A stretch of DNA of 64,000 nucleotides from an uncultured Bacteroidales bacterium (GTDB taxonomy: Bacteria > Bacteroidota > Bacteroidia > Bacteroidales > P3), in contig ONFR01000004.1 in the NCBI GenBank assembly GCA_900317125.1, positions 1 to 64,000 on the forward strand. Direction: 5' to 3'. The first letter of the stretch is position 1; the number at the start of each line of letters is the position of its first letter. Under the pieces are notes generated by a model. The model was not told where the DNA came from, searched no databases, and saw only the letters and a list, made by a program, of their open reading frames with translations. The position numbers and the translations under genes are program-made. Positions 1 to 64,000 of this stretch are shown here, in pieces.

Positions 1-537
1 ATAATAGGAAACTCCAAGATTCAGGATATCAAGTTTGCTGTATTGAGGGAATGTGTTGCGGGCATTTTCCCAATCAGACATGTATCCTTTGATATTGTTG
101 TCATTGCTGAAAGAGATGTCAAACCAATTAGGAATGACAGCCACAATATTACGTTCTGCGGGGATATATGCTATCTGGGGACGACAGTATTGCCAGCGGT
201 TACGGGGTTTCCATTTAAAGCTGAACTGAATCTTTTCTGGGGACCCGGAAATGGAAAAAATCATAAATGAGGATTCATATTTTATTAGGAATCCTTTTTT
301 TATAAAGCCGTTCAATCGATGGTAATCAACAAGATGTTTCCAAAAAACGCTATCGTTAAAATAGTCATCTGGAGTCTGGCTCAATTCAATACGCTTCTCC
401 ACCCAGTTGCAAAAGGATGCAATTTTAAGGATACAACTTTTCCCAGAACTCTGTGGGCCAATAAAAAGGTTGTATTTGGCAAGGGTGACAGCTACACTTT
501 TTAAGGGTCCTATATTTTTGATTACTAACTTATTCAT
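1..537 (-). CDS. AAA-type ATPase, N-terminal 179 residues (runs off the window)
   Basis: A leftward frame opens with ATG at 537 and is still open at base 1, so only the N-terminus is present. It begins MNKLVIKNIGPLKSVAV, the usual start of SMC/OLD-like AAA_15 ATPases, followed by a Walker A motif GPQSSGKS at residues 27-34. The fragment goes on through PQIAYIPAERN, as in the 'predicted ATP-binding protein' group that binds and hydrolyses ATP and is often linked to nucleases or defence systems. Signature, Walker B and any C-terminal nuclease domain lie outside the window, so its role cannot be decided. A -7 box on the minus strand at 564-571 gives a leader of about 20 bases. Confidence 0.8.
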   Translation of the reverse strand, partial: MNKLVIKNIGPLKSVAVTLAKYNLFIGPQSSGKSCILKIASFCNWVEKRIELSQTPDDYFNDSVFWKHLVDYHRLNGFIKKGFLIKYESSFMIFSISGSPEKIQFSFKWKPRNRWQYCRPQIAYIPAERNIVAVIPNWFDISFSNDNNIKGYMSDWENARNTFPQYSKLDILNLGVSYY

Positions 538-563
538 GTATAATCAGTATGTTTTTTACTTTG

Positions 564-571
564 CAAAAATA
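564..571 (-). promoter_or_regulatory. Bacteroidota -7 box for the AAA ATPase gene
   Basis: The minus strand reads TATTTTTG, matching the TAnnTTTG -7 element of the Bacteroidota primary sigma factor. It lies about 27 bases upstream of the ATG at 537. No clear TTG was found at the -33 position. Confidence 0.45.
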
Positions 572-639
572 CAAAAAAATATTGATATTATTACTTTCAT
601 GATGGAAAAACATCTCAAAGTAGATAGAACGAAAGGACA

Positions 640-806
640 AAGTTGAAAAATGAAAAGTGTGTTCGCAGAGGAACAATAAAAATTGAAAATTGAAAAGAGT
701 AATCGCTGAGGAAACAAATAAAATTGAAAAGTGAAAATTGAAAATTGAAGAGTGTGTCCGCCGAGGGACAATTATAATTGAAAAGTGAAATTTGAAAAAT
801 GAAAAG
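640..806. repeat. Purine-rich repeat with three small hairpin units
   Basis: The stretch alternates runs of the AAAATTGAAAAGTGAAAA type with a short core. Core one is TGTTC-GCAGAG-GAACA (660-675) and core three is TGTCC-GCCGAG-GGACA (755-770). A degenerate middle copy lies near 700-715. The stem changes on both sides together (TTC/GAA to TCC/GGA). The rest of the 445-bp gap from 538 to 982 is AT-rich, with nothing else recognised. Confidence 0.6.
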
Positions 807-982
807 GCTCCTTAAATTCCAGTTACAAGTAAGAAGCACAATAATAGTGCTATTATTGCGTTATTTTGATTACAATTAAACATTTATCATGAAGTATCAT
901 TTTTTGACGCTAGCTTGTGCAGTTTGCTCAAATGGGTCATGTGGTTGCCACATGACCTAATATTAGCCCCCAACCCACCTAT

Positions 983-2020
983 ATGAACCCTGTAGCCATC
1001 CGTCTGCTAAACCAGCAGCTCTGCTCGCCCCAGTTTTCCACCCCCGAAGAGGTGGTTGCGCACCTCGGTGCCATGCAGGCACAAGAGTATAGACTGATGC
1101 GCTGGGCTGTCGCTATGCGGACAAAGAAACCCTCTTCCGAGGCATTCCAACAGGCTTTCGACAGTGGAAGAATCGTTCGGCTACACCTGATGCGAGGCAC
1201 ATGGCAACTGGTCGCGGGAGATGATTATTGGTGGATGTTGGACTTATTGGCCGAAAAGAGCCGCCGCGTAATCAGAGGATGGATGACAGCGAATCACATC
1301 TTCATTCCCGACGACGAGAGAGTTCGCATCAGAGAGATAATTGCCCGATGTGTCGAGGACTGTGGCAGCGCCACCAAGGAGGACTTTGTCAACGCCCTTG
1401 CCGCCCAAGGCATCAATATGGACGACCACCGACTGTCGTACCACATCCGTATGGCCGAACTCTCAGGTACCTTGTGCAGTGGAAAACTCCTCCCCATGAA
1501 AGCGACTTACAGTCTTGCTGAATCACGCATTCCTCATCGAGAGCACCTAGACCGTGAGGAAGCTTTGGCCCGACTGACACGCAAGTATTTCTTAAGCCGA
1601 TGCCCGGCAACCTTGGAGGACTTTGTATGGTGGTCGGGATTGAGCGTCAGAGACTGCCGAAAAGGGGTCTCCGCCCTCGGCGACGAGCTATACTCTGTCA
1701 AATGGCACAACCGGGAGTTCTTCATCCACCAAGATGCCCGACATCATGGAGTACGTCATGGAAACCTCTTGCTTCTCCCTCCGTATGACGAATACCTTAT
1801 AGGGTATAAGAGTCGCGACATTGTGTTGCCCGAAACCCACCGCCATCATGCCCACAACTCGTCGGGCATCTTCTACCCTATCATCCTTCGGGACGGGATT
1901 GCCTGTGGGAATTGGAAGCCTTTTGAAAAGCAGATGCTCTGCCAGCGGTTTGACCCAGCCGACAACATTGAGGGTCTTGAAATGGCTTGGAAAAAGTATC
2001 AGCGTTATCTTGGTCATTAA
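983..2020 (+). CDS. Winged-helix protein of the HTH_42/AlkZ family, possible DNA glycosylase
   Basis: This 345-aa protein matches the PF06224 family in length and layout. Family members include AlkZ-type glycosylases, which remove alkylated or crosslinked bases from DNA using tandem winged-helix domains. The start MNPVAIRLLNQQL leads to the Q-x-Q motif MQAQ at residues 31-34, where the catalytic glutamines of AlkZ lie, and then to RLHLMRGTWQLVAGDDYWW, the conserved core. The C-terminal GNWKPFEKQ...AWKKYQRYLGH also fits. The gene stands alone and the flanks do not suggest a pathway. The family is certain from sequence; glycosylase activity is inferred from the QxQ motif. Confidence 0.8.
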   Translation: MNPVAIRLLNQQLCSPQFSTPEEVVAHLGAMQAQEYRLMRWAVAMRTKKPSSEAFQQAFDSGRIVRLHLMRGTWQLVAGDDYWWMLDLLAEKSRRVIRGWMTANHIFIPDDERVRIREIIARCVEDCGSATKEDFVNALAAQGINMDDHRLSYHIRMAELSGTLCSGKLLPMKATYSLAESRIPHREHLDREEALARLTRKYFLSRCPATLEDFVWWSGLSVRDCRKGVSALGDELYSVKWHNREFFIHQDARHHGVRHGNLLLLPPYDEYLIGYKSRDIVLPETHRHHAHNSSGIFYPIILRDGIACGNWKPFEKQMLCQRFDPADNIEGLEMAWKKYQRYLGH

Positions 2021-2218
2021 ACCCGAATCGGTCATTAGGCCGACTTTAATATCCTTTCTCGCTTTTTCAGGTCTCTTTATGCCATATCAGCATTTCTTTA
2101 TGCTCAATGACTTTACTTGGTCTCGGCATAGCTTGAACAAGTTCGGCTCTGCTCTCGACTTCCGCAACGTTATTAATGGTCACACCTCTCCGATGTGAAT
2201 TATCGAAGTCTCCATTTT

Positions 2219-2250
2219 TTGTGTGGAATGGGGAAAAAGTTGTATCTTTG
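2219..2250 (+). promoter_or_regulatory. Promoter for the DUF2200 gene
   Basis: TTG at 2219-2221 and TATCTTTG at 2243-2250 are separated by 21 bp, the -33/-7 arrangement of Bacteroidota vegetative promoters. Transcription would start near 2257, about 43 bases before the ATG at 2300. Confidence 0.65.
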
Positions 2251-2299
2251 CATTCAAAAAGGAGCCTTTTGGGGCAATACATTATAATGTCTATTCGCT

Positions 2300-2644
2300 A
2301 TGGATGTGTTTGAAATGAAGTTTGCTAAGGTGTACCCTTTGCTTATCGCTAAGGCTGAGCGGAAGGGTCGGACGGCTGACGAGGTGTATGAGGTAACCTG
2401 TTGGCTGACTGGGTATACAAAGGAGGACCTTAAGGCGCTATTGAATGGCGATTCCACCTATGGGGAGTTCCTGGACAGGGCTCCCAGGATGAATCCCGAC
2501 CGCTTTGAGGTGAAGGGAAAGATTTGCGGTGTCCGCATCGAGGAGATCGAAGACCCACGCATGCGGGACCTCCGCATCCTCGACAAGCTGGTGGACGACC
2601 TGGCCAAGGGTAAACCGGCGTACCCGGCGTACCGCCGGAGGTGA
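2300..2644 (+). CDS. DUF2200 family protein
   Basis: A 114-aa cytosolic protein that follows the DUF2200 family along almost its whole length: FAKVYPLLIAKAERKGRT near residue 8, VTCWLTGY near 35, MNPDRF and KGKICGVRIEEIEDP in the second half, then LDKLVDDLAKGK. The biochemical function of the family is unknown. The last residues (PAYPAYRRR) differ from the usual family ending because a 25-bp tandem repeat starting at 2626 overlaps the 3' end and supplies the stop codon. It has its own promoter at 2219-2250 and no operon partner. Confidence 0.85.
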   Translation: MDVFEMKFAKVYPLLIAKAERKGRTADEVYEVTCWLTGYTKEDLKALLNGDSTYGEFLDRAPRMNPDRFEVKGKICGVRIEEIEDPRMRDLRILDKLVDDLAKGKPAYPAYRRR

Positions 2645-2688
2645 GAATTAGGCGTACCGCCGGGGGTAAGAATTAGGCGTGCCGCCTG
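2626..2688. repeat. 25-bp tandem repeat overlapping the DUF2200 stop codon
   Basis: Units start at 2626, 2651 and 2676 (the last partial). Each contains GGCGTACCGCC followed by a G-rich piece and GAATTA. The first unit carries the TGA stop of the DUF2200 gene at 2642-2644. The period is not a multiple of three, so copy-number change would alter the C-terminus only if it occurred before the stop. Confidence 0.7.
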
Positions 2689-2705
2689 TTGTAATATAAA
2701 CATGA

Positions 2706-3030
2706 ATTATTATTAATTGTCATGAATTTGTGGTCATTACACGGCAATATTAAAATGCGTTGCAATGTGAATTGAAAATATTGATAATGCGTTAATGTGC
2801 AAGTCGATTTACGAATTAACGAATTAACACATTCACGAATTAATTATTATTTGTCATGAATTTATGGTCATTACACGGAAATATAAAATTGCTTTGCAAT
2901 GTGAATTGAAAAGATTGATAATGCGTTAACATATTAATGTGCAAGTCGATTTACGAATTAACGAATTAACACATTCACGAATTAATTATTATTTGTCATG
3001 ATTTTATGGTCATTACACGGCAATTCATGT
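2706..3030. repeat. Tandem repeat of about 134-142 bp, 2.3 copies
   Basis: The phrase GTCATGAATTTATGGTCATT recurs at about 2719, 2853 and 2995. Each time it is followed by ACACGG and, in the two full copies, by CGATTTACGAATTAACGAAT and ACACATTCACGAATTA. The array fills most of the gap upstream of the VanX-type gene. A related CGTTAATGTGTTAAT motif occurs at 59970-60005. No open frame or CRISPR-like spacer pattern is present. Confidence 0.8.
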
Positions 3031-3096
3031 TAAAATAAATCAGTTAAAAATATCATGAACGCCCCTTGCAGGGGGCAATTTTAAGAGATTACCATC

Positions 3097-3855
3097 ATGA
3101 AGAAGTCAAGACTATGGATGCTTGCCGCCATCCTTTTATTATGCGGCATGACGGTCTCCTCATGCAAGAGGGCTACAAAGGAGGTTCCCATTCCCATGGA
3201 AGAGAACATGACCTATTTTACTCCCATCACGGATGTGGTGCCTGATGCCATTCTGGAGATACGCTATTACAGCACGTATAACTTTGTAGGTGCACGTGTG
3301 GACGGGTATCTGGAGCCGTTGGCACTACTGACCAAGGTGGCTGCCGACAGCTTGCTGGCCGTGAGTGACGACTTGAAGCAGCAGGGCTACCGCCTGAATA
3401 TTTATGATGCCTATCGCCCACAGATGGCTGTGGCTCATTTCGTAAGGTGGGCTGAGGACCTGAACGACTCGGCCATGAAGCCTTACTTCTACCCCAATGT
3501 GGATAAGTCGGTGCTGTTCAAGGAGGGCTATATTGCCGAGAAGAGCGGACACTCGCGCGGCTCGACGGTGGACCTGACGCTTGTCGACATGTCCACAGGT
3601 AAGGAGGTGGACATGGGCGGCGTGTTCGACTGGTTCGGCAGGGAGAGCCACCCAGACTGTGGCGGCAACCCGGAGACAATGGAGTACAGACCCAACGACA
3701 CCATCACCGCCACGCAGTTTGAAAACCGCATGCTGCTCCGCCAGGCCATGATGCGTCACGGCTTCAAGCCACTGCCTGAGGAGTGGTGGCACTTCACACT
3801 GGCTAACGAGCCATTCCCCGACACCTATTTCACCTTCCCGGTGAAGAGATGGTAG
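3097..3855 (+). CDS. D-alanyl-D-alanine dipeptidase, VanX/DdpX-type lipoprotein (M15)
   Basis: A 252-aa zinc dipeptidase that would cleave D-Ala-D-Ala in the periplasm. A lipoprotein signal with lipobox VSSC ends at Cys23. The substrate-binding Arg is at 107 in YDAYRP. The metal motif SGHSRGSTVD gives His152 and Asp159, and EEWWH supplies the general-base Glu (228/229) and third zinc ligand His232, so all M15D catalytic residues are present. No VanH/VanA ligase genes are nearby, so a role in peptidoglycan turnover or D-Ala-D-Ala scavenging is more likely than glycopeptide resistance. It is preceded by a tandem repeat array. Confidence 0.88.
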   Translation: MKKSRLWMLAAILLLCGMTVSSCKRATKEVPIPMEENMTYFTPITDVVPDAILEIRYYSTYNFVGARVDGYLEPLALLTKVAADSLLAVSDDLKQQGYRLNIYDAYRPQMAVAHFVRWAEDLNDSAMKPYFYPNVDKSVLFKEGYIAEKSGHSRGSTVDLTLVDMSTGKEVDMGGVFDWFGRESHPDCGGNPETMEYRPNDTITATQFENRMLLRQAMMRHGFKPLPEEWWHFTLANEPFPDTYFTFPVKRW

Positions 3856-3877
3856 CATGACATTGCCCTGCCCTACC

Positions 3878-3916
3878 GCCCCACATGCCGGCAAGGTTCT
3901 CGCCTGTTTGTGGGGC
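3878..3916 (+). terminator. Stem-loop after the VanX-type gene
   Basis: GCCCCACA at 3878-3885 pairs with TGTGGGGC at 3909-3916, about 20 bases after the stop. The following TTGTTGT is only weakly T-rich, so termination efficiency is uncertain. A second hairpin, GCGTTAAT/ATTAACGC, lies at 3983-4004. Confidence 0.45.
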
Positions 3917-4173
3917 TTGTTGTGCAAGGAGGGTCTTGCCCGCAAGAAATCTAGCAGGGCATACAATAAAACAGGGCACATTGCGTTAATAAAACAATTA
4001 ACGCACTAGCGTGAAGTATGACTGTTTTTTGCCGGACAGACTCCATGTCGCGCCACTGATAGATAGTGGGTTCTGTCACCGCACAGCACTACGCTTGTAC
4101 GGTGCTAACAATCGAGGTTGTTGGACAATCAGTCGTATATCAATCTAGTGCCAATAATAAATACAAGTCGACC

Positions 4174-4494
4174 ATGTTAATGACAACTACCCCGACCATT
4201 GAAGGTCATCAGATTGTAGAATACCACGGTGTGGTTTTCGGAGAAGTAATAACAGGTATCAATTTCGTGAAGGATTTCTTTGCAGGCATCCGCAATGTTG
4301 TGGGCGGTCGCTCGGGGTCCTATGAAGAAGAGCTGAGCAAGGCCCGTAACAACGCCATGTCGGAAATGGAACAGCGGGCTATGCGGATGGGCGCCAACGC
4401 TGTGGTAGGCGTAGATATAGACTACGAGGTGCTTGGCACGAACAATGGGATGCTGATGGTGTCGGCGACAGGCACTGCAGTAACAATAAGATAA
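4174..4494 (+). CDS. ybjQ: YbjQ/UPF0145 family protein
   Basis: A 106-aa protein, the usual size for the family. It keeps the family phrases [39 protein letters not shown] and [12 protein letters not shown], and ends [14 protein letters not shown]. The ATG at 4174 is chosen by homology; the open frame extends upstream to 4066 only through non-ATG codons without family similarity. YbjQ proteins form small oligomeric domains, sometimes annotated as heavy-metal-binding, but no function has been proved. It lies 23 bases before the first M20 dipeptidase and may be cotranscribed with it. Confidence 0.85.
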
Positions 4495-4517
4495 GTTGTT
4501 TGCTAAAAGCCTGATAC

Positions 4518-5888
4518 ATGAATCAGATTAAAGAGTATATTGAACAGAACAAAGACAGGTTTGTCGAAGAGCTGTTCTCGTTGATACGCATCCCCTCCAT
4601 CAGCTCCGAGTCGGAGCACAAAGGGGATATGGTGCGTTGCGCCGAGCGTTGGAAGGAGTTACTGACAGCCTCGGGCGCTGAGCATGCGGAGCTGATTGAA
4701 ACCACGGGCAATCCGCTGGTGTATGCAGAGAAGATGGTTGACCCGTCGAAGAAGACCGTGCTGGTATATGGCCACTACGATGTGATGCCAGTGACTCCGA
4801 TGGAGTTGTGGCACACGGAGCCTTTTGAGCCCGTGGTCAAAGACGGCAAGATTTGGGCCAGAGGGGCTGACGACGACAAGGGGCAGAGTTTTATGCAAGC
4901 CAAGGCATTTGAGACCATAATGGCCCTCGGCACGCTGCCCTGCAATGTGAAGTTCCTGCTGGAAGGTGAAGAGGAAATAGGCTCCCCTGCCCTGAAGCTG
5001 TGGCTCAAAGCGCCAGAGAACAAGGCGAAACTGAAAGCAGACGTCATACTGGTGAGCGACACCGACATGGTGAGTGCAGAAGTGCCGAGCATCACCACTG
5101 GCCTGCGCGGCCTGGTGAAGTTTGAGATGCGGGTAACGGGTCCTGACCATGACCTGCACAGCGGCGACTTCGGCGGCACGGTGTCCAATCCGGTGAATGT
5201 GCTGAGCTGGATGATTGGCACCGTGTTGGACAAAGAGGGACATATCACTATTCCGGGTTTCTACGACGACGTGCTGGTATGCAGTGCGGAGGAACGCGAG
5301 TTGATAAACCGTGCCCCATACAGCGATGAGGCGTACAAGAAGAGTGTAGGAGTGGATGTGCTGCACGGCGAGAAAGGATACACCACGTTGGAGCGAATTG
5401 GTATCCGCCCCACTTTCGATGTGTGCGGCATACAGGGCGGCTACAGCGGCGAGGGCTTCAAGACCATTATTCCCTCGGTGGCATGGGCAAAGCTGTCGTT
5501 CCGTCTGGTGGCCAACCAAAACCCCGAGCGCATAGCCCGTTTGGTGGAGGATTATTTCCGCAGCATTGCCCCCGACAGCGTGAAGCTGGAGTTTGTATAT
5601 TACGAGAAGGGCATGCCATACGTCTGCCCCATCGACCTGCCGGCCTACAAGGCGGCAGAGAAGGCCTTCGGCGACACCTACGGCATGCAGCCTATCCCTG
5701 CCCACAGCGGCTGCTCCATCAGTATAGTGAGCGACTTTGAACAGGAGCTGGGGCTGAAGAGCATCCTCCTCGGCTTTGGGTTGGGAGCCGACAACATCCA
5801 CGCCCCAAACGAGAACTACCGCCTGGACCGCTTCTTCAAGGGCATTGAAACTGCTGTGGCGTTTTTCAGACATTACGCTGAAGCATAA
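4518..5888 (+). CDS. M20 family dipeptidase, copy 1 of a tandem pair
   Basis: A 456-aa di-zinc metallopeptidase, cytosolic as it has no signal peptide. The metal and catalytic residues are intact: His86 in VYGHYDVMPV, Asp119 in RGADDDKG, Glu151-153 in EGEEEIGS, an Asp in VSDTD, and the late His in IHAPNENY. The lid domain lies between HDLHSGDFGG and the second half. In the substrate loop, where M20 dipeptidases have R-x-GGSIP, this copy reads AHSGCSIS, so the carboxylate-binding Arg is missing. It is followed after 38 bases by a close paralogue. Substrate preference has probably changed relative to copy 2, which is inference. Confidence 0.88.
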   Translation: MNQIKEYIEQNKDRFVEELFSLIRIPSISSESEHKGDMVRCAERWKELLTASGAEHAELIETTGNPLVYAEKMVDPSKKTVLVYGHYDVMPVTPMELWHTEPFEPVVKDGKIWARGADDDKGQSFMQAKAFETIMALGTLPCNVKFLLEGEEEIGSPALKLWLKAPENKAKLKADVILVSDTDMVSAEVPSITTGLRGLVKFEMRVTGPDHDLHSGDFGGTVSNPVNVLSWMIGTVLDKEGHITIPGFYDDVLVCSAEERELINRAPYSDEAYKKSVGVDVLHGEKGYTTLERIGIRPTFDVCGIQGGYSGEGFKTIIPSVAWAKLSFRLVANQNPERIARLVEDYFRSIAPDSVKLEFVYYEKGMPYVCPIDLPAYKAAEKAFGDTYGMQPIPAHSGCSISIVSDFEQELGLKSILLGFGLGADNIHAPNENYRLDRFFKGIETAVAFFRHYAEA

Positions 5889-5926
5889 CATGAGATAATG
5901 ATTATTAATAACAAACACACAATACT

Positions 5927-7288
5927 ATGAAAGACGTAAAGGGCTATATTGAAGCCAACAAAGACCGTTTTTTGAATGAACTATTCGAACTGATTCGCAT
6001 CCCCTCGATCAGTGCCGAGAGCGAACACAAACCCGATATGGTGCGCTGTGCCGAGAAGTGGAAAGCGTTTCTGCTGGAGGCCGGCTGCGACAAGGCTGAA
6101 GTGATGCCTTCGGCTGGCAATCCTGTGGTGTATGGCGAGAAAACCATCGACCCCGCCAAGCCTACCGTGCTGGTGTATGGCCACTATGACGTGATGCCCG
6201 TGGCACCCCTCGAACTGTGGAAGACCAAGCCTTTCGAGCCTGTGGTGAAAGACGGCAAGATATGGGCGCGCGGTGCCGACGATGACAAGGGTCAGAGCTT
6301 TATGCAAGCCAAAGCCTTCGAGTTTATGGTGAAGACGAACCAGCTGCCCTGCAATGTGAAATTCATGCTTGAGGGCGAAGAGGAAATAGGCTCGCCCAGC
6401 CTGTATGGCTTTTGCGAGGAACACAAAGATCTGCTCAAGGCAGACGTGATATTGGTGTGCGACACCAGCATGATTGCCCCCGATGTGCCCAGCATCACCA
6501 GCGGCCTGCGTGGTCTCTGCTATTGGGAGGTGGAAGTGACCGGCGCCAACCACGACCTGCACAGCGGTATTTACGGCGGAGCCGTGGCCAACCCCATCAA
6601 TATCCTCTGCAAGATGATTGCAGGACTGCACGACGAGAACAACCACATCACTATCCCCGGTTTCTATGACGACGTGCTGGTTATCAGCGACGAGGAACGT
6701 GCCCTCATGGCGCAAGCCCCCTTTAACGAAGAGGACTACAAGAGAGACCTTGGCATCAAGGCCGTGCATGGCGAGAAGGGCTACAGCACCAAAGAGCGCA
6801 CCGGCATCCGTCCTTGCCTCGACATCTGCGGCATTTGGGGTGGACATACCGGCGAAGGCTCGAAGACCGTGCTGCCCAGCAAGGCTTACGCCAAGATATC
6901 AACCCGTCTGGTCGCCAACCAGGATTTCAACAAAATCAGCAAACTGTTCCAGGAGTATTTCGAGAGCATTGCTCCCGACTGCGTGCGCGTGAAGGTGACC
7001 CCGTGCCATGGCGGCGCCGCATACGTCAGCCCGCTGGAGATGAAGGCTTACCAGGCAGCCGAAAAGGCCATGGAAACCACCTATGGAAAACGCCCCATCC
7101 CCACACGCAGCGGCGGAAGCATCCCCATCGTGGCAGGTTTCGAGAAGATTCTCGGCACCAAGAGCATATTGATGGGCTTCGGTCTGGGCAGCGACGACAT
7201 CCACGCCCCCAACGAGAACTACCCACTCGAGCAGTTCTTCAAAGGCATCGAGACCATCCCCTATTTCTATGAGTATTTTGCAAAGTAA
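5927..7288 (+). CDS. M20 family dipeptidase, copy 2 of a tandem pair
   Basis: A 453-aa paralogue of the preceding gene with the same order of motifs: His86 in VYGHYDVMPV, RGADDDKG, EGEEEIGS, HDLHSGIYGG and IHAPNENY. Its substrate loop is TRSGGSIPIV, the canonical form with the Arg that holds the peptide carboxylate in PepV/CNDP-like dipeptidases, so this copy looks like the conventional enzyme. It should hydrolyse short peptides in the cytoplasm. The two copies align without large gaps, showing a local gene duplication. The next gene starts 12 bases after the stop, so the block is probably one transcript. Confidence 0.9.
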   Translation: MKDVKGYIEANKDRFLNELFELIRIPSISAESEHKPDMVRCAEKWKAFLLEAGCDKAEVMPSAGNPVVYGEKTIDPAKPTVLVYGHYDVMPVAPLELWKTKPFEPVVKDGKIWARGADDDKGQSFMQAKAFEFMVKTNQLPCNVKFMLEGEEEIGSPSLYGFCEEHKDLLKADVILVCDTSMIAPDVPSITSGLRGLCYWEVEVTGANHDLHSGIYGGAVANPINILCKMIAGLHDENNHITIPGFYDDVLVISDEERALMAQAPFNEEDYKRDLGIKAVHGEKGYSTKERTGIRPCLDICGIWGGHTGEGSKTVLPSKAYAKISTRLVANQDFNKISKLFQEYFESIAPDCVRVKVTPCHGGAAYVSPLEMKAYQAAEKAMETTYGKRPIPTRSGGSIPIVAGFEKILGTKSILMGFGLGSDDIHAPNENYPLEQFFKGIETIPYFYEYFAK

Positions 7289-7300
7289 TCAATTTAATAC

Positions 7301-7855
7301 ATGAACATGAAGAAACTTGTTTTTATCGCCCTCCTCTCGTTGGCCATGGCTCCCGCAATGGCACAGCACGGTGGCCACAACTGCGGCAATTGCCCCCACC
7401 ACAAACAGCACCAGCAGGCAGCTGCATGCTGCGACCAGCAGAAACAGCAGCCCAAGACGATCAACGGTATGGCGGCTGAGATTGTCCAAGCCTTCCCCGA
7501 AGCCAAGAGCGTGAAAAAGGAGACCAAATGGACGGTGGTTCTTGATGCCAACAAGAAGGTTGTGGGATATGCTGTCTATTCCAAACCCGCCAGCGACGGA
7601 ATCAAAGGGTACAACGGAGAGACCCCGCTGATGGTGGCACTCGACGCCAACCAGAAAGTGAAATGCGTGATACTGCTTCCCAACAACGAGACCCCGGCAT
7701 ACCTGCAACGCGTGGCTGATGCCGGACTGTTGAAAGCTTGGGACGGCATGAAGGCAAGCAAGGCTTGCAAGAAGAAAGTCGACACCGTATCGGGTGCCAC
7801 CTTCTCTTCGCGCAGCATTATCCAGACCCTTCAGGCCGCACTGAAAAACATCTAA
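7301..7855 (+). CDS. Secreted FMN-binding domain protein with a His/Cys-rich N-terminus
   Basis: The 184-aa product has a Sec signal peptide (MKKLVFIALL...APAMAQ) and then a segment rich in His, Cys and Gln (HGGHNCGNCPHHKQ) that could bind metal. The C-terminal half resembles the FMN_bind domain of RnfG/NqrC. DTVSGAT at residues 161-167 matches the ApbE flavinylation signature Dxx(S/T)GAT, so Thr167 is the likely FMN attachment site. It would act in the periplasm as a small redox carrier. No apbE or rnf genes are present here. The reading of the FMN domain is good; the metal idea is inference. Confidence 0.72.
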   Translation: MNMKKLVFIALLSLAMAPAMAQHGGHNCGNCPHHKQHQQAAACCDQQKQQPKTINGMAAEIVQAFPEAKSVKKETKWTVVLDANKKVVGYAVYSKPASDGIKGYNGETPLMVALDANQKVKCVILLPNNETPAYLQRVADAGLLKAWDGMKASKACKKKVDTVSGATFSSRSIIQTLQAALKNI

Positions 7856-7856
7856 G

Positions 7857-8447
7857 ATGGTATTTTCCATTTTCGAAAACATGGAGCGCTGTACCCCCGA
7901 GGAGGTACAGCGCTTGTTACCTCTGGTGCCGGAAGAGCACCAGGCCATTGCACTGAAATTCAAACACACCTTCGGGCAGTTTGCCACACTCGAGAGCATC
8001 CTGATGCTGAAAGAGCTGTTGGCAGGTAATGGATTGGTGCCAGAAGACGATCCGCTCCACTTCGAATACAATCCCCATGGCAAGCCTTATCTGGTAAACC
8101 ATCAAGATGTGCACTTCAACATCAGCCACTGTCCCAACGCCATTGCCGTGGCGGTGGACAGCGCACCTATTGGAGTGGATGTGGAACGATTTGTCGCACC
8201 GTCCGAATCATTGCTCAACTACTGCCTGAACGAGGATGAGGTGCAACAAGTAAAACAATCGGCCTGTCCCGAGCGGACCTTTGCCGCCTTCTGGACGAAG
8301 AAAGAGGCCCTCTTCAAACTCCGTGGCACCGGCATCACGCACGAGCTGCGCAATGTGCTGACCCTTCTTCAACCCAATGAAAGGTTGGAGACGACCCTGT
8401 TCGAAGAAAAAAAATATGCTTTTACTCTGGCTTTGACGACTCACTGA
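7857..8447 (+). CDS. 4'-phosphopantetheinyl transferase, Sfp type
   Basis: A 196-aa protein that begins one base after the preceding stop codon. It shows the superfamily motifs PHGKPYL, FNISHCPNAIAVAV, IGVDVE (magnesium-binding Asp/Glu) and FWTKKEALFKLRGTGI. These enzymes move the phosphopantetheine arm of CoA to a carrier protein Ser; here the partner could be the primary ACP or a biosynthetic carrier. The length is near that of Sfp-type proteins but slightly short at the C-terminus. Its end overlaps the convergent gene at 8422-8910 by 26 bases. Confidence 0.85.
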   Translation: MVFSIFENMERCTPEEVQRLLPLVPEEHQAIALKFKHTFGQFATLESILMLKELLAGNGLVPEDDPLHFEYNPHGKPYLVNHQDVHFNISHCPNAIAVAVDSAPIGVDVERFVAPSESLLNYCLNEDEVQQVKQSACPERTFAAFWTKKEALFKLRGTGITHELRNVLTLLQPNERLETTLFEEKKYAFTLALTTH

Positions 8448-8910
8448 CAACAGTGAACTCCAAGTCGGAGAGCTTGAAATAGGCTCCAAGGAAGTCCATG
8501 TAGCCGACACGCACTATCACGGTTCCCTCCTTCACTTTGGGAGTAAGATAGTACATGTTGAGTTCGCTGCCTTTGCGCATGTCACAAGCATTCTCGTTCA
8601 CCACTTTGAGTATGGTGTTGTTTGCACCGACCTTTTCCAGCTTGACGCGGACTGCGTTTTCCATACCTGTTTTCAGTACCATGCTTTTGGGTTCAAGGAT
8701 GGTGATACCCTGCTGCGCATGTGCCGGCTGAGGCACTGCCACCTGTGCTGTGGGCATCACTTGATACAGCGTATCGTGGGTTGTATGCTCATAGATGGGC
8801 TGCTGATGATTGACCGAATCCTGGATTGTCGGCTCTTGGGCAGAAGCCAGACAACCTAAACAAACAAGAGAGATAATGAATGGTATCTTCTTCATAATAA
8901 ATTGTTTCAT
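8422..8910 (-). CDS. Exported protein of unknown function
   Basis: A 162-aa protein with a signal peptide (MKKIPFIISLVCLGCLASAQ, after a short MKQFI extension) and a periplasmic domain of about 90 residues starting at GITILEPKSMVLK. It is rich in beta-strand-like segments and ends DLEFTVVSESS. I do not recognise the family. The ATG at 8910 overlaps the TGA of the aldehyde dehydrogenase gene as ATGA, pointing to translational coupling and supporting this start; ATG at 8895 is an alternative. The 3' end overlaps the convergent phosphopantetheinyl transferase gene. Confidence 0.7.
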   Translation of the reverse strand: MKQFIMKKIPFIISLVCLGCLASAQEPTIQDSVNHQQPIYEHTTHDTLYQVMPTAQVAVPQPAHAQQGITILEPKSMVLKTGMENAVRVKLEKVGANNTILKVVNENACDMRKGSELNMYYLTPKVKEGTVIVRVGYMDFLGAYFKLSDLEFTVVSESSKPE

Positions 8911-10325
8911 TTCGAAAACATCTTTAGCATCTTGAGTTTCCCCTCCCCTGCTTTACCAGTGTAGGGATGTTCACGAAGCGAGAGGTTGAATCTGTTGCTA
9001 CCCATCAGCACAGTGGAGGGATGGGTGAATTCGCGGAAGCCCCATTCGCCATGGTAGGCACCCATGCCGGAATGCCCTGTGCCATTGAAAGGAACCCCTT
9101 GTACCATAAGATGTATGCATACCTCGTTGATGCATCCTCCCCCATACTGTAGGCTACGCATCACACGGCGGGCCCAACGACGGTTGCGTGTGAAGAGATA
9201 CATGGCCAGAGGATGCTCCCGCTCGGCTATGACATTCATGAGCCAATCCACATCGGCATCTTTGAATGGAACTATCGGCAGCAGCGGACAGAACAGTTCC
9301 TGCTGCACTATTGGGTCATCTATTCCTATAGGATACAGAATTGTTGGGGAATAGCGACGGCTGCTCCTGTCACCTTGGCCTCCCATTACAATGCGGTTGC
9401 GATGACTGTCGGCCAGGGCTACGCAACGGTCATAGGCAGACTCGGTAATCAGTTTGGGGTACGACTCGTTTGTCAGCGGCGAGTCTCCTATCTGTTTGGC
9501 GAAAGCCATCTTCAATTCCCTGACGAAATCCTCAGCCACCTCTTCGGCGACTGCCACTTGGTTGATATTGATGCAGATCTGTCCAGCATTGCATAGCTTG
9601 AAGAAGGCCACTTTGCGTGCAGCATCTTTCAAGTCGGCATCCTTACGCACGACACACCAGTTGCCAGTTTCTCCGCCCAACTCCAATGCCACGGGGGTGA
9701 GATGCTTAGCTGCCTCCGCCATCACATGTTTCCCCACCGCTGGCGAGCCAGTGTAGAATATCTTGTCGAATCGTTGTGCCAGACACATGTCTGCCACATC
9801 GTGTCCGCCATCGACAAGTGTGACATACTCTGGAGGGAACAGCTCGGCGATGAACCGCTTCAGCACTGCCGTACATGCAGCCGATTTGCTGCTGGCCTTG
9901 ATGACAGCAGTGTTGCCACCAGCCAGACTGGCAGTCAGCACGCCGAGAGTGAGAAGGATGGGGAAATTAAAAGGACTGATAATAAGTGTGACACCGTATG
10001 GCATCTTGTACACCTTCGTAACGATGCTTGGAAAACACATCAGGCCACTGTAATGGCATTCAGGACGTGCCCAACGCTTTAGTCCCCGGATAGTCTCATT
10101 AATCTCAGTAATGGTCGGGAGGATGTCGCATAGATAGCCCTCCACTGCACTCCGGCCAAGGTCTTGCTGCAAGGCCTCTTCAAATTCACGCTCATACGCC
10201 AACACCCCATCTTTTAAACGTTTCAGCTGATTTATCCGCCACTTCACGTCAAGGGTCTCCCCTTCACGGAAATAGGTTCGCTGACGTTCAACTATCTGCC
10301 TAATATCTTCACTTGTATAGTTCAT
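8907..10325 (-). CDS. NAD(P)-dependent aldehyde dehydrogenase, class 3-like
   Basis: A 472-aa enzyme that oxidises an aldehyde to a carboxylic acid. The catalytic set is complete: Asn120 in SPFN, general-base Glu215 in LELGG, and nucleophile Cys251 in NAGQIC. It also has the GSPAVGK cofactor loop near 193 and a C-terminal HSGMGAYHGEWGFREFTHP typical of the class 3/fatty-aldehyde branch (AlkH, ALDH3). The length is slightly above the class average. The physiological substrate cannot be read from sequence. It is the first gene of a two-gene unit with the exported protein at 8422. Confidence 0.88.
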   Translation of the reverse strand: MNYTSEDIRQIVERQRTYFREGETLDVKWRINQLKRLKDGVLAYEREFEEALQQDLGRSAVEGYLCDILPTITEINETIRGLKRWARPECHYSGLMCFPSIVTKVYKMPYGVTLIISPFNFPILLTLGVLTASLAGGNTAVIKASSKSAACTAVLKRFIAELFPPEYVTLVDGGHDVADMCLAQRFDKIFYTGSPAVGKHVMAEAAKHLTPVALELGGETGNWCVVRKDADLKDAARKVAFFKLCNAGQICININQVAVAEEVAEDFVRELKMAFAKQIGDSPLTNESYPKLITESAYDRCVALADSHRNRIVMGGQGDRSSRRYSPTILYPIGIDDPIVQQELFCPLLPIVPFKDADVDWLMNVIAEREHPLAMYLFTRNRRWARRVMRSLQYGGGCINEVCIHLMVQGVPFNGTGHSGMGAYHGEWGFREFTHPSTVLMGSNRFNLSLREHPYTGKAGEGKLKMLKMFSK

Positions 10326-10400
10326 GGTATCGCACTCTTTTATCGTATTATCAATATGGTTCTATGCTGAGGGGAATTCAGGCGTATGGCCCGTTCTGGC

Positions 10401-11267
10401 CTATCGCTCCTGAACCAGTCGCACGCTATGGCCATTGCTTCGTGCAGCAGTAGACAAGGCATAGCCTAACGATTGGATATACACTTCGTATGCAGTTTCC
10501 ATATCATAAAAACTTCCCGTCCAATAGCATCCATACTCTCCGACCAGCGAAACTTTGTCACGGTCGCGATAGCCTCCAGTGGGAAGAAATACCGCACCGG
10601 CACCTTCCATCTTTTTCCACTGCTCGATAGTATAAACATTCGTGGAGAACATTTCGCCAATTCCGTACTGGAAAGAACAACCCGATGGCAGTTCCCATTT
10701 GTCCGGCAACAATAGCAGACCATACATCGGCGAACCATCCTCACGAGCATTCTTGATTGTTGCTAATCCACGTTTGACACTGGCCAAATCGCGATAGGAG
10801 AAGAGGTACTTCCATTCTTCGTACGACATTGTACGCCATACCCGAGGCTTATCGCCCCCATTGCTGATGGAGTTGTAACGGCCCCAATCGTAATCGGTGC
10901 CTCTAATATTTTGGTCTTCGATACCATAATAGCTGTTCGTGTCTACGATTGTATACGGCATCAGGCCGTTATAACCTGATGTCCCCCAGCCAAACAAGTC
11001 TATCCATCCGCTATATGTGGTATCCACAAGCTCGTTACTGGTGCCGATTACATCATACTGATGAGCAGCAAAACGCCATGTCTTTGTAGATGCTTGATAT
11101 TGTAAGTTTCCCTGCGCAAACACCACGGTTGTAGTGTCGCCAATGGAGTAACGGGCATTAATAGCACCAACAGCTGGATAAAAGGGCTTTTCGTGAACCG
11201 TTTCCTTTTTCTGGCAGCCCGTCACCAAAAACAAGGCAAGTGGTAATAGCAAAGCGATGTATCTCAT
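10401..11267 (-). CDS. Lipoprotein with a FISUMP-like C-type domain
   Basis: A 288-aa lipoprotein (signal ending LVTGCQ). The mature part carries a pattern common in Bacteroidales surface proteins: VVFAQGNLQY near residue 49, WIDLFGWGTSGYN near 90, SYEEWKYLF near 150, GLLLLPDKWELP, GAVFLPTGGYRD near 225, then YWTGS and VRLVQ at the end. The organisation resembles the 'Fibrobacter succinogenes major paralogous' and formylglycine-enzyme-like folds, but enzymatic residues cannot be assigned. A paralogue with the same blocks lies at 34222-35004. Likely tethered to a membrane; function unknown. Confidence 0.75.
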   Translation of the reverse strand: MRYIALLLPLALFLVTGCQKKETVHEKPFYPAVGAINARYSIGDTTTVVFAQGNLQYQASTKTWRFAAHQYDVIGTSNELVDTTYSGWIDLFGWGTSGYNGLMPYTIVDTNSYYGIEDQNIRGTDYDWGRYNSISNGGDKPRVWRTMSYEEWKYLFSYRDLASVKRGLATIKNAREDGSPMYGLLLLPDKWELPSGCSFQYGIGEMFSTNVYTIEQWKKMEGAGAVFLPTGGYRDRDKVSLVGEYGCYWTGSFYDMETAYEVYIQSLGYALSTAARSNGHSVRLVQER

Positions 11268-11334
11268 AATAATTAATAACGATGATTCTGTTATTATATT
11301 GTACTATCCACCATTCATGTCACGGATTGAAAGA

Positions 11335-11970
11335 CTATTCCGGGAAATACTCGGCAAATGAATGGTCGTCATAAAGTACAACTATTTTTTCAATCCGCTT
11401 CTTCGTCACCACATTTACTTGAACGGGTACATCTACCTTGTCAGGATCTTTTGTCGAAATCTCATCAGCCTTAGGCGGTTCGTTATTCTTTACTTCTTTT
11501 TTGGTCACAACAGATTGTTTCTCAGCAGGATTATCGGTAGGAATATATGGCAGAGGCTTATTCATGTCGTTTGAAGGTACATCCTGTTTTCCAGACTGTT
11601 GCTTTTTTTCTTTGAGAACAGAATTATTATCGTTCTGAGGAACTTGAGCTTCTGCCGCAAGAGCAGGCTGTGAAAAAAGATCGTACTCAACTGGTTGAGA
11701 TTCCGTTGTTTCTTGTTCGATAGACTGCGGTTGAACAGTTGTCTGCTGAAACTCACTTGGAGAAACATACATTTCGCCTTTCCCAAACATGAGCCAGCTG
11801 ATATTGATTTCTGGCCATCGCTTCATTACTTTCAATACAAAATCAAGACTGGGATTATTGCGTCCAGACAATATGTGAGAGATCCCACTTGGTTGAATGC
11901 CGATTTCTTCAGCGAACTGCCGTGCCGTAATGTTTTTGGCTTTTAATAATAGATTTATTCTGTCTACCAT
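11335..11970 (-). CDS. XRE-family transcriptional regulator with a long disordered tail
   Basis: A 211-aa DNA-binding protein. The N-terminal 70 residues form a Cro/C1 helix-turn-helix (TARQFAEEIGIQPSGISHIL, residues 15-34), followed by NPSLDFVLKVMKRWPEINISWLMFGKGEMY, a typical Bacteroidales version. Residues 75-190 are rich in Gln, Pro, Lys and Glu and probably unstructured, and a short conserved end IEKIVVLYDDHSFAEYFPE closes the protein. A -7 box at 12035-12042 and a 20-bp palindrome at 12001-12020 lie just upstream, so it probably regulates itself. Further similar palindromes lie up to 12354. Confidence 0.85.
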   Translation of the reverse strand: MVDRINLLLKAKNITARQFAEEIGIQPSGISHILSGRNNPSLDFVLKVMKRWPEINISWLMFGKGEMYVSPSEFQQTTVQPQSIEQETTESQPVEYDLFSQPALAAEAQVPQNDNNSVLKEKKQQSGKQDVPSNDMNKPLPYIPTDNPAEKQSVVTKKEVKNNEPPKADEISTKDPDKVDVPVQVNVVTKKRIEKIVVLYDDHSFAEYFPE

Positions 11971-12000
11971 ACCCTAATAATAATTTGATTCTTAATTCTA

Positions 12001-12020
12001 TTATTTACATCTGTAAATAA
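12001..12020. promoter_or_regulatory. Perfect palindromic operator candidate, site 1
   Basis: TTATTTACATCTGTAAATAA has 9-bp arms around a TC centre. It sits between the predicted transcription start (about 12028, minus strand) and the ATG of the XRE gene at 11970, a good place for autorepression. Confidence 0.6.
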
Positions 12021-12034
12021 TACGAAATTATTTG

Positions 12035-12042
12035 CAAAGATA
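12035..12042 (-). promoter_or_regulatory. -7 box for the XRE regulator gene
   Basis: The minus strand reads TATCTTTG, the Bacteroidota -7 consensus. Transcription would begin near 12028 and run through the palindrome at 12001-12020. A -33 TTG is not clear. Confidence 0.55.
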
Positions 12043-12077
12043 CAACTTTTTTCTGATTCACAGAAATATATTATTCA

Positions 12078-12097
12078 ATTATCACATCTGTAAATTA
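12078..12097. promoter_or_regulatory. Operator-like half-degenerate palindrome, site 2
   Basis: ATCACATCTGTAAAT keeps the right arm TGTAAAT of site 1, while the left arm differs at two positions. It lies upstream of the -7 box of the XRE gene. Confidence 0.4.
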
Positions 12098-12306
12098 TTC
12101 AGTATGTAAAGTAATACATAATGTTATATTGTTTATATTCTTGGCAATGTGATTGTTTATCTATAATTATCAATTATATAACCATATCAACTCACTTATT
12201 CATCTATTACTTTATATAATATATTTTACTTACAGATATATAGTTTATTATAATTACAAATATATTCAAATATGATATTTTTGCTCGATTTACACATTTC
12301 CTCTAG

Positions 12307-12354
12307 TTCACATTTGTAATACACACTCTTTTGTGCGTAATTTTACATTTGTAA
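12307..12354. promoter_or_regulatory. Operator-like palindromes, sites 3 and 4
   Basis: TTCACATTTGTAA at 12307-12319 and TTACATTTGTAA at 12343-12354 repeat the TTACA-NN-TGTAA core of site 1; the second is perfect over 5-bp arms. They are 36 bp apart (centre to centre about 35 bp). The surrounding gap 11971-12932 is very AT-rich. From about 12360 to 12847 I see no gene or clear signal. Confidence 0.4.
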
Positions 12355-12847
12355 GCATATTATGAGTAGGTATATGTTTACATAATTAAAACAACCAGAC
12401 AATATATATTCAATGAAATAATGATTCAAGATTGAACATTTACGCTATATCGTTGTGATAAATCAAAATATATCATCACCTATCATTAAAAGGCCATATA
12501 TAAAAACCAAAAAGTTAAAAGAATCATTGAATATGCATATATATTATTATATAACAATATATTAAACAAGGATTAACAATATACATGCACGGTTTCTGGA
12601 AATTAATCCTACCAATCGTTTCATCCATAACAACGACAGAGTGGCTTTGGTGCAATCTCTGCTAACTGCAAAACACCAGACATTACAGTTGCATATCTAT
12701 TGTTCATCATTCTGACGATACATTGTACTCCTCCCCTGCTCAATTATCGTTCATTGTGGTTCTAATGATTGATGGATAAATGTTCTCTGAACTGATGACA
12801 ATAAAAACACTCTTTAGTTCCACTTTATAAAAAAAAGTTTTTTTTCT

Positions 12848-12876
12848 TTGTATATATATTTTTTTTCGTATTTTTG
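12848..12876 (+). promoter_or_regulatory. Promoter for the 77-aa protein gene
   Basis: TTG at 12848-12850 and TATTTTTG at 12869-12876 are 18 bp apart, matching the -33/-7 pattern. The predicted start near 12883 leaves a leader of about 50 bases before the ATG at 12933. Confidence 0.6.
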
Positions 12877-12932
12877 TAGTGTAATGGTACTAGGTAAGTA
12901 AGTTTATAATGTATTAATAATGATTTGGTTAC

Positions 12933-13166
12933 ATGAGCGAAGAGGTTCCAAAAAATTGGTGGAATAGTTCAAATAGGTGGACATATCTCAAGATTGCATT
13001 CTTGAGTTTCACTACTCCATCGAGAGTTTATGAGTTAGCTCATAAATCGCATTCCGCAAATATAAGAGAGAAAGTCATTAGAGGTCGTCTGATAGATGCT
13101 GGGGTATTGGGTATCTCCAACTCCGAGGAGTCATCCAAAATTGATTTGGATAAAGGTCATATTTGA
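12933..13166 (+). CDS. Small conserved-looking hypothetical protein
   Basis: A 77-aa soluble protein. It begins with an acidic start and NWWNSSNRWTYLKIAFLSFTT, followed by PSRVYELAHKSHS and a basic helix REKVIRGRLIDAGVLG. The Trp-rich N-terminus followed by a Lys/Arg/His-rich centre recalls small Bacteroidales proteins of unknown role. A good promoter directly upstream and a small lipoprotein gene 47 bases downstream in the same orientation argue that it is expressed. No function can be assigned. Confidence 0.6.
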   Translation: MSEEVPKNWWNSSNRWTYLKIAFLSFTTPSRVYELAHKSHSANIREKVIRGRLIDAGVLGISNSEESSKIDLDKGHI

Positions 13167-13213
13167 ACGCTATTGATATTGAATTCAATAAACATTATAA
13201 ATATAGATATAAA

Positions 13214-13330
13214 ATGAAAAAGTCACTTATTGCGCTCTGTTTGGTCATGCTTATCGCAATGGTTGCATCTTCTTGCACCCATCACACTTGCCCGGCTTAT
13301 CGTGGTTCGATAGCAGAAGTGGTTGAATAA
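13214..13330 (+). CDS. 38-aa lipoprotein
   Basis: A very short frame starts with ATG at 13214. It encodes MKKSLIALCLVMLIAMVASSC, a textbook lipoprotein signal with lipobox ASSC at residues 18-21, leaving a mature peptide of only 18 residues (CTHHTCPAYRGSIAEVVE). Tiny lipoproteins with a TCPxY motif right after the lipidated Cys are frequent in Bacteroidota. A strong terminator at 13359-13393 follows the stop by 28 bases, and the 77-aa gene precedes it, so the two probably form one transcript. Role unknown; the two His and two Cys could bind metal (speculative). Confidence 0.6.
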   Translation: MKKSLIALCLVMLIAMVASSCTHHTCPAYRGSIAEVVE

Positions 13331-13358
13331 GTATTCTTACAAACAAGACAAATTCAGA

Positions 13359-13393
13359 AATAATGCCTTAGCCTATATGGCTGAGGCATTATT
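13359..13393 (+). terminator. Terminator hairpin after the 38-aa lipoprotein gene
   Basis: AATAATGCCTTAGCC (13359-13373) pairs with GGCTGAGGCATTATT (13379-13393) through 15 pairs including one G-U, with a TATAT loop. The stem ends in ATTATTGTTTC rather than a pure T-run. Confidence 0.7.
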
Positions 13394-13403
13394 GTTTCAG
13401 ATA

Positions 13404-13569
13404 AACCCAAATCGGTCATTGGGTTGTTCCTACTCGAAATCTCCTTTCGAGAGATATCCTATCTGTCAACCTAGTATGCCATTAAGCGAAAGTTCTTTCG
13501 GGACAATGCGCTATACAGGCATCACGCATTCCGTATAAGTTTTCGCTTTTCTATTGACAGATTTGGGTT
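13404..13569. mobile_element. MITE-like element of 166 bp with terminal inverted repeats
   Basis: The left end AACCCAAATCGGTCATTGG and the reverse complement of the right end (AACCCAAATCTGTCAATAG) match at 16 of 19 positions. Inside are nested stems: CTCGAAA/TTTCGAG near 13433-13451, and AAGCGAAA/TTTCGCTT near 13485-13550 enclosing TATAC/GTATA. It has no coding capacity. Similar single ends (AACCCGAATCGGTCATTAGG) occur at about 2019 and, more degenerate, at 34096. A target duplication is not obvious. It could also be a REP-type or structured RNA repeat. Confidence 0.55.
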
Positions 13570-13658
13570 AATTTGTGCGATGGGTTTGTATTTGTGCTAT
13601 ATTAGCTTCTTCGGAGTAAGCATGTAACTGCTTGTAGGAAGTTGGGAGGAAAGGGAAA

Positions 13659-13698
13659 GCCCCCTTTCTGTCATTTATGCGATTAACAGAAAAGGGGC
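13659..13698 (-). terminator. Terminator-like hairpin after the ftcD unit
   Basis: GCCCCCTTTCTGT (13659-13671) pairs with ACAGAAAAGGGGC (13686-13698) with one mismatch. Read on the minus strand it follows the 69-aa gene and is trailed by TTTCCCTTTCC. Confidence 0.5.
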
Positions 13699-13764
13699 AT
13701 AAGATGCTTATTATCGCTCGATAATTATGTGTCTATTGGTTTGAAATAGAACAGATGTGGCGAT

Positions 13765-13974
13765 TCATTTCAGCAAGTTCTCAAGTTCTGCTATACGGGT
13801 CCGAATCTTGTCAGCCTGGCCATGGAGGAAGTCCTCACTATATTTGGCATCACAAAAGCCGTTACCGCGTGCTATATAAGCTGAATCGTCTTCAATGTCT
13901 ACTTCAAGTTCCAAATAATTGAGCAACAGCTGTTGCTGTTGCTCAATTTCTTTTAATATCTCTTCTCGGTTCAT
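13765..13974 (-). CDS. Small coiled-coil hypothetical protein
   Basis: The ATG at 13974 gives a 69-aa acidic protein (MNREEILKEIEQQQQLLLNY...). An upstream in-frame start at 14010 (81 aa) would overlap ftcD by 11 bases. It has an N-terminal helix with a Gln run, a central VDIEDDSAYIARGNGFCDAKYSEDF, and a C-terminal helix IRTRIAELENLL that could form a coiled coil. It follows ftcD on the same strand with 25 bases between, so cotranscription is likely. I do not recognise a family. Confidence 0.55.
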   Translation of the reverse strand: MNREEILKEIEQQQQLLLNYLELEVDIEDDSAYIARGNGFCDAKYSEDFLHGQADKIRTRIAELENLLK

Positions 13975-13999
13975 ATATCCGGGGAAAGAAGTGTGAGAC

Positions 14000-15697
14000 T
14001 TAGAGTCCAATCTTTTCGTTTACAATCTTGATGATTTCAGCCTCTTCTTTAATGGCTCGGGCTTCAAGGTCAGCTGCTTTGGAAAGAATTTCGTTTTTGA
14101 ATGTTTCATCCTTCAGAGAGCTGGCATTAATCTTCACGTTGAGATGGGCACCCATGACGGCACTACGAGCGGCAAGTGCGCCAACACCTCCGTCAGTCAC
14201 ACTTGCGGGGTTGCCCCACTCTACCATTGCACGGCACACCTCGAAAGCTTCGAAACTCTTCTGCATAGTGTGGAAGGGGACTTCTGTAGCGAACCTAGTG
14301 GCCTCTTGGATAGCAGCAGTGCGTGCTGCCTTCTCCTCGTCGGTTTTCTTGGGCAGACCAAATGCATTCATTATCTTGTTGAAAGCATTGGTATCCTCGT
14401 CTACTAGGTGCAAAAGCTCTGTCTTGAGGGATTGGCCTTTGACGGCGATGTCGCTAAACTTCTCCCACTCGTCGTCGTAGGCGGCTTTGCCACCCGTCAG
14501 GTTGGCCACCATAGTACCTAAAGAAGCGGCCAAAGCACCCATGTAGGCACTCACACTGCCGCCACCAGGAGCAGGACTTTCGCTGGCTGTCTCGTCGCAG
14601 AAGCCTGTGCAGGTGAGGTCGACAAGTTTCTTCTGGCTGTGGTCTTCAATCAAGAATTCTATGACTTTCTCCTTGGGATCGAAAGGCTTGAGGTCGTCAA
14701 GACCCATGCTCTTGATAGCCACTTTCATGATTTCATCTTCGCTGACACCCAAGCTGCGTTGTTGCTTTGCAAGATAATACTTGCCAGCGTCAATCAGAAC
14801 GCTCTTGGGAATGAGACCAACGATTTCGCAACCCGTGACGCGGAGACCGCGATTAGCTGCACAACGGCACACCTCGTCGAAACAGAGATGTACGGGAGCG
14901 ACTTTGATGCTGGTAATGTTCATGGAGACCTGGGCGATGCCATAGTCCTCGATGTACCAGCCAATAGCCTTGGTGCCTTTCAGGGTACCAGGAATCATAA
15001 TGGTATTGCCTTTCTCGTCCTTCATTATCTTGCCGCTGGGTTTGCCACCTTCGCGCTGAGGACGACCTTTTTCGCGAACATCGAAGGCCACGGCATTGGC
15101 ACGGCGGGTGCTGGTAGTGTTAAGGTTGTAGTTGATGGCAACGAGGAAGTCGCGAGCTCCAACCTGAGTGGCGCCAGTCTGTGCCACATGGTCGTTCCAC
15201 TCGTTGGGACCGAAATCAGGCTTCCACTCTTCACTGCCGAGACGGCTGCTGAGGCTCTCGTACTCGCCGGTACGGCAGTATGCCAGATTGCGACGCTTGG
15301 GTTGGAAAGCGGCGTTCTCGTAGCAGTAGATGGGGATGTTGAGCTCCTCGCCCAAGCGTTTGCCTAATTTGTGAGCATATTCCACCACCTCGTCCATGGA
15401 GATGTTGCTGACGGGGATAAGCGGGCAGACGTCGGTAGCACCTTGGCGAGGATGAGCGCCATGGTGGTTGCGCATATCGATAAGTTCGGCAGCTTTCTGT
15501 ACAACACGGAAGGCAGCCTCGCATGCCTGCTCGGGTTCGCCCACGAAAGTGATGACAGTGCGGTTGGTGGTCTGGCCGGGATCCACGTCAAGGAGTTTTA
15601 CACCTTCTACTTTTTCAATCTCGGCTGTCACCTGGTTAATGATATTCATGTCGCGTCCCTCGCTGATATTGGGAACGCACTCGATAAGTTGTTTCAT
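14000..15697 (-). CDS. ftcD: Bifunctional glutamate formimidoyltransferase / formimidoyl-THF cyclodeaminase
   Basis: A 565-aa cytosolic fusion. Residues 1 to about 300 are the formiminotransferase domain (start MKQLIECVPNISEGRD, then DPGQTTNRTVITFVG and HHGAHPRQGATDVCPLIP). The last 200 or so form the cyclodeaminase domain (GFCDETASESPAPGGGSVSA). It moves the formimino group of N-formimino-glutamate to tetrahydrofolate and releases ammonia, giving glutamate and methenyl-THF, the end of histidine breakdown. hutH is present in this window at 32533, but hutU and hutI are not. A -7 box at 15774-15781 lies upstream. Confidence 0.95.
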   Translation of the reverse strand: MKQLIECVPNISEGRDMNIINQVTAEIEKVEGVKLLDVDPGQTTNRTVITFVGEPEQACEAAFRVVQKAAELIDMRNHHGAHPRQGATDVCPLIPVSNISMDEVVEYAHKLGKRLGEELNIPIYCYENAAFQPKRRNLAYCRTGEYESLSSRLGSEEWKPDFGPNEWNDHVAQTGATQVGARDFLVAINYNLNTTSTRRANAVAFDVREKGRPQREGGKPSGKIMKDEKGNTIMIPGTLKGTKAIGWYIEDYGIAQVSMNITSIKVAPVHLCFDEVCRCAANRGLRVTGCEIVGLIPKSVLIDAGKYYLAKQQRSLGVSEDEIMKVAIKSMGLDDLKPFDPKEKVIEFLIEDHSQKKLVDLTCTGFCDETASESPAPGGGSVSAYMGALAASLGTMVANLTGGKAAYDDEWEKFSDIAVKGQSLKTELLHLVDEDTNAFNKIMNAFGLPKKTDEEKAARTAAIQEATRFATEVPFHTMQKSFEAFEVCRAMVEWGNPASVTDGGVGALAARSAVMGAHLNVKINASSLKDETFKNEILSKAADLEARAIKEEAEIIKIVNEKIGL

Positions 15698-15773
15698 GAT
15701 GTTTATTGTGTTTAGTTTATATACAACTTTGTTTCAACCTGTTGCCAAACATACAATCAGTATGAATGTACTG

Positions 15774-15781
15774 CAAAGATA
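15774..15781 (-). promoter_or_regulatory. -7 box for ftcD
   Basis: The minus strand reads TATCTTTG about 77 bases upstream of the ftcD start. No good -33 TTG was found at the usual distance. Confidence 0.45.
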
Positions 15782-15816
15782 CGAAAACTTTTTAAATCTG
15801 CGATTGTACTATGGGG

Positions 15817-15848
15817 ATAAAAAAAGAGTCGTCATAAAGACGACTCTT
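15817..15848 (-). terminator. Rho-independent terminator of the M13 peptidase gene
   Basis: On the minus strand the stem GACGACTCTT/AAGAGTCGTC (15824-15833 with 15839-15848) has a 5-base loop and is followed by seven T residues. It lies 27 bases after the stop codon at 15876. Confidence 0.85.
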
Positions 15849-15875
15849 AATGATATGAAAAAGAAAGGAATGCAA

Positions 15876-17927
15876 TTACCAGAGCTGAGCACGGAGTTCA
15901 GGAGCGAGGTACATGGCGCAACCGGGCTGGATGCCGAAAGCTTCGAGGAACTCGGTGATATGCGGCAAAGTGGCGTTCACACGGTTCTCGGCCAGGCTGT
16001 GGACATCGGCAGCCGTAAGCTGCAGTTTAGCCTCCTCGCGGATATTGCTGGCCCATACACCGGCATAGGCCAAGAAGAATCGCTGGGCGGGGGTGAAACC
16101 ATCCATTTCCTTGTCGTTGACCTGGCGCTTGGCAAGCGCATTCTGCATGGCTTGATAGCTGATGTGCAGACCACCGTTGTCGGCGATGTTCTCACCAAGA
16201 GTGAGCTGGCCATTGGCATAGGTAAGAGGATTGTCACTGACTTTAACCTTGTTGAACCAATCGACAAGCACCTGGGCGTTGGCCTTGAAGCGGACGGTAT
16301 CCTCGTCCTCCCACCAGTCGTTCAGGTTGCCGTCCTTATCATAGTGACGGCCTTGGTCGTCGAAGCCATGGGTCATCTCATGTCCAATGACAACTCCGAT
16401 AGCACCATAGTTGAAGGCATCGTCGGCATTCATGTCGAAGAAGGGTTTCTGCAGAATACCTGCCGGGAAGCAAATCTCGTTGGTAGTGGGGTTATAGTAA
16501 GCGTTAACCGTCTGGGGAGTCATGCCCCACTCGGTCTTGTCGACGGGCTTGTCAATCTTGGACACCATGTAGGCGATGTCGAACTGATTGCTCCGAACCA
16601 CATTGGCGAAGTAGCTGTCCTTCTTGATTTCAAGCCCGCTGTAGTCTCTCCACTTGTCGGGATAACCTACTTTTACCATGATTGTGGAGAGTTTCTCGAT
16701 AGCGCGCTTTTTCGTATTCTCACTCATCCATTTGGCATCATGGATACGCATAGCAAAAGCCTCTTTCAGGTTGTTGACCATCTCGACCATGCGGTGCTTG
16801 GCTTCCGGGGGGAAGAAACGGGCCACATAGAGTTCACCAAGTGCTTCGCCCATGGCACCGTCAACAGTACTGGTGACGCGTTTCCAACGGGGACGCAGCT
16901 GCTCAGCACCACTCAGGGTGCGACCGTAGAAGTCGAAATTGGTGTTGACGAAGTTACTGCTCAGATAAGGTGCAGCAGTGTTGATGACATTCCAGGCATA
17001 ATAGGCCTTAACGGCATCAAGGCTTTTGGGCTCATTCAGCACCTTGCCCACCTCGCTGAAGTATTCGGGCTGGCACATGTTGAAACTGGTGAGCTTGGGA
17101 AGACCGATCTCTGAGAAATAGGTCTTGAGGTCGATGCCAGCGGCACGCACGGCTGCAGTGTCGAAGTTCATCTTGTTGAAGGTCTTGAAGGGGTCACGGT
17201 TTTCCTCGTTGGAGTATTGGGACTTGGCCAAACGGGTTTCAAGGTCCATAACCATTTTGGCGAGCTGGGCAGGGGTCTTGCCACTGATTTTGTCATAACC
17301 TGCATTGGCAAATTGGGCTTTCATCAAGGCGATATAAGCCTTGCGCAGCTCAGGTTCGCGGCCCTTGCTTTCCAAGTAGTAGTCACGCTCACCCATGCCT
17401 ATGCCGGACTGGTAGAGCCAAGCGATGCACTGGTTGGCATCGTTAGCATCAGCCTCGTTGAAGAGGGCGAAGAATGGATTGATGCCTATACCGTGCAGAC
17501 GGCGCATCTCGGGCTGAAGTTCATCAACACTCTTGATAGCGGCAATTTCGTTCAAGTAAGGCATGATGGGTTCGGCACCCTGTTTCTCGATAGTGGCAGT
17601 GTCCATACCCACAGAATAGAGAGTGGCAATCTTGTCGCCATAGCTGCCGGGGTCGTTTTTGGTGTTGACGAGCGAATCAATAAGGGTACGCAACTGTTCC
17701 TGATTGGTCTCGGCCAACACATCGAAAGCGCCGTAACGGCTGTGTTCAGCATCCAGAGGATGAGCTTTCAGCCATCCACCGCAAGCGTAGTGATAGAAAT
17801 CCTCGGCAGGGTTAACTGTCGTGTCCAGGTTGTCCAGATTGACACCCGAGGTCAACTCGGTACCCTTGTTACAAGCTGTAACAGCAAAGAGCGATAGTGT
17901 CATGATTGTTAATACTGTTTTCTTCAT
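15876..17927 (-). CDS. M13 family zinc metallopeptidase lipoprotein (neprilysin/PepO-like)
   Basis: A 683-aa protein with a lipoprotein signal (MKKTVLTIMTLSLFAVTACN, Cys19), so it is anchored in an envelope membrane. The catalytic core is intact: the NAYYNPTTNEICFPAGIL substrate region, the zinc motif HEMTH in GHEMTHGFDDQGR, and the third-ligand motif GENIADNGG. M13 enzymes cut short oligopeptides. The C-terminal CAMYLAPELRAQLW is a slightly altered form of the usual C-x-V-W ending. Monocistronic, with its own terminator at 15817-15848. Confidence 0.93.
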   Translation of the reverse strand: MKKTVLTIMTLSLFAVTACNKGTELTSGVNLDNLDTTVNPAEDFYHYACGGWLKAHPLDAEHSRYGAFDVLAETNQEQLRTLIDSLVNTKNDPGSYGDKIATLYSVGMDTATIEKQGAEPIMPYLNEIAAIKSVDELQPEMRRLHGIGINPFFALFNEADANDANQCIAWLYQSGIGMGERDYYLESKGREPELRKAYIALMKAQFANAGYDKISGKTPAQLAKMVMDLETRLAKSQYSNEENRDPFKTFNKMNFDTAAVRAAGIDLKTYFSEIGLPKLTSFNMCQPEYFSEVGKVLNEPKSLDAVKAYYAWNVINTAAPYLSSNFVNTNFDFYGRTLSGAEQLRPRWKRVTSTVDGAMGEALGELYVARFFPPEAKHRMVEMVNNLKEAFAMRIHDAKWMSENTKKRAIEKLSTIMVKVGYPDKWRDYSGLEIKKDSYFANVVRSNQFDIAYMVSKIDKPVDKTEWGMTPQTVNAYYNPTTNEICFPAGILQKPFFDMNADDAFNYGAIGVVIGHEMTHGFDDQGRHYDKDGNLNDWWEDEDTVRFKANAQVLVDWFNKVKVSDNPLTYANGQLTLGENIADNGGLHISYQAMQNALAKRQVNDKEMDGFTPAQRFFLAYAGVWASNIREEAKLQLTAADVHSLAENRVNATLPHITEFLEAFGIQPGCAMYLAPELRAQLW

Positions 17928-18077
17928 TATTATTATATTGTTATTATTTTGTTATTAAAATTATTGTCAACACTTATACAACTATACAACACTCCTTTTT
18001 ATTTGTCGCTTTTCCCTATTGTTTTAACCCAAATCAATACTATTTTGTAATAAACAGAATGGCGATTTAACAATTAC

Positions 18078-18866
18078 TTACAATAAGGGCTTTAATAAAA
18101 ATCCTACACATATTGCCACAGTCATGCTTAACAAAGTACCCAACAATACATATTCCGTCAACTTGGTGTCCTTGCTTTCTTTCAAATCACCAAATCTAAA
18201 TATGGATTTTGCCGCCAATAAAAAGCCAACGCCTTCTACACAATTCATTAGAATACATGTCAAAGCAATTATTCGTTCACAATAACCTATCCATGCACCA
18301 GCATTAACGAGGGAGTCACTATCTCTATTCACGAGTGCACCATCTTTCTTTCCGTCATCATGGATTTCATTACGCCAACGCTTGGTCAAAATTGCAATCA
18401 ATATGCCCGCTGGCTTCAAAATAATCATATAGCCAATTACAAACGACCATATACGATTGTTATTAAATAATGAAATACCGCAATAACTAGTTGGCAAATT
18501 CCCATATAGCAACCAAAATAAGTATACCGAAAGGAAAATAAAGAGCAAATGAACCAGTTGATCTATCAAAAAAATAAAGGTTTCGCCCTTTGTCTGTTGG
18601 CACTTCTTCTGGCTGTAGCACCTTGTATACTCCACTTTTGCAAAATCAATTAGCATATGGGTGAACATAATAAAAATTGGCACAAACCAATTATCCCATT
18701 GTCCAAGACACAAATAAGCAATTACTCCATGAATAATTCCATGCAGAAGTAACCACATTATTCCTTCGCCACCTCTCTTGTATTTTCCGACATTGATTGC
18801 ATCAATCTGGAGAAAGAAATCAGCAATAATATGTGCCCCAACAAGCCGGAGTAAAACGTTCATCAT
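18078..18866 (-). CDS. DUF3307 family multi-spanning membrane protein
   Basis: A 262-aa inner-membrane protein. The N-terminus LLRLVGAHIIADFFLQIDAIN and the following GIMWLLLHGIIHGVIAYL and IFIMFTHMLIDFAKVEY match the DUF3307 domain (His and Asp inside membrane helices). Further helices at about 80-115, 130-160, 195-225 and the C-terminus make seven or so in total. Function is unknown. It is translationally coupled to the SatD-family gene, whose TGA overlaps the ATGATG start. I infer that the two proteins work together, with SatD as the soluble partner. Confidence 0.8.
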   Translation of the reverse strand: MMNVLLRLVGAHIIADFFLQIDAINVGKYKRGGEGIMWLLLHGIIHGVIAYLCLGQWDNWFVPIFIMFTHMLIDFAKVEYTRCYSQKKCQQTKGETFIFLIDQLVHLLFIFLSVYLFWLLYGNLPTSYCGISLFNNNRIWSFVIGYMIILKPAGILIAILTKRWRNEIHDDGKKDGALVNRDSDSLVNAGAWIGYCERIIALTCILMNCVEGVGFLLAAKSIFRFGDLKESKDTKLTEYVLLGTLLSMTVAICVGFLLKPLL

Positions 18867-19507
18867 ATCACCATTGAATTTACAACAGTCTCAAACCGGT
18901 TCAAAAAAGTCAGCAGTAAAGGGACTTTCGCCGAGTGATAAAGCCTATTCACTCTTTGGGTCGATATGCTCATTTCTTTGGCGACAATGACACTCTGAGG
19001 GGGAATCAATTCAAAAAAACGATTCGACACATATGCTTGATTTTTGGTCCAGCTTGACACTATATCATCCACAAATGGGATTTCTACCGCCAGTTCTTCA
19101 TTTAAATAGTCCGACTGTGTGATAATCGAAAGACGGGAATTCTTCATTTCATCAAGTTTCCTACCCGAAAGACGGAAAGCAATACCGTCAGAAGTACCCA
19201 CGTTGTCTCCCACATATTCCTCCATTCCGACACCAACAGACAAACGGGCATCCCATAAAAAAGAAGAATGTTCTGGCGTACCACTTATCAAACCGCTTCT
19301 AATCGATAGTGCAACTCTTGCAACGCGTGAAGCATTTGCCACCACCACTTGGAAACCATCACCCCTGAATATATCACTTGCGACTACACCTTCTCCCAAA
19401 GTATGCGATAACAACGACCTCAAGACCGATAACAATTTGGTTCTGTCATCGCCCTCAATTTTTGTAGAGTCTACAATATCACCCGTTATTACTCCAATCA
19501 ATGCCAT
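18863..19507 (-). CDS. SatD-family protein with a cyclase-like N-terminal half and a C-terminal HTH
   Basis: The 214-aa protein starts MALIGVITGDIVDST and continues with RGDGFQVVV, DARLSVGVGMEEYVG and GIAFRLSGRKLDEMK, the SatD pattern (GDI..S, GDxFQ, R.GIG.GE, G.A...AR). Asp10 and Asp50 are placed like the two metal-binding Asp residues of class III nucleotide cyclases. The N-x3-R pair of active cyclases is not clearly kept (Arg replaces Asn). The last 50 residues (SVIVAKEMSISTQRVNRLYH) look like a helix-turn-helix. SatD was named from a streptococcal acid-tolerance locus; its biochemistry is unknown. Operon with DUF3307, short-leader promoter at 19519-19548. Confidence 0.78.
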   Translation of the reverse strand: MALIGVITGDIVDSTKIEGDDRTKLLSVLRSLLSHTLGEGVVASDIFRGDGFQVVVANASRVARVALSIRSGLISGTPEHSSFLWDARLSVGVGMEEYVGDNVGTSDGIAFRLSGRKLDEMKNSRLSIITQSDYLNEELAVEIPFVDDIVSSWTKNQAYVSNRFFELIPPQSVIVAKEMSISTQRVNRLYHSAKVPLLLTFLNRFETVVNSMVI

Positions 19508-19518
19508 AAATTATTTTG

Positions 19519-19548
19519 CAAAAATACATTTTTTTTTACATATATCAA
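19519..19548 (-). promoter_or_regulatory. Promoter for the satD-DUF3307 unit with a very short leader
   Basis: On the minus strand TTG (19546-19548) and TATTTTTG (19519-19526) are 19 bp apart. Transcription would begin about five bases before the ATG at 19507, so the mRNA is almost leaderless. Confidence 0.6.
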
Positions 19549-19651
19549 TAAAAAAACATGTCGGCTCTATTCGAGCAAAACTCAATTACATCTAAATCAT
19601 TAATAAAAAGTCAAAGAAAAACATTATTTTTGTAGTTTCAAATCTAATATC

Positions 19652-20344
19652 ATGACACAAGATAACAAAAAAACAGACAGCAAGTTCAGTATCCGTTCAT
19701 TCGTCAAGCGATTGGATAAATTCGGTATTAAGACCCACAAAAAAATGCTTAGCGATGCCTTCATCGGAGCCGATTTCTCCGATAGTGCAGTACGATGGAT
19801 GCGTTTTGGCATAGGTTTCTTTTCCGACATCATCCTCTCGTTCAAGTCGTCAGTTCATCTTGACAACTACAAAGGGAACGACCGAATTGTCAATGCCTAC
19901 AAGGATGCCATCAACAACTTTCATCTGCACACCGACCGCAAGAGATACATTATGGCAGGTGTCGACCTACATACGATAGGCGATTTCTATTCCCATACCA
20001 ACTATATCGACCTCTACAGCCTCTATTCCCGTGAAAGGGGTCTCCCGATTGAAAAAAATGCCATTCCAGAGTTTTCCAAGATGATGGACCAGCAAGACTT
20101 TCTCCAGTTCGCCGATGCACAAGGCGGTTTGCGTGCCGGCACTTATGGAGTCATCAGCGACTTGATTGAAAAAATATTCAAAACCAAGCCCAAGGAGGGG
20201 TCCCACACCCTTATGAATCTTGATTCAAACAAATCTATCAACGGGGGTAAGCCTTATGCCCCTGGTGCCTCTTTCACCAAACATGAAGCCAGTGTGGCCG
20301 TAGCCACAACCGAATGCTGCAACCTGCTACAGCGGTTTTTGTGA
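19652..20344 (+). CDS. HET-C / zinc-dependent phospholipase C-like protein
   Basis: The 230-aa product has no signal peptide. Residues 103-122 (GVDLHTIGDFYSHTNYIDLY) closely resemble the core of bacterial HET-C and zinc-dependent PLC proteins, with His107, Asp111, His115 and Asn117 as possible metal ligands. Upstream, LSDAFIGADFSDSAVRWM may form part of the same helical fold. The C-terminus HEASVAVATTECCNLLQRFL is helical. HET-C homologues are linked to incompatibility and effector functions, so a membrane- or lipid-directed role is possible, but this is inference. Its start is divergent from the satD unit. A -7 box TATTTTTG lies about 25 bases upstream. Confidence 0.55.
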   Translation: MTQDNKKTDSKFSIRSFVKRLDKFGIKTHKKMLSDAFIGADFSDSAVRWMRFGIGFFSDIILSFKSSVHLDNYKGNDRIVNAYKDAINNFHLHTDRKRYIMAGVDLHTIGDFYSHTNYIDLYSLYSRERGLPIEKNAIPEFSKMMDQQDFLQFADAQGGLRAGTYGVISDLIEKIFKTKPKEGSHTLMNLDSNKSINGGKPYAPGASFTKHEASVAVATTECCNLLQRFL

Positions 20345-20352
20345 TAGTCACC

Positions 20353-20386
20353 TGAAGCGCCCCTTGTACTTCATTAGGGTGCTTCA
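20353..20386. terminator. Bidirectional hairpin between convergent genes
   Basis: TGAAGC..CCC (from 20353) pairs with GGG.GCTTCA (ending 20386) in the 46-base gap between the convergent HET-C-like and acid phosphatase genes. Confidence 0.5.
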
Positions 20387-20390
20387 TGTG

Positions 20391-21113
20391 TCATCTCTGT
20401 TTGCGAGAGAGACAGCGGAATTCTCTGTGTGCTTTTCTCAACAACCTCATAAAACGTCTGTCGGCATGCAGTCGGGCTATGGCGGCACTGGCGGCCAGTC
20501 GTCCGGCATCCACGTCGCTCTGCCAGTGATAGCCCGCTATCACACGGCTCTCGCCATACATATACCCTCGTGCCAGAATGGTGTCTGCCCTGTCGGGATT
20601 TAATTCTGTCAGTATTAGTGCCGCGCTCCAACCCTCGATTGTATGTCCCGAGGGATAAGAGCCATTGTTTCGCAACTCCTCTTCGTCCTGTGGGTAGATG
20701 GTAGGCTCCCCATAATAGACGTATGGGCGTGTACGCTTATAGAAATCTTTAGGCAGTTTCCCCACCATGTCAGCCGAAATAAGTGCCACATACAACAAAC
20801 GGAATATCGCAGGAGTTTCCTCCTTCGAGATACTCATGCCGAAAGGCTCGCTAAACTCACGGCAGATGCACTCAATGCTCCAGTCCGCATCCCTCACTGC
20901 AATGGCCAGCCGTGCCGAGTCTAACCGCTGTTCCTTGCCCCAACGGTACTGTGCCTCATCGTATGCAAAAGCATCCGATGTCCTGTCCGGTGGCGGAGGG
21001 AGGAAACGCACTGGATTGGGCATCTGCTGAGGTGTAAGCAAAGGCTGAGGTTCCTGCGAATGGGCAATCAGAGCCATCGCCAGCGATAGGATGAGAAACA
21101 GGGAACTTTTCAT
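20391..21113 (-). CDS. Class A nonspecific acid phosphatase (PAP2 superfamily)
   Basis: A 240-aa exported enzyme with a signal peptide (MKSSLFLILSLAMALIAHSQ). All three PAP2 motifs are present: K-x6-RP in KDFYKRTRP, PSGH in the class A signature GSYPSGHT, and SR-x5-H-x3-D in SRVIAGYHWQSD. Enzymes of the PhoN/PhoC type release phosphate from many organic monoesters in the periplasm through a phospho-His intermediate. The length matches the family, though the C-terminus is unusually Arg-rich. The gene appears to be alone; the HD protein gene on the same strand ends only 21 bases upstream, so cotranscription is possible. Confidence 0.9.
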   Translation of the reverse strand: MKSSLFLILSLAMALIAHSQEPQPLLTPQQMPNPVRFLPPPPDRTSDAFAYDEAQYRWGKEQRLDSARLAIAVRDADWSIECICREFSEPFGMSISKEETPAIFRLLYVALISADMVGKLPKDFYKRTRPYVYYGEPTIYPQDEEELRNNGSYPSGHTIEGWSAALILTELNPDRADTILARGYMYGESRVIAGYHWQSDVDAGRLAASAAIARLHADRRFMRLLRKAHREFRCLSRKQR

Positions 21114-21134
21114 TGGATCATTATTTTATTCTTA

Positions 21135-21971
21135 TTACAAATAGTGCTTTGGCTCAGCTCCTTCGACACAGGCGTAAAGCTCGATATACTCCTTGGCGGG
21201 GCTGGAGTTGATTTTGGGCAGCAGAACCTCCTCTATCTGAAAGAGACCAACCTCAGCCGACATCTGGACGACAATCTGGATGGGACGGTCATTACCTTTC
21301 TGAATCAGCACACGGTCGATAGAGTTGGCGGAATATTTATGTATGTCACCCATCTTTGGGACAGAGTGTATCACAATCGGCACACGTGCGCGGCCTTTGG
21401 TCATATCACAGCCATCCGCTATCAGAACGATGCCAGCCTCAATAGAATGAATCTTGCGGGTACCCATGTGACCGAGAATACCCTCCATGGCGGTGGAACG
21501 GATAACAACACGGCGCATCAAATCGCGTTCATCAGGAAAGTTTTTCAGCAGAATGCCGTCAATGATGTTATAGGCCAGAATGCCTGAGTAGAGTTCATGA
21601 TCCTGACGACCGATAGTCATGCCAAAGTCGTGACAGAATGAGGCAAGGACCACGGCTGTGACGCTGTCGTCAAATGTACCCACTTGCTCTTTCTGGAGAC
21701 TGGTGGGGATGCCGGCAGTGTACAGCAGTTTGAGCATTCGCAAAGCATTATGGCAAACCGTACGCATGTGTACTGGACCGTGATCGTTAAAGTTGAGACG
21801 GGTGATGGACACCTTGTTGGCATAGTCCTGCACGGCTTGTATTTCCTTGTTGTTGATGAGGTCGTGGATGACGTGCAGCGGCAGGTTGTCCTCCTCAGGG
21901 GTGATGTCAATAAGTTCCTGCGTCAAACGCATCAACCACTGTTCGACAGTTATTTCTTTAGGTGATTTCAT
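21135..21971 (-). CDS. HD-domain phosphohydrolase-like protein
   Basis: The ATG at 21971 gives 278 aa (MKSPKEITVEQWLMRL...). The longer frame to 22043 starts in low-complexity sequence and lacks homologous character. The metal motif of HD proteins is visible: NDHGPVHMR near residue 70 (first His), then SFCHDFGMTIGRQDHE near 115 (the HD doublet), and a later His/Asp in SIEAGIVLIADGCD. Such proteins hydrolyse phosphate esters, often of nucleotides or signalling molecules; the substrate is unknown. The C-terminal 60 residues form a separate segment (IQIVVQMSAEVGLFQIEEVL). It precedes the acid phosphatase gene on the same strand. Confidence 0.78.
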   Translation of the reverse strand: MKSPKEITVEQWLMRLTQELIDITPEEDNLPLHVIHDLINNKEIQAVQDYANKVSITRLNFNDHGPVHMRTVCHNALRMLKLLYTAGIPTSLQKEQVGTFDDSVTAVVLASFCHDFGMTIGRQDHELYSGILAYNIIDGILLKNFPDERDLMRRVVIRSTAMEGILGHMGTRKIHSIEAGIVLIADGCDMTKGRARVPIVIHSVPKMGDIHKYSANSIDRVLIQKGNDRPIQIVVQMSAEVGLFQIEEVLLPKINSSPAKEYIELYACVEGAEPKHYL

Positions 21972-22106
21972 AGTGCAAAAATACACAATTATTATCATAT
22001 CGTGAAAAAAAATACTGAAAGAAAGACATTCTCTTATTAGCATTAATCAAAATAAAGCATCACAACCTTGTCGCAACCAGCCAAGAATAGCAAGCTGCAA
22101 AAAAAG

Positions 22107-22136
22107 AAAGAGAGTACCCGTCTGGATACTCTCTTT
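22107..22136. terminator. Orphan terminator hairpin
   Basis: AAAGAGAGTA (22107-22116) pairs perfectly with TACTCTCTTT (22127-22136) with T or A runs on both sides, but no gene ends here. About 27 bases to its right is TTAGTACATTCCGCC, identical to the 3' end of groL. The rest of the gap to the higB promoter shows no intact gene. Confidence 0.6.
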
Positions 22137-22324
22137 TTGAATATTGCTCTCCGCAAGCACGCGGTTAGTACATTCCGCCAATTCAGGGGTTGTCCCCACT
22201 TCGGTCTGGAAAGATACTCACGATGAAAATGGCGAAATCTTTCCTAATCAAGTTCAACAACCCTACCGCATTCTCAACATCCTCGACATTGGCTCTAGAA
22301 ATTATATAATAATATAAATTAATT

Positions 22325-22354
22325 TTGACACATCTAATTATTTTCGTATCTTTG
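22325..22354 (+). promoter_or_regulatory. Promoter of the higBA operon
   Basis: TTG at 22325-22327 and TATCTTTG at 22347-22354 are 19 bp apart, an ideal Bacteroidota promoter. The predicted start near 22361 supports the ATG at 22381 rather than the upstream frame. Confidence 0.75.
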
Positions 22355-22380
22355 CATTGTCAAATAAAAGTATTAATGGG

Positions 22381-22677
22381 ATGAGAATTGTTTCAAAAAA
22401 GACGATAAATCAATATGTTGTAAACAACCCACAGGCGATGAGGCCTCTTGATGACTGGTATAAAAAGACAAAAGAAGCCGACTGGCACAATTTCGCCGAC
22501 ATACGCCGCACTTTCGCTACAGTGTCACAAGTGGGGAACGACCGATATGTGTTTAACATAAAAGGTAACGACTACCGCTTGGTGGTAATCATACTCTTCA
22601 CACCACACACGGTCTACATCCGCTTTATTGGAACACACGATGAATATGACAAAATCAAAGACATTCAAAACATTTGA
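22381..22677 (+). CDS. higB: HigB-type mRNA interferase toxin
   Basis: A 98-aa protein of the HigB_toxin family (PF09907). It begins MRIVSKKTINQYVVNNPQA and continues with LDDWYKKTKEADWHNFADIR, the typical body, then VFNIKGNDYRLVVII and VYIRFIGTHDEYDKI. HigB toxins cleave translated mRNA at the ribosome and are neutralised by HigA. The start at 22381 is chosen because it matches the family N-terminus and lies 20 bases after the predicted transcription start. The antitoxin gene follows after three bases. Toxin-first order is normal for this family. Confidence 0.92.
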   Translation: MRIVSKKTINQYVVNNPQAMRPLDDWYKKTKEADWHNFADIRRTFATVSQVGNDRYVFNIKGNDYRLVVIILFTPHTVYIRFIGTHDEYDKIKDIQNI

Positions 22678-22680
22678 GAT

Positions 22681-23052
22681 ATGGCACATATTAAGAACGA
22701 AGCAGCCTACGAGGCCGCAATGGCAAGAATAGAAGAACTACTTAAAGTGGTCTCGGACGATATGCCGTTGACCGACCCACGCATGGCCGAACTGGATATG
22801 CTTTCTGAACTTGTGGAAGAATACGAAGACCTCAACTATCCGTTCCCTCCGCCAGAGATGATGCTTACCGAGGCAATCAAAGAGAGCCTTCACAGAAAGA
22901 AAATGACCCAACGCGAAGCTGCCGCCCTGCTGGGCATATCTGCACCGCATTTCAGCGAGATTGTGCGCGGCAAGACAGAGCCATCTCTGCCATTAGCACG
23001 TAACATCAGCCGTAAACTTGGCATCCCCGCAGAGGTAGTGCTGGGTGTATAG
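22681..23052 (+). CDS. higA: HigA-type antitoxin, XRE family
   Basis: A 123-aa antitoxin and autorepressor. The N-terminal half is acidic and helical (EAAMARIEELLKVV and the EYEDLNYPFPPP linker), typical of Bacteroidota HigA. The C-terminal half carries a helix-turn-helix (MTQREAAALLGISAPHFSEI) followed by VRGKTEPSLPLARNISRKLGIPAEVVLGV. It binds HigB and represses the operon promoter. It is separated from higB by three bases, so the two are translated from one message. The module lies in the accessory island. Confidence 0.92.
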   Translation: MAHIKNEAAYEAAMARIEELLKVVSDDMPLTDPRMAELDMLSELVEEYEDLNYPFPPPEMMLTEAIKESLHRKKMTQREAAALLGISAPHFSEIVRGKTEPSLPLARNISRKLGIPAEVVLGV

Positions 23053-23122
23053 CACATTTGTAAACAGCTGATTTGCGGCATCGAATAATAATTCTCGACA
23101 ATTATGTGCATCGGCAGCCATA

Positions 23123-24883
23123 TCAAAACGGCAAGTCCTCGTAGTCATGGTCATCTTTGATTTCGTCTGCCACCTTCCCTTTTTGCACATCCATAATCTT
23201 TTTATATATACAAACCTTTAAATCTCTCACTTTATCATTTTGTGTAGGACATTTGTTAAGATAGGCGTAAGCTTTTAGCAAGTCTGCAAACACATCCTCC
23301 TGCTCATAGATTAAATCCAAATTGCGTCTTTTATAATCCCCGTAGTCTTGATAATATAATAAACCTAAATTGTAGTAGGCATATTGCAAAACCAAGCTAC
23401 AATAGGTATCTTTCTCTTTCTTGCTCTCGCGCTCTTCCGCCTCCTGTCTATAACATTCATCAATTGCCTTTAAGTATAGTTCCTCTGCCCTGTAAATCTG
23501 TGGTGCCCCTGTGTAAACAACTGAATGTTCTGTCACAGCTGCATTGTATAATCCAATTAAATGCCCAGACAGTGCTGCCTGATGTGTATAATAAAGGAAA
23601 CGAAAGATTTCACCTTCTGCGTAGTACCATAGGGACAGATTCACCATACTATTTGCCACACCATGATCTGCTGCCAGTTTGAAGTATTCAATAGCTTTCT
23701 CAACATCCTTATTGAGCAGTTTTATTGCAATATTATTATAGGCTTCATATACTCCGTTGTTTGCAGCATTTAACAATTTGTCCTCAACAGTTCCTTCTAT
23801 GGAGTTATTGCACTGTTTCAAGACATCCTCAATTGGTTCCAAGAAAACCTGACCGTGAATACCAATCGGCTTGGGGGACAGGGGTTCATCAAGACCTCCC
23901 TCAGAACTCAGGACATTTTCAATATATTCAATATTATTTCCTAATGGAAAATGTTCTGACGAATAGTCTACATAAAAATGCGTATTGCAATAGTGCTCAA
24001 CTACGTCTTTACAATTAGGGCAGAATGAAACCTCACCACCATAAGCAACATGCCTATAACCGAACCAAAAGAGTTTGGAAGAATCCATACCACATTTCAG
24101 GCATGGGAGATGTTTCTCGATTTCAAAGTTTGTCATCATAGCATCTGGGATTAATGATTCCAGTGTGGACAGTAAACTCTGTTTATTATCCAAAAATCCT
24201 GTGTACCAAATATGATCTCCAGTGAAAACAATCCGTTGTATTTTTGCTTGAGTGTTGAACGAAAAAAGTACAAGCGATGAACCGCAATAACGCTTTTCTT
24301 CATTGTAGAACATTATTTGCAAAGCCTCCGTCTGGAAGTACTTGGCTTTTATAATCTTGTATTTATGGGTATTACCCTTATCAGTTTGACGCTTCAACCA
24401 GTTGTTCCAATAATGCTCAACACTGGATTTGCCATTGGTTCTGTCAAATAGTTTTTCGTCATACAATACTTGATATACATTGTCGTCCAACATAGAAAAG
24501 AAAGATGAAAGATCTTTCTCAAGCATACCATTTGCCATACATAAAGATGCATTTTTCTGAAGCGTGTTATCAAGTCCACTTTCAATATCTATCTTATCAA
24601 CTTTCAGTTCTTTATATTCTTTTTCAAAATCATCTTTTGTTTTCAGAGATTTCTTTAGTATAGTTCTATTGCGACGCTCTTGGGGGTCAAACGCCAATAT
24701 CAATCCTAAAAAAATGCAAGCGATAGGGTATATGGGTAGTGGTAAGACTATTTTCCAAAGAGATCTCTTCTCTATTAAACTACCCCATGGCCTAGGGTCA
24801 TGCTGCCTACGGTATAAGACAATAAACATTATGGCTATCGCTACAACACAATAGGCAATTAAGATAATACTAAATGTGCTCAT
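23123..24883 (-). CDS. Membrane-anchored zinc-ribbon and Sel1-repeat protein
   Basis: A 586-aa protein. Two N-terminal membrane helices (residues 5-23 and 45-64) flank a short basic loop. A Lys/Glu-rich helical stalk reaches about 110. The central part contains a zinc-ribbon-like pair, CLKCG near 262 and CPNC near 287. From about 365 onward come tetratricopeptide/Sel1-type helical repeats (NNIAIKLLNKDVEKAIEYFKLAADHG, YYAEGEIFRFLYYTHQAALSG). Sel1 repeats bind proteins. I do not recognise the whole architecture and no enzyme domain is visible. It is the last gene of a leftward group of small membrane proteins. Confidence 0.7.
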   Translation of the reverse strand: MSTFSIILIAYCVVAIAIMFIVLYRRQHDPRPWGSLIEKRSLWKIVLPLPIYPIACIFLGLILAFDPQERRNRTILKKSLKTKDDFEKEYKELKVDKIDIESGLDNTLQKNASLCMANGMLEKDLSSFFSMLDDNVYQVLYDEKLFDRTNGKSSVEHYWNNWLKRQTDKGNTHKYKIIKAKYFQTEALQIMFYNEEKRYCGSSLVLFSFNTQAKIQRIVFTGDHIWYTGFLDNKQSLLSTLESLIPDAMMTNFEIEKHLPCLKCGMDSSKLFWFGYRHVAYGGEVSFCPNCKDVVEHYCNTHFYVDYSSEHFPLGNNIEYIENVLSSEGGLDEPLSPKPIGIHGQVFLEPIEDVLKQCNNSIEGTVEDKLLNAANNGVYEAYNNIAIKLLNKDVEKAIEYFKLAADHGVANSMVNLSLWYYAEGEIFRFLYYTHQAALSGHLIGLYNAAVTEHSVVYTGAPQIYRAEELYLKAIDECYRQEAEERESKKEKDTYCSLVLQYAYYNLGLLYYQDYGDYKRRNLDLIYEQEDVFADLLKAYAYLNKCPTQNDKVRDLKVCIYKKIMDVQKGKVADEIKDDHDYEDLPF

Positions 24884-24902
24884 TGTTTCAAAATTTATTC
24901 CG

Positions 24903-25125
24903 TTAATAATTAATATCTACGTATTGCTCGGTGCAACATTCTTCCATTTCTTCTTTGCAGTAGTCGCATAATCCCAATCCCTTATCGCAAAACCCAAAGC
25001 CTTTTGCCGAATAGGTAGGCATACTCAATCTATTAAATTTACTATTCCCATTTGGTTCGTCTACATACCATTTGGTGCATTCAAACTCGTATTTCTTATT
25101 ATGGTTGTTGGTTTATGAGTCACAA
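24903..25125 (-). pseudogene. Frameshifted C-terminal remnant of the 25061 gene
   Basis: In a different frame from the 25061 gene, this stretch encodes NNHNKKYEFECTKWYVDEPN and later GFGFCDKGLGLCDYCKEEME, then a TAA at 24903. It is homologous to the C-terminal part of the next paralogue (NNHNKQYKFDCAEWYVDEEN...). An extra eight bases near 25111-25118 break the frame after FFFVT. It is either a decayed end or a separate fragment. Confidence 0.55.
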
Positions 25126-25417
25126 AGAAGAAAACTATAATAAACCAAACTGATGCAATAATATCTATCACAGTCCATAGCATTTTGCTATGTAAGTAAA
25201 CGGGAATAATGGGGTTGAATAGTATGCCAACAATACCAGTTGTTACATTGCTATAATTGAATCCCATTTTATGGTTATCAATAATGATTTCAATGGATGC
25301 AACAAACACAACTATTCGCAAAAAGGTATAATAGCCTATTGGTAGATGGAAACAACCTATTACCAATAGTAAAGCCGTAATAAGGCAGATGATAGTCGAT
25401 GTCATTTTATTAATCAT
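25061..25417 (-). CDS. DUF6804-like small membrane protein, frameshifted near its C-terminus
   Basis: The ATG at 25417 (overlapping the previous stop) or 25405 gives about 114-118 aa. Hydrophobic helices follow the pattern of DUF6804-type proteins: LPIGYYTFLRIVVFVASI, then TGIVGILFNPIIPVYLHSKMLW and a last helix VIDIIASVWFIIVFFF. The final residues THKPTTIIRNTSLNAPNGM are probably out of frame, because an eight-base insertion near 25111-25118 separates this part from a conserved Cys-containing tail that remains recognisable down to 24903. Function unknown; it shares an operon with the 94-aa membrane protein. Confidence 0.6.
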   Translation of the reverse strand: MINKMTSTIICLITALLLVIGCFHLPIGYYTFLRIVVFVASIEIIIDNHKMGFNYSNVTTGIVGILFNPIIPVYLHSKMLWTVIDIIASVWFIIVFFFVTHKPTTIIRNTSLNAPNGM

Positions 25418-25694
25418 CAAAAAAACTGTTTTTGATACTTTGTCCTGTACCTGTAACAAACCCTATTGAAGAGAGTATCGTGGCTGTCCACCAAAAGAAA
25501 TTGTATCCACCAGCACATTCGCTTGCCTTAATCAAACAACCTGTGAATACATGTCTGATTAGGTTGGGGACGAAATTCATACCATGCCAAAGGCCGCCTA
25601 ACCAATGATAGGTTTTCTCAGGATCAATGTCACACCAAAGCCAGCTTAAAAACACGGCTACTACAATAAAAGTCAAAATACGCTGAATCATCAT
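25410..25694 (-). CDS. Small two-helix membrane protein
   Basis: A 94-aa protein with an N-terminal membrane helix (ILTFIVVAVFLSWLW), the polar phrase DIDPEKTYHWLGGLWHGMNFVPNLIRHVF, and a C-terminal helix FFWWTATILSSIGFVTG. The DIDPEKTY-W-GGLWHG-F-PN block looks conserved and resembles small Bacteroidota proteins found next to DUF6804-like genes. The stop codon overlaps the likely start of the DUF6804-like gene, so translation is coupled. No function is known. Confidence 0.65.
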   Translation of the reverse strand: MMIQRILTFIVVAVFLSWLWCDIDPEKTYHWLGGLWHGMNFVPNLIRHVFTGCLIKASECAGGYNFFWWTATILSSIGFVTGTGQSIKNSFFDD

Positions 25695-25720
25695 TTGTTT
25701 GTATTGATAATTTATTATTT

Positions 25721-26292
25721 TTAAGGTCTACGAATTGGCTTATACGATGACTCATAATCATCAAGTTCATCTTTGCAATAGTCACAAAAATCAGTCCTTG
25801 GCCACGAATTTCATAGCCCTTGGCAACATGGGTTGTTGAGCCAATCTTGTCGCATTTCTTATTCCAGTGATAGAGATGATTCTCTTCGTCAACATACCAC
25901 TCAGCACAATCGAACTTGTACTGTTTATTATGGTTGTTGGTGACAAAACACAAGGTGATGCCAAGTCCAATCAGTACAATGCCCCATATAACGGTTAGTG
26001 AATAATGGGTGGCTCTTTCCTTGCTCACTCTATATAATAGCAAACGGTCTATTACAAGGATTAATGAGATAATGTAGGCAAGGAACAAAAGAGAAAAACC
26101 ACTGACCAGCGAAAACAGACTACACACAATATCCCAATGGCAAAGAAATGTTAGTCCCAAAAGCACAAGGAATATCGGTGTGCCAACTAATACAATTGGG
26201 ATGGCAAAGCCGGAGACGAAATCGTAAAAATCTCCAGTTATTCGGATGAAAAAGGATTCCCGTTCCTCAATTATATTATCCTTGTCACTCAT
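25721..26292 (-). CDS. Membrane protein with a Cys/His tail, probable single-base frameshift
   Basis: Three or four membrane helices (about residues 28-50, 55-80, 95-115) are followed by a polar tail YKFDCAEWYVDEENHLYHWNK, then KCDKIG and AKGYEIRGQG. Reading on without interruption ends in LIFVTIAKMN... and reaches 25630, overlapping the next gene by 65 bases. Dropping one base from the frame in the A5 run at 25786-25790 instead gives DFCDYCKDELDDYESSYKPI and a stop at 25721, matching the paralogous tail at 24903-25125. The restored YH-x4-C...C-x2-C pattern looks like a zinc site. Function unknown. Confidence 0.55.
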
Positions 26293-26301
26293 AATCTAAT
26301 A

Positions 26302-26895
26302 CTAAATGTTGGGGCAATAACCGCCATTCTCAAAGTATGACAACACTGCTCCCATAAGTTTTAAATCTGCACTTTTCTCCGCACCCTCTTTGAAGTAATA
26401 CATACATGAATATACCGCAATCTTTCCTAATCCCATTTTGTCAGCAATTTGGTAGCAGTAGTTTATTTCTTCTGGTGTACATACACCGTCGGCAAGCATC
26501 ATTGAGATTACCATCTGCAAATGTCTATACCTTTTCTTTTTTGATTTTGGGTATGGGATGTATTCCCAAGCATCAATTATCTTACGAATAAATGTTACAT
26601 CATGGTTACTTATAATTAATAAATCAGCAACATTATCAAGAGGGGAAGGGAAATACTCACCTTGAAAAAAATAACCAGACTTAACAAAACCAATCTTTTT
26701 CTCTATAGAAAAAAGGAAATCTTCCTCTTCGACAGACACTTTTCCATCTGCAATTGCAATCAGTAACAAGTCTGCATACAGACGTTCTTTTACTTTATTG
26801 ACATTTTCCGCATTAAGTTCCTTAAAACGTCTTATTGGTTCTATTATGAAGTAAAAAGCCGCAATAGCGCCAATAACAATATACAAAACAACCAT
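26302..26895 (-). CDS. TerB-like domain protein with an N-terminal membrane anchor
   Basis: The ATG at 26895 gives 197 aa. The frame extends to 27063, but that part overlaps a structured leader and is not protein-like. One membrane helix (MVVLYIVIGAIAAFYFIIEP) is followed by a basic linker and then an all-helical domain: LYADLLLIAIADGKVSVEEEDFLFSIEKKIGF, and later MVISMMLADGVCTPEEINYCYQIADKMGLG. This is the double acidic-helix layout of TerB/DjlA-like proteins. TerB domains are linked to stress and phage-defence membrane complexes. First gene of the leftward operon, behind a promoter at 27112-27119. Confidence 0.65.
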   Translation of the reverse strand: MVVLYIVIGAIAAFYFIIEPIRRFKELNAENVNKVKERLYADLLLIAIADGKVSVEEEDFLFSIEKKIGFVKSGYFFQGEYFPSPLDNVADLLIISNHDVTFIRKIIDAWEYIPYPKSKKKRYRHLQMVISMMLADGVCTPEEINYCYQIADKMGLGKIAVYSCMYYFKEGAEKSADLKLMGAVLSYFENGGYCPNI

Positions 26896-26966
26896 TTCGT
26901 TTTCCCTTATACGTGGCGGGTACAACTCCTCTGCTGTCCGACCCGTAACAGCATGGTTACAAAAGA

Positions 26967-27045
26967 AGCGTGGGCCTGTATGTCTCACATTGTACTTGAA
27001 GGTCCTAGGAAAACCCGATAATCTAATGTAAAACAGCCCACGCGT
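26967..27045 (-). ncRNA. Candidate structured leader RNA of the TerB-like operon
   Basis: AGCGTGGGCCTGT at 26968-26980 pairs with ACAGCCCACGC near 27030-27040 across about 50 bases. Inside are ACATT/AATGT, and next to it a GCGT-GCAT-ACGC hairpin. The element lies in the roughly 210-base leader between the -7 box (27112-27119) and the ATG at 26895. It could be a regulatory RNA, an attenuator or a repeat. I do not recognise a known class. Confidence 0.4.
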
Positions 27046-27111
27046 GCATACGCGAAGCCGCAATACAACCTTGATTATTTCGGTTTGAGCTTATATCCTC
27101 AAAACCGATTG

Positions 27112-27119
27112 CAAAAATA
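27112..27119 (-). promoter_or_regulatory. -7 box for the leftward membrane-protein operon
   Basis: The minus strand reads TATTTTTG. With the plus-strand box at 27173-27180 it forms a divergent promoter region between the TerB-like and DUF3800 genes. Confidence 0.5.
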
Positions 27120-27172
27120 CGACTTTTTCCCGGTATGACAAAAAATATTTTCTACAAGTCAAAAAATAGTCG

Positions 27173-27180
27173 TAATTTTG
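27173..27180 (+). promoter_or_regulatory. -7 box for the DUF3800 operon
   Basis: TAATTTTG lies 26 bases before the ATG at 27206, giving a leader of about 18 bases. A -33 TTG is not clear. Confidence 0.5.
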
Positions 27181-27205
27181 CAACCTAAAAACAGATAATA
27201 ATAAA

Positions 27206-27880
27206 ATGAGCAAGACATTCAATATATATTGCGATGAGAGTTGCCATTTGGAACACGACCATAAGCCATATATGTTTTTAGGATCGGTGAGTTGTGCGTA
27301 TCCACAAGTCCAGATACACAGTCAACAGATTAAAGAGATGAAGTTGAGGCATAACTGCAATCGAGAAATCAAGTGGTCAACAGTGTCCAAGTCAAAACTA
27401 AAATTCTATCTTGAACTTACAGATTACTTCTTTGCAACGGATATGTGTTTTCGTGCGGTTGGGGTCGAAAAGTCAAAGATAAAATGCGATGGTAATAATA
27501 CATACGATGACTTTTACTATAAGATGTATTATCAGCTTATCAATTATCGCATAAGCAGCATGTATTCATACAACGTGTATCTGGACATCAAAGACACCTT
27601 GAGTGCATACAAGGTCAGGAAACTTCGTGAAATACTTAACAACAAATATAATTCGGAACTATTCCGAACAATTCAAAATATACGGTCGGAAGAGAGTGTG
27701 TTGATGCAACTTTCTGACTTCATAATGGGTGCTATATCATACAATGCCAATGACACAGAACGTAAAAATATGGCTAAGGTACAGATTATTGACCGTATAA
27801 AGAAGCATGCAGGACTAATTGATCTCGGAAAAACCAACTATTCCGAAAAACTCAACCTTTTCTTCATAGAACTGCGATAA
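27206..27880 (+). CDS. DUF3800 family protein, RNase H-like fold
   Basis: A 224-aa protein. The N-terminus FNIYCDESCHL has the Asp-Glu pair at residues 9-10 that marks DUF3800 (usually Y-x-DES), followed by MFLGSVSC. Near the C-terminus SVLMQLSDFIMGAISY gives the second conserved acidic position (QLxDFxxGA). The family is predicted to be metal-dependent with an RNase H-like fold and often occurs near mobile or defence genes; no activity is proved. It has its own promoter and is followed after two bases by a putative RNase gene, so the two are one transcript. Confidence 0.85.
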   Translation: MSKTFNIYCDESCHLEHDHKPYMFLGSVSCAYPQVQIHSQQIKEMKLRHNCNREIKWSTVSKSKLKFYLELTDYFFATDMCFRAVGVEKSKIKCDGNNTYDDFYYKMYYQLINYRISSMYSYNVYLDIKDTLSAYKVRKLREILNNKYNSELFRTIQNIRSEESVLMQLSDFIMGAISYNANDTERKNMAKVQIIDRIKKHAGLIDLGKTNYSEKLNLFFIELR

Positions 27881-27882
27881 CT

Positions 27883-28392
27883 ATGCCCACTAACTTACTT
27901 AAGAGATATAACGCGCTGCTTGAACTTGCTGCTTTAAACGAATATCAGCGAACTAACTCCCTAAAGGGTGTGTTTCGTCGCGATATTGTAGAAAACGTTA
28001 ACTTCAGATTCCGCTTAAAGCAAATCAAGCCGACTTCCGCCGATGGAGAAGATTCTATGGAACGCCTGTTTCGGCACTTGACTACTTGTATAACAGACAA
28101 AGCCACTCAACATCGGGAGTTTGAAATGGCGAGGTCAATGAGACTACATTGGATAAGGCATCATGTGGAAGAAAGAAAACCAGGCAATATGTATGTATTC
28201 TCTGTTGACGAACCCAAAAGTGGCATTAGAACATACATATATGATAGCGATGAGATGTATGTAATAGTCCTTGAACCTTTGCGCAATGGAACAGAATATT
28301 ATCTCCTTACCGCATATTATCTTGAAGGTAAAGATGCCGCCAGAGACAAGATGATGAAAAAGTATAAGCGTCGGCTTCCCTACCTTGCATAA
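27883..28392 (+). CDS. Putative BECR-fold (EndoU/barnase-like) nuclease, partner of DUF3800
   Basis: A 169-aa protein with no signal peptide. The N-terminal half is charged and helical. The C-terminal part reads RLHWIRHHVEER, then MYVFSVDEPKSGIRTYIYDS, EMYVIVLEPLRNGTEYYLLTAYYLEG and a basic end KMMKKYKRRLPYLA. The order 'His-containing helix, paired strands, YYLLTAYY, basic tail' resembles phage BECR (barnase-EndoU-colicin E5/RelE) RNases. This is pattern resemblance, not a firm match. Two bases separate it from DUF3800, which suggests they work as a pair. Confidence 0.5.
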   Translation: MPTNLLKRYNALLELAALNEYQRTNSLKGVFRRDIVENVNFRFRLKQIKPTSADGEDSMERLFRHLTTCITDKATQHREFEMARSMRLHWIRHHVEERKPGNMYVFSVDEPKSGIRTYIYDSDEMYVIVLEPLRNGTEYYLLTAYYLEGKDAARDKMMKKYKRRLPYLA

Positions 28393-28399
28393 AGCAAAA

Positions 28400-28425
28400 G
28401 ACGCATGACTTCAAGGTCAAGCGTC
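28400..28425 (+). terminator. Hairpin after the DUF3800 unit
   Basis: GACGC-A-TGAC/GTCA-A-GCGTC encloses a TTCAAG loop at 28400-28425, eight bases after the stop codon. The trailing sequence is CTTCGATTTCC, only moderately T-rich. Confidence 0.55.
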
Positions 28426-28631
28426 CTTCGATTTCCTTCCCTAATGAGGGATGAACTAGGTTGCAAAAATACGATTTTTTTTCAATATAGAAATAAAATT
28501 CAACAAACAAAATTACATATTATTCTATAAGTTATTGAAAATAAAAAGAATTCAAACCATCGAACCAAATATAAATTGAGCGTGCAACGGGAATACTTTT
28601 ATTGTGATAGCAACGCTTTTGTCATACAAAT

Positions 28632-28658
28632 AAAGGGTGCCCGGTTGGGACACCCTTT
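28632..28658 (-). terminator. groL terminator
   Basis: On the minus strand AAAGGGTG (28651-28658 complement) pairs with CACCCTTT (28632-28639 complement), extended by CCC/GGG around an AACC loop and followed by ATTTGTATG. It lies about 47 bases after the groL stop. Confidence 0.7.
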
Positions 28659-28704
28659 GCATTTGATTGATTGGAAGAGGACATGATGTCCGTGCTCCCA
28701 AGGC

Positions 28705-30390
<1,686 letters not shown>

Positions 30391-30420
30391 CTATTCCGAA
30401 TTATCCTACTTAAATAATAG

Positions 30421-30690
30421 TTAAATAATAGCGTACACGTCGCTTTCTTTCATAATCATATATTTCACACCGTCAATCTCGACCTCGGTGCCACTGTATT
30501 TGCCATACAGCACATGGTCGCCCACCTTCAAGGTCATCTCATGGTCCTTGGTGCCTTTGCCTACGGCAACCACCTGGCCTCTTTGGGGTTTCTCTTTTGC
30601 GGTGTCGGGGATGATGATACCCGATGCTGTCTTTTGCTCAGCCTCTGCGGGCTGAATCAGAACGCGGTCTGCTAAGGGTTGAATGTTCAT
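30421..30690 (-). CDS. groS: Co-chaperonin GroES (10 kDa)
   Basis: The ATG at 30690 gives the usual 89-aa protein [21 protein letters not shown]... The frame extends to 30750 only through sequence without similarity. The mobile loop ([20 protein letters not shown]) and the typical [20 protein letters not shown] and [13 protein letters not shown] are present. It caps the GroEL ring as a heptamer. First gene of the operon. Confidence 0.97.
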
Positions 30691-30839
30691 AATTCTATAA
30701 TTTTTAGTTTTTATTTCGCATTTGTGCATCTCTTCCCTTGCATATACCATGCCAAACGCTTCTCACGGCATTGTCACTGACATAATGTCACACAATAATA
30801 CTGCCACATCTTCGTTACAACAATAAATCTTTTCTCATC

Positions 30840-31628
30840 ATGACAGTAAACGAAATCATACATTTTCTCGACAGCGAATTCCATCCCGAATACCAAGAGG
30901 ACTACGACAATTCGGGATTTCTCCTCGGCAATCCCGACTGCGAGTGCACCGGAGCGCTTGTAGCCCTCGACCTTACCCCTGCTGTTGTCGACGAGGCCGT
31001 CTCTCTTGGCACCAACCTCATTGTCACACACCATCCCTTCATCTTCAGCGGCATCAAGCGTATCACCCCTGCCAATGCCACCGGCCGTGCCATCATCTCG
31101 CTTATCAAGAACGACATAGCCGTCTACGCGGCTCATACCAACCTCGACAATCTCAAGGATGGCATCAATGGCATCCTTGCCTTCCAACTCGGACTGACAG
31201 ATTGTCACATCCTCCGACCCCTTCAATCTACCTCGTCCCCCGACATCGGCGCCGGAATGATAGGAACACTCCCCTACCCCATGCCCACAACGTCTTTCCT
31301 CGAGCAGGTGAAGATGACCCTTGGACTTCCCATCCTGCGTGTTAGCGACATCGTCACCCACGCCGTTAGCCGCGTGGCCATCTGTGGCGGAGCAGGCAGC
31401 TTCCTCATCGACGACGCCATCCGCCAGCAGGCCGACATCTACCTCACTGGCGACATGAAATACCACGACTTCCAACGTGCCGAAGGCCGCATTACCCTTG
31501 CCGACATAGGCCATTACGAAAGCGAGCAATTCGGCAAACAACTAATTTATTCTGTTATATCAAAAAAATTTAGTAATTTTGCATGTTTCATCAGCCGGCA
31601 AGGCAAAAGCTTTGTCTCTTATATTTAG
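30840..31628 (+). CDS. Nif3-like dinuclear metal centre protein
   Basis: A 262-aa protein of the NIF3/DUF34 family (YbgI-like). The di-metal site residues can be seen in NLIVTHHPFIFSGIKR near residue 64, VYAAHTNLDNLKDGIN near 97, and DIGHYESEQFGK near 225. The family assembles into hexamers and has been linked to metal homeostasis and GTP cyclohydrolase-like or damage-control roles; the reaction is unsettled. It lacks the PII-like insertion of longer homologues. The zinc-ribbon gene follows after 42 bases, a pairing common in Bacteroidota. Confidence 0.9.
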   Translation: MTVNEIIHFLDSEFHPEYQEDYDNSGFLLGNPDCECTGALVALDLTPAVVDEAVSLGTNLIVTHHPFIFSGIKRITPANATGRAIISLIKNDIAVYAAHTNLDNLKDGINGILAFQLGLTDCHILRPLQSTSSPDIGAGMIGTLPYPMPTTSFLEQVKMTLGLPILRVSDIVTHAVSRVAICGGAGSFLIDDAIRQQADIYLTGDMKYHDFQRAEGRITLADIGHYESEQFGKQLIYSVISKKFSNFACFISRQGKSFVSYI

Positions 31629-31670
31629 TTGTAATTTAGAATATTATAATATATATAGATTTATCACACA

Positions 31671-32495
31671 ATGACCAAGAAAGTCACAACACCCGAAGTC
31701 ACGGAACAGACCACTGCCGAGTCCACACAACAAATGTCCGACATCGACGTTGCCACCGAACGCCGTCTTGTAGCACTCTACACCCTTCAGCTGGTCGATT
31801 CTGAAATTGACAAAATCAAGATCATCCGTGGCGAACTCCCCCAGGCCATCCAGGACCTCGAAGACGAGATTGCCGGTCTACAAACCCGCATCAGCAATTT
31901 CAAGGAAAACATCGCCGAGCAGAATGCAAACATCGCCAAGCGCAACAACGACATCGCCGACCATCAGGCCATGATCAAGAAGTACGAGAAGCAGCAGGAC
32001 AACGTGCGCAACAACCGCGAGTTTGAGGCCATCAACAAGGAAATCGAGTTCCAGAACCTCGAAATCCAGCTCTGCGAACGCCGCAACCGCGACTCCAACA
32101 ACAAAATCAAAGAACTCGAGCAGCACATCCAGGCCGCCGAGCTCCTCATAAAGAAATGCCAAGCCGAACTCGACTCGAAAAAGGCCGAACTCGACGGCAT
32201 CATCGAAGAAACCAAGAAGGACGAGGTCCGCTTCCTCAACAAATCCGCCGAGCAGGAGAAATACATCGACGAGCACTACCTCAACGCCTACAAGCGCATC
32301 CGCAAACAAGCCCGCAACGGCCTTGCCGTAGTCACCATCGACCGCGACGCCTGCGGTGGATGCTTCAGCAAAATTCCTCCCCAGCGCCAGAGCGAAATCA
32401 AGATGCACAAGAAAGTCATCGTATGCGAGCACTGCGGCCGCATGCTTGTCGACGACGACATCGCTCACAAAGCACAGGAACAGCTCGACAAATAA
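31671..32495 (+). CDS. Coiled-coil C4-type zinc-ribbon protein
   Basis: A 274-aa protein of the PF02591 type (CT398/CdsZ-like). Residues 30-210 form a long antiparallel coiled coil rich in Glu, Lys and Asn. The C-terminus carries a zinc ribbon with CGGCFSK and VCEHCGRML (two C-x2-C knuckles), followed by a short acidic tail. Known homologues are adaptor-like, connecting to nucleic acids or secretion components; the role in Bacteroidota is undefined. It follows nif3 directly, and a -7-like TAATTTTG at 31574 could give it a private promoter. Confidence 0.88.
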   Translation: MTKKVTTPEVTEQTTAESTQQMSDIDVATERRLVALYTLQLVDSEIDKIKIIRGELPQAIQDLEDEIAGLQTRISNFKENIAEQNANIAKRNNDIADHQAMIKKYEKQQDNVRNNREFEAINKEIEFQNLEIQLCERRNRDSNNKIKELEQHIQAAELLIKKCQAELDSKKAELDGIIEETKKDEVRFLNKSAEQEKYIDEHYLNAYKRIRKQARNGLAVVTIDRDACGGCFSKIPPQRQSEIKMHKKVIVCEHCGRMLVDDDIAHKAQEQLDK

Positions 32496-32532
32496 GCCCC
32501 CATTAGCACATTAACCTACAAAACCATTCATT

Positions 32533-34035
32533 ATGACCCATTATATCAATCCCGACGAGCGTCTCACCATCGCCAAGATTCGTGAAATCGTCGAAGGCCA
32601 TCAGACCCTCGCCCTCAGCGACGAGGCCAAACGTCGCATCCAGAAATGCCGCGACTACCTCAACAAGAAGATGGAAACCCAGAAGGTACCCATTTACGGT
32701 GTCACCACCGGTTTCGGTTCCCTCTGCAACATCTCCATCAGCAAAGAGCAGCTCAGCCAGCTGCAGAAGAACCTCGTCATGAGCCACGCCTGCGGTGTTG
32801 GCGACGAAGTACCTGCCGAGGTCGTCCGTCTCATGCTCCTGCTCAAAGCCCTGAACTTCTGCTTCGGCTACAGCGGTGCCCAGTTGCAGACCGTCCAGCG
32901 TCTCATCGACTGCTACAACAACGACGTTCTCCCCATCGTCTACCAGCAGGGCAGCCTTGGTGCCAGCGGCGACCTCTGCCCCCTGGCCAACCTCATGCTC
33001 CCCGCCATCCTCGGCCTTGGCGACGTATATTGGAAAGGCCGTCGCTGCGATGTGAAGGAAGTATACGACACGCTTGGATGGCAACCCATCGAACTGCAGA
33101 GCAAAGAGGGTCTCGCCCTCCTCAACGGCACCCAGTTCATGAGCAGCTACGCCGTGTGGTGTGTCCTCAAAGCCCAGCGTCTCAGCCGTCAGGCCGACAT
33201 GCTCCTCTCCCTCAGCCTCGACGCTTTCGATGGCCGCATTGAGCCTTTCTACGAGAGCCTGCATCTGGTGCGTCCCCACAAAGGACAGCTCGAAACCGCC
33301 GCCGCCGTCCGCAAATACACCGAGGGCAGCCAGATTATCTCCCGCCACAAAGAGCACGTGCAGGATCCCTATAGCTTCCGCTGCGCTCCCCAGGTACACG
33401 GTGCCGCCAAGGACACCATCGCCTATGTAGCCTCTGTGGTCGAGACCGAAATCAACTCCACCACCGACAACCCCATTGTCCTCCCCGACGAAGACATGGT
33501 CATCTCTGGCGGTCATTTCCACGGTGAACCCATGGCCATGGTACTCGACTTCCTCGCCATTGCCGTGGCAGAACTCGGCAGCATCAGCGAGCGCCGCACC
33601 TACCAGCTTATCGACGCCAAACGTGGTCTGCCCAGCTTCCTTGTCGCCAAACCCGGCCTCAACAGCGGCTTCATGATTCCGCAGTACGCTGCCGCCTCCA
33701 TCGTCAGCCAGAACAAACAGCTCTGCTCCCCCTGCAGTGTCGACAGCATCCCCAGCAGCCAGAACCAGGAAGACCTCGTCAGCATGGGCGGCAACGCTGC
33801 CACAAAGTGCTATAAGGTCATGGAAAACACCGAGCGCGTCATGGCCATCGAGCTTTTCGATGCCGCCCAGGCACTCGACTTCCGTCACCAGGAAGGTCTC
33901 AAGAGCAGCCCCTTCATCGAGGGTCTTGTGGCCGACTATCGCAAGTGCGTGAACTTTGTCGACATCGACCAAATCATGTACAAGCACATACACGCCAGCG
34001 TCCGCTTCCTGCAGGAAATGAAACTCGACTGGTAG
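32533..34035 (+). CDS. hutH: Histidine ammonia-lyase
   Basis: A 500-aa enzyme that converts histidine to urocanate and ammonia, the first step of histidine breakdown. The electrophilic MIO cofactor forms from Ala144-Ser145-Gly146 in GSLGASGDLCPLAN. Tyr55 in YGVTTGFGSL and the SSQNQEDLVSMGG loop complete the active site. The length and C-terminus match the family. No hutU or hutI adjoins it; the last pathway enzyme, FtcD, is elsewhere in this window. A strong terminator follows at 34059-34094. Confidence 0.95.
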   Translation: MTHYINPDERLTIAKIREIVEGHQTLALSDEAKRRIQKCRDYLNKKMETQKVPIYGVTTGFGSLCNISISKEQLSQLQKNLVMSHACGVGDEVPAEVVRLMLLLKALNFCFGYSGAQLQTVQRLIDCYNNDVLPIVYQQGSLGASGDLCPLANLMLPAILGLGDVYWKGRRCDVKEVYDTLGWQPIELQSKEGLALLNGTQFMSSYAVWCVLKAQRLSRQADMLLSLSLDAFDGRIEPFYESLHLVRPHKGQLETAAAVRKYTEGSQIISRHKEHVQDPYSFRCAPQVHGAAKDTIAYVASVVETEINSTTDNPIVLPDEDMVISGGHFHGEPMAMVLDFLAIAVAELGSISERRTYQLIDAKRGLPSFLVAKPGLNSGFMIPQYAAASIVSQNKQLCSPCSVDSIPSSQNQEDLVSMGGNAATKCYKVMENTERVMAIELFDAAQALDFRHQEGLKSSPFIEGLVADYRKCVNFVDIDQIMYKHIHASVRFLQEMKLDW

Positions 34036-34058
34036 CAATCCCACATCCTGTAATATCA

Positions 34059-34094
34059 AGAGACACAAGTGCAGACTTGTGTCTCTCGCTTTTT
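34059..34094 (+). terminator. hutH terminator
   Basis: AGAGACACAAGT pairs perfectly with ACTTGTGTCTCT around a GCAG loop, followed by CGCTTTTT. It begins 24 bases after the hutH stop. Confidence 0.93.
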
Positions 34095-34150
34095 ATCCCC
34101 AATCGGTCAAATCGAAACCCTAATAATCATTTTTCTAAAGCCCACAACAT

Positions 34151-34186
34151 GAAAAAAGCCTTGCAGAAAAGAAGTTCCTGCAAGGC
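34151..34186 (-). terminator. Terminator of the 34222 lipoprotein gene
   Basis: On the minus strand GCCTTGCAG (34178-34186) pairs with CTGCAAGGC (34158-34166) and is followed by six T residues (34152-34157). Confidence 0.9.
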
Positions 34187-34221
34187 CAAAAGCATGATAT
34201 TTAATGATTGATTGTTGTTGA

Positions 34222-35004
34222 CTATTTTACATCTTGAACCAAACGTACAGCGAAGCCGGGATAGCGGTGGGTGTAGCACATCACCCCCAATTCTTTTGAC
34301 AGGGCAGTGAAACCGAAACCCCACGCACCGTTGACGAAGTCGCCCGTTGATGTCCAGTAACGTCCAGGCGACCATAATGAAACAAACGACGCTCCTTCGC
34401 GGTAGCCGGAAGCAGGCAGGAACACAGCACCGGCATCCTCCATTTTCTTCCACGTGTAGCCTCTGTAATCGTTGCTGTCAATGTAATTCACTCCAGGGAA
34501 GAACAAGCAGCTGTCGGGCAGCGTCCACATATCAGGCAACAGAATGATACCGGTTTTGTTTTCCACCCTGCCTATGGCATACTTCTTCTTGGCATCGGGT
34601 CTTCCTTTCAATATGTATTTCCATTCGTCCTTGTTCAAGGTGCGCCAACTGCCACCCAGTTTCGTACCCCAGTCCTCAAACGTGGCATAATCCTCATCCT
34701 TCTCGGTATAGAGCATAGGATTGTTTGCCGTTCCCCATCCAAAAAGGTCGATATCGCCATGATAGTTGGGTTTGTCTATCGAGTCGTTATACCCACCGGT
34801 GAAATCCCACTGGTTTTCATACATGGCAAACGTCTTGGTCAGCACGTTATAGTATACATTGCCCTTGGCGAATTTTACCTGACGGCCTCCGCCCACGGAG
34901 AATCCTCCTGCCACCATAACTTCTTTCTTGCAACCTGTTGTAACCACAGCCAACAGAGCCAATGCTACAATTTTTGTCAGTGATAAAACACCTTTTTTTG
35001 TCAT
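34222..35004 (-). CDS. Lipoprotein with a FISUMP-like domain, paralogue of 10401
   Basis: A 260-aa lipoprotein (lipobox ending TTGC near residue 25). It repeats the block order of the protein at 10401-11267: VKFAKGNVYYN near 48, DIDLFGWGTANN near 85, KDEWKYILKG near 127, GIILLPDMWTLP, GAVFLPASGYREG near 197, RYWTS and AVRLVQDVK at the end. Both are probably envelope-attached members of one family with unknown activity. It has its own promoter (35107-35135) and terminator (34151-34186), so it is expressed singly. Confidence 0.75.
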   Translation of the reverse strand: MTKKGVLSLTKIVALALLAVVTTGCKKEVMVAGGFSVGGGRQVKFAKGNVYYNVLTKTFAMYENQWDFTGGYNDSIDKPNYHGDIDLFGWGTANNPMLYTEKDEDYATFEDWGTKLGGSWRTLNKDEWKYILKGRPDAKKKYAIGRVENKTGIILLPDMWTLPDSCLFFPGVNYIDSNDYRGYTWKKMEDAGAVFLPASGYREGASFVSLWSPGRYWTSTGDFVNGAWGFGFTALSKELGVMCYTHRYPGFAVRLVQDVK

Positions 35005-35106
35005 AATAATTTCGTTTTATGTCGTTTTATATCTTTATGTTTCACAACTCTATAACGTGACGATGACCCATCGCCGCCGCTACAGTTCCGTTTCGTTTTA
35101 CAACTG

Positions 35107-35135
35107 CAAAGATACGATTTATTTTTGAATTGCAA
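35107..35135 (-). promoter_or_regulatory. Promoter of the 34222 lipoprotein gene
   Basis: On the minus strand TTG (35133-35135) and TATCTTTG (35107-35114) are 18 bp apart. The leader to the ATG at 35004 is about 95 bases. The remainder of the 35005-35511 gap holds a terminator (35393-35427) and no gene. Confidence 0.7.
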
Positions 35136-35392
35136 CATTTTTTTAACGCAAATCATACGGGCATGGTCTGCCCCCACCGCAGTGCCGGGAAGTTTCAGCC
35201 GTCGGCATGCCACGACCCACTAGGGTCGTTCAATCCCGGCTCGATGCTGCCTGCTTCCCGGCTGGTTATCCGTTATCATGTCGAGTAACGATGCTATAAC
35301 GATACTTAAACGATGCAGGTTTGAACGGCTCCTCTCCGTAGCGTGGGAAAATCGTTGCCGCAACACGGTGCATGGATCTGCTGTCAACAAAA

Positions 35393-35427
35393 CGAAGGTG
35401 TCCCGTCTTTTCGTCGGGACACCTTCG
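35393..35427 (-). terminator. Terminator of the polA-LRR gene run
   Basis: CGAAGGTGTCCCG (35393-35405) pairs perfectly over 13 bp with CGGGACACCTTCG (35415-35427); read on the minus strand it is followed by TTTTGTTG. It is the only strong terminator after the leftward run that starts at lpdA. Confidence 0.88.
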
Positions 35428-35511
35428 AGTTATAAAACATAACGCCTGACTCTATCCTATGGTTCATACCGATGTCCTTCGTAGGAATGAGTCTGTTGGG
35501 GTTATGATTTC

Positions 35512-36282
35512 TTACATTGACTGGATGGCATACTGCCCCCAGATGTAGGAGGCTTTGTAAGCGGGGAAGTACTGATTGATGACATAGATGGGTATCTCGC
35601 GGCCGAAAGCAGGAGCACATTCGGGTTCAGGGGGTACAGGACCGAAGAAGGTGACACTCTTCAGCTGCTCGTAGCCGTCGAAGGCATGGCACCCGATGGT
35701 GATAACAGAGGCGGGGATGAGGAAGTCCGTGGCTGCCTTGCAGTTCATGAAGGTGCCTTCAGGAATCTCGGTGAGGCCGTGGGATATGACAAAATGGCGC
35801 ACATTGTCGCAGTCCTTGAAGACATAGGTGCCCATCTCGGTGACAGAGTTGGGCATGACCACGTCAATAAGCGAGGTGCAGCCTTCGAAAGCGCTGCCAC
35901 CGATATAGGTGAGCGTCTTGGGCATAAGGATGACGCGGAGGTCGGTGCAGCGGTAGAAAGCACGCTCGCCCACAAAGAACATGGTGGTGGGAAGCTCCAC
36001 ACCCTGGATGCGGATGCAGTTGGCGAAGGCCTCGTCGGCGATGCCTGTGACGACATAATTCTGGTCGTTGTATTTCACGGTGCGGGGCACTTTGATGTAG
36101 CCGCCCAGCAACTCGGGGTTCTGATTGTTGTACCATACATTCACTTCGCCGTAGTCGATGATTTTGTAATGCAGCACCTGTCCGGTGGAGCATACGGCGG
36201 AGAAGTCGGCCTTCTGGTCAGCCTGGGCAAAGACGGGGCTTGTCAGCAGGACAAGCAGGATGATGTTGATGACTTTTTTCAT
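35512..36282 (-). CDS. Exported BspA-type leucine-rich repeat protein
   Basis: A 256-aa secreted protein with a signal peptide (MKKVINIILLVLLTSPVFAQ). From about residue 75 it carries LRR_5 repeats of the BspA/Treponema type with the recurring pattern I.D.AF..C..L..V..P..V..IG: ITGIADEAFANCI, VGERAFYRCTDLRVILMPKTL, IGGSAFEGCTSLIDVVMPNSV, GTYVFKDCDNVRHFVIS and later units. The C-terminal 40 residues are not repetitive. These repeats bind proteins or glycans at the surface. It lies 53 bases after polA and before a terminator. Confidence 0.85.
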   Translation of the reverse strand: MKKVINIILLVLLTSPVFAQADQKADFSAVCSTGQVLHYKIIDYGEVNVWYNNQNPELLGGYIKVPRTVKYNDQNYVVTGIADEAFANCIRIQGVELPTTMFFVGERAFYRCTDLRVILMPKTLTYIGGSAFEGCTSLIDVVMPNSVTEMGTYVFKDCDNVRHFVISHGLTEIPEGTFMNCKAATDFLIPASVITIGCHAFDGYEQLKSVTFFGPVPPEPECAPAFGREIPIYVINQYFPAYKASYIWGQYAIQSM

Positions 36283-36335
36283 GGGTTATTGGGGTTTATT
36301 CGGATTACACTTTATTCGGGTTAAACGATAAGGGA

Positions 36336-39011
36336 TTAATGAGCCTCAAGCCAGTTGTTGCCGATGCCTATGCCCACCTCGACGGGGATGGACAGTGGCA
36401 GGGCGTTGGTCATGGCCTCGAGAACGATGGCCTGCACCTGCTCTTGCTCGGTTTTGTAGCAATCGAAGACCAATTCGTCGTGTACCTGAAGAATCATTCT
36501 TGAGCGCAGACCCAGCTGACAAAACTGGCGGTGGATGTTGATCATGGCTATCTTGATCATATCGGCCGAAGTGCCTTGTATGGGCATGTTGACTGCATTT
36601 CGCTCGGCGAAACTGCGAGCAGAGGCGTTGCGCGAGTTAATGTCGGCCAGGTAGCGGCGACGGCCCAGCAGGGTCTGGGCGTAGCCATGCTCGTGGGCGA
36701 AGGCAATATTGGTATCGATATAATGTTTAATGTCGGGATATTGGGCGAAATACTCGTCGATGAGGGCGGAGGCCTCTTTGCGCGGAATGCCCAGCTGCTC
36801 GCTGAGCCCGAAGGCGCTGATGCCGTAGATGATGCCGAAGTTGACCGACTTGGCATTACGCCGCAGGTCCTTGGAGACCTCGTCGATGGGCATACCATAG
36901 ATTTTGGCTGCCGTGGCGGCGTGGATGTCGTAGTGGTTGGCAAAGGCGTCGATCATGTGGCGGTCGTTGGCCAGTGAGGCGATGATGCGCAGCTCGATTT
37001 GTGAGTAGTCGGCGGCCAGGAGCACATAGTCGTCGTTGCGGGCGACAAAGGCTTTGCGTATCTCACGTCCGCGCTCGGTGCGGATAGGGATATTCTGCAG
37101 GTTGGGATTGCTGGAGGAGAGACGTCCCGTGGCGGTGACGGTCTGGTTGTAGACGGTATGCAGGCGACCGGTGGCAGGGTTGATGAGTTTGGGGAAGCTA
37201 TCGAGATAGGTGCCGATAAGCTTGTTGAGCGAACGGTACTCGAGGATGAGGGGGATGATGGGGTGTTTGTCTTTCAACTTGACAAGGACATCTTCGGCTG
37301 TGGAATACTGCTTGGTGGCAGTACGCGGAGGCTTGTCGGTGACATTGAGCCGCTCGTACAGCACTTCGCCCAGCTGTTTGGGTGAGGAGACGTTGAACGT
37401 CCCTCCGGCCAGGACGAATATTTGGTGCTCGATATTGTCGCGCTCGGCGGAGAGTTTGGCAGAGTATTCTTTGAGTGCATCGACATCGATGCGCACACCC
37501 TCTACCTCCATGCTGACGAGCACGTCCACGAGTGGCAACTCGACATCGGTATATAGCTTGCGCATACCTGTGTCGGAGAGCTGGGCGGCCATGAGAGGAT
37601 ACAGCTGCCAGAGGATGGCTGCGGACTCAACGTTGTCGGCGGGGCTGTAGCCCAGAATGCCGAGGGCGATGCTCTCGAGGGTATGGCGGGCCTCGGGGTC
37701 GAGGAGGTAATGGACAAGCTGCACATCGAATACATCGCCTGCGATGTCGATGTCGAGTTCGCGGAGCATGTATTTGAGGGCTTTGAGGTCGTAGCAGAGT
37801 TTGAGGGTGCCGGGACGTTGCAGGAGGGTACGGAGGGCAGCAATGTCGATGTCCCCCACCAGCGCGGTGTAGACAGTGTCGGCATTGAATGCCACCACAA
37901 TAGTTGCGCCGGAGACAAAGACGGCCACATCGCCGTTGTCAGGCAAACGGTCGAGGGTGCGGATATCAAGGGGACGGCTTGGGTCGACGGCAGGGGTGTC
38001 GAAGAGGGTGGGTTGTTCGAAAAGGGTCGGCTGGAGGTCGGTGGCAGCCTTGGTGGCAGATGCTGCGGGTTTGCTAATCCGCGGTGCCTGGGCGGCCTTG
38101 GCGAAACGCTGCGCCTCGGAAGGGTCGGATACGGAGAGGTCGGTATAGATGCGCTTGGAGAGATTGCGGAATTCGAGTTCGGTGAAGAGTTCCTGAAGGG
38201 CGGCATAGTCGGGTTTCTGTACCCTGAACATCTCCTCGCTGAGGGTGAGGGGTGCATCGAGGACAATGGTGGCGAGCTGTTTGCTGAACAGTGCCTGCTC
38301 GGAATACTGCTGCACGAGACCGCGAATCTTGTCGTTCTTGATTTCCTCGGCATGGGTGACCATGTTCTCGATGGAGCCGAACTGGGCGATGAGTTTCTTG
38401 GCTGTCTTCTCCCCCACCCCGGGAATGCCGGGGATGTTGTCGGAGGCGTCGCCCCAAAGGCCGAGCAAGTCGATGACCTGCTGACAGCAGTCGACATTGA
38501 ATTTCTCTTTCACCTCCTCAACACCCATGAGCTGGTCGGGTTTGCCCATGCGCCCGAAACGATAGATGTAGACATGCGGGGTGACCAACTGGCCGAAGTC
38601 CTTGTCGGGGGTGACCATGATGACTTGGTCGAATCCCTGGGTCTCAGCCCAATGGGAGGCGGTGCCGATCACATCATCGGCTTCATAACCTTCGCATGTG
38701 ATGATGGGGATGTTGAAGGCAGAGATGATGCTGCGGATGTAGGGCAGCCCCACTTGTATGGCTTCGGGCATGGCTTCGCGGTTGGCTTTGTATTCCTCGT
38801 ACATCTTGTGGCGGAAAGTGGGTTTCTGCAAGTCGAAAGCCACAGCCATGTGTGTAGGCTGCAGTTTCTTGACGAGGTCGTAGAGCGTGGTGGTGAAACC
38901 CAGCACAGCCGAGGTGTTGACGCCCTTGGAATTGGTGCGGTTGGAGCCGCTGAGGGCGTAGTAGGCGCGATAGACCATCGCCATGCCGTCGAAGAGAACA
39001 AGCTTTTTCAT
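36336..39011 (-). CDS. polA: DNA polymerase I with a degenerate proofreading domain
   Basis: An 891-aa polymerase; the ATG at 39011 overlaps the pdxA TGA by one base (TGATG), and the base triplet before it is TTG. The 5'-nuclease domain is complete (LVLFDGMAMVYRAYYAL, EGYEADDVIGT, LLGLWGDASDNIPGIPGVG). The polymerase motifs are A DYSQIELRII, B RRNAKSVNFGIIYGISAFGL and C QVHDELVF. In the 3'-5' exonuclease domain, where proofreading enzymes have D-x-E, the sequence is AVFVSGATIVVAF, so proofreading is probably lost. It fills gaps and removes primers in repair and replication. Confidence 0.96.
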   Translation of the reverse strand: MKKLVLFDGMAMVYRAYYALSGSNRTNSKGVNTSAVLGFTTTLYDLVKKLQPTHMAVAFDLQKPTFRHKMYEEYKANREAMPEAIQVGLPYIRSIISAFNIPIITCEGYEADDVIGTASHWAETQGFDQVIMVTPDKDFGQLVTPHVYIYRFGRMGKPDQLMGVEEVKEKFNVDCCQQVIDLLGLWGDASDNIPGIPGVGEKTAKKLIAQFGSIENMVTHAEEIKNDKIRGLVQQYSEQALFSKQLATIVLDAPLTLSEEMFRVQKPDYAALQELFTELEFRNLSKRIYTDLSVSDPSEAQRFAKAAQAPRISKPAASATKAATDLQPTLFEQPTLFDTPAVDPSRPLDIRTLDRLPDNGDVAVFVSGATIVVAFNADTVYTALVGDIDIAALRTLLQRPGTLKLCYDLKALKYMLRELDIDIAGDVFDVQLVHYLLDPEARHTLESIALGILGYSPADNVESAAILWQLYPLMAAQLSDTGMRKLYTDVELPLVDVLVSMEVEGVRIDVDALKEYSAKLSAERDNIEHQIFVLAGGTFNVSSPKQLGEVLYERLNVTDKPPRTATKQYSTAEDVLVKLKDKHPIIPLILEYRSLNKLIGTYLDSFPKLINPATGRLHTVYNQTVTATGRLSSSNPNLQNIPIRTERGREIRKAFVARNDDYVLLAADYSQIELRIIASLANDRHMIDAFANHYDIHAATAAKIYGMPIDEVSKDLRRNAKSVNFGIIYGISAFGLSEQLGIPRKEASALIDEYFAQYPDIKHYIDTNIAFAHEHGYAQTLLGRRRYLADINSRNASARSFAERNAVNMPIQGTSADMIKIAMINIHRQFCQLGLRSRMILQVHDELVFDCYKTEQEQVQAIVLEAMTNALPLSIPVEVGIGIGNNWLEAH

Positions 39012-40054
39012 CAAGGAAGGGGATCGGCTGTTAGTTCGTCGTATTCTTTGCGATTGCGCAGTATCTTGCAGGCAAGGTATACGGCGCTGCGGAATGATTG
39101 CTCTGAGGCTTTGTCCTTGCCGGCAATGTCGAAGGCGGTGCCGTGGGCGGGGGATGTACGGACATAGGGCAATCCGGCGGTGAAGTTCACGCCCTCGGTG
39201 AATGACATGAGCTTGAAGGGTATGAGGCCCTGGTCGTGATAGAGTGCAAGGACTCCGTCGAATTTGTTGAATTCACTGCTGCCGAAGAAACCGTCGGAGG
39301 GATAGGGACCATAGGCGAGCACACCTTTCTCCTGCACCTCGTCGATGACGGGCTTAATGACGGTCTGATCCTGGCTGCCGATAACACCGTTGTCGCCGGC
39401 ATGAGGGTCGAGAGCGAGGACGGCTATCTTGGGCATGGGAATGCCGAAGTCGCGTTTCAGTGACTCGTTCATGAGCATAATCTTATCGTAAAGGAGATTG
39501 TGGGTGATGGCACCGGGGACATCCTTGAGGGCGAGATGGTTGGTGACAATGCCGATGCGGATGCGGTCGCACACCATAATCATCAGGCTGCTGCAACCGA
39601 ACTGGTGAGAAAGATACTCGGTGTGACCGGGGAAATCGAATTCGGCCGACTGGATATTCTTCTTGCTGATGGGGGCAGTGACCAACACATCAACATCGCC
39701 TTTCTTGAGGTCCTCGCAGGCACGTGCCAGCGACATGCGGGACTGCTCGCCTGCAACATCGGTGAGTTTTCCAATATCAATCTTCACCTCATCGTTGGTG
39801 AGGTTGATGACGTTGAACTTGCGGTCGACGGCTTCGTTGGCCGTATGGATGCCGTTGAAGTTCATATCCTGATGGAGTGCCAGGAGTTTCTTGTGGTAGG
39901 AGGCCACTTTGGTGGAGCCATAAAGAACTGGGGTGCAGAAGTCGTACATGCGGCTGTCGTTGAAGGTTTTGAGTATCACTTCGTAACCCACGCCGTTGAT
40001 GTCGCCCTGAGTGATGGCCAGACGCACCCTGTGGTTATTGTTTTTTTCTTCCAT
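39011..40054 (-). CDS. pdxA: 4-hydroxythreonine-4-phosphate dehydrogenase
   Basis: A 347-aa NAD-dependent enzyme of pyridoxal-5'-phosphate synthesis. It starts RLAITQGDINGVGYEVILKTF, slightly longer than the usual GDP-x-GIGPE opening. The metal-binding His residues are visible in GIVTNHLALKDV, VLALDPHAGDNG and LYHDQGLIPFK, and the phosphate-binding segment in DFPGHTEYLS. It oxidises 4-phosphohydroxy-L-threonine for PdxJ to use. Its stop overlaps the polA start (TGATG), so translation is coupled. Confidence 0.95.
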   Translation of the reverse strand: MEEKNNNHRVRLAITQGDINGVGYEVILKTFNDSRMYDFCTPVLYGSTKVASYHKKLLALHQDMNFNGIHTANEAVDRKFNVINLTNDEVKIDIGKLTDVAGEQSRMSLARACEDLKKGDVDVLVTAPISKKNIQSAEFDFPGHTEYLSHQFGCSSLMIMVCDRIRIGIVTNHLALKDVPGAITHNLLYDKIMLMNESLKRDFGIPMPKIAVLALDPHAGDNGVIGSQDQTVIKPVIDEVQEKGVLAYGPYPSDGFFGSSEFNKFDGVLALYHDQGLIPFKLMSFTEGVNFTAGLPYVRTSPAHGTAFDIAGKDKASEQSFRSAVYLACKILRNRKEYDELTADPLP

Positions 40055-40113
40055 ATATCTGTTAATATTGATTCAATTAATATAATATTGTTTGTTTCGC
40101 TAAGAAGCGACAG

Positions 40114-41571
40114 CTATTTGTCGGCCGGTTTGTTGAGGAGGTCGTATGTTTGAATGAATGCATAGAGCAGGCGTATGCCATAGCCCGATGCCCCGCAGGC
40201 AAAGTATTCCTGCTTCTTGGTGAAGTAGGCGACACCTGCAATGTCGAGGTGGATATAGGGGGTTTTGCGGGCAAAATGGGCGAGGAATTTGCCTGCAGTG
40301 ATGGTTCCAGCCTGAGGGATGCCGCAGTTCTTGATGTCGGCGACCTCGGATTTGATGAGCTCGTCGTATTCGGACCAGAAGGGGAATTCAGCCAGACGCT
40401 CGTACACCTTCTTGCCCACGATGCGGAGGAGGTTGAAGGCGTTCTCGGCATTCTGCTGCATGGCGGCAATGCCATAGGTGCCGATGGCGCGGACGGCAGC
40501 ACCGGTGAGGGTGGCTGCATCGATGACCAGCTCGGGGTCGTAGTTGCCGACAGCATAGGCGATGGCATCGGCAAGGATGATACGTCCCTCGGCGTCGGTA
40601 TTCACCACCTCGACGGTGGTGCCGTCGTACATGCGTATCACATCGTCGGCAGCATAGGCGTTGAAGCCCGGACGGTTGTCCGTAAGGGGCAGGAAGGCCA
40701 CAATGTGGACGGGCAGACGGTTGGCTGCGGCAGCAAAGAGGACTGAAGCCATGGTTGCAGCCCCGGCCATATCGGACTTCATCTCCTGCATGTAGTTGTC
40801 GGGCTTGATGTTGAGTCCGCCGGTGTCGTACATGATTCCTTTACCCACCAAGGCAAGGGGTTTGCTGTTCACCGCTTGGCCGGGATTGTATTCGAGCACA
40901 ACGAAGCGGGGCTCGTCCACACTGCCTTTGTTCACAGCGACGAGACCGCCCATGCGCAACGACTCTATCTGTTTTTTGTCGAAAACGGTGCAGTCAACAC
41001 CTGTTTCAGCGGCACGCTGCTGCAGCTGAGCGGCGAACGATTCGGCATTGAGGTCGGACACAGGTGTGTTGACCCACTCGCGACACTGGCGAATGCAATC
41101 CCAGAGGGTGACGAGGGGTTTCAACTCGTCGGGACTGAGGAAAGACTGGTCGATGGTCAGCTGCTCGATGTGGACGGGCTTCTCGGATTTATAGCGGTCG
41201 AAGGTATAGTCAGCAAGGAACAACCCTTCGGCAAAAGCCACCACCTCTTCGGGAATCACCCCCTCGCCGGTGAGCGACACTTGTGTCTGTTTTGCATTAC
41301 GGAGCATATCAACCACTTTGGCGGCAGAGCGGCGCAGGCGTTCCTGGCATTGGTCGGCATCGAGTTCGCTGTCGAAATTGACGATAAAAAGCTTGTATGG
41401 GAGGCGGTCGAATACGACAATTGTATCGGGTTCATCGACACGGCAGGTCTTCAGGTAGTCCAGTTCCTTCTTGCTGAGGGGCAGTGAGCGGTCTGCCACT
41501 ACGGTGCCGTAGAGGAATACCAGATTGCCCTCGTGGTCTTTGGGATTAATCTGTCCGATTTCGAATTTCAT
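40114..41571 (-). CDS. pepA: Leucyl aminopeptidase (M17)
   Basis: A 485-aa cytosolic aminopeptidase. The di-metal active site is intact in ALVGKGIMYDTGGLNIKPD (Lys and Asp), SDMAGAATM (Asp), and NTDAEGRIILADAIAYA (Asp, Glu and Arg). It removes N-terminal residues, preferring Leu, as a hexamer. The N-terminal 150 residues form the variable macro-like domain. It starts three bases after the stop codon of the truncated ABC exporter, so the two genes are cotranscribed. Confidence 0.94.
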   Translation of the reverse strand: MKFEIGQINPKDHEGNLVFLYGTVVADRSLPLSKKELDYLKTCRVDEPDTIVVFDRLPYKLFIVNFDSELDADQCQERLRRSAAKVVDMLRNAKQTQVSLTGEGVIPEEVVAFAEGLFLADYTFDRYKSEKPVHIEQLTIDQSFLSPDELKPLVTLWDCIRQCREWVNTPVSDLNAESFAAQLQQRAAETGVDCTVFDKKQIESLRMGGLVAVNKGSVDEPRFVVLEYNPGQAVNSKPLALVGKGIMYDTGGLNIKPDNYMQEMKSDMAGAATMASVLFAAAANRLPVHIVAFLPLTDNRPGFNAYAADDVIRMYDGTTVEVVNTDAEGRIILADAIAYAVGNYDPELVIDAATLTGAAVRAIGTYGIAAMQQNAENAFNLLRIVGKKVYERLAEFPFWSEYDELIKSEVADIKNCGIPQAGTITAGKFLAHFARKTPYIHLDIAGVAYFTKKQEYFACGASGYGIRLLYAFIQTYDLLNKPADK

Positions 41572-41574
41572 GGT

Positions 41575-43209
41575 TTAGATATGTTTTATGAGTATTATTA
41601 CTTTGTTTTCTTTCTTTAGTTGTTCGAGTGTCTGGTAGAAACGCTCGCGCGAAGGAATATCCATCCACGCGGTGGGTTCGTCGAAGATGAGTATCGGGGC
41701 GTCGCTGTATAGCTGGCGCGCCAAAGCGATGCGCTGCCACTGGCCCATGCTCAACTCCTCGCCGCCGTCGAACATACGGCCCAGCGGGGTTTGGTAGCCT
41801 TTGGGCAGACGCTCGATGTATTTGTCCACACCTGCCATTTCGGCCACCTGCTTCACACGTGCGCTGTCGTAGTGGTCGATGTCGCCGAAAGCGATATTCT
41901 CCTCGGCAGTGCAATAGAAACGCACATAGTCCTGAAATATTGCCCCGATGCCGTGACGCAGTCCCTTCAGGTCGTACTGGCGCACGTCGACACCGTCCAC
42001 CAACACAGCCCCCTGGTCGGTGTCGTAGAGGCGGAGCAGCAGTTTGAGCAAGGTGGTCTTTCCGAAACCGTTCTCGCCCTCTATCTGTGTCACTTCGCCG
42101 GCACGGGCTGTGAGGTTGAAATGGCTCAACACATCGCGTTCCATCTTCGGGTAGCGGAAAGTGATGTCGCGGAACTCGACACTCTTCACCTGCAAGGGGA
42201 AAGGCTTTGCATTGGGCGCATTGACGATGGAGGGCTCGAGGTCGAGAAACTCGAAGAGGTTGCCGATGAAGAGGCGGTTGTCGTAAAGTCCCGTCACACT
42301 GCTCACCAGCTGTGCAAGCTGTGTCTGTCCGCGACGGAAGGCCTCAAACAGCATCACAAACGAACCCACAGTGATGGAGCCGTCGGTGGTACTCATGATA
42401 AGGAACATGGTTACAAAGAACAACGCAGCCGTCTCGACAATGGCACAAACCGAATCGTACCAGCCCAAGCGGCGGGAAATCTTTATCAAGTCTTTCACTA
42501 GGGCCTTGCGAATGGCAACGAAACGCTCTCTGAAATAGGGGGCGAGTCCGAAGGTGCGCATCTCCTTGGCGTAGTCACGCCCACCCAGCAGGGCAGTGTA
42601 GTAACTGGTGCGGCGATAATTCTGAGTGTTGCCGCGTCGGAAGGCATATATCTGTCTTGCCTTGATGACCCTGACAATGAACGACGGCACCACAGCGGCA
42701 ACCATGACGACGATAATCCAGCCGGAGACTCTGGAAAGCATGACCACGATGATGGAGATGGATATCAGCGAACCGAGCAGCCCCATAAATCCGTTCAATA
42801 TCTGGATGGGGCGATAGGATGCCTCCTGTTGGGCACGATGGTAGGTGTCGTGATAGTCAGGGTTGTCGAAATAGGACATGTCCAGCTTGGCCGACTGCCC
42901 TTGCATGCGTTCACTGATAAAGTCGATAAGCTTCTGCTGCATGATGTCGTTGTTGACGCCGTTCATCACACTCACCACGCGGGTCAGCAGCGAGATGGCG
43001 CAGAAGATTCCCAGCGCGGTAAGCGTGTTCATCTCCACACCCAACACCACGGGATAGGTCCCGTTGGTGACGGAGTCCACCAAGAACTTAAGGATATACA
43101 GATTCAGCAACGGCAGCGCATTCAGGATCAACACGTAGATGATGCGCAGCCAGAAAGCCCTGCTGTCGCATTGCCGAATCATATTCAGTGCTTTGAATAT
43201 CTGTTTCAT
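41575..43209 (-). CDS. ABC exporter (membrane domain fused to ATPase), C-terminus short
   Basis: A 544-aa half-transporter. Six membrane helices occupy residues 20-300. The ATPase domain has Walker A GENGFGKTTLL near 373, the signature ELSMGQWQRIALAR (LSMGQ in place of LSGGQ), and Walker B PILIFDEPTAWMD. The frame stops right after the H-loop position (VIILIKHI), about 30-40 residues before such proteins usually end, and pepA begins three bases later, so the tail is deleted rather than frameshifted. The substrate is unknown (lipid- or peptide-exporter type). It follows the DUF721 gene by 12 bases. Confidence 0.85.
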   Translation of the reverse strand: MKQIFKALNMIRQCDSRAFWLRIIYVLILNALPLLNLYILKFLVDSVTNGTYPVVLGVEMNTLTALGIFCAISLLTRVVSVMNGVNNDIMQQKLIDFISERMQGQSAKLDMSYFDNPDYHDTYHRAQQEASYRPIQILNGFMGLLGSLISISIIVVMLSRVSGWIIVVMVAAVVPSFIVRVIKARQIYAFRRGNTQNYRRTSYYTALLGGRDYAKEMRTFGLAPYFRERFVAIRKALVKDLIKISRRLGWYDSVCAIVETAALFFVTMFLIMSTTDGSITVGSFVMLFEAFRRGQTQLAQLVSSVTGLYDNRLFIGNLFEFLDLEPSIVNAPNAKPFPLQVKSVEFRDITFRYPKMERDVLSHFNLTARAGEVTQIEGENGFGKTTLLKLLLRLYDTDQGAVLVDGVDVRQYDLKGLRHGIGAIFQDYVRFYCTAEENIAFGDIDHYDSARVKQVAEMAGVDKYIERLPKGYQTPLGRMFDGGEELSMGQWQRIALARQLYSDAPILIFDEPTAWMDIPSRERFYQTLEQLKKENKVIILIKHI

Positions 43210-43221
43210 TCTATTTTTAAT

Positions 43222-43533
43222 TTATCTTTTCCCGAGACCGTCGGTCTCATAAAATACTATCTTTTTCACCGCCTGCCTCCCCAATATGTCGTTGATACGT
43301 GCGACGAGGGACTCACGCCGGTACCACAACTCCTGTCTTAATCCGGGCGAAGCGATGGAGAGGGCAAGGATTCCGTTCTTGAAGCTCACCTTCCAAGTAA
43401 GGCGGCTAATCAAGTCTCCCACAACCTTTTCATACACGTCCTTCACCTCAAGCTCGGTGGCCGACTCCTCCATGTCGAGTCGTCGGTATGCCTTCTTGAG
43501 CAAGTCCTGCAGTGTATGTTCGTTGCTGTACAT
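43222..43533 (-). CDS. DUF721 (DciA-like) protein
   Basis: A 103-aa protein of the DUF721 family: LQDLLKKAYRRLDMEESATELEVKDVYEKVVGDLISRLTW, then KNGILALSIASPGLRQELWYRRESLVARIN. This resembles DciA, which loads or regulates the replicative helicase in many bacteria; in Bacteroidota the role is not proved. Its position next to recF and upstream of replication-related polA is consistent with DNA metabolism. It lies 22 bases after recF and 12 bases before the ABC exporter gene. Confidence 0.88.
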   Translation of the reverse strand: MYSNEHTLQDLLKKAYRRLDMEESATELEVKDVYEKVVGDLISRLTWKVSFKNGILALSIASPGLRQELWYRRESLVARINDILGRQAVKKIVFYETDGLGKR

Positions 43534-43555
43534 CAGTCCTCTTTATTATTCTATA

Positions 43556-44665
43556 TTAATTTGTCAATGGGTGCAGCTCGTTCCCCTCTACGGTGTATAT
43601 CAGATGGTCCACCTGCGGAATGGCCTCGAAGATGCCCTCCACACGTCCCGGCTGGGTGTCGGTGATAAACACCTGGCCGAAGCGGTCGCTTCCCACCAAC
43701 TCCACCAGCTGCGTCACACGCACCATGTCGAGTTTGTCAAAAACATCGTCCAGCAGCAGAATGGGCTTCACCCCGCCGTGGCGGTAGATATACTCAAACT
43801 GTGCCAGTTTCAGTGCCAGCACAAATGTCTTCTGCTGTCCCTGAGAGCCATAGCGTCGCACTGCCATATCGCTCACCGTCAGCTCTACATCATCCCTGTG
43901 GGGGCCCACGGTGGTGAAGAGTGCCTGCCTGTCGCGACGGCGAGCCTCCGCCAGCTGCTGTGCCAACGGCATGCCGCTCTCGGCCACATAGGTCAGCACA
44001 CCCTTTTCGTGGCCGTTGGTAATCCAGCCGTAATAGTCGTCGAACAGGGGAGCGAACCCCTCGAAGAAATGCTCACGCTCACGACGGAGCACCTCACCAT
44101 GACGCACCAGCTGCTCATCCCACACGCTGATTGAACCTTCGTCCCACGACCCCTCTTCCCAGAACACCTTCAGCAGCCGGTTGCGCTGCTCCAGGGCTCG
44201 GGCATACTGCAACAGATGATCCAAATACACCCTGTCCGTCTGCGACAGCACACCGTCGACAAACCGTCGCCGCACCTCGCTGCCTCCCACAATGATTTCT
44301 TGGTCCTGGGGCGACACCATCACCAGCGGTATCCTTCCGATGTGTTCGCCCAACGTCTTGCACACTTTGCCGTTCCACTTCATCTGCTTGGGCATTCCCT
44401 TGCGCACCACACACGACGCCTGAACGTTCTCGCCCTCCACCCCATAGCGGCCATGGATGGCGAAATACTCCTCGCCGCGGCGGATGTTCGGAACATCTCC
44501 CCCACCGCGGCAGCCCTTGCAGAAAGACAAGTAATAAATCGCCTCAAGCAGATTGGTCTTGCCCACGCCGTTGTTACCCACAAGGCAGTTCACATTGGGG
44601 CAGAAATCCACATCAAGCTCGCCATACGACTTGAAATTGCTTATCTTCAAATTGGTCAAATACAT
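43556..44665 (-). CDS. recF: DNA replication and repair protein RecF
   Basis: A 369-aa SMC-like ATPase. Walker A GNNGVGKTNLLEAIYYLS lies at residues 31-48, the RecF signature SQGQQKTFVLALKLAQ near 275, and Walker B PILLLDDVFDKLD near 305. RecF with RecO and RecR loads RecA at gaps in single-stranded DNA. The length agrees with the family. Next to it are the DUF721 gene on the same strand and ispH upstream, separated by a GAATTGAGAATTGAGA-type repeat (44711-44750). Confidence 0.95.
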   Translation of the reverse strand: MYLTNLKISNFKSYGELDVDFCPNVNCLVGNNGVGKTNLLEAIYYLSFCKGCRGGGDVPNIRRGEEYFAIHGRYGVEGENVQASCVVRKGMPKQMKWNGKVCKTLGEHIGRIPLVMVSPQDQEIIVGGSEVRRRFVDGVLSQTDRVYLDHLLQYARALEQRNRLLKVFWEEGSWDEGSISVWDEQLVRHGEVLRREREHFFEGFAPLFDDYYGWITNGHEKGVLTYVAESGMPLAQQLAEARRRDRQALFTTVGPHRDDVELTVSDMAVRRYGSQGQQKTFVLALKLAQFEYIYRHGGVKPILLLDDVFDKLDMVRVTQLVELVGSDRFGQVFITDTQPGRVEGIFEAIPQVDHLIYTVEGNELHPLTN

Positions 44666-44710
44666 CTCCGCTCAAGTTTCAGTTGTTAAATCGTTGATAA
44701 GTTTATACGC

Positions 44711-44750
44711 CTTGCTCTCTCAATTCTCAATTCTTAATTCTCAATTCCCC
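44711..44750. repeat. GAATTGAGAATTGAGA-type repeat between ispH and recF
   Basis: The stretch reads as repeated CTCAATTCT units and ends at the stop codon of ispH (44727 is inside it). It belongs to the same family as 45812-45840, 46814-46836, 56413-56446 and 62934-62968. Confidence 0.7.
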
Positions 44751-45725
44751 AACCCCCTGCTCGGCGCAATGGGCCACAGCTTCCATCAGCCACCGGGGAG
44801 TGCTGGTGGCACCCGTCACGCCCAACCGCTCCACAGGCCGTACCCTGAGCTCCTCGCACACTGCAGCCACCTCGTCGGGCCCGTAGACCAGATACGTCCT
44901 CGGCTGCACACGCTTGCACAGTTCATACAGATAATGCCCGTTCGAACTGCCTTGTCCGCTGACGAACAGCACAGCATCCACACCTCTTGCAAACGCCTCC
45001 AGCCTTGTGGCTCTGTTGGCAACACGGCTGCATATCGTGTTGTATGCCACGAAGAAATCGTCCCCCGCGTCTGTCGCCTCTGCACTTGTGGCATCCCCTT
45101 CACCCTTCTTGCCCTCAGCGGCATGCCGCCGCTCGGCAATCGCCCGCTTCACATTCTCTATCAGTCGGGCATATTCCTCGCGGCTCTTAGTCGTCTGAGA
45201 ATAGAGCCGTATCGGTCTGCCGAAGTCAATGCCCTTCAAATCCTCCGCACTGCTCACCACCACAGCCTTGCCCTCCGTTTGTCCGCACAGTCCCACCACC
45301 TCGGCATGACCGGGTTTGCCGAAGATGACCACCTGGCCGCCTCGCTCGCACATCTCTTCATACCCGCGTCTGATGCGTTGCTGCAGGGCCAGCACGATAG
45401 GACAGGTGGCATCAATCAACTCCACCCCCTGCCGCTCGGCCTCGGCGTAGGTCGACGGTGGTTCGCCGTGGGCACGAATCAGCACCCTCGGAGCGGGCGT
45501 CTCTGTTCCCGGCTCCTCCTTACCACTCCCGCCCAACTGCCGCAGCCGGTCGTGGTCAATCACCTCCAGACCCTTGTCCCGTAGCCGCGACACCTCGGCA
45601 TTGTTATGCACAATGTCGCCCAGACAGTAGAGGCCCCCACGGTGCTTCAACTCCTCCTCAGCGGTAGAGATAGCCCTCACCACCCCGAAACAGAAACCGG
45701 CATTATCATCAATTTCAATTTTCAC
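44727..45725 (-). CDS. ispH: 4-hydroxy-3-methylbut-2-enyl diphosphate reductase
   Basis: A 332-aa enzyme, the last step of the MEP isoprenoid pathway, making IPP and DMAPP. The iron-sulfur ligands are in GFCFGVVRAI (Cys12), DATCPIV and YNTICSRVANR; the substrate His residues sit in AHGEPPSTY and GKPGHAEVVG, and the loop GQGSSNGHYL and end GATSTPRWL are typical. The start is GTG at 45723-45725, since a TGA lies three codons upstream in frame; it falls inside an AAAATTGAAAAGTG-type repeat. An insertion of about 15 low-complexity residues (EGKKGEGDATSAEATDAG) precedes the third Cys. Confidence 0.94.
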   Translation of the reverse strand: MKIEIDDNAGFCFGVVRAISTAEEELKHRGGLYCLGDIVHNNAEVSRLRDKGLEVIDHDRLRQLGGSGKEEPGTETPAPRVLIRAHGEPPSTYAEAERQGVELIDATCPIVLALQQRIRRGYEEMCERGGQVVIFGKPGHAEVVGLCGQTEGKAVVVSSAEDLKGIDFGRPIRLYSQTTKSREEYARLIENVKRAIAERRHAAEGKKGEGDATSAEATDAGDDFFVAYNTICSRVANRATRLEAFARGVDAVLFVSGQGSSNGHYLYELCKRVQPRTYLVYGPDEVAAVCEELRVRPVERLGVTGATSTPRWLMEAVAHCAEQGVGELRIKN

Positions 45726-45840
45726 CTTTCAATTTTCATTTTTCTCCACGTATCTCGCGTATCGCAAGTATTATTTATACGTGTAATACAAGTGATACGT
45801 GGAGCCACTTTCTCAATTCTCAATTCTCAATTCTCAACTC
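45706..45840. repeat. Composite repeat with an internal hairpin between the M23 peptidase and ispH genes
   Basis: The left part (45706-45743) is the TTTCAATTTTCA-type repeat and contains the ispH GTG start. The centre (45744-45804) folds with CTCCACGTATC pairing perfectly with GATACGTGGAG. The right part (45812-45840) is the CTCAATTCT-type repeat and provides the stop codon of the M23 peptidase. It looks like one mobile or expandable unit of about 135 bp. Confidence 0.6.
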
Positions 45841-46802
45841 AGGCATTGGTTCTCGACATACGAAGCCTCCAGCACCTCGTCATACTCGGCGGGAGTCAAA
45901 TCGTTGAAGAAGTAATACACCGGGTTCACCTTCGTGCCGTTCTGGATCACCTCGTAGTGCAGATGGTAGCCCTGCGCCAGACCCGTGCGGCCCACAGTGC
46001 CGATCACCGTGCCGCGCTTCACCTGCTGCCCCTCGCTCACCTTCACATCCTGCAGATGGGCATAGAGGGTCTTGAACCCGAAGCCGTGATCCACCACCAC
46101 GCAGATGCCGTAGCCGCCCAAGCCGCCACCGCGTCCTGCCACTGTCACACGTCCGTCGGCAGTGGCATGCACCGACGTCCCCGGCTGCGCCGACAAATCC
46201 ACCCCCGTATGCATACGGCGGTAGTGCAGGATGGGGTGATAGCGCATCCCGTAGCCCGACACCATGCGGCAGCTCCCTTTCGCTATCGGCATGATGGCCG
46301 GCATGCGGGCCATGCGCTCGCGTTTCGTGCCTGCCATGCGGTAGATCTCGTCCAGCGACAGCGACTGCGAATACAGGCGTTGCTCCAGTGTGTCCACACG
46401 CCGCATTGTCTGTACAATCAGACTGCTCGAGGCCTTTCCCTCCCAGCGACCGTAGTCGGCCTGCGCCGGACGCCTCCGCTCATCGCTCACCGGACGGGCG
46501 CCGAACACCGTGCGATACACCGCACTGTCGCGCTCCTCGATGTCCGAAAGCACAGCCTCGGCACGGTCCAGGCTGCGGTTCACCGATTCCAACGCCCGGC
46601 GGCACTCCTTCACATCCGCCCGCAGCATGCGTTCCTCGGGCGAATCGACCATGCTGCCCAGCGCCAACGCCACGGCCACACCCGCCACCACACCGGGCAG
46701 GACAGTGGTCGCGGCACGCTTCAGCCTGTCGCGAAACGTAGCCTCCACACGCTCATACCTCAGCGTATGGGGATTGAACCGGTATACATATCGCTTCTTC
46801 AT
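45834..46802 (-). CDS. M23 family peptidase (LytM domain) with a membrane anchor
   Basis: A 322-aa protein that probably cuts or senses peptidoglycan cross-bridges. A cytoplasmic basic N-terminus (KKRYVYRFNPHTLRYE) precedes a membrane helix TTVLPGVVAGVAVALALGS (about 32-50) and a coiled-coil region (LRADVKECRRALESVNRSLD). The LytM domain at about 180-300 has the zinc ligands in MHTGVDLSA and YHLHYEVIQNG. This is the same layout as Bacteroidota M23 proteins near cell-division genes. The stop codon TGA is formed by the repeat 45812-45840. Confidence 0.9.
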   Translation of the reverse strand: MKKRYVYRFNPHTLRYERVEATFRDRLKRAATTVLPGVVAGVAVALALGSMVDSPEERMLRADVKECRRALESVNRSLDRAEAVLSDIEERDSAVYRTVFGARPVSDERRRPAQADYGRWEGKASSSLIVQTMRRVDTLEQRLYSQSLSLDEIYRMAGTKRERMARMPAIMPIAKGSCRMVSGYGMRYHPILHYRRMHTGVDLSAQPGTSVHATADGRVTVAGRGGGLGGYGICVVVDHGFGFKTLYAHLQDVKVSEGQQVKRGTVIGTVGRTGLAQGYHLHYEVIQNGTKVNPVYYFFNDLTPAEYDEVLEASYVENQCLS

Positions 46803-46834
46803 TCAAGGTATCATCCCCTCTCAATTCTCAATTG

Positions 46835-47956
46835 TCAGAGTTCCGTCTGGTAACGATTGAGGGTGGTGACAAAAGCCTTCAGCGACTTGAAGTCGCGGAC
46901 ATAGTACCGCAGATTCAACTCCGGCACATACAGCTCACCCACCACGCGCTCGCGCATCTTGTTCTCCTCCTCAATCTCGTTCAAGGCCTTCGTGTCCTTG
47001 TTCACCAGCAGGCCGTCGCCGAACTGCTCATAGTTGCGGCGGTGGATATGGGTGGAGACATCCTCGGTGTTCTCGCGGTCGTAGTAGCTGTCAATCACCA
47101 TGTTCGACACCATGTCGTAAGGCACTTCGCGGAACAGGAAATTCAGCTCCTTCAGGCTGTGGACCGAGAAATCCACGGCATCCTTCGACTTCACCACGAA
47201 CTCAGGATAGAAGAAATACCTGTAACCCTCGGCATCGCGCATCATCGGGGTCATCAGCGGAGCTTGGATATAGTTGAAGATACCCAGGTCGAAATACACC
47301 TGCATAAACGACGACTCCAATCCGCTGTAGTTAGCTCTCACGCTCCAAATCCTGTGGCTGGCGGCCACCTGCGAGAAAGCCACCACCACGGCACCGAAAT
47401 GCTGGTAACGCTCCTCGCTGCACATGTCCGGCACATGCAGCTGGATGCTGCGCACATCGTGCCCCAGACGGGCAATCTTCGACTTGAAGCTCGACATCAC
47501 ATGCGTCTGATACGACGACAGGCGGTGCCTGCGGTGCGACAGTTCCTTGATTCCCTCAACAATGCGCTCCGCCTCCTCGGCCTCCTTGGCCATAGGCAGC
47601 ACATTGACATACGATTCCAAAATCATGGCACGCCACTTGTCGATACCCGCCTCATTCTGGGCGGCCTCCACGCGCGCCAACTCGCGGTCGAACGAGAACT
47701 CCTTGTTCCGCACCATATCCCAATAGGTGGGCAGCAGTTTCTGACGCTCATTCTTGCAGAAAGCCTTATAGGTACGGCTCGAACTGTTGCGGACAAAGAA
47801 TCCCGTTCCAGGACTCCCGCTCTCGACATACTGACCCGACTTATACGATGACTCGTACTTGCCCCGGATGCCGAAAAGCGTGGGGCAATAATGATTAGAC
47901 ACCCAAACACTCAAACCTCTCGCAACTCGTTTTCTTGATTTTGGTAGCAGTTTCAT
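46835..47956 (-). CDS. Protein of unknown function
   Basis: A 373-aa, probably cytosolic protein; no signal peptide or membrane helix is obvious. It begins MKLLPKSRKRVARGLSVWVS and contains ERQKLLPTYWDMVRNKEFSFDRE, WRAMILESYVNVLPMAKEAEEAERIVEGI and a central region ASHRIWSVRANYSGLESSFMQVYFDLG. The second half has many aromatic residues (YRYFFYPEFVV, SYYDRENTEDVSTHIHRRNYE). I recognise no family. It lies between lpdA and the M23 peptidase on the same strand; gene order alone gives no role. Confidence 0.7.
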   Translation of the reverse strand: MKLLPKSRKRVARGLSVWVSNHYCPTLFGIRGKYESSYKSGQYVESGSPGTGFFVRNSSSRTYKAFCKNERQKLLPTYWDMVRNKEFSFDRELARVEAAQNEAGIDKWRAMILESYVNVLPMAKEAEEAERIVEGIKELSHRRHRLSSYQTHVMSSFKSKIARLGHDVRSIQLHVPDMCSEERYQHFGAVVVAFSQVAASHRIWSVRANYSGLESSFMQVYFDLGIFNYIQAPLMTPMMRDAEGYRYFFYPEFVVKSKDAVDFSVHSLKELNFLFREVPYDMVSNMVIDSYYDRENTEDVSTHIHRRNYEQFGDGLLVNKDTKALNEIEEENKMRERVVGELYVPELNLRYYVRDFKSLKAFVTTLNRYQTEL

Positions 47957-48000
47957 AATGCGTATGTGTGTATTGTTAGTAAGTTATTTATTTCGTTTCA

Positions 48001-49398
48001 TTAACCGTGGATGGCGCATCCGTATGCGGCCTCGATGGCCTCCATCACTGCCTCGCTCATGGTGGGGTGAGGATGCACTGCGGCTGCCACCTGCTTGGCC
48101 GTGAGACCGTTCTCGCGGGCGGTGACGATGCCGGCAATCATCTCCGTCACATTGTCGCCGCACATGTGGCATCCCAGTATCTCGTCGGTGTTCTTATCAA
48201 TCACCATCTTGATGAAGCCGTCGGTGTTTCCGGCTGCTGTTGCCTTGCCGCTGGCTTTGAAGAAAAACTTGCCCACCAGCACCTCTTTGCCGGCCTCCAG
48301 AGCCTTCTTCTCGGTCAGGCCTACGCTGGCAATCTCGGGGGTGGTGTATGTGCAGCCGGGGATATTGGCATAGTTCAACTTCTTCGCCTCGTGGCCGGCT
48401 AAATGCTCCACGCAGCAGATGGCCTCCTTGCTGGCCACATGCGCCAGGGCGGGACCGTGAACCACGTCGCCGATGGCGTAATAGCCAGGCACATTGGTCT
48501 CATACCAGTCGTTCACAATTATCTTGCCGCGCTCCACGGCGATGCCGGTCTCTTCAAGACCCAGGTTCTCGAGGTTGGTCACCACACCCACGGCACTCAA
48601 CACCACGTCGCAGTCGACAACCGTCTCGGTATTGCGTTTCATATCCTTGATGGTCACATGGCACACGTCGCCTTCCACATCCACCTTCTCCACACTGGCG
48701 CTGGCCATCACTTTCATACCCATCTTGCGGAAAGTGCGGCTCATCTGCGATGCCGTATCTTCATCCTCGTTGGGCAGGATCTGGGGCATGAACTCCACAA
48801 GGGTCACCTGCACGCCGATGCTCTGGTAGAAGAAGGCAAACTCGCTACCGATGGCACCACTGCCGCACACCACCATGCTCTTGGGTTTGAAGGGCAGCGT
48901 CATTGCCTCGCGGTAGCCGATAATGCGCTTGCCGTCCTGTGGCATGCTGGGCATCACGCGGCTACGGGCGCCTGTGGCAACGATGATATGACTGGCTTCG
49001 TATTCCGTCACAGAGCCGTCCTCGGCGGAGGTCACCTCCACCTTGTGACCAGGTTTCACGCGGCCGGTACCCATAATCACTTCCACGTTGTTCTTCTTCA
49101 GCAGGAACTGGACACCCTTGCTCATTGTCTCGGCCACACCGCGCGAACGCTGCACCATGGCACCCATATCGGCCTCCACAGTCTGCGCTGCCACGCCATA
49201 GCTGGCAGCATGGTTTATATAGTTGAACACCTGGGCACTCTTCAACAAAGCTTTGGTAGGGATACAACCCCAGTTAAGGCAAATGCCGCCTAAGTTCTCA
49301 CGTTCCACAACAGCAGTCTTCAATCCCAGCTGTGCAGCCTTAACGGCAGCAACATAACCGCCGGGGCCACTGCCTATGACAATTACATCGTAGTTCAT
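48001..49398 (-). CDS. lpdA: Dihydrolipoyl dehydrogenase
   Basis: The ATG at 49398 gives 465 aa (MNYDVIVIGSGPGGYVAAVKAAQLG). The frame to 49494 adds 32 residues without family likeness. It has the FAD site GSGPGGY near 9, the redox disulfide in GGICLNWGCIPTKALL near 42-50, the NAD site VCGSGAIGSEFAF near 178, and the C-terminal HPHPTMSEAVMEA with the active-site His. It reoxidises lipoamide in a 2-oxoacid dehydrogenase or the glycine cleavage system. No E1/E2 or gcv genes adjoin it. Confidence 0.95.
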   Translation of the reverse strand: MNYDVIVIGSGPGGYVAAVKAAQLGLKTAVVERENLGGICLNWGCIPTKALLKSAQVFNYINHAASYGVAAQTVEADMGAMVQRSRGVAETMSKGVQFLLKKNNVEVIMGTGRVKPGHKVEVTSAEDGSVTEYEASHIIVATGARSRVMPSMPQDGKRIIGYREAMTLPFKPKSMVVCGSGAIGSEFAFFYQSIGVQVTLVEFMPQILPNEDEDTASQMSRTFRKMGMKVMASASVEKVDVEGDVCHVTIKDMKRNTETVVDCDVVLSAVGVVTNLENLGLEETGIAVERGKIIVNDWYETNVPGYYAIGDVVHGPALAHVASKEAICCVEHLAGHEAKKLNYANIPGCTYTTPEIASVGLTEKKALEAGKEVLVGKFFFKASGKATAAGNTDGFIKMVIDKNTDEILGCHMCGDNVTEMIAGIVTARENGLTAKQVAAAVHPHPTMSEAVMEAIEAAYGCAIHG

Positions 49399-49461
49399 AT
49401 CTTGCAATATTTGTGTATAATATATATTAATAATTTCTAAAAACAATGATAATTCGAAATG

Positions 49462-49469
49462 CAAAGATA
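49462..49469 (-). promoter_or_regulatory. -7 box for lpdA
   Basis: The minus strand reads TATCTTTG about 64 bases upstream of the lpdA start. A TTG is present 12 bp upstream, closer than usual. Confidence 0.45.
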
Positions 49470-49621
49470 CGATATTTTTTGCAATAATTAGCATTTTTTG
49501 CTAAAAAACCGCGTCAAAACTCATTCTCGGCTGTCATTCCGCACCAGCCAGACTAATTTTACCACTTCCCAAAGTGTGTTCCAAAACGCCCTTCCTTCGT
49601 TCAATCTAGGATACTTACACT

Positions 49622-49674
49622 CTACATACAGCATCGTTATCCGTCGCTATGGCGGATAACGATGCTGTATGTAG
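49622..49674. repeat. 22-bp perfect inverted repeat in a divergent intergenic region
   Basis: The arm at 49622-49643 (CTACATACAGCATCGTTATC then CG) is repeated exactly as its reverse complement at 49653-49674 around a TCGCTATGG loop. No gene ends here, and no T-run follows, so it is not a terminator. Otherwise the 594-bp gap from 49399 to 49992 holds two promoters and no gene. Confidence 0.8.
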
Positions 49675-49932
49675 CGGCAATCGAGCGGATATTGAAGGGA
49701 CTTACTGCATAGGAAGGAGAGTGGCTGGGGTGGAGTCTGACTGGAGTTAGGATGGAGATACAGCGAAGGCGCAGCGTCGCAAATGCGGGTCGGCTTTGGG
49801 GCGGCAACCGACATGAAAACAAACCCCGACAACCACCATCCTGCGACCTTCCCCGACCCTCAAGGACCAGCCGAAGAGGCAGTATTTTTCAACAACCATA
49901 CGTTTTTTTTTCATCGAACGGAATATTATTCG

Positions 49933-49940
49933 TATCTTTG
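49933..49940 (+). promoter_or_regulatory. -7 box for the 49993 gene
   Basis: TATCTTTG lies 53 bases upstream of the ATG at 49993. The -33 region is a T-run without a clear TTG. Confidence 0.5.
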
Positions 49941-49992
49941 CAATTTGCAATTTGGCGAAATGTACCTTGCATAAAAACGGATACAATTGTCC

Positions 49993-51294
49993 ATGACGAA
50001 ACGACTGGCCATACTGTTGATGATGCTCCCTGCCCTTTCCGCTGCGGCACAGGGCTTCCGTCTCACTCCCTACAAGAGTCCCTCGGCCCTGTATCTCAAT
50101 GTGGACAGGCTCTACAGCTACAACCGTTACGAGAAGTCGCGCCTGGAGTTGGGCTTGCAGTGGGTCACCCCCAGCGAGACAGCTGAACATCCTCGGATGT
50201 TTATCGGGCAGTGGACGGTGAAAGGCTTTGTCGGCTACGGTTTTGGCGACAAGGTGCTGAAATACGGCGGCGGCGTACAGCTGCGTCTGCCTGGAAGCAA
50301 CGACCTAAGGTTTTATCTGAATGGGTACAACTACCTTGAGGCTGCCGCGTCGCGCAAACTGGAGGGCTACCGTCTGTTTACGCCCGACTACAACACCACG
50401 TTCCTTGCTTCGCGCTATGTGGGTGTGAAGGGCGGTTGCTTTGATGTATCCATTGCCCCCTCGCGCAAATGGTCGATGGCTGCGGGAGTGTTCCTTAACC
50501 GTGAGGATTACCGCTTCGACCACTTGGGGAACCTCATCTACCCTGCCTCCAAAACCACAGCGCTGGCACCTGCCATGCGGCACATGGGGTTGTCGGCCCG
50601 CGTTGATTGGTCGGCAGGCCTCACCCTTTTGCTCGCCGCCGGACGGATGACACCTTTGGCTTCCGGAAACGATACACGGAACTACTTCCGAGCACTGGCA
50701 CAATACAATGCCGAGCCAGGCGAATACGGTCTGCACGTGTTTGCCCAAGCCGGATATACCACCTCCGGCACACCCTACAGCCAAATGTTCGACCTGTCGG
50801 GTACTGCACGGTCGTTGTATTTCTTCCGCAACACCTTCATCACAGTACGTCCCTATACCTTTACCGCCAACATGTTCGCCCACCTGTGCCTCAACTACAC
50901 CGCCCCCATGCCCTTGTGGGAAACGAGATGGTCGCAACCCCAGCCGTTCCTGCAGGTGAATGCCATGTGGGGATGGTTGCACGGACAAGACGAGAATGGG
51001 CTAGTGGCGTTGGCCGACCCCGCTTTCGGACAGGGGAACACCATGCTGCTGCAATCCCCCTACATGGGATTGATGGAGTTGGCCACTGGTTTCGACGGAC
51101 TGCTGCGCTGGGGACTGATTGACTTCGGTGCGGGAGTGGCCTACCAGCTTTGCCCCACCAAAGCCCCCTATCTGAACGAGAACCCCACCGACAATTTTGC
51201 ACTCGCGCTGGTGGCCACCTTCATCCTCGACAAGACTCCTCCAAGTGTGCCCGTCACCCCCACTCAACCCTATATGATAATACAGAATAACTAA
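49993..51294 (+). CDS. Outer-membrane beta-barrel protein, DUF5686-like C-terminus
   Basis: The ATG at 49993 gives 433 aa; the frame opens six bases earlier with TTG. A signal peptide (MTKRLAILLMMLPALSAAAQ) precedes alternating amphipathic strands rich in Tyr, Gly and Phe, such as TVKGFVGYGFGDKVLKYGGG and YVGVKGGCFDVSI. The last 120 residues (FAHLCLNYTAPMPLWETRWS, then PYMGLMELATGFDGLLRWGLIDFGAGVAYQ) resemble the barrel end of DUF5686 proteins. It probably forms an outer-membrane barrel; its cargo or partner is unknown. Confidence 0.65.
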   Translation: MTKRLAILLMMLPALSAAAQGFRLTPYKSPSALYLNVDRLYSYNRYEKSRLELGLQWVTPSETAEHPRMFIGQWTVKGFVGYGFGDKVLKYGGGVQLRLPGSNDLRFYLNGYNYLEAAASRKLEGYRLFTPDYNTTFLASRYVGVKGGCFDVSIAPSRKWSMAAGVFLNREDYRFDHLGNLIYPASKTTALAPAMRHMGLSARVDWSAGLTLLLAAGRMTPLASGNDTRNYFRALAQYNAEPGEYGLHVFAQAGYTTSGTPYSQMFDLSGTARSLYFFRNTFITVRPYTFTANMFAHLCLNYTAPMPLWETRWSQPQPFLQVNAMWGWLHGQDENGLVALADPAFGQGNTMLLQSPYMGLMELATGFDGLLRWGLIDFGAGVAYQLCPTKAPYLNENPTDNFALALVATFILDKTPPSVPVTPTQPYMIIQNN

Positions 51295-51304
51295 TTGCAA
51301 TATA

Positions 51305-52735
51305 ATGAAAAAAACGCTCCTATCTATATCGATGCTTGCACTGCTAACTCCCTTTGCATGGGGACAGAAATACAGCATGACATTTGTTTGTCCCGGTGCG
51401 AAACAGAACGACAGTGTGTTGTATATCGGCCAGCATTACCGCGACGGCTTCATCACACTCGACAGTGCCAAAGTGGACAAGGACAACACTTATACTTTCA
51501 GCGGGCGCCGCAAATGGAACACCGGCATCTACGCCCTATATGGCAAGGAGGCTAAGAAGAGCATGATGGATTTCACCATCGACGGTAGTCAGAAGTTCGC
51601 TATACACCTCACCCCGACCAACGAGGTGGCCGACCCACAGAAGGACATTGTCGGGTCGCCCGCCAACCAAGCCATGTATACCTATATCAACAAGGAGAAC
51701 TGGGCACGTAAACAGGCAAGAGATATAGACAAGAGAAAGAAGAGCGGCGATGTTAAAGTAAAGGAAGAGGCTGAGAGGGATATAGAGCAGTTAAACAAGG
51801 AGATGAAGGATTTTGAAATGCCCTTTATCAATGCCAATATCAAGTACCGTTATTTCCAGTTGGCAAAAATGTTCAACGGCCCAGTAACCCCCGACGATGT
51901 GGAAGACAAAGGTCAGTATTACCTACAGCATTATTGGGACGATGTCGACTTCTCCGACCATAGTTTGGTCTACACCCCCGACTTGTTCAACAAGATGAAT
52001 TATTACTTCTTCGGCATGCTGTACTATTCGGAAACCGACACCGTATGCAAGTATGCCGATAAACTATTCGACAAAATTGAGACAGACACGCTTATGATGC
52101 GTTACTTCATGGACTACATTATGCCGAAATATTACCGCTCCACCAAAAATATAGGGTGGGATGCCACGTGGTGCCACCTGGTGAGGAGATACTATCTGTC
52201 CGGCAAATGTCCATGGGCCTCACAATCGGAACTGACGAACAAACGGAAGAGTGTGGAATTCCTTGAGCAGTCGCTCATTGGTGCCATTGGGCAGGAGCTG
52301 TACATGGCCGACACCAACCAGTCGCCCGACCCCAAGGACTGGATTTCGTCGCACCGTTTCCCTCAGAAGTATGTGATACTTTGGTTCTGGGATCCTGACT
52401 GCCACCACTGCCAGGAGCAGACGGCCACACTGAAAGCCCTATACGACTCGCTCTCGGCTGCAGGAAACAAGATTTTCGAAGTGTATGCCATTGGTTTCGA
52501 GTCGGATGTGGCGAAGTGGAAGAAGTATGTGCGTGAGCACGAATTGCCGTTTGTAAATGTGGGCGGCACAAATGTCAATATCGACTATCAGGTGGCGTAC
52601 AATGTCCACGGTGCACCCACGATGATTATCTTGAATGAGGAACGCCGCATTATTATGAATAAGGTGTTGGCGACCAAGGAGATTCTCCCATTCCTGAAAC
52701 GGTATGAGGAGAACCAGGCTAAAAAGAAGAATTGA
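51305..52735 (+). CDS. Secreted DUF5106/thioredoxin-like protein
   Basis: A 476-aa exported protein (signal MKKTLLSISMLALLTPFAWG). Residues 22-110 form a beta-rich DUF4369-like region (FVCPGAKQNDSVLYIGQHYRDGF). The centre is helical (DUF5106: EMPFINANIKYRYFQLAKMF). A thioredoxin fold begins near 340 (KYVILWFWDPDCHHCQEQT) with a C-x2-C redox centre CHHC, then HELPFVNVGGTNV and YNVHGAPTMIIL with the cis-Pro loop. Such TlpA/ResA-like proteins handle disulfides in the periplasm. It begins 10 bases after the barrel gene, so they are one operon. Confidence 0.85.
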   Translation: MKKTLLSISMLALLTPFAWGQKYSMTFVCPGAKQNDSVLYIGQHYRDGFITLDSAKVDKDNTYTFSGRRKWNTGIYALYGKEAKKSMMDFTIDGSQKFAIHLTPTNEVADPQKDIVGSPANQAMYTYINKENWARKQARDIDKRKKSGDVKVKEEAERDIEQLNKEMKDFEMPFINANIKYRYFQLAKMFNGPVTPDDVEDKGQYYLQHYWDDVDFSDHSLVYTPDLFNKMNYYFFGMLYYSETDTVCKYADKLFDKIETDTLMMRYFMDYIMPKYYRSTKNIGWDATWCHLVRRYYLSGKCPWASQSELTNKRKSVEFLEQSLIGAIGQELYMADTNQSPDPKDWISSHRFPQKYVILWFWDPDCHHCQEQTATLKALYDSLSAAGNKIFEVYAIGFESDVAKWKKYVREHELPFVNVGGTNVNIDYQVAYNVHGAPTMIILNEERRIIMNKVLATKEILPFLKRYEENQAKKKN

Positions 52736-52811
52736 TTGGCAAAGACGGCATTGTATGCTGCTTGTCGACAATGAATTATGTATATCAATAACAACTTAAA
52801 ATAAATTTCTT

Positions 52812-53573
52812 ATGAGAAAACAGATTGTAGCAGGAAACTGGAAAATGAACAAGACATTCACCGAGGCCGACGATTTGGTGAATGATATTATGAACAAGCT
52901 GGAATCGGTATCGCTGAAACCAGAGACACAGTTGATTGTATGTCCTCCCTTCCCCTTTTTGGAGATGGTGTCGGATTACAGCGACGACTCATACTTTGAG
53001 GTTGGCGCACAGAATGTGAGCGACCAAGAGAGCGGTGCCTACACCGGCGAGGTGTCGGCAGCCATGCTTGAGTCGATGGAAATCGGCTACTGCATCGTTG
53101 GACACAGCGAGCGTCGCGCCTATTACCACGAGACGGATGCCATTGTCGCCGCCAAGGTGAACCAGTTGCTGAAACACGGACTGAAGCCCATCGTGTGCTG
53201 CGGCGAAGTGCTTGAAGAGCGCGAGAGCAACCAACAATTCGAAGTGGTGAAACACCAAATCAACGACGGCCTGTTCCATTTGACAGCTGAGCAGTTTGGC
53301 GAAGTGGTGATTGCCTACGAACCCGTATGGGCTATTGGTACCGGCAAGACCGCCACTCCCGAGCAGGCACAGGAGATGCACGCCTTTATCCGCGGCCTCA
53401 TTGCCGAGAAGTATGGCAAAGAGGTGGCCGAAGAGACCAGCATCCTGTACGGCGGCAGCTGCAAGCCCAGCAACGCCAAGGAGCTGTTTGCCAACAAGGA
53501 TGTTGACGGTGGACTGATTGGCGGGGCTTCGCTGAAGGCCGACGATTTCATCGCCATTGCCGAGCAGTTCTAA
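52812..53573 (+). CDS. tpiA: Triosephosphate isomerase
   Basis: A 253-aa glycolytic enzyme interconverting dihydroxyacetone phosphate and glyceraldehyde-3-phosphate. It carries the start [10 protein letters not shown] (Lys12), the catalytic His in IVGHSERR near 97, the catalytic Glu in [13 protein letters not shown] near 170 with the flexible loop, and the phosphate-binding end GGLIGGASL. The length is normal. Confidence 0.97.
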
Positions 53574-53613
53574 ACATAATAGGTGTCTTCACCCTTATCT
53601 ACCTATTTGTTGA

Positions 53614-54921
53614 ATGGCAGAAAGCATTATCCATCACAAGGGGATGCACCGCATGCGTTTCGAGCGTTTCATGGCCCGGCGTATGCGGGGTGAGAAGGCA
53701 CGCGCAGGTCAGGGCAGCCCCGCGTCATCCTTGCAAAGAGGTGAGCGCGGGGGCTACTCCGCGCCGCTGGTGAATGTGGCGGTGTGGAGCGTGGCGCTGG
53801 GCGTGGCGGTGATGGTGGTGGCGGTGTGTGTGCTACGTGGTTTCCAGGGCGAGATTCGCCGCAAGGCGGTGGGCTTCGGCGCCCATATCGTGGTGACGAG
53901 CTACGCCATGGGCAACACCTACGAGGAGACGCCTGTGGACATGAGGCGTGCCGAGGTGGAGCGTATCCGCAACACCAAGGGCGTGGAGCATGTGCAGTTT
54001 TTTGCCAACAAGGGCGGGATGGTGAAGACGGAGGACCAGATTGAGGGGGTGCTGATGCGCGGCGTGGGTCGCGGGTTCGACACGGCTTTCTTCGCCGGTT
54101 GCATGAAGGAGGGAAGGCTTTTCAGCCTGCCCGCCGAGGGCACAGGCAACGAGGTGATTGTGTCGCGAAGGCTGTCCGACAAGCTGCGTATCGGTGTAGG
54201 CGACAAGCTGCGCACCTTTTTCTGGCAAGGAGAGAGCTACAGGTCGAGGGCGTTCGTGGTGAGCGGGATTTACAGCACCGATATGGCCGACTTCGACGAT
54301 CATTACATCGTGGGGGATCTGCGGCAGGTGCAGCAGCTGAACGGCTGGGAGGAGTGGCAGGCCGGTGGCTACGAGGTGACGGTGTCGGATTTCAAGGACA
54401 TCGACGCCGTGGGCGACCGCCTGAAGGAGCAGCTGGGCTACGACCTGACGCTGACCACCATCGTGGAGCAGAACCCAGCACTCTTCGCCTGGCTTGACTT
54501 GCTGGACGGCAACGTGGTGCTGATCATTGCCGTGATGATGCTGGTGTGTATGGTGAGCGTGGTGTCGGCCTTGCTGATTTTCATCTTCGAGAAGACTTCC
54601 ACCATCGGGGTGCTGAAGACCCTCGGGGCCGACAGCAGAAGCATCGGCAGGATTTTTGTGCTGAAGGGCGCCACGATAGCCTTGAAGGGGATTGTGGCGG
54701 GCGAGGTGCTTGCCGTGGGACTCTGCGCCCTCCAGCAACAGACGGGCTGGGTGCGGCTGGACCCTGAGAGCTATGCCATGAGCACCGTACCCATTGCCTT
54801 GAGCGGGTGGACCGTGGCGGCTGTGGCGGTGGGGACGATGGCGGTGTGCGTGCTGGCCATGCTGCTGCCAGCTGCCTATATTGCAGGCGTGGAGCCTGCC
54901 AAGACAATACGTTTCGACTAA
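53614..54921 (+). CDS. LolC/LolE-like ABC permease (FtsX family)
   Basis: A 435-aa permease. The cytoplasmic start MHRMRFERFMARRM leads to a first membrane helix (VAVWSVALGVAVMVVAVCVL, about 60-80), a large periplasmic domain (about 90-275), and three C-terminal helices beginning LDGNVVLIIAVMMLVCMVSV. These bear the FtsX pattern IGVLKTLGADSRSIGRIFVLKG. LolC/E proteins with a LolD ATPase release lipoproteins from the inner membrane to LolA, and lolA is in this window at 60735. An insertion of about 25 Gly/Arg-rich residues lies near 27-50. An alternative is a MacB-like exporter. Confidence 0.85.
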   Translation: MAESIIHHKGMHRMRFERFMARRMRGEKARAGQGSPASSLQRGERGGYSAPLVNVAVWSVALGVAVMVVAVCVLRGFQGEIRRKAVGFGAHIVVTSYAMGNTYEETPVDMRRAEVERIRNTKGVEHVQFFANKGGMVKTEDQIEGVLMRGVGRGFDTAFFAGCMKEGRLFSLPAEGTGNEVIVSRRLSDKLRIGVGDKLRTFFWQGESYRSRAFVVSGIYSTDMADFDDHYIVGDLRQVQQLNGWEEWQAGGYEVTVSDFKDIDAVGDRLKEQLGYDLTLTTIVEQNPALFAWLDLLDGNVVLIIAVMMLVCMVSVVSALLIFIFEKTSTIGVLKTLGADSRSIGRIFVLKGATIALKGIVAGEVLAVGLCALQQQTGWVRLDPESYAMSTVPIALSGWTVAAVAVGTMAVCVLAMLLPAAYIAGVEPAKTIRFD

Positions 54922-54939
54922 AACGAAAAGTGAAAAGCC

Positions 54940-56415
54940 GTGAAGAAGACTAAGTGGATCATACTGTCGGTGACCGTGCTGCTGGCCCTGTTTGCGCTGG
55001 TGGAGATTAACAATCTCTCAATGCAGATAAGGAAGGCCGAGCTGGAGAAGGTTAAGTTGTGGGCCAACGCCATCAGCCAGAAGGCGCAGCTGGTGAACTA
55101 CTCGGAGGAGTTCTTCTCGAGTGTGGCCCTCGACGAGCACCGCAAAATGGAGCTGTATACCAATATACTGCGCTCGTTCGACCGGATGGGGGAAAATGCC
55201 GACGCCGATTTCAGCCTTGACTACGTGCGGTACATTGTCGACAGCTGCGAGACAGCCATCATCATCACCGGCGCCGACTCCATCATCACGGTGCCGAGCG
55301 AGTTGGCCGGACAGAAGCTGGAGGGCGAACGGCTGGAGGAGTTTTCGCACAACGAGCCGTTCCATTATAATATTTGGGGCATGAAGATGACCCTGTACTA
55401 CAAGGAGTCGAAGATGTACACGGAGTTGAGGCATGTGCTGGACGGCTTCAACCGCTCGTTTCTGGACGAGATCACCAACAACGGCGTACTGGTGCCGGTG
55501 CTGGTGGTGGACAGTCTGCAGGGCGAGGTGCTGGCCAGCGGGAACATGCAGCAGCGTGAGTTCGGCACGCCCGAGGCACTCGCCTCGCGCCTGTGCGAGA
55601 TGGAGGAGGACAACGACCCCATCGAGTTCCGCCTGCCCGACGGTCAGCGGGCTTACCTGTTCTACGAGAACACGCCCATGCTGAAGGCCATGCGGTGGGT
55701 GCCGCTGCTCTACCTGTTTGTGCTGGCGGTGCTGCTGCTGGTGTCGTACCACCTGTTCCGCACCGCCCGGAGCATGGAGCAGAACCGCATCTGGGTGGGT
55801 ATGGCCAAGGAGACCGCCCACCAGCTGGGGACGCCCATCTCGTCGCTGATGGCGTGGACGCAATATCTGGACGGCAAGCAGTTCACCGCCGAATATTCCG
55901 AGGAGATAAACAAGGACCTGAAGCGGCTGGAGACCGTGGCGCACCGGTTCTCGAAGATTGGGTCGGTGCCCGAGCTGGAATATGAGGGTGTGTGTGCCGC
56001 CATCAATAATGCGCTGGCTTACCTCAAGACAAGAAGCTCGCGCAAGGTGAAGTTCGTGACCAGTTTCCCCGAAGAGGACATCCGCGTGCCGCTCAACAGC
56101 TACCTCTTCGAGTGGGTGATAGAGAACGTGTGCAAGAACGCCATCGACGCCATGGAGGGCGCAGGGACATTCACCGTGGTGGTGTCGTCGGATTCGCGGC
56201 ATGTGTATGTGGACCTTGGCGACACGGGTCGTGGCATGTCGCCTTCGGTACAGAAGCGCGTGTTCGACTCGGGCTTCTCCACCAAACCGCGCGGATGGGG
56301 ATTGGGACTTTCGCTGGCCAAGCGGATCATCAACGAATACCACAAAGGACGCATCTATGTCAAATACTCCGTTGAGGGGCAAGGCACGGTATTCCGCATT
56401 GTGCTGAACAGGTGA
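54940..56415 (+). CDS. Sensor histidine kinase
   Basis: A 491-aa membrane kinase with a GTG start at 54940 in a GAAAAGTGAAAA-type repeat context. A first membrane helix (IILSVTVLLALFALVEI, residues 7-23), a sensor domain of about 220 residues and a second helix (WVPLLYLFVLAVLLLVSYHL, about 250-270) precede the kinase: H-box MAKETAHQLGTPISSLMAW, N-box ENVCKNAIDAMEGAG, G-boxes DTGRGMSPS and GWGLGLSLAKRI. It should autophosphorylate on His in response to an unknown signal. No response regulator gene adjoins it, so its partner is elsewhere. Confidence 0.9.
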   Translation: MKKTKWIILSVTVLLALFALVEINNLSMQIRKAELEKVKLWANAISQKAQLVNYSEEFFSSVALDEHRKMELYTNILRSFDRMGENADADFSLDYVRYIVDSCETAIIITGADSIITVPSELAGQKLEGERLEEFSHNEPFHYNIWGMKMTLYYKESKMYTELRHVLDGFNRSFLDEITNNGVLVPVLVVDSLQGEVLASGNMQQREFGTPEALASRLCEMEEDNDPIEFRLPDGQRAYLFYENTPMLKAMRWVPLLYLFVLAVLLLVSYHLFRTARSMEQNRIWVGMAKETAHQLGTPISSLMAWTQYLDGKQFTAEYSEEINKDLKRLETVAHRFSKIGSVPELEYEGVCAAINNALAYLKTRSSRKVKFVTSFPEEDIRVPLNSYLFEWVIENVCKNAIDAMEGAGTFTVVVSSDSRHVYVDLGDTGRGMSPSVQKRVFDSGFSTKPRGWGLGLSLAKRIINEYHKGRIYVKYSVEGQGTVFRIVLNR

Positions 56416-56446
56416 GAGAATTGAGAACTATGAGAATTGAGAGATG
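56413..56446. repeat. GAGAATTGAGA-type repeat after the histidine kinase
   Basis: The sequence GAGAGAATTGAGAACTATGAG and following GAATTGAGAG begin at the histidine kinase stop codon TGA (56413-56415). A further AGAATTGAAAATAAATAAT lies at 56501-56519 before nfnAB. Confidence 0.6.
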
Positions 56447-56526
56447 TTGCGAGCCGTATAAACCTATCAACTTATCATCGGATCAACTTATCAACAAATA
56501 TAGAATTGAAAATAAATAATTGAGAT

Positions 56527-58824
56527 ATGTACACTATTCTGAAGAAAGAGCTGTTAAACAGTAACGAGATTTATCTGATGGAAATCAGAGCGCCCTGGAT
56601 AGCACAGAGGGGGATGCCCGGGCAGTTCGTCATCGTCATTCCCCACGACAAGGGGGAGCGCGTGCCGCTGACCATCTGCGACATCCACCCCGAGCATGAG
56701 AGCATCGACATCGTCTATCAGGTTGTGGGCGACAGTACTCGCCACCTCAGCCAGTTGAACGAAGGCGACAGGCTTTTCGCCATTGTGGGTCCCCTCGGCC
56801 GCACCAGCGAGCTGATTACAGCCCCACAGGAGGAACAGCGGCAGATGCGTCTGCTCTTCGTGGCCGGAGGTGTGGGTATCGCGCCCGTCTATCCTCAGGT
56901 GAAATGGGCCCACAATATGGGCATCCCCACCGATGTCATCATCGGCGCACGCAACAAGAGTCTCCTCTTCTTCGAAGAGAAGATGCGCGCCGTGTGCGAC
57001 AACCTGTATATTATGACCGACGACGGCTCGTATGGCGAAGAGGGGTTGGTGACAACAAAGATAAAGAGCCTCTACAGCGAATACGAGCGGACGGAAAAAT
57101 CCGACATCGCCTGCTACACCCACTGCGTGGCCATCGGGCCCCTGCCGATGATGAAATTCGTCTCGCTGCTGACCAAAGAGCTTGGCCTGAAGACCATCGT
57201 GAGCATGAACTGCATGATGGTTGACGGCACCGGCATGTGCGGAGCCTGCCGAGTGACCGTGGGCGACGAGGTGAAGTTCACCTGCGTGGACGGTCCAGAG
57301 TTCGACGGACATCTTGTCAACTTCGAAGAGGCGGCACGCCGTCTGAAACGCCCCGACGAGCGGCGCTACCGTATAGCCACCATCGACGAGCACGATGGCC
57401 ACCGCTGTAACCTCAGTGCCCCCGTCGCCGCCACCATCCAGCGTCAGAAACCCAGTGAACAAGACCCAGCCGTGCGCGCCACCAACTTCGACGAAGTCTC
57501 CCTCGGCTTCACTCCCGAGCAGGCCGTAACCGAGGCACGCCGCTGCCTCCACTGCAAGAAACCGATGTGCGTGACCCAATGCCCCGTGAGTATCAAGATA
57601 CCCGACTTCATCGCCGCCGTAGCCAACGAGGACTTTGCCCTCGCTGCCGAAATCATCGCGCAGGACTCCACCCTTCCCGCCGTCTGCGGCCGTGTCTGCC
57701 CGCAGGAGAACCAGTGCGAAGGCAGCTGCATCCTCGGCCACAAAGGCGAGCCCATCGCCATTGGAGCGTTGGAGCGTTTCGTGGCCGACTGGAAAAGGAA
57801 CAATACCCCCGAAAACTCCGAATACCCAGAAGTCTCCGAGAATACCGACAAGAAGAAAGTGGCCGTCATCGGTTCCGGCCCCTCGGGACTGGCCTGTGCC
57901 GGCGACCTGGCCAAGAAAGGCTACAGTGTCACCATCTTCGAAGCCCTCCACCATGCAGGAGGTGTGCTCGTTTACGGCATCCCCGAGTTCCGTCTGCCCA
58001 AACAGAAGGTAGTAGAACCCGAAATCAACAACTTGCGCCGTCTGGGTGTCGAAATCAAGACCAACGTCATTGTGGGCAAGAGCCTGACTGTAGACGACCT
58101 CTTCGACCGTCACGGGTTCAAGGCCGTATACATCGCCAGCGGCGCCGGCCTGCCCAAATTCATGGGCATTCCGGGCGAGACCCTAGGCGGTGTACTTTCC
58201 GCCAACGAGCTCCTCACCCGCACCAATCTCATGCACGGATACGACAAGGGGTACGACACGCCCATCTACCTTGGTCGCCGTGTGGCAGTGATAGGTGGCG
58301 GCAATGTGGCAATGGATGCCGCACGTACCGCACTGCGTCTGGGCAGCGAGGTCACCGTCGTCTACCGCCGCGAGCAGGCCGACATGCCCGCACGCCGTGA
58401 GGAGGTACACCACGCCATGGAAGAGGGCATCCATTTCTCTTTCCTCACCAATCCCGTAGCTTTCCTTGCCGACGAGCAGGGCAATGTGCGCGCCATGCGC
58501 TGCATCCGTATGGAAATGGGCGAGAAGGACGAGAAAGGCCGCCGCAAGTTCAGCCCCATCGAGGGGAGCGAGTTCGAGATAGAAGTAGACAATGTGGTTG
58601 TGGCACTCGGCACGAGCCCAAACCCGCTTATCAAGCTCACCACTCCTGGACTCGACACGCAGAGCTGGGGAGGTCTGGTCGCCGACGGCGACGGACGCAC
58701 CAGCCGACCCGGCATCTTCGCCGGAGGCGATGCCGTCACCGGTGCCGCCACCGTCATCCTGGCCATGGGTGCAGGCCGCACCGCCGCCAAGGCTATCGAC
58801 GAATACCTCACCTCCAAACAATAA
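56527..58824 (+). CDS. Fused NfnAB-type NADH:ferredoxin/NADP+ oxidoreductase
   Basis: A 765-aa fusion. Residues 1-275 are the PyrK/NfnA half: FAD/NAD-binding reductase fold (MPGQFVIVIP, FVAGGVGIAPVYPQVK) and a [2Fe-2S] loop in NCMMVDGTGMCGACRV. Residues 320-765 are the GltD/NfnB half: two [4Fe-4S] motifs (RRCLHCKKPMCVTQCPV and CGRVCPQENQCEGSC), FAD site GSGPSGLACAGDLAK and NADP site GGGNVAMDAART. Databases often name it DHOD NAD-binding subunit/glutamate synthase; Nfn-like electron bifurcation is more likely in an anaerobe. No pyrD or gltB adjoins it. Confidence 0.9.
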   Translation: MYTILKKELLNSNEIYLMEIRAPWIAQRGMPGQFVIVIPHDKGERVPLTICDIHPEHESIDIVYQVVGDSTRHLSQLNEGDRLFAIVGPLGRTSELITAPQEEQRQMRLLFVAGGVGIAPVYPQVKWAHNMGIPTDVIIGARNKSLLFFEEKMRAVCDNLYIMTDDGSYGEEGLVTTKIKSLYSEYERTEKSDIACYTHCVAIGPLPMMKFVSLLTKELGLKTIVSMNCMMVDGTGMCGACRVTVGDEVKFTCVDGPEFDGHLVNFEEAARRLKRPDERRYRIATIDEHDGHRCNLSAPVAATIQRQKPSEQDPAVRATNFDEVSLGFTPEQAVTEARRCLHCKKPMCVTQCPVSIKIPDFIAAVANEDFALAAEIIAQDSTLPAVCGRVCPQENQCEGSCILGHKGEPIAIGALERFVADWKRNNTPENSEYPEVSENTDKKKVAVIGSGPSGLACAGDLAKKGYSVTIFEALHHAGGVLVYGIPEFRLPKQKVVEPEINNLRRLGVEIKTNVIVGKSLTVDDLFDRHGFKAVYIASGAGLPKFMGIPGETLGGVLSANELLTRTNLMHGYDKGYDTPIYLGRRVAVIGGGNVAMDAARTALRLGSEVTVVYRREQADMPARREEVHHAMEEGIHFSFLTNPVAFLADEQGNVRAMRCIRMEMGEKDEKGRRKFSPIEGSEFEIEVDNVVVALGTSPNPLIKLTTPGLDTQSWGGLVADGDGRTSRPGIFAGGDAVTGAATVILAMGAGRTAAKAIDEYLTSKQ

Positions 58825-58845
58825 TCCTCCTGTCACAAAATGCAG

Positions 58846-58878
58846 CGAAGGTGATGCGGCAGGTCCGTGTCACCTTCG
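58846..58878. terminator. Bidirectional terminator between convergent genes
   Basis: CGAAGGTGA (58846-58854) pairs with TCACCTTCG (58870-58878) in the 60-base gap between nfnAB and the permease gene. Confidence 0.6.
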
Positions 58879-58884
58879 TTGTAT

Positions 58885-59964
58885 CTACTGCATGCGGACG
58901 CGGGGGTCGAGGAGGCCGTAGAGGATGTCGGTAATGATGTTGATGAGGATGAGGAGAACGCAGATGAAGAGAATGGAGCCCATGACAACGGGGAAATCAT
59001 ACTGGTCCAGGCCGTCGACGATGACGATGCCCATACCCTTCCAGTCGAAGACGTACTCCACAAAGACGGCACCAGCCAGGAGTCCGGCCAGCCAGCCTGA
59101 TGCCGAGGTGACGACGGGATTCATGGCATTGCGCAGGGCATGGCGGAATATGATACGGCTGCGCGAAAGGCCTTTGGCTCGTGCAGTGCGGATATAGTCC
59201 TGCGAGAGGGCTTCAAGCATGCTGTTCTTGGTGAGCTGGGTGAGGGTGGCCAGCGGACGGATGCCGAGCGTCAAGGCAGGGAGGATAAGATTTTTCAGGT
59301 CGAGATACTCGCCGGTACCGTAGTCATCGACGGTGTAGAGGTTGCCGAACATATTGAGGTGTGTCCAGTCGGAGAGGACATAGGCAAAGAGCCAAGCGAT
59401 GAGGATGGCAGCGAAGAAGGACGGGAGCGACATGCCGAGGGTGGAGAGGACGAGGGTAAGACGGTCGATCCAGCTGTCTTTGTGGAGGGCGGAGACAATG
59501 CCCAGAAGTACACCCAGCAGCAATGCAAAGGTAAGTGCCACAACGGCAAGCAGTGCCGTCTGGGGAAAGGCGGAAGAGATGATGTCGGACACCTTGCGTT
59601 TGGTCTGGTAGCTGCGGCGCAGGTAGGGTGCTTTGAGTACAACGGTGGCACTGCCGGCAGTGAGCAGCGTGGCATAGGGAGCGTATTTGTCGGGGTCGAG
59701 GAAGAAGCAATTGGAAGGGTCGGAGTTGTTGTGGACCGAGACGGGAAGGAGGTCGTTGAGATAGTTGAGGTATTGCAGGCCTACGGGCTTATCACGTCCG
59801 AGGTCTCGGTTGATGATTTCGATGCTTTCGGCATCGGCATGTTCGCCAAGCATCATGCGGGCAGGGTCGCCGGGAAGGATGTTGAAGAGGAAAAAGACAA
59901 GCGTCACTACTCCCAGTAGCACCAGGAGTCCATAAAGGAGCCGTTTTAGGGTGTAGCGAAGCAC
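58885..59964 (-). CDS. DppB/OppB-like ABC permease
   Basis: A 359-aa inner-membrane permease of peptide/nickel importers. The start is GTG at 59962 (LRYTLKRLLYGLLVLLGVVTLVFFLFNILPGDPAR, the family opening). A first helix, a long periplasmic loop (about 40-150, longer than usual) and five further helices follow. The EAA loop, the ATPase contact, is SQDYIRTARAKGLSRSRIIFRHALRNA near 270. It ends YGLLDPRVRMQ. No OppC, ATPase or binding-protein genes adjoin it, so the transporter is assembled from distant genes. Cotranscription with tsaB upstream is possible. Confidence 0.9.
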   Translation of the reverse strand: MLRYTLKRLLYGLLVLLGVVTLVFFLFNILPGDPARMMLGEHADAESIEIINRDLGRDKPVGLQYLNYLNDLLPVSVHNNSDPSNCFFLDPDKYAPYATLLTAGSATVVLKAPYLRRSYQTKRKVSDIISSAFPQTALLAVVALTFALLLGVLLGIVSALHKDSWIDRLTLVLSTLGMSLPSFFAAILIAWLFAYVLSDWTHLNMFGNLYTVDDYGTGEYLDLKNLILPALTLGIRPLATLTQLTKNSMLEALSQDYIRTARAKGLSRSRIIFRHALRNAMNPVVTSASGWLAGLLAGAVFVEYVFDWKGMGIVIVDGLDQYDFPVVMGSILFICVLLILINIITDILYGLLDPRVRMQ

Positions 59965-59967
59965 TTT

Positions 59968-60005
59968 TTGAATGTGTTAATTCGTAAATTCGTTAATGTG
60001 TTAAT
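59968..60005. repeat. GAATGTGTTAATTCG-type repeat
   Basis: GAATGTGTTAATTCGTAAAT and CGTTAATGTGTTAAT are the reverse-complement kind of the CGAATTAACGAATTAACAC motif inside the tandem array at 2706-3030. It sits just upstream of the permease GTG start. Confidence 0.6.
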
Positions 60006-60020
60006 CTTCTCTCTGCTGTT

Positions 60021-60716
60021 TCAATGTAAACCACGGACTACAGACTTTTTGGCCACGAAGTCTTTGAGGTAGTAGGGCTGGAAATAGGCGACATCTTCCA
60101 CCTCATTGCGTTTGAGCTTGTTGAGGGCAAGGGTGTGAAGCCCTGCCGCAGAGATGAGGAAGTCGTCAACATAACGTGCATTGGGATGGGCGCCAAGGAT
60201 GGGACGGGTCTTCTCGGCACCGTCGCCGATGAAGGTGACCTCTCCCCTATCCAGATATGTGTCGTAGATGCCGGGGGTGATGATGTCGGCGTCGACGGCT
60301 TTCAGCACGTGTGTGGGCGAGGCGTAGATGGCTGTGTAGCACTCCATACGGCGCGCGTCGATCATGGGACACACGAGGCCGGTGTAGTCTGGATGGAGCG
60401 TGAAATATTGTGCAGCCATGCTCTGCAGGGTGGGCACAGAAAGCAGGGGAATGCCGAGGGCGTAGCAGATGCCTTTGGCAGTGCTGACACCAATGCGGAG
60501 GCCTGTGTAGCTGCCCGGCCCGGAGGAGACGCATACAGCGTCGAGCTGCGAGGGTTGCACACAGCACTTGTCGAGCAACTGCTTGATGTAGGGCGAGAGC
60601 TGGGAGGAGTGGGAATTGGGCTGGGAGGTGTGCAGTTCGGCGCGGATACCCTCTTCGTCGGCAAGAGCGACGGAGCAGACGGCTGTGGCGGTTTCAATAA
60701 GTAAAAGAGTGGTCAT
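60021..60716 (-). CDS. tsaB: tRNA threonylcarbamoyladenosine biosynthesis protein TsaB
   Basis: A 231-aa protein of the ASKHA fold. MTTLLLIETATAVCSVALAD is the usual start (IETS-like), followed by LDAVCVSSGPGSYTGLRIGVSTAKGICYALGIPL near 60-90, the strongest signature, and MIDARRMECYTAIY near 120. With TsaC, TsaD and TsaE it makes t6A37 on ANN-reading tRNAs. It starts 18 bases after lolA and is probably cotranscribed with folE and lolA. Confidence 0.95.
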   Translation of the reverse strand: MTTLLLIETATAVCSVALADEEGIRAELHTSQPNSHSSQLSPYIKQLLDKCCVQPSQLDAVCVSSGPGSYTGLRIGVSTAKGICYALGIPLLSVPTLQSMAAQYFTLHPDYTGLVCPMIDARRMECYTAIYASPTHVLKAVDADIITPGIYDTYLDRGEVTFIGDGAEKTRPILGAHPNARYVDDFLISAAGLHTLALNKLKRNEVEDVAYFQPYYLKDFVAKKSVVRGLH

Positions 60717-60734
60717 AATAGAAATGTTTACAAC

Positions 60735-61382
60735 TTACCGCATATCCACCACTTCCACGCCGGGGTTGGCCTTGGTGTTGAAGGTGAAGTCGGCATCGGT
60801 GGCCTTGGTGTTTTTGAAGTTCGAAAGGGTGTAGACCCCGCGAGAAGAGTCGAAATTGTGCTGTTCCATCTTCTTCAGCAGTCCCGTCTTGGAGTTGATG
60901 AAGAGACGGATTTTGTGATAGGAGCGCGCTTTCATCGGCTGGAGGTCGACAATGGCTGTACCGTCGGACTCCTCGCGGATGAACTTTGCGCGGAACGACT
61001 TGGAGTAGTTGCTGAGCAGACGGGCGGGATTGGTGATGTCATCGTCGGAGTCGGTCATGGGGGTGATGACTACCTCTTTGTTGGGCTTATTGAGCTGCCA
61101 CACGGCTTTGCCGTTGCAGTAAATCTCCAGGTCGGAAGTCTTGACGCGGTAACGAGGGGCGTTGTAGAGGATGTCCACCTTATGGCGGAAGGTCTCCTTC
61201 TTGTCGGCATCGAGGTTGACAACGGTGACTGAGAAGCTGACCGTGCCGGACATTTTGGCAGCGGCTTTCTTCAACAGGGTGTTGGCGGTCTGGTCCACGG
61301 CGCCTTTATCGGTGTGGGTAATCTGTGCCGACAGCTGAATGCCGAGAAGGATGGCTATGAGCAAAGCTACTGTTCTCTTCAT
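60735..61382 (-). CDS. lolA: Outer-membrane lipoprotein carrier protein LolA-like
   Basis: A 215-aa periplasmic protein (signal MKRTVALLIAILLGIQLSAQ). The mature domain is a half-barrel (SFSVTVVNLDADKKETFRHKVDI, then PRYRVKTSDLEIYCNGKAVWQLN) that carries lipoproteins from the inner to the outer membrane. It ends DADFTFNTKANPGVEVVDMR, a typical LolA terminus. A LolC/E-like permease lies at 53614. It precedes tsaB and follows folE by 20 bases. Confidence 0.88.
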   Translation of the reverse strand: MKRTVALLIAILLGIQLSAQITHTDKGAVDQTANTLLKKAAAKMSGTVSFSVTVVNLDADKKETFRHKVDILYNAPRYRVKTSDLEIYCNGKAVWQLNKPNKEVVITPMTDSDDDITNPARLLSNYSKSFRAKFIREESDGTAIVDLQPMKARSYHKIRLFINSKTGLLKKMEQHNFDSSRGVYTLSNFKNTKATDADFTFNTKANPGVEVVDMR

Positions 61383-61402
61383 GGTTCGGTAATGTTATGG
61401 CA

Positions 61403-62011
61403 TTAATGCAGGTCGAGACCGATGATGTGCATAAACTCCTCGCGGGTCTTGGGGTCGTTCATAAAGGCACCCGTGAAGTCGCTGGTGGTGGTGACGGAGT
61501 TCTGCTTCTGCACACCGCGCATGGACATGCACATGTGCTGCGCCTCGATGACCACGGCCACGCCGATGGGGTTGAGCGTTTTCTGGATGCAGTCTTTAAT
61601 CTGCTTGGTGAGGCGTTCCTGCACCTGCAGACGGCGGGCGTAGGCGTCCACCACACGGGGTATCTTGCTCAGGCCGACAATAGTGCCGTTGGGGATGTAG
61701 GCCACGTGCGCTTTGCCCACGAAGGGTACCATGTGGTGCTCGCAGAGAGAGTAGAGCTCAATGTCCTTGACGACAACCATCTGCTTGTAGTCCTCGTGAA
61801 ACATAGCCGAGCGTAGTATTTCCTCCGGGTCGAGGTCGTAGCCGTTGGTGAAGAAGAGCATCGCCTTTGCAATTCGCTCGGGCGACTTGAGCAGTCCCTC
61901 GCGTTCGGGGTCTTCGCCCAAAAGGCGGAGAATCTCTTTGTAGTGCTCGGCCATCTGTGCCACACACTTTTCGTCGTATTGGTCGACTTTGATATATCCT
62001 TTTTCTTCCAT
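61403..62011 (-). CDS. folE: GTP cyclohydrolase I
   Basis: A 202-aa zinc enzyme making 7,8-dihydroneopterin triphosphate from GTP for folate or queuosine synthesis. The zinc ligands are the Cys and His in [18 protein letters not shown] near 100 and Cys in [11 protein letters not shown] near 165. [20 protein letters not shown] is the conserved substrate region. It starts 27 bases after the rlmI-like gene and is probably cotranscribed with lolA and tsaB. Confidence 0.97.
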
Positions 62012-62038
62012 TTTCGAATGATGGGTTTTTAGATTGTT

Positions 62039-63253
62039 TTATTCTACATATAGCAGCAGCCCCTTCAGGTATTCCCCTTCGGGGTGGTAGATGCTGACGG
62101 GGTGGTCCATGGCATGGGGCAGCTGGCGCACAATGCGTACCTGACGGTGTGCCAAGGCGGCAGCGGTGAAGCACATGGTCTTGAAGTCCTCCACCGATAC
62201 TGCCTGACTGCAACTGAAGGTCATGAGCATTCCGCCGGGGGCAATCTGTTCCATGGCACGCTGGTTGATGCTGCGATAGCCCTTGAGGCCATGCTGCAGG
62301 CTGCGGTGGTTCTTGGCGAAGGCGGGCGGGTCGAGGATGATGAAGTCAAACGTGTTGTCGATGGTGTCGAGGTATTTGAGCACATCAGCCACCACGCCTC
62401 TGTGAGATGTCTGACCGCCATAGTTCATCTCCACATTGCGGTTGCAGAGCTCAATAGCTTTCTTGGAGATGTCCACCGTTTCCACATAGTCTGCCCCTCC
62501 GCCCAGTGCCGCCAACGAGAAACCGCCGGTGTAGCCGAAGCAGTTGAGTACCCTATGGCCTTGGGCAAGTGAGGCCACAAGGTTACGGTTCTCTCTCTGG
62601 TCGATGAAGAAGCCCGTCTTCTGCCCCTCGAAGAAGTTGATAAGCATCCGACGCCCCTGTTCTTTGATTTCCCACTCTTGTGGCTCTATGCCCCACAGGT
62701 AGCGGTCCTCCGAGCCTCCGGGGACGGTGGCGCTGCTCTTGTCGAAGACGGACTGGATTCCATATCCTTGCAACAGTTCTGCTGACAGTTCGGTGAGCAT
62801 GGGAAACAGGCGGTGCATCCCAACGCTGTGGGCTTGCATCACCAGCACACCATTGTACCAGTCGCATACCAGTCCGGGCAGGAAATCGCCCTCGGCATGC
62901 ACCAGCCTGAAGACATTAGTTGCCGCACCCTGATAATTCTCCATTCTCAATTCTCCATTCTCAATTCCAAAGAATCCCAGCCGCTCGCGGTAGGCGATGG
63001 CACTCTGCAGCCGCTGACGGAAGAAGTCGCGGTCGATGTCGGGGGTGTCGAACGAGAGCACCTTGCACACGATGCTGTCGTTCTGATAGTGTCCCGTTGC
63101 CACCCATTGCCCATTGGCTGTGCACACGTCGACAAGGTCTCCCTCCTGGGGCGTACCCACCATGCGTTTCACCGCCCCCGAGAAAATCCAGGGGTGACGG
63201 CGCATGAGGGCCTTCTCTTTTCCTGCGGCTATGATGAGTTGCGGACGGGTCAT
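62039..63253 (-). CDS. RlmI-like class I SAM methyltransferase with PUA domain
   Basis: A 404-aa rRNA methyltransferase of the RlmI/RlmO type (m5C on 23S rRNA). An N-terminal PUA domain (AGKEKALMRRHPWIFSGAVKRM) precedes the RlmI core: NRNLVASLAQGHRVLNCFGYTGGFSL (SAM), DFIILDPPAFAKNHRSL (motif IV, DPPAF) and FSCSQAVSVEDF (catalytic Cys). Between the first core helix and ATNVFRLVHAEGDFLPG the protein has about 11 extra residues (GIENGELRMENYQ), encoded by a GAATTGAGAATGGAGAATT-type repeat (62934-62968) in frame. It overlaps rpe by four bases (ATGA). Confidence 0.92.
   Translation of the reverse strand: MTRPQLIIAAGKEKALMRRHPWIFSGAVKRMVGTPQEGDLVDVCTANGQWVATGHYQNDSIVCKVLSFDTPDIDRDFFRQRLQSAIAYRERLGFFGIENGELRMENYQGAATNVFRLVHAEGDFLPGLVCDWYNGVLVMQAHSVGMHRLFPMLTELSAELLQGYGIQSVFDKSSATVPGGSEDRYLWGIEPQEWEIKEQGRRMLINFFEGQKTGFFIDQRENRNLVASLAQGHRVLNCFGYTGGFSLAALGGGADYVETVDISKKAIELCNRNVEMNYGGQTSHRGVVADVLKYLDTIDNTFDFIILDPPAFAKNHRSLQHGLKGYRSINQRAMEQIAPGGMLMTFSCSQAVSVEDFKTMCFTAAALAHRQVRIVRQLPHAMDHPVSIYHPEGEYLKGLLLYVE
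62934..62968 (-). repeat. In-frame repeat insertion inside the rlmI-like gene
   Basis: On the minus strand GAATTGAGAATGGAGAATTG, AGAATGGAGAATT is the same repeat type found at gene edges at 44711, 45812, 46814 and 56413. Here it encodes IENGELRMENY between conserved blocks and does not break the frame. Confidence 0.7.
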
Positions 63254-63894
63254 TGCTTTAAGTCATGAATGGTCTGCACGGGGTTGTCGCTCTTGAAGAC
63301 AGCATTGCCTGCCACCAGCACATCGGCGCCAGCGGCGAAGAGCATCGGGGCGTTGGCTGTGTTCACGCCGCCGTCCACCTCTATCAGGCACTGCGGGTTC
63401 TTCCTGTCGCACAGCTGGCGCAGCTGCTTGACCTTGTTGTATGTGTTTTCTATGAATTTCTGTCCGCCGAATCCGGGGTTGACAGACATCAACAGCACCA
63501 CATCGCACAGCTGGATAGTGTCTTCAAGCAAAGCAACAGGTGTGCCGGGATTCAGCACTGTGCCACAACGCATACCGGCATCTTTTATTGCATGCAAAGT
63601 GCGGTCGAGATGGGTGCATGCCTCATAGTGTACTGTGAGTATATCGGCACCCGCCTCTTTGAAGTCGTTCACATATCGACCAGGGTCCACAATCATCAGA
63701 TGCACATCCAGCGGCTTGCGGGCATGTTTCTTGATATGTTTCACCACGGGCTGTCCAAAACTGATGTTCGGCACAAACACCCCGTCCATCACGTCCACAT
63801 GCAGCCAGTCGCATTCGCTCGCGTTGAGCATCTCGATGTCGCGTTGCAGGTTGCCGAAGTCGGCACTGAGTAGAGAGGGAGAAATTAGTTTCAT
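63250..63894 (-). CDS. rpe: Ribulose-phosphate 3-epimerase
   Basis: The ATG at 63894 gives 214 aa (MKLISPSLLSADFGNLQRDIEMLN). The frame extends to 63987 through a repeat and is not used. The catalytic pair and metal site are visible in LHVDVMDGVFVPNISFG, DVHLMIVDPG, LLMSVNPGFGGQKF and EVDGGVNTANAP. It interconverts ribulose-5-P and xylulose-5-P in the pentose phosphate pathway. The stop overlaps the start of the rlmI-like gene (ATGA), so the two are coupled. Confidence 0.97.
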   Translation of the reverse strand: MKLISPSLLSADFGNLQRDIEMLNASECDWLHVDVMDGVFVPNISFGQPVVKHIKKHARKPLDVHLMIVDPGRYVNDFKEAGADILTVHYEACTHLDRTLHAIKDAGMRCGTVLNPGTPVALLEDTIQLCDVVLLMSVNPGFGGQKFIENTYNKVKQLRQLCDRKNPQCLIEVDGGVNTANAPMLFAAGADVLVAGNAVFKSDNPVQTIHDLKQ

Positions 63895-64000
63895 TTTTAA
63901 AATTGAAAAAGTGAAAAATGAAAAGTGAAAATTGAGATTATCACCATAGTGTTGAAATGCCTGCCCCGGTGAGGTTTCAATTTTCAACTTTCAATTTTCA
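63895..64000. repeat. Inverted purine-rich repeats flanking a GC-richer core upstream of rpe
   Basis: AAAATTGAAAAAGTGAAAAA and more AAAAGTGAAAATTGAG run to about 63936. Then comes a GC-richer core (about 63937-63973), and TTTCAATTTTCAACTTTCAA and TTTTCA complete an inverted arm up to the window end. The two arms can pair. Confidence 0.65.

Follow-up and report, generated by a model that had tools for sequence, protein, structure and literature searches.

Two-gene operons that join a small palm enzyme to a membrane effector are known from Panoptes, in which the synthase OptS constantly restrains the toxic effector OptE, which kills in the absence of its synthase (PMC12657218, PMC12657230). In Pycsar, a Guanylate_cyc-type cyclase is accompanied by a PycTM or TIR effector, while the synthase of CBASS is a CD-NTase with a polymerase-beta-like fold. 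To our knowledge, no member of the SatD family (PF16264) has a tested function. The pair described here, found in a 64,000-nucleotide stretch of DNA from an uncultured Bacteroidales bacterium (the window), joins a palm-fold protein and a membrane partner from previously untested families. The pair itself is new to the searchable literature (5.39 million papers; subscription papers and preprints lie largely outside it), where a single paper, on a jumbo phage genome, names DUF3307 and a single one uses the phrase "SatD family".

Organisation of the locus

The original prediction described a two-gene unit at positions 18078-19507, with the stop codon of one gene overlapping the start of the next, and this organisation was confirmed. 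Both open reading frames lie on the minus strand: gene 1 (18863-19507, 214 aa) encodes a SatD-like protein with a palm domain and an HTH-like helical tail, and gene 2 (18078-18866, 262 aa) encodes a membrane protein. The TGA stop codon of gene 1 (18863-18865) is contained in an ATGA overlap with gene 2, which starts at 18866. A Bacteroidota-type -7 promoter box, TATTTTTG, is located at 19519-19526 on the same strand, 19 nt 5' of the gene 1 start codon, and a TAnnTTTG box occurs at an equal distance from gene 1 in a related locus (L184, genome G358). In 54 of 82 loci such a box lay no more than 60 nt before gene 1, compared to 6.1 expected from shuffled sequences.

The divergent neighbour (19652-20344, plus strand) has a weak match to VWA7_N (E 0.009) and is kept at this site across the genus of the window, whether the pair is present or not. 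About 3 kb from the pair, at 22357-23052 on the plus strand, we also noticed a HigB-type toxin (PF09907, E 2e-32) together with an HTH antitoxin gene.

Family assignment and predicted structure of gene 1

The protein encoded by gene 1 in the window gave no match in Pfam, NCBIfam, PADLOC or PHROGs, so its "SatD" name is unsupported by the window sequence alone; PF16264 matched neither this protein, at E values up to 1, nor any other in the window genome. Among the 52 aligned members of the gene 1 family, 34 matched PF16264 (best E 2.8e-13), and the family profile in turn retrieved SatD proteins with E values down to 3e-19. The GD and GDxFQ motifs and the C-terminal helices are shared with the SatD family. 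Judging from these relatives, the name is right at the level of the family only.

A search of the PDB with the gene 1 sequence gave no meaningful match. The AlphaFold model, built with 52 sequences (pLDDT 95.3, pTM 0.92), consists of a palm followed by five helices. The palm, or nucleotidyl-cyclase-fold, domain covers residues ~1-131 (19115-19507, minus strand), with its elements in the order b-a-b-b-a-b-a-b. In Foldseek the GGEEF domain 6eib was ranked first (E 3.8e-5) and the cUMP synthase PycC (7r65) second (E 4.8e-5), with class III adenylyl cyclases also among the matches. Alignment with VIA-align gave Z 11.1 to Rv1625c (rmsd 3.1, 146 residues aligned) and Z 10.8 to each of two further structures, a subunit of a type III-B CRISPR effector and a GGDEF domain. 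The cyclase-like fold that had been expected from the spacing of short motifs was thus recovered when the predicted structure was compared with known folds.

The GD at residues 9-10 and the RGDGF at residues 48-52, on which that expectation was based, are both present, and the aspartate of each is invariant. D10 (codon 19478-19480, minus strand), in the sequence TGDIVDS, and D50 (codon 19358-19360, minus strand), in the RGDGFQ hairpin, are the putative metal ligands. Together with S14 and G49 they are conserved in 52 of 52 close relatives and in 46 of 46 widely diverged, partner-bearing SatD-like proteins, which span Bacteroidota, Fusobacteria, haloarchaea and Proteobacteria. Gene 1 therefore shows the palm fold and the two metal aspartates that characterise the palm/nucleotidyl-cyclase superfamily, as indicated by the model, the fold matches and the invariance. 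Two partnerless homologues carried changed metal aspartates (D10K and D50N in G077; D10E with the second aspartate kept in G043), and in a third, a second copy in G298, both were intact; since the numbers are small, this is a hint and no test.

The N-x3-R pair of class III cyclases was originally reported to be absent, and the aligned positions, 112 and 116, are indeed unconserved in the gene 1 family. The suggestion that its loss speaks for binding rather than making a nucleotide fared less well. The palms of GGDEF, Cas10 and mCpol proteins work without N-x3-R, and since both metal aspartates are invariant here, its loss is a weak argument against catalysis.

The C-terminal region (residues 153-214; 18866-19051, minus strand) contains helices at 155-166, 172-179, 183-192 and 195-213. 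Sigma70_r4 was matched by 17 of the 52 family members and other HTH models by further members, whereas the window protein itself gave no HTH family match. The terminal helices in the model, along with the matches in many members, support the HTH proposed earlier. They also fit another role, in which gene 1 would be a nucleotide-sensing DNA-binding regulator that only controls the expression of a transporter or envelope-stress partner, with no product and no conflict role. The promoter directly upstream of gene 1 and the missing N-x3-R pair are in keeping with such a regulator, as is the origin of the Sat name in a Streptococcus mutans operon linked to acid tolerance, as cited in PMC12077213. 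Across the relatives of gene 1, however, the metal aspartates are conserved more strictly than the HTH sequence, which speaks against such a regulator, and we regard this explanation as rather unlikely.

Gene 2 contains an optional DUF3307 domain and a constant C-terminal module

The DUF3307 assignment of gene 2 was well above threshold (PF11750, E 2.6e-16; 60.2 bits, compared to a curated cut-off of 23). The domain covers residues 4-125 (18492-18857, minus strand) and constitutes an optional N-terminal membrane domain. In 53 sequences, H12, D16, Q20, H70, D74, D102, Q103 and H106 were invariant. Among them are three His/Asp pairs with i,i+4 spacing, distributed over three helices, a pattern suggestive of a site for a metal or for protons within the membrane. 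The model of gene 2 is composed entirely of helices (pLDDT 89), and its comparison with solved structures gave no fold match, the top scores being a Foldseek E of 0.34 and a Z of 6.1. A profile-profile comparison of DUF3307 with the YdjM membrane hydrolase (PF04307) by hhalign gave a match below significance (E 0.12, probability 0.5 %), in which the HxxxD positions are nevertheless aligned.

The second part of gene 2 is a C-terminal membrane module of ~75 aa (residues 186-262; 18081-18311, minus strand), marked by G194, E197, R198, K220, R224, Y239, G243 and S247. In the alignment of this module (hereafter the C-module) one E, K and G are invariant and G, R, R, Y and S nearly so; no Pfam model matches it by name. 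According to the positive-inside rule, its charged residues would face the cytoplasm, where the gene 1 protein sits.

The membrane proteins encoded after the SatD genes that had been found with PF16264 were in many cases just 105-115 aa long. We initially took these proteins for short forms of DUF3307, a reading that was abandoned as they resemble gene 2 in its C-terminal third only (profile positions ~160-238), i.e. in the C-module alone, and not in DUF3307. Other SatD genes had partners of 240-250 aa with the same C-terminus and an N-terminus devoid of the DUF3307 His/Asp motifs.

The two genes are coupled

A collection of DUF3307 loci (80 from genomes and 4 viral) was gathered without reference to gene 1, and in all 83 loci that had upstream sequence a gene 1 homologue was found directly upstream, mostly with a 4-base overlap. 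Within 296 Bacteroidota genomes, gene 1 lay directly upstream of 73 of 77 DUF3307 matches. A search of the same genomes with the C-module alignment returned 114 good copies in 104 genomes, and 108 of these copies had a SatD-like gene directly upstream. A SatD-like gene and the C-module were both present in 101 genomes, one only in 7, and neither in 188; the exceptions to adjacency in G164, G176, G281 and G308 are contig ends. The gene-tree distances of gene 1 and gene 2 were correlated with r 0.908, the highest value of 1000 permutations being 0.23. The coupling of the two genes is far beyond chance.

Since 108 of 114 module copies are coupled to SatD, and partners without DUF3307 share the same C-terminus, we define the unit as SatD plus C-module, with DUF3307, present in 77 of the 296 genomes, as an optional part. 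The original prediction of a SatD-DUF3307 pair was thus correct as to a strict partnership with a membrane protein, but it named the wrong constant part, which is the C-module. The survey of genomes that had been proposed as a check points the same way: DUF3307 is nearly always found behind gene 1, while many SatD partners lack DUF3307.

In G104 and G158, intact long DUF3307 proteins (L176, L177) stand beside a ThiF/HesA-type gene with no adjacent SatD-like gene; at another place in its genome, G104 encodes a SatD-like protein accompanied by a separate C-module. Two apparent irregularities were dismissed. The 493-aa open reading frame in L116, suggestive of a gene fusion, is a mechanical lengthening of the frame in a genome rich in GC, with gene 1 separate at 9282-9992, and the longer N-terminus of gene 1 in L048 runs antisense over a neighbouring gene and is not real. 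In Aerococcus (L221:4097-7709), the genes after a ribonuclease/barstar pair encode a SatD-like protein and a DUF975 membrane protein whose acidic tail is long. This neighbour, known from a single Lactobacillales record, is without a C-module, and the two genes may form a related pair in which the partner is a different one.

Two overlapping genes with a minimal partner of 105-115 aa could also constitute a plain toxin-antitoxin system, in which gene 2, by its C-module, would be a membrane toxin, and gene 1 would neutralise it by binding and repress the operon through its HTH, the palm serving as a scaffold. The carriage of the pair on plasmids and prophages, described below, would suit such a system. 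A lead in this direction comes from Streptococcus pyogenes, where satD, although an accessory gene found in 178 of 249 genomes, was scored essential in emm1, emm28 and emm49 Tn-seq strains (PMC11323703). It was the only accessory gene so scored across the Tn-seq strains (PMC11323703), a pattern expected of an antitoxin. We treat this as a lead only, because the Lactobacillales record, that of Aerococcus, has a different neighbour; if a partner of the kind described here were confirmed there, the pair may explain this essential-but-accessory gene. On the other hand, a scaffold needs no invariance of the metal aspartates, and the orphans showed no antitoxin-like asymmetry, partnerless cases being few, about equal on both sides, and in several instances at contig ends. 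A plain toxin-antitoxin system is thus, in our judgement, improbable.

Distribution, mobile carriage and loss

The pair is widespread, being present in about one third of the sampled Bacteroidota genomes as well as in Proteobacteria, Fusobacteria and haloarchaea. The carriers outside Bacteroidota comprise Vibrionales, Alteromonadales, Pseudomonas, Enterobacter, Sphingomonas, Fusobacterium and haloarchaea. On 3.77-kb mobilizable plasmids of Escherichia coli and Klebsiella, among them the natural E. coli plasmid pEC34A, the pair is nearly the sole cargo beyond replication and mobilisation genes, and a 4.4-kb plasmid also bears it. Further carriers are a P4-like satellite that also encodes integrase, excisionase and primase, a lambda-like prophage, where the pair follows the J tail-fibre region, and two other viral contigs. 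Neither gene 1 nor gene 2 matched anything in annotated phage records, and E. coli genome assemblies contained no copy of the Enterobacteriaceae pairs.

On a Sphingomonas plasmid the pair is flanked by a Pycsar cassette on one side and by TIR, UvrD and AAA genes on the other, and on an Enterobacter plasmid it adjoins an OLD-TOPRIM ATPase and a UvrD helicase, as in Gabija. The region L137:2021-9511 of the Sphingomonas insulae plasmid, where Gabija-like, TIR and Pycsar genes and the SatD-DUF3307 pair adjoin, forms a compact defence island. In a comparison of neighbours in Bacteroidota, 241 PADLOC models were matched near the pair and 32 far from it; as many models describe one protein, these counts speak neither for nor against a link with defence genes. 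Many Bacteroidota copies of the pair lie among ordinary genes.

In the genus of the window, an intact gene 2 was present in 2 of 99 genomes. Joint deletions, with three or more different end points, had taken out the bulk of gene 1 and gene 2 together. In four other genomes (G018, G027, G413 and G414; loci L017, L185, L188 and L190), the first 29-60 codons of gene 1 are fused to the last ~30-60 of gene 2, beside the same M13 peptidase gene. These scars are in frame in G018 and G414, and they are decaying. The in-frame open reading frames were considered as functional fusions and rejected as remnants, as S14 is lost in one of them and the sequences drift. Such joint deletions are expected for an accessory unit whose parts are without use apart.

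The frequency of the pair in Bacteroidota, where 105 of 296 genomes had a C-module match, would be natural for a regulator of a transporter or envelope-stress partner. Its presence on tiny plasmids, satellites and prophages, beside known defence genes, and its block-wise loss in the window genus argue against one. The accessory distribution and mobile carriage together suggest a conflict role with phages or plasmids, either in defence or in addiction.

Proposed mechanism

We tentatively favour, with a little less than even confidence, a nucleotide-controlled membrane effector pair, in which the state of gene 1 controls gene 2, with a conflict role suggested. Because of the cyclase fold, the conserved metal sites and the constant charged module, control of the membrane protein by the nucleotide state of gene 1 is the most economical link between the two. 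The palm domain would bind an NTP with Mg2+ and probably make or sense a nucleotide. Its state may then reach, through the nucleotide or through direct contact, the charged and presumably cytoplasmic face of the C-module formed by E197, R198, K220, R224 and Y239, which in turn would set the state of the membrane domain, acting as a pore or, in the case of DUF3307, as an enzyme with a His/Asp metal site. Various N-terminal domains may precede the C-module in the membrane protein, most commonly DUF3307. The HTH tail would be the DNA-binding part, acting at the promoter of the unit itself or on invading DNA. The direction of control could be a switch-on, as for PycC, or a hold-off, as for OptS in Panoptes; we have a slight preference for hold-off, with gene 1 braking the membrane protein, which is the direction that the S. 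pyogenes satD lead favours. The exact unit, SatD plus C-module, is now defined along with its candidate key residues D10, D50, E197, R198, K220 and R224.

A more far-reaching form of this mechanism, which we consider improbable, is that a nucleotide, made or retained by the palm protein without interruption, keeps shut a lethal membrane effector with interchangeable N-termini (DUF3307 and others). The effector would be triggered if the nucleotide or SatD were lost, or if SatD bound foreign DNA. The pair would then stand beside Panoptes as a second and independent example of signalling by inhibition.

Comparison with known systems

With class III cyclases, GGDEF cyclases and the Cas10/Cmr2 palm, gene 1 is alignable by VIA-align at Z 10-11 over 120-150 residues, but the identity in these matches is only 10-18 % and the catalytic helix motif differs. 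The original prediction had likened the pair to Pycsar and CBASS. Neither window protein has a Pfam match of the Guanylate_cyc, PycTM or TIR kind that defines Pycsar, nor was there a Pfam or PADLOC match to the CD-NTases of CBASS, the fold matches of gene 1 being palm domains; membership in either system is accordingly dropped. The resemblance to Pycsar stands: a cyclase-fold protein with two metal aspartates is encoded beside a membrane protein, and a plasmid copy neighbours a Pycsar cassette. The window pair differs from Pycsar in lacking N-x3-R, in its HTH-like tail and in its multi-helix partner of another family.

The mCpol domain of OptS had no Pfam match in the window pair, and the PADLOC copy used (2023) predates Panoptes; Cas10 palms do match the gene 1 fold. 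The partner is not a 2TM-beta effector like OptE, as the gene 2 model is all-helical with no beta-barrel. What the pair shares with Panoptes (OptS/mCpol with OptE/2TM-beta) is the plan of a small palm enzyme and a membrane effector in a two-gene operon. By analogy with these systems, our best reading is that the pair would work like Pycsar or Panoptes while being a member of neither.
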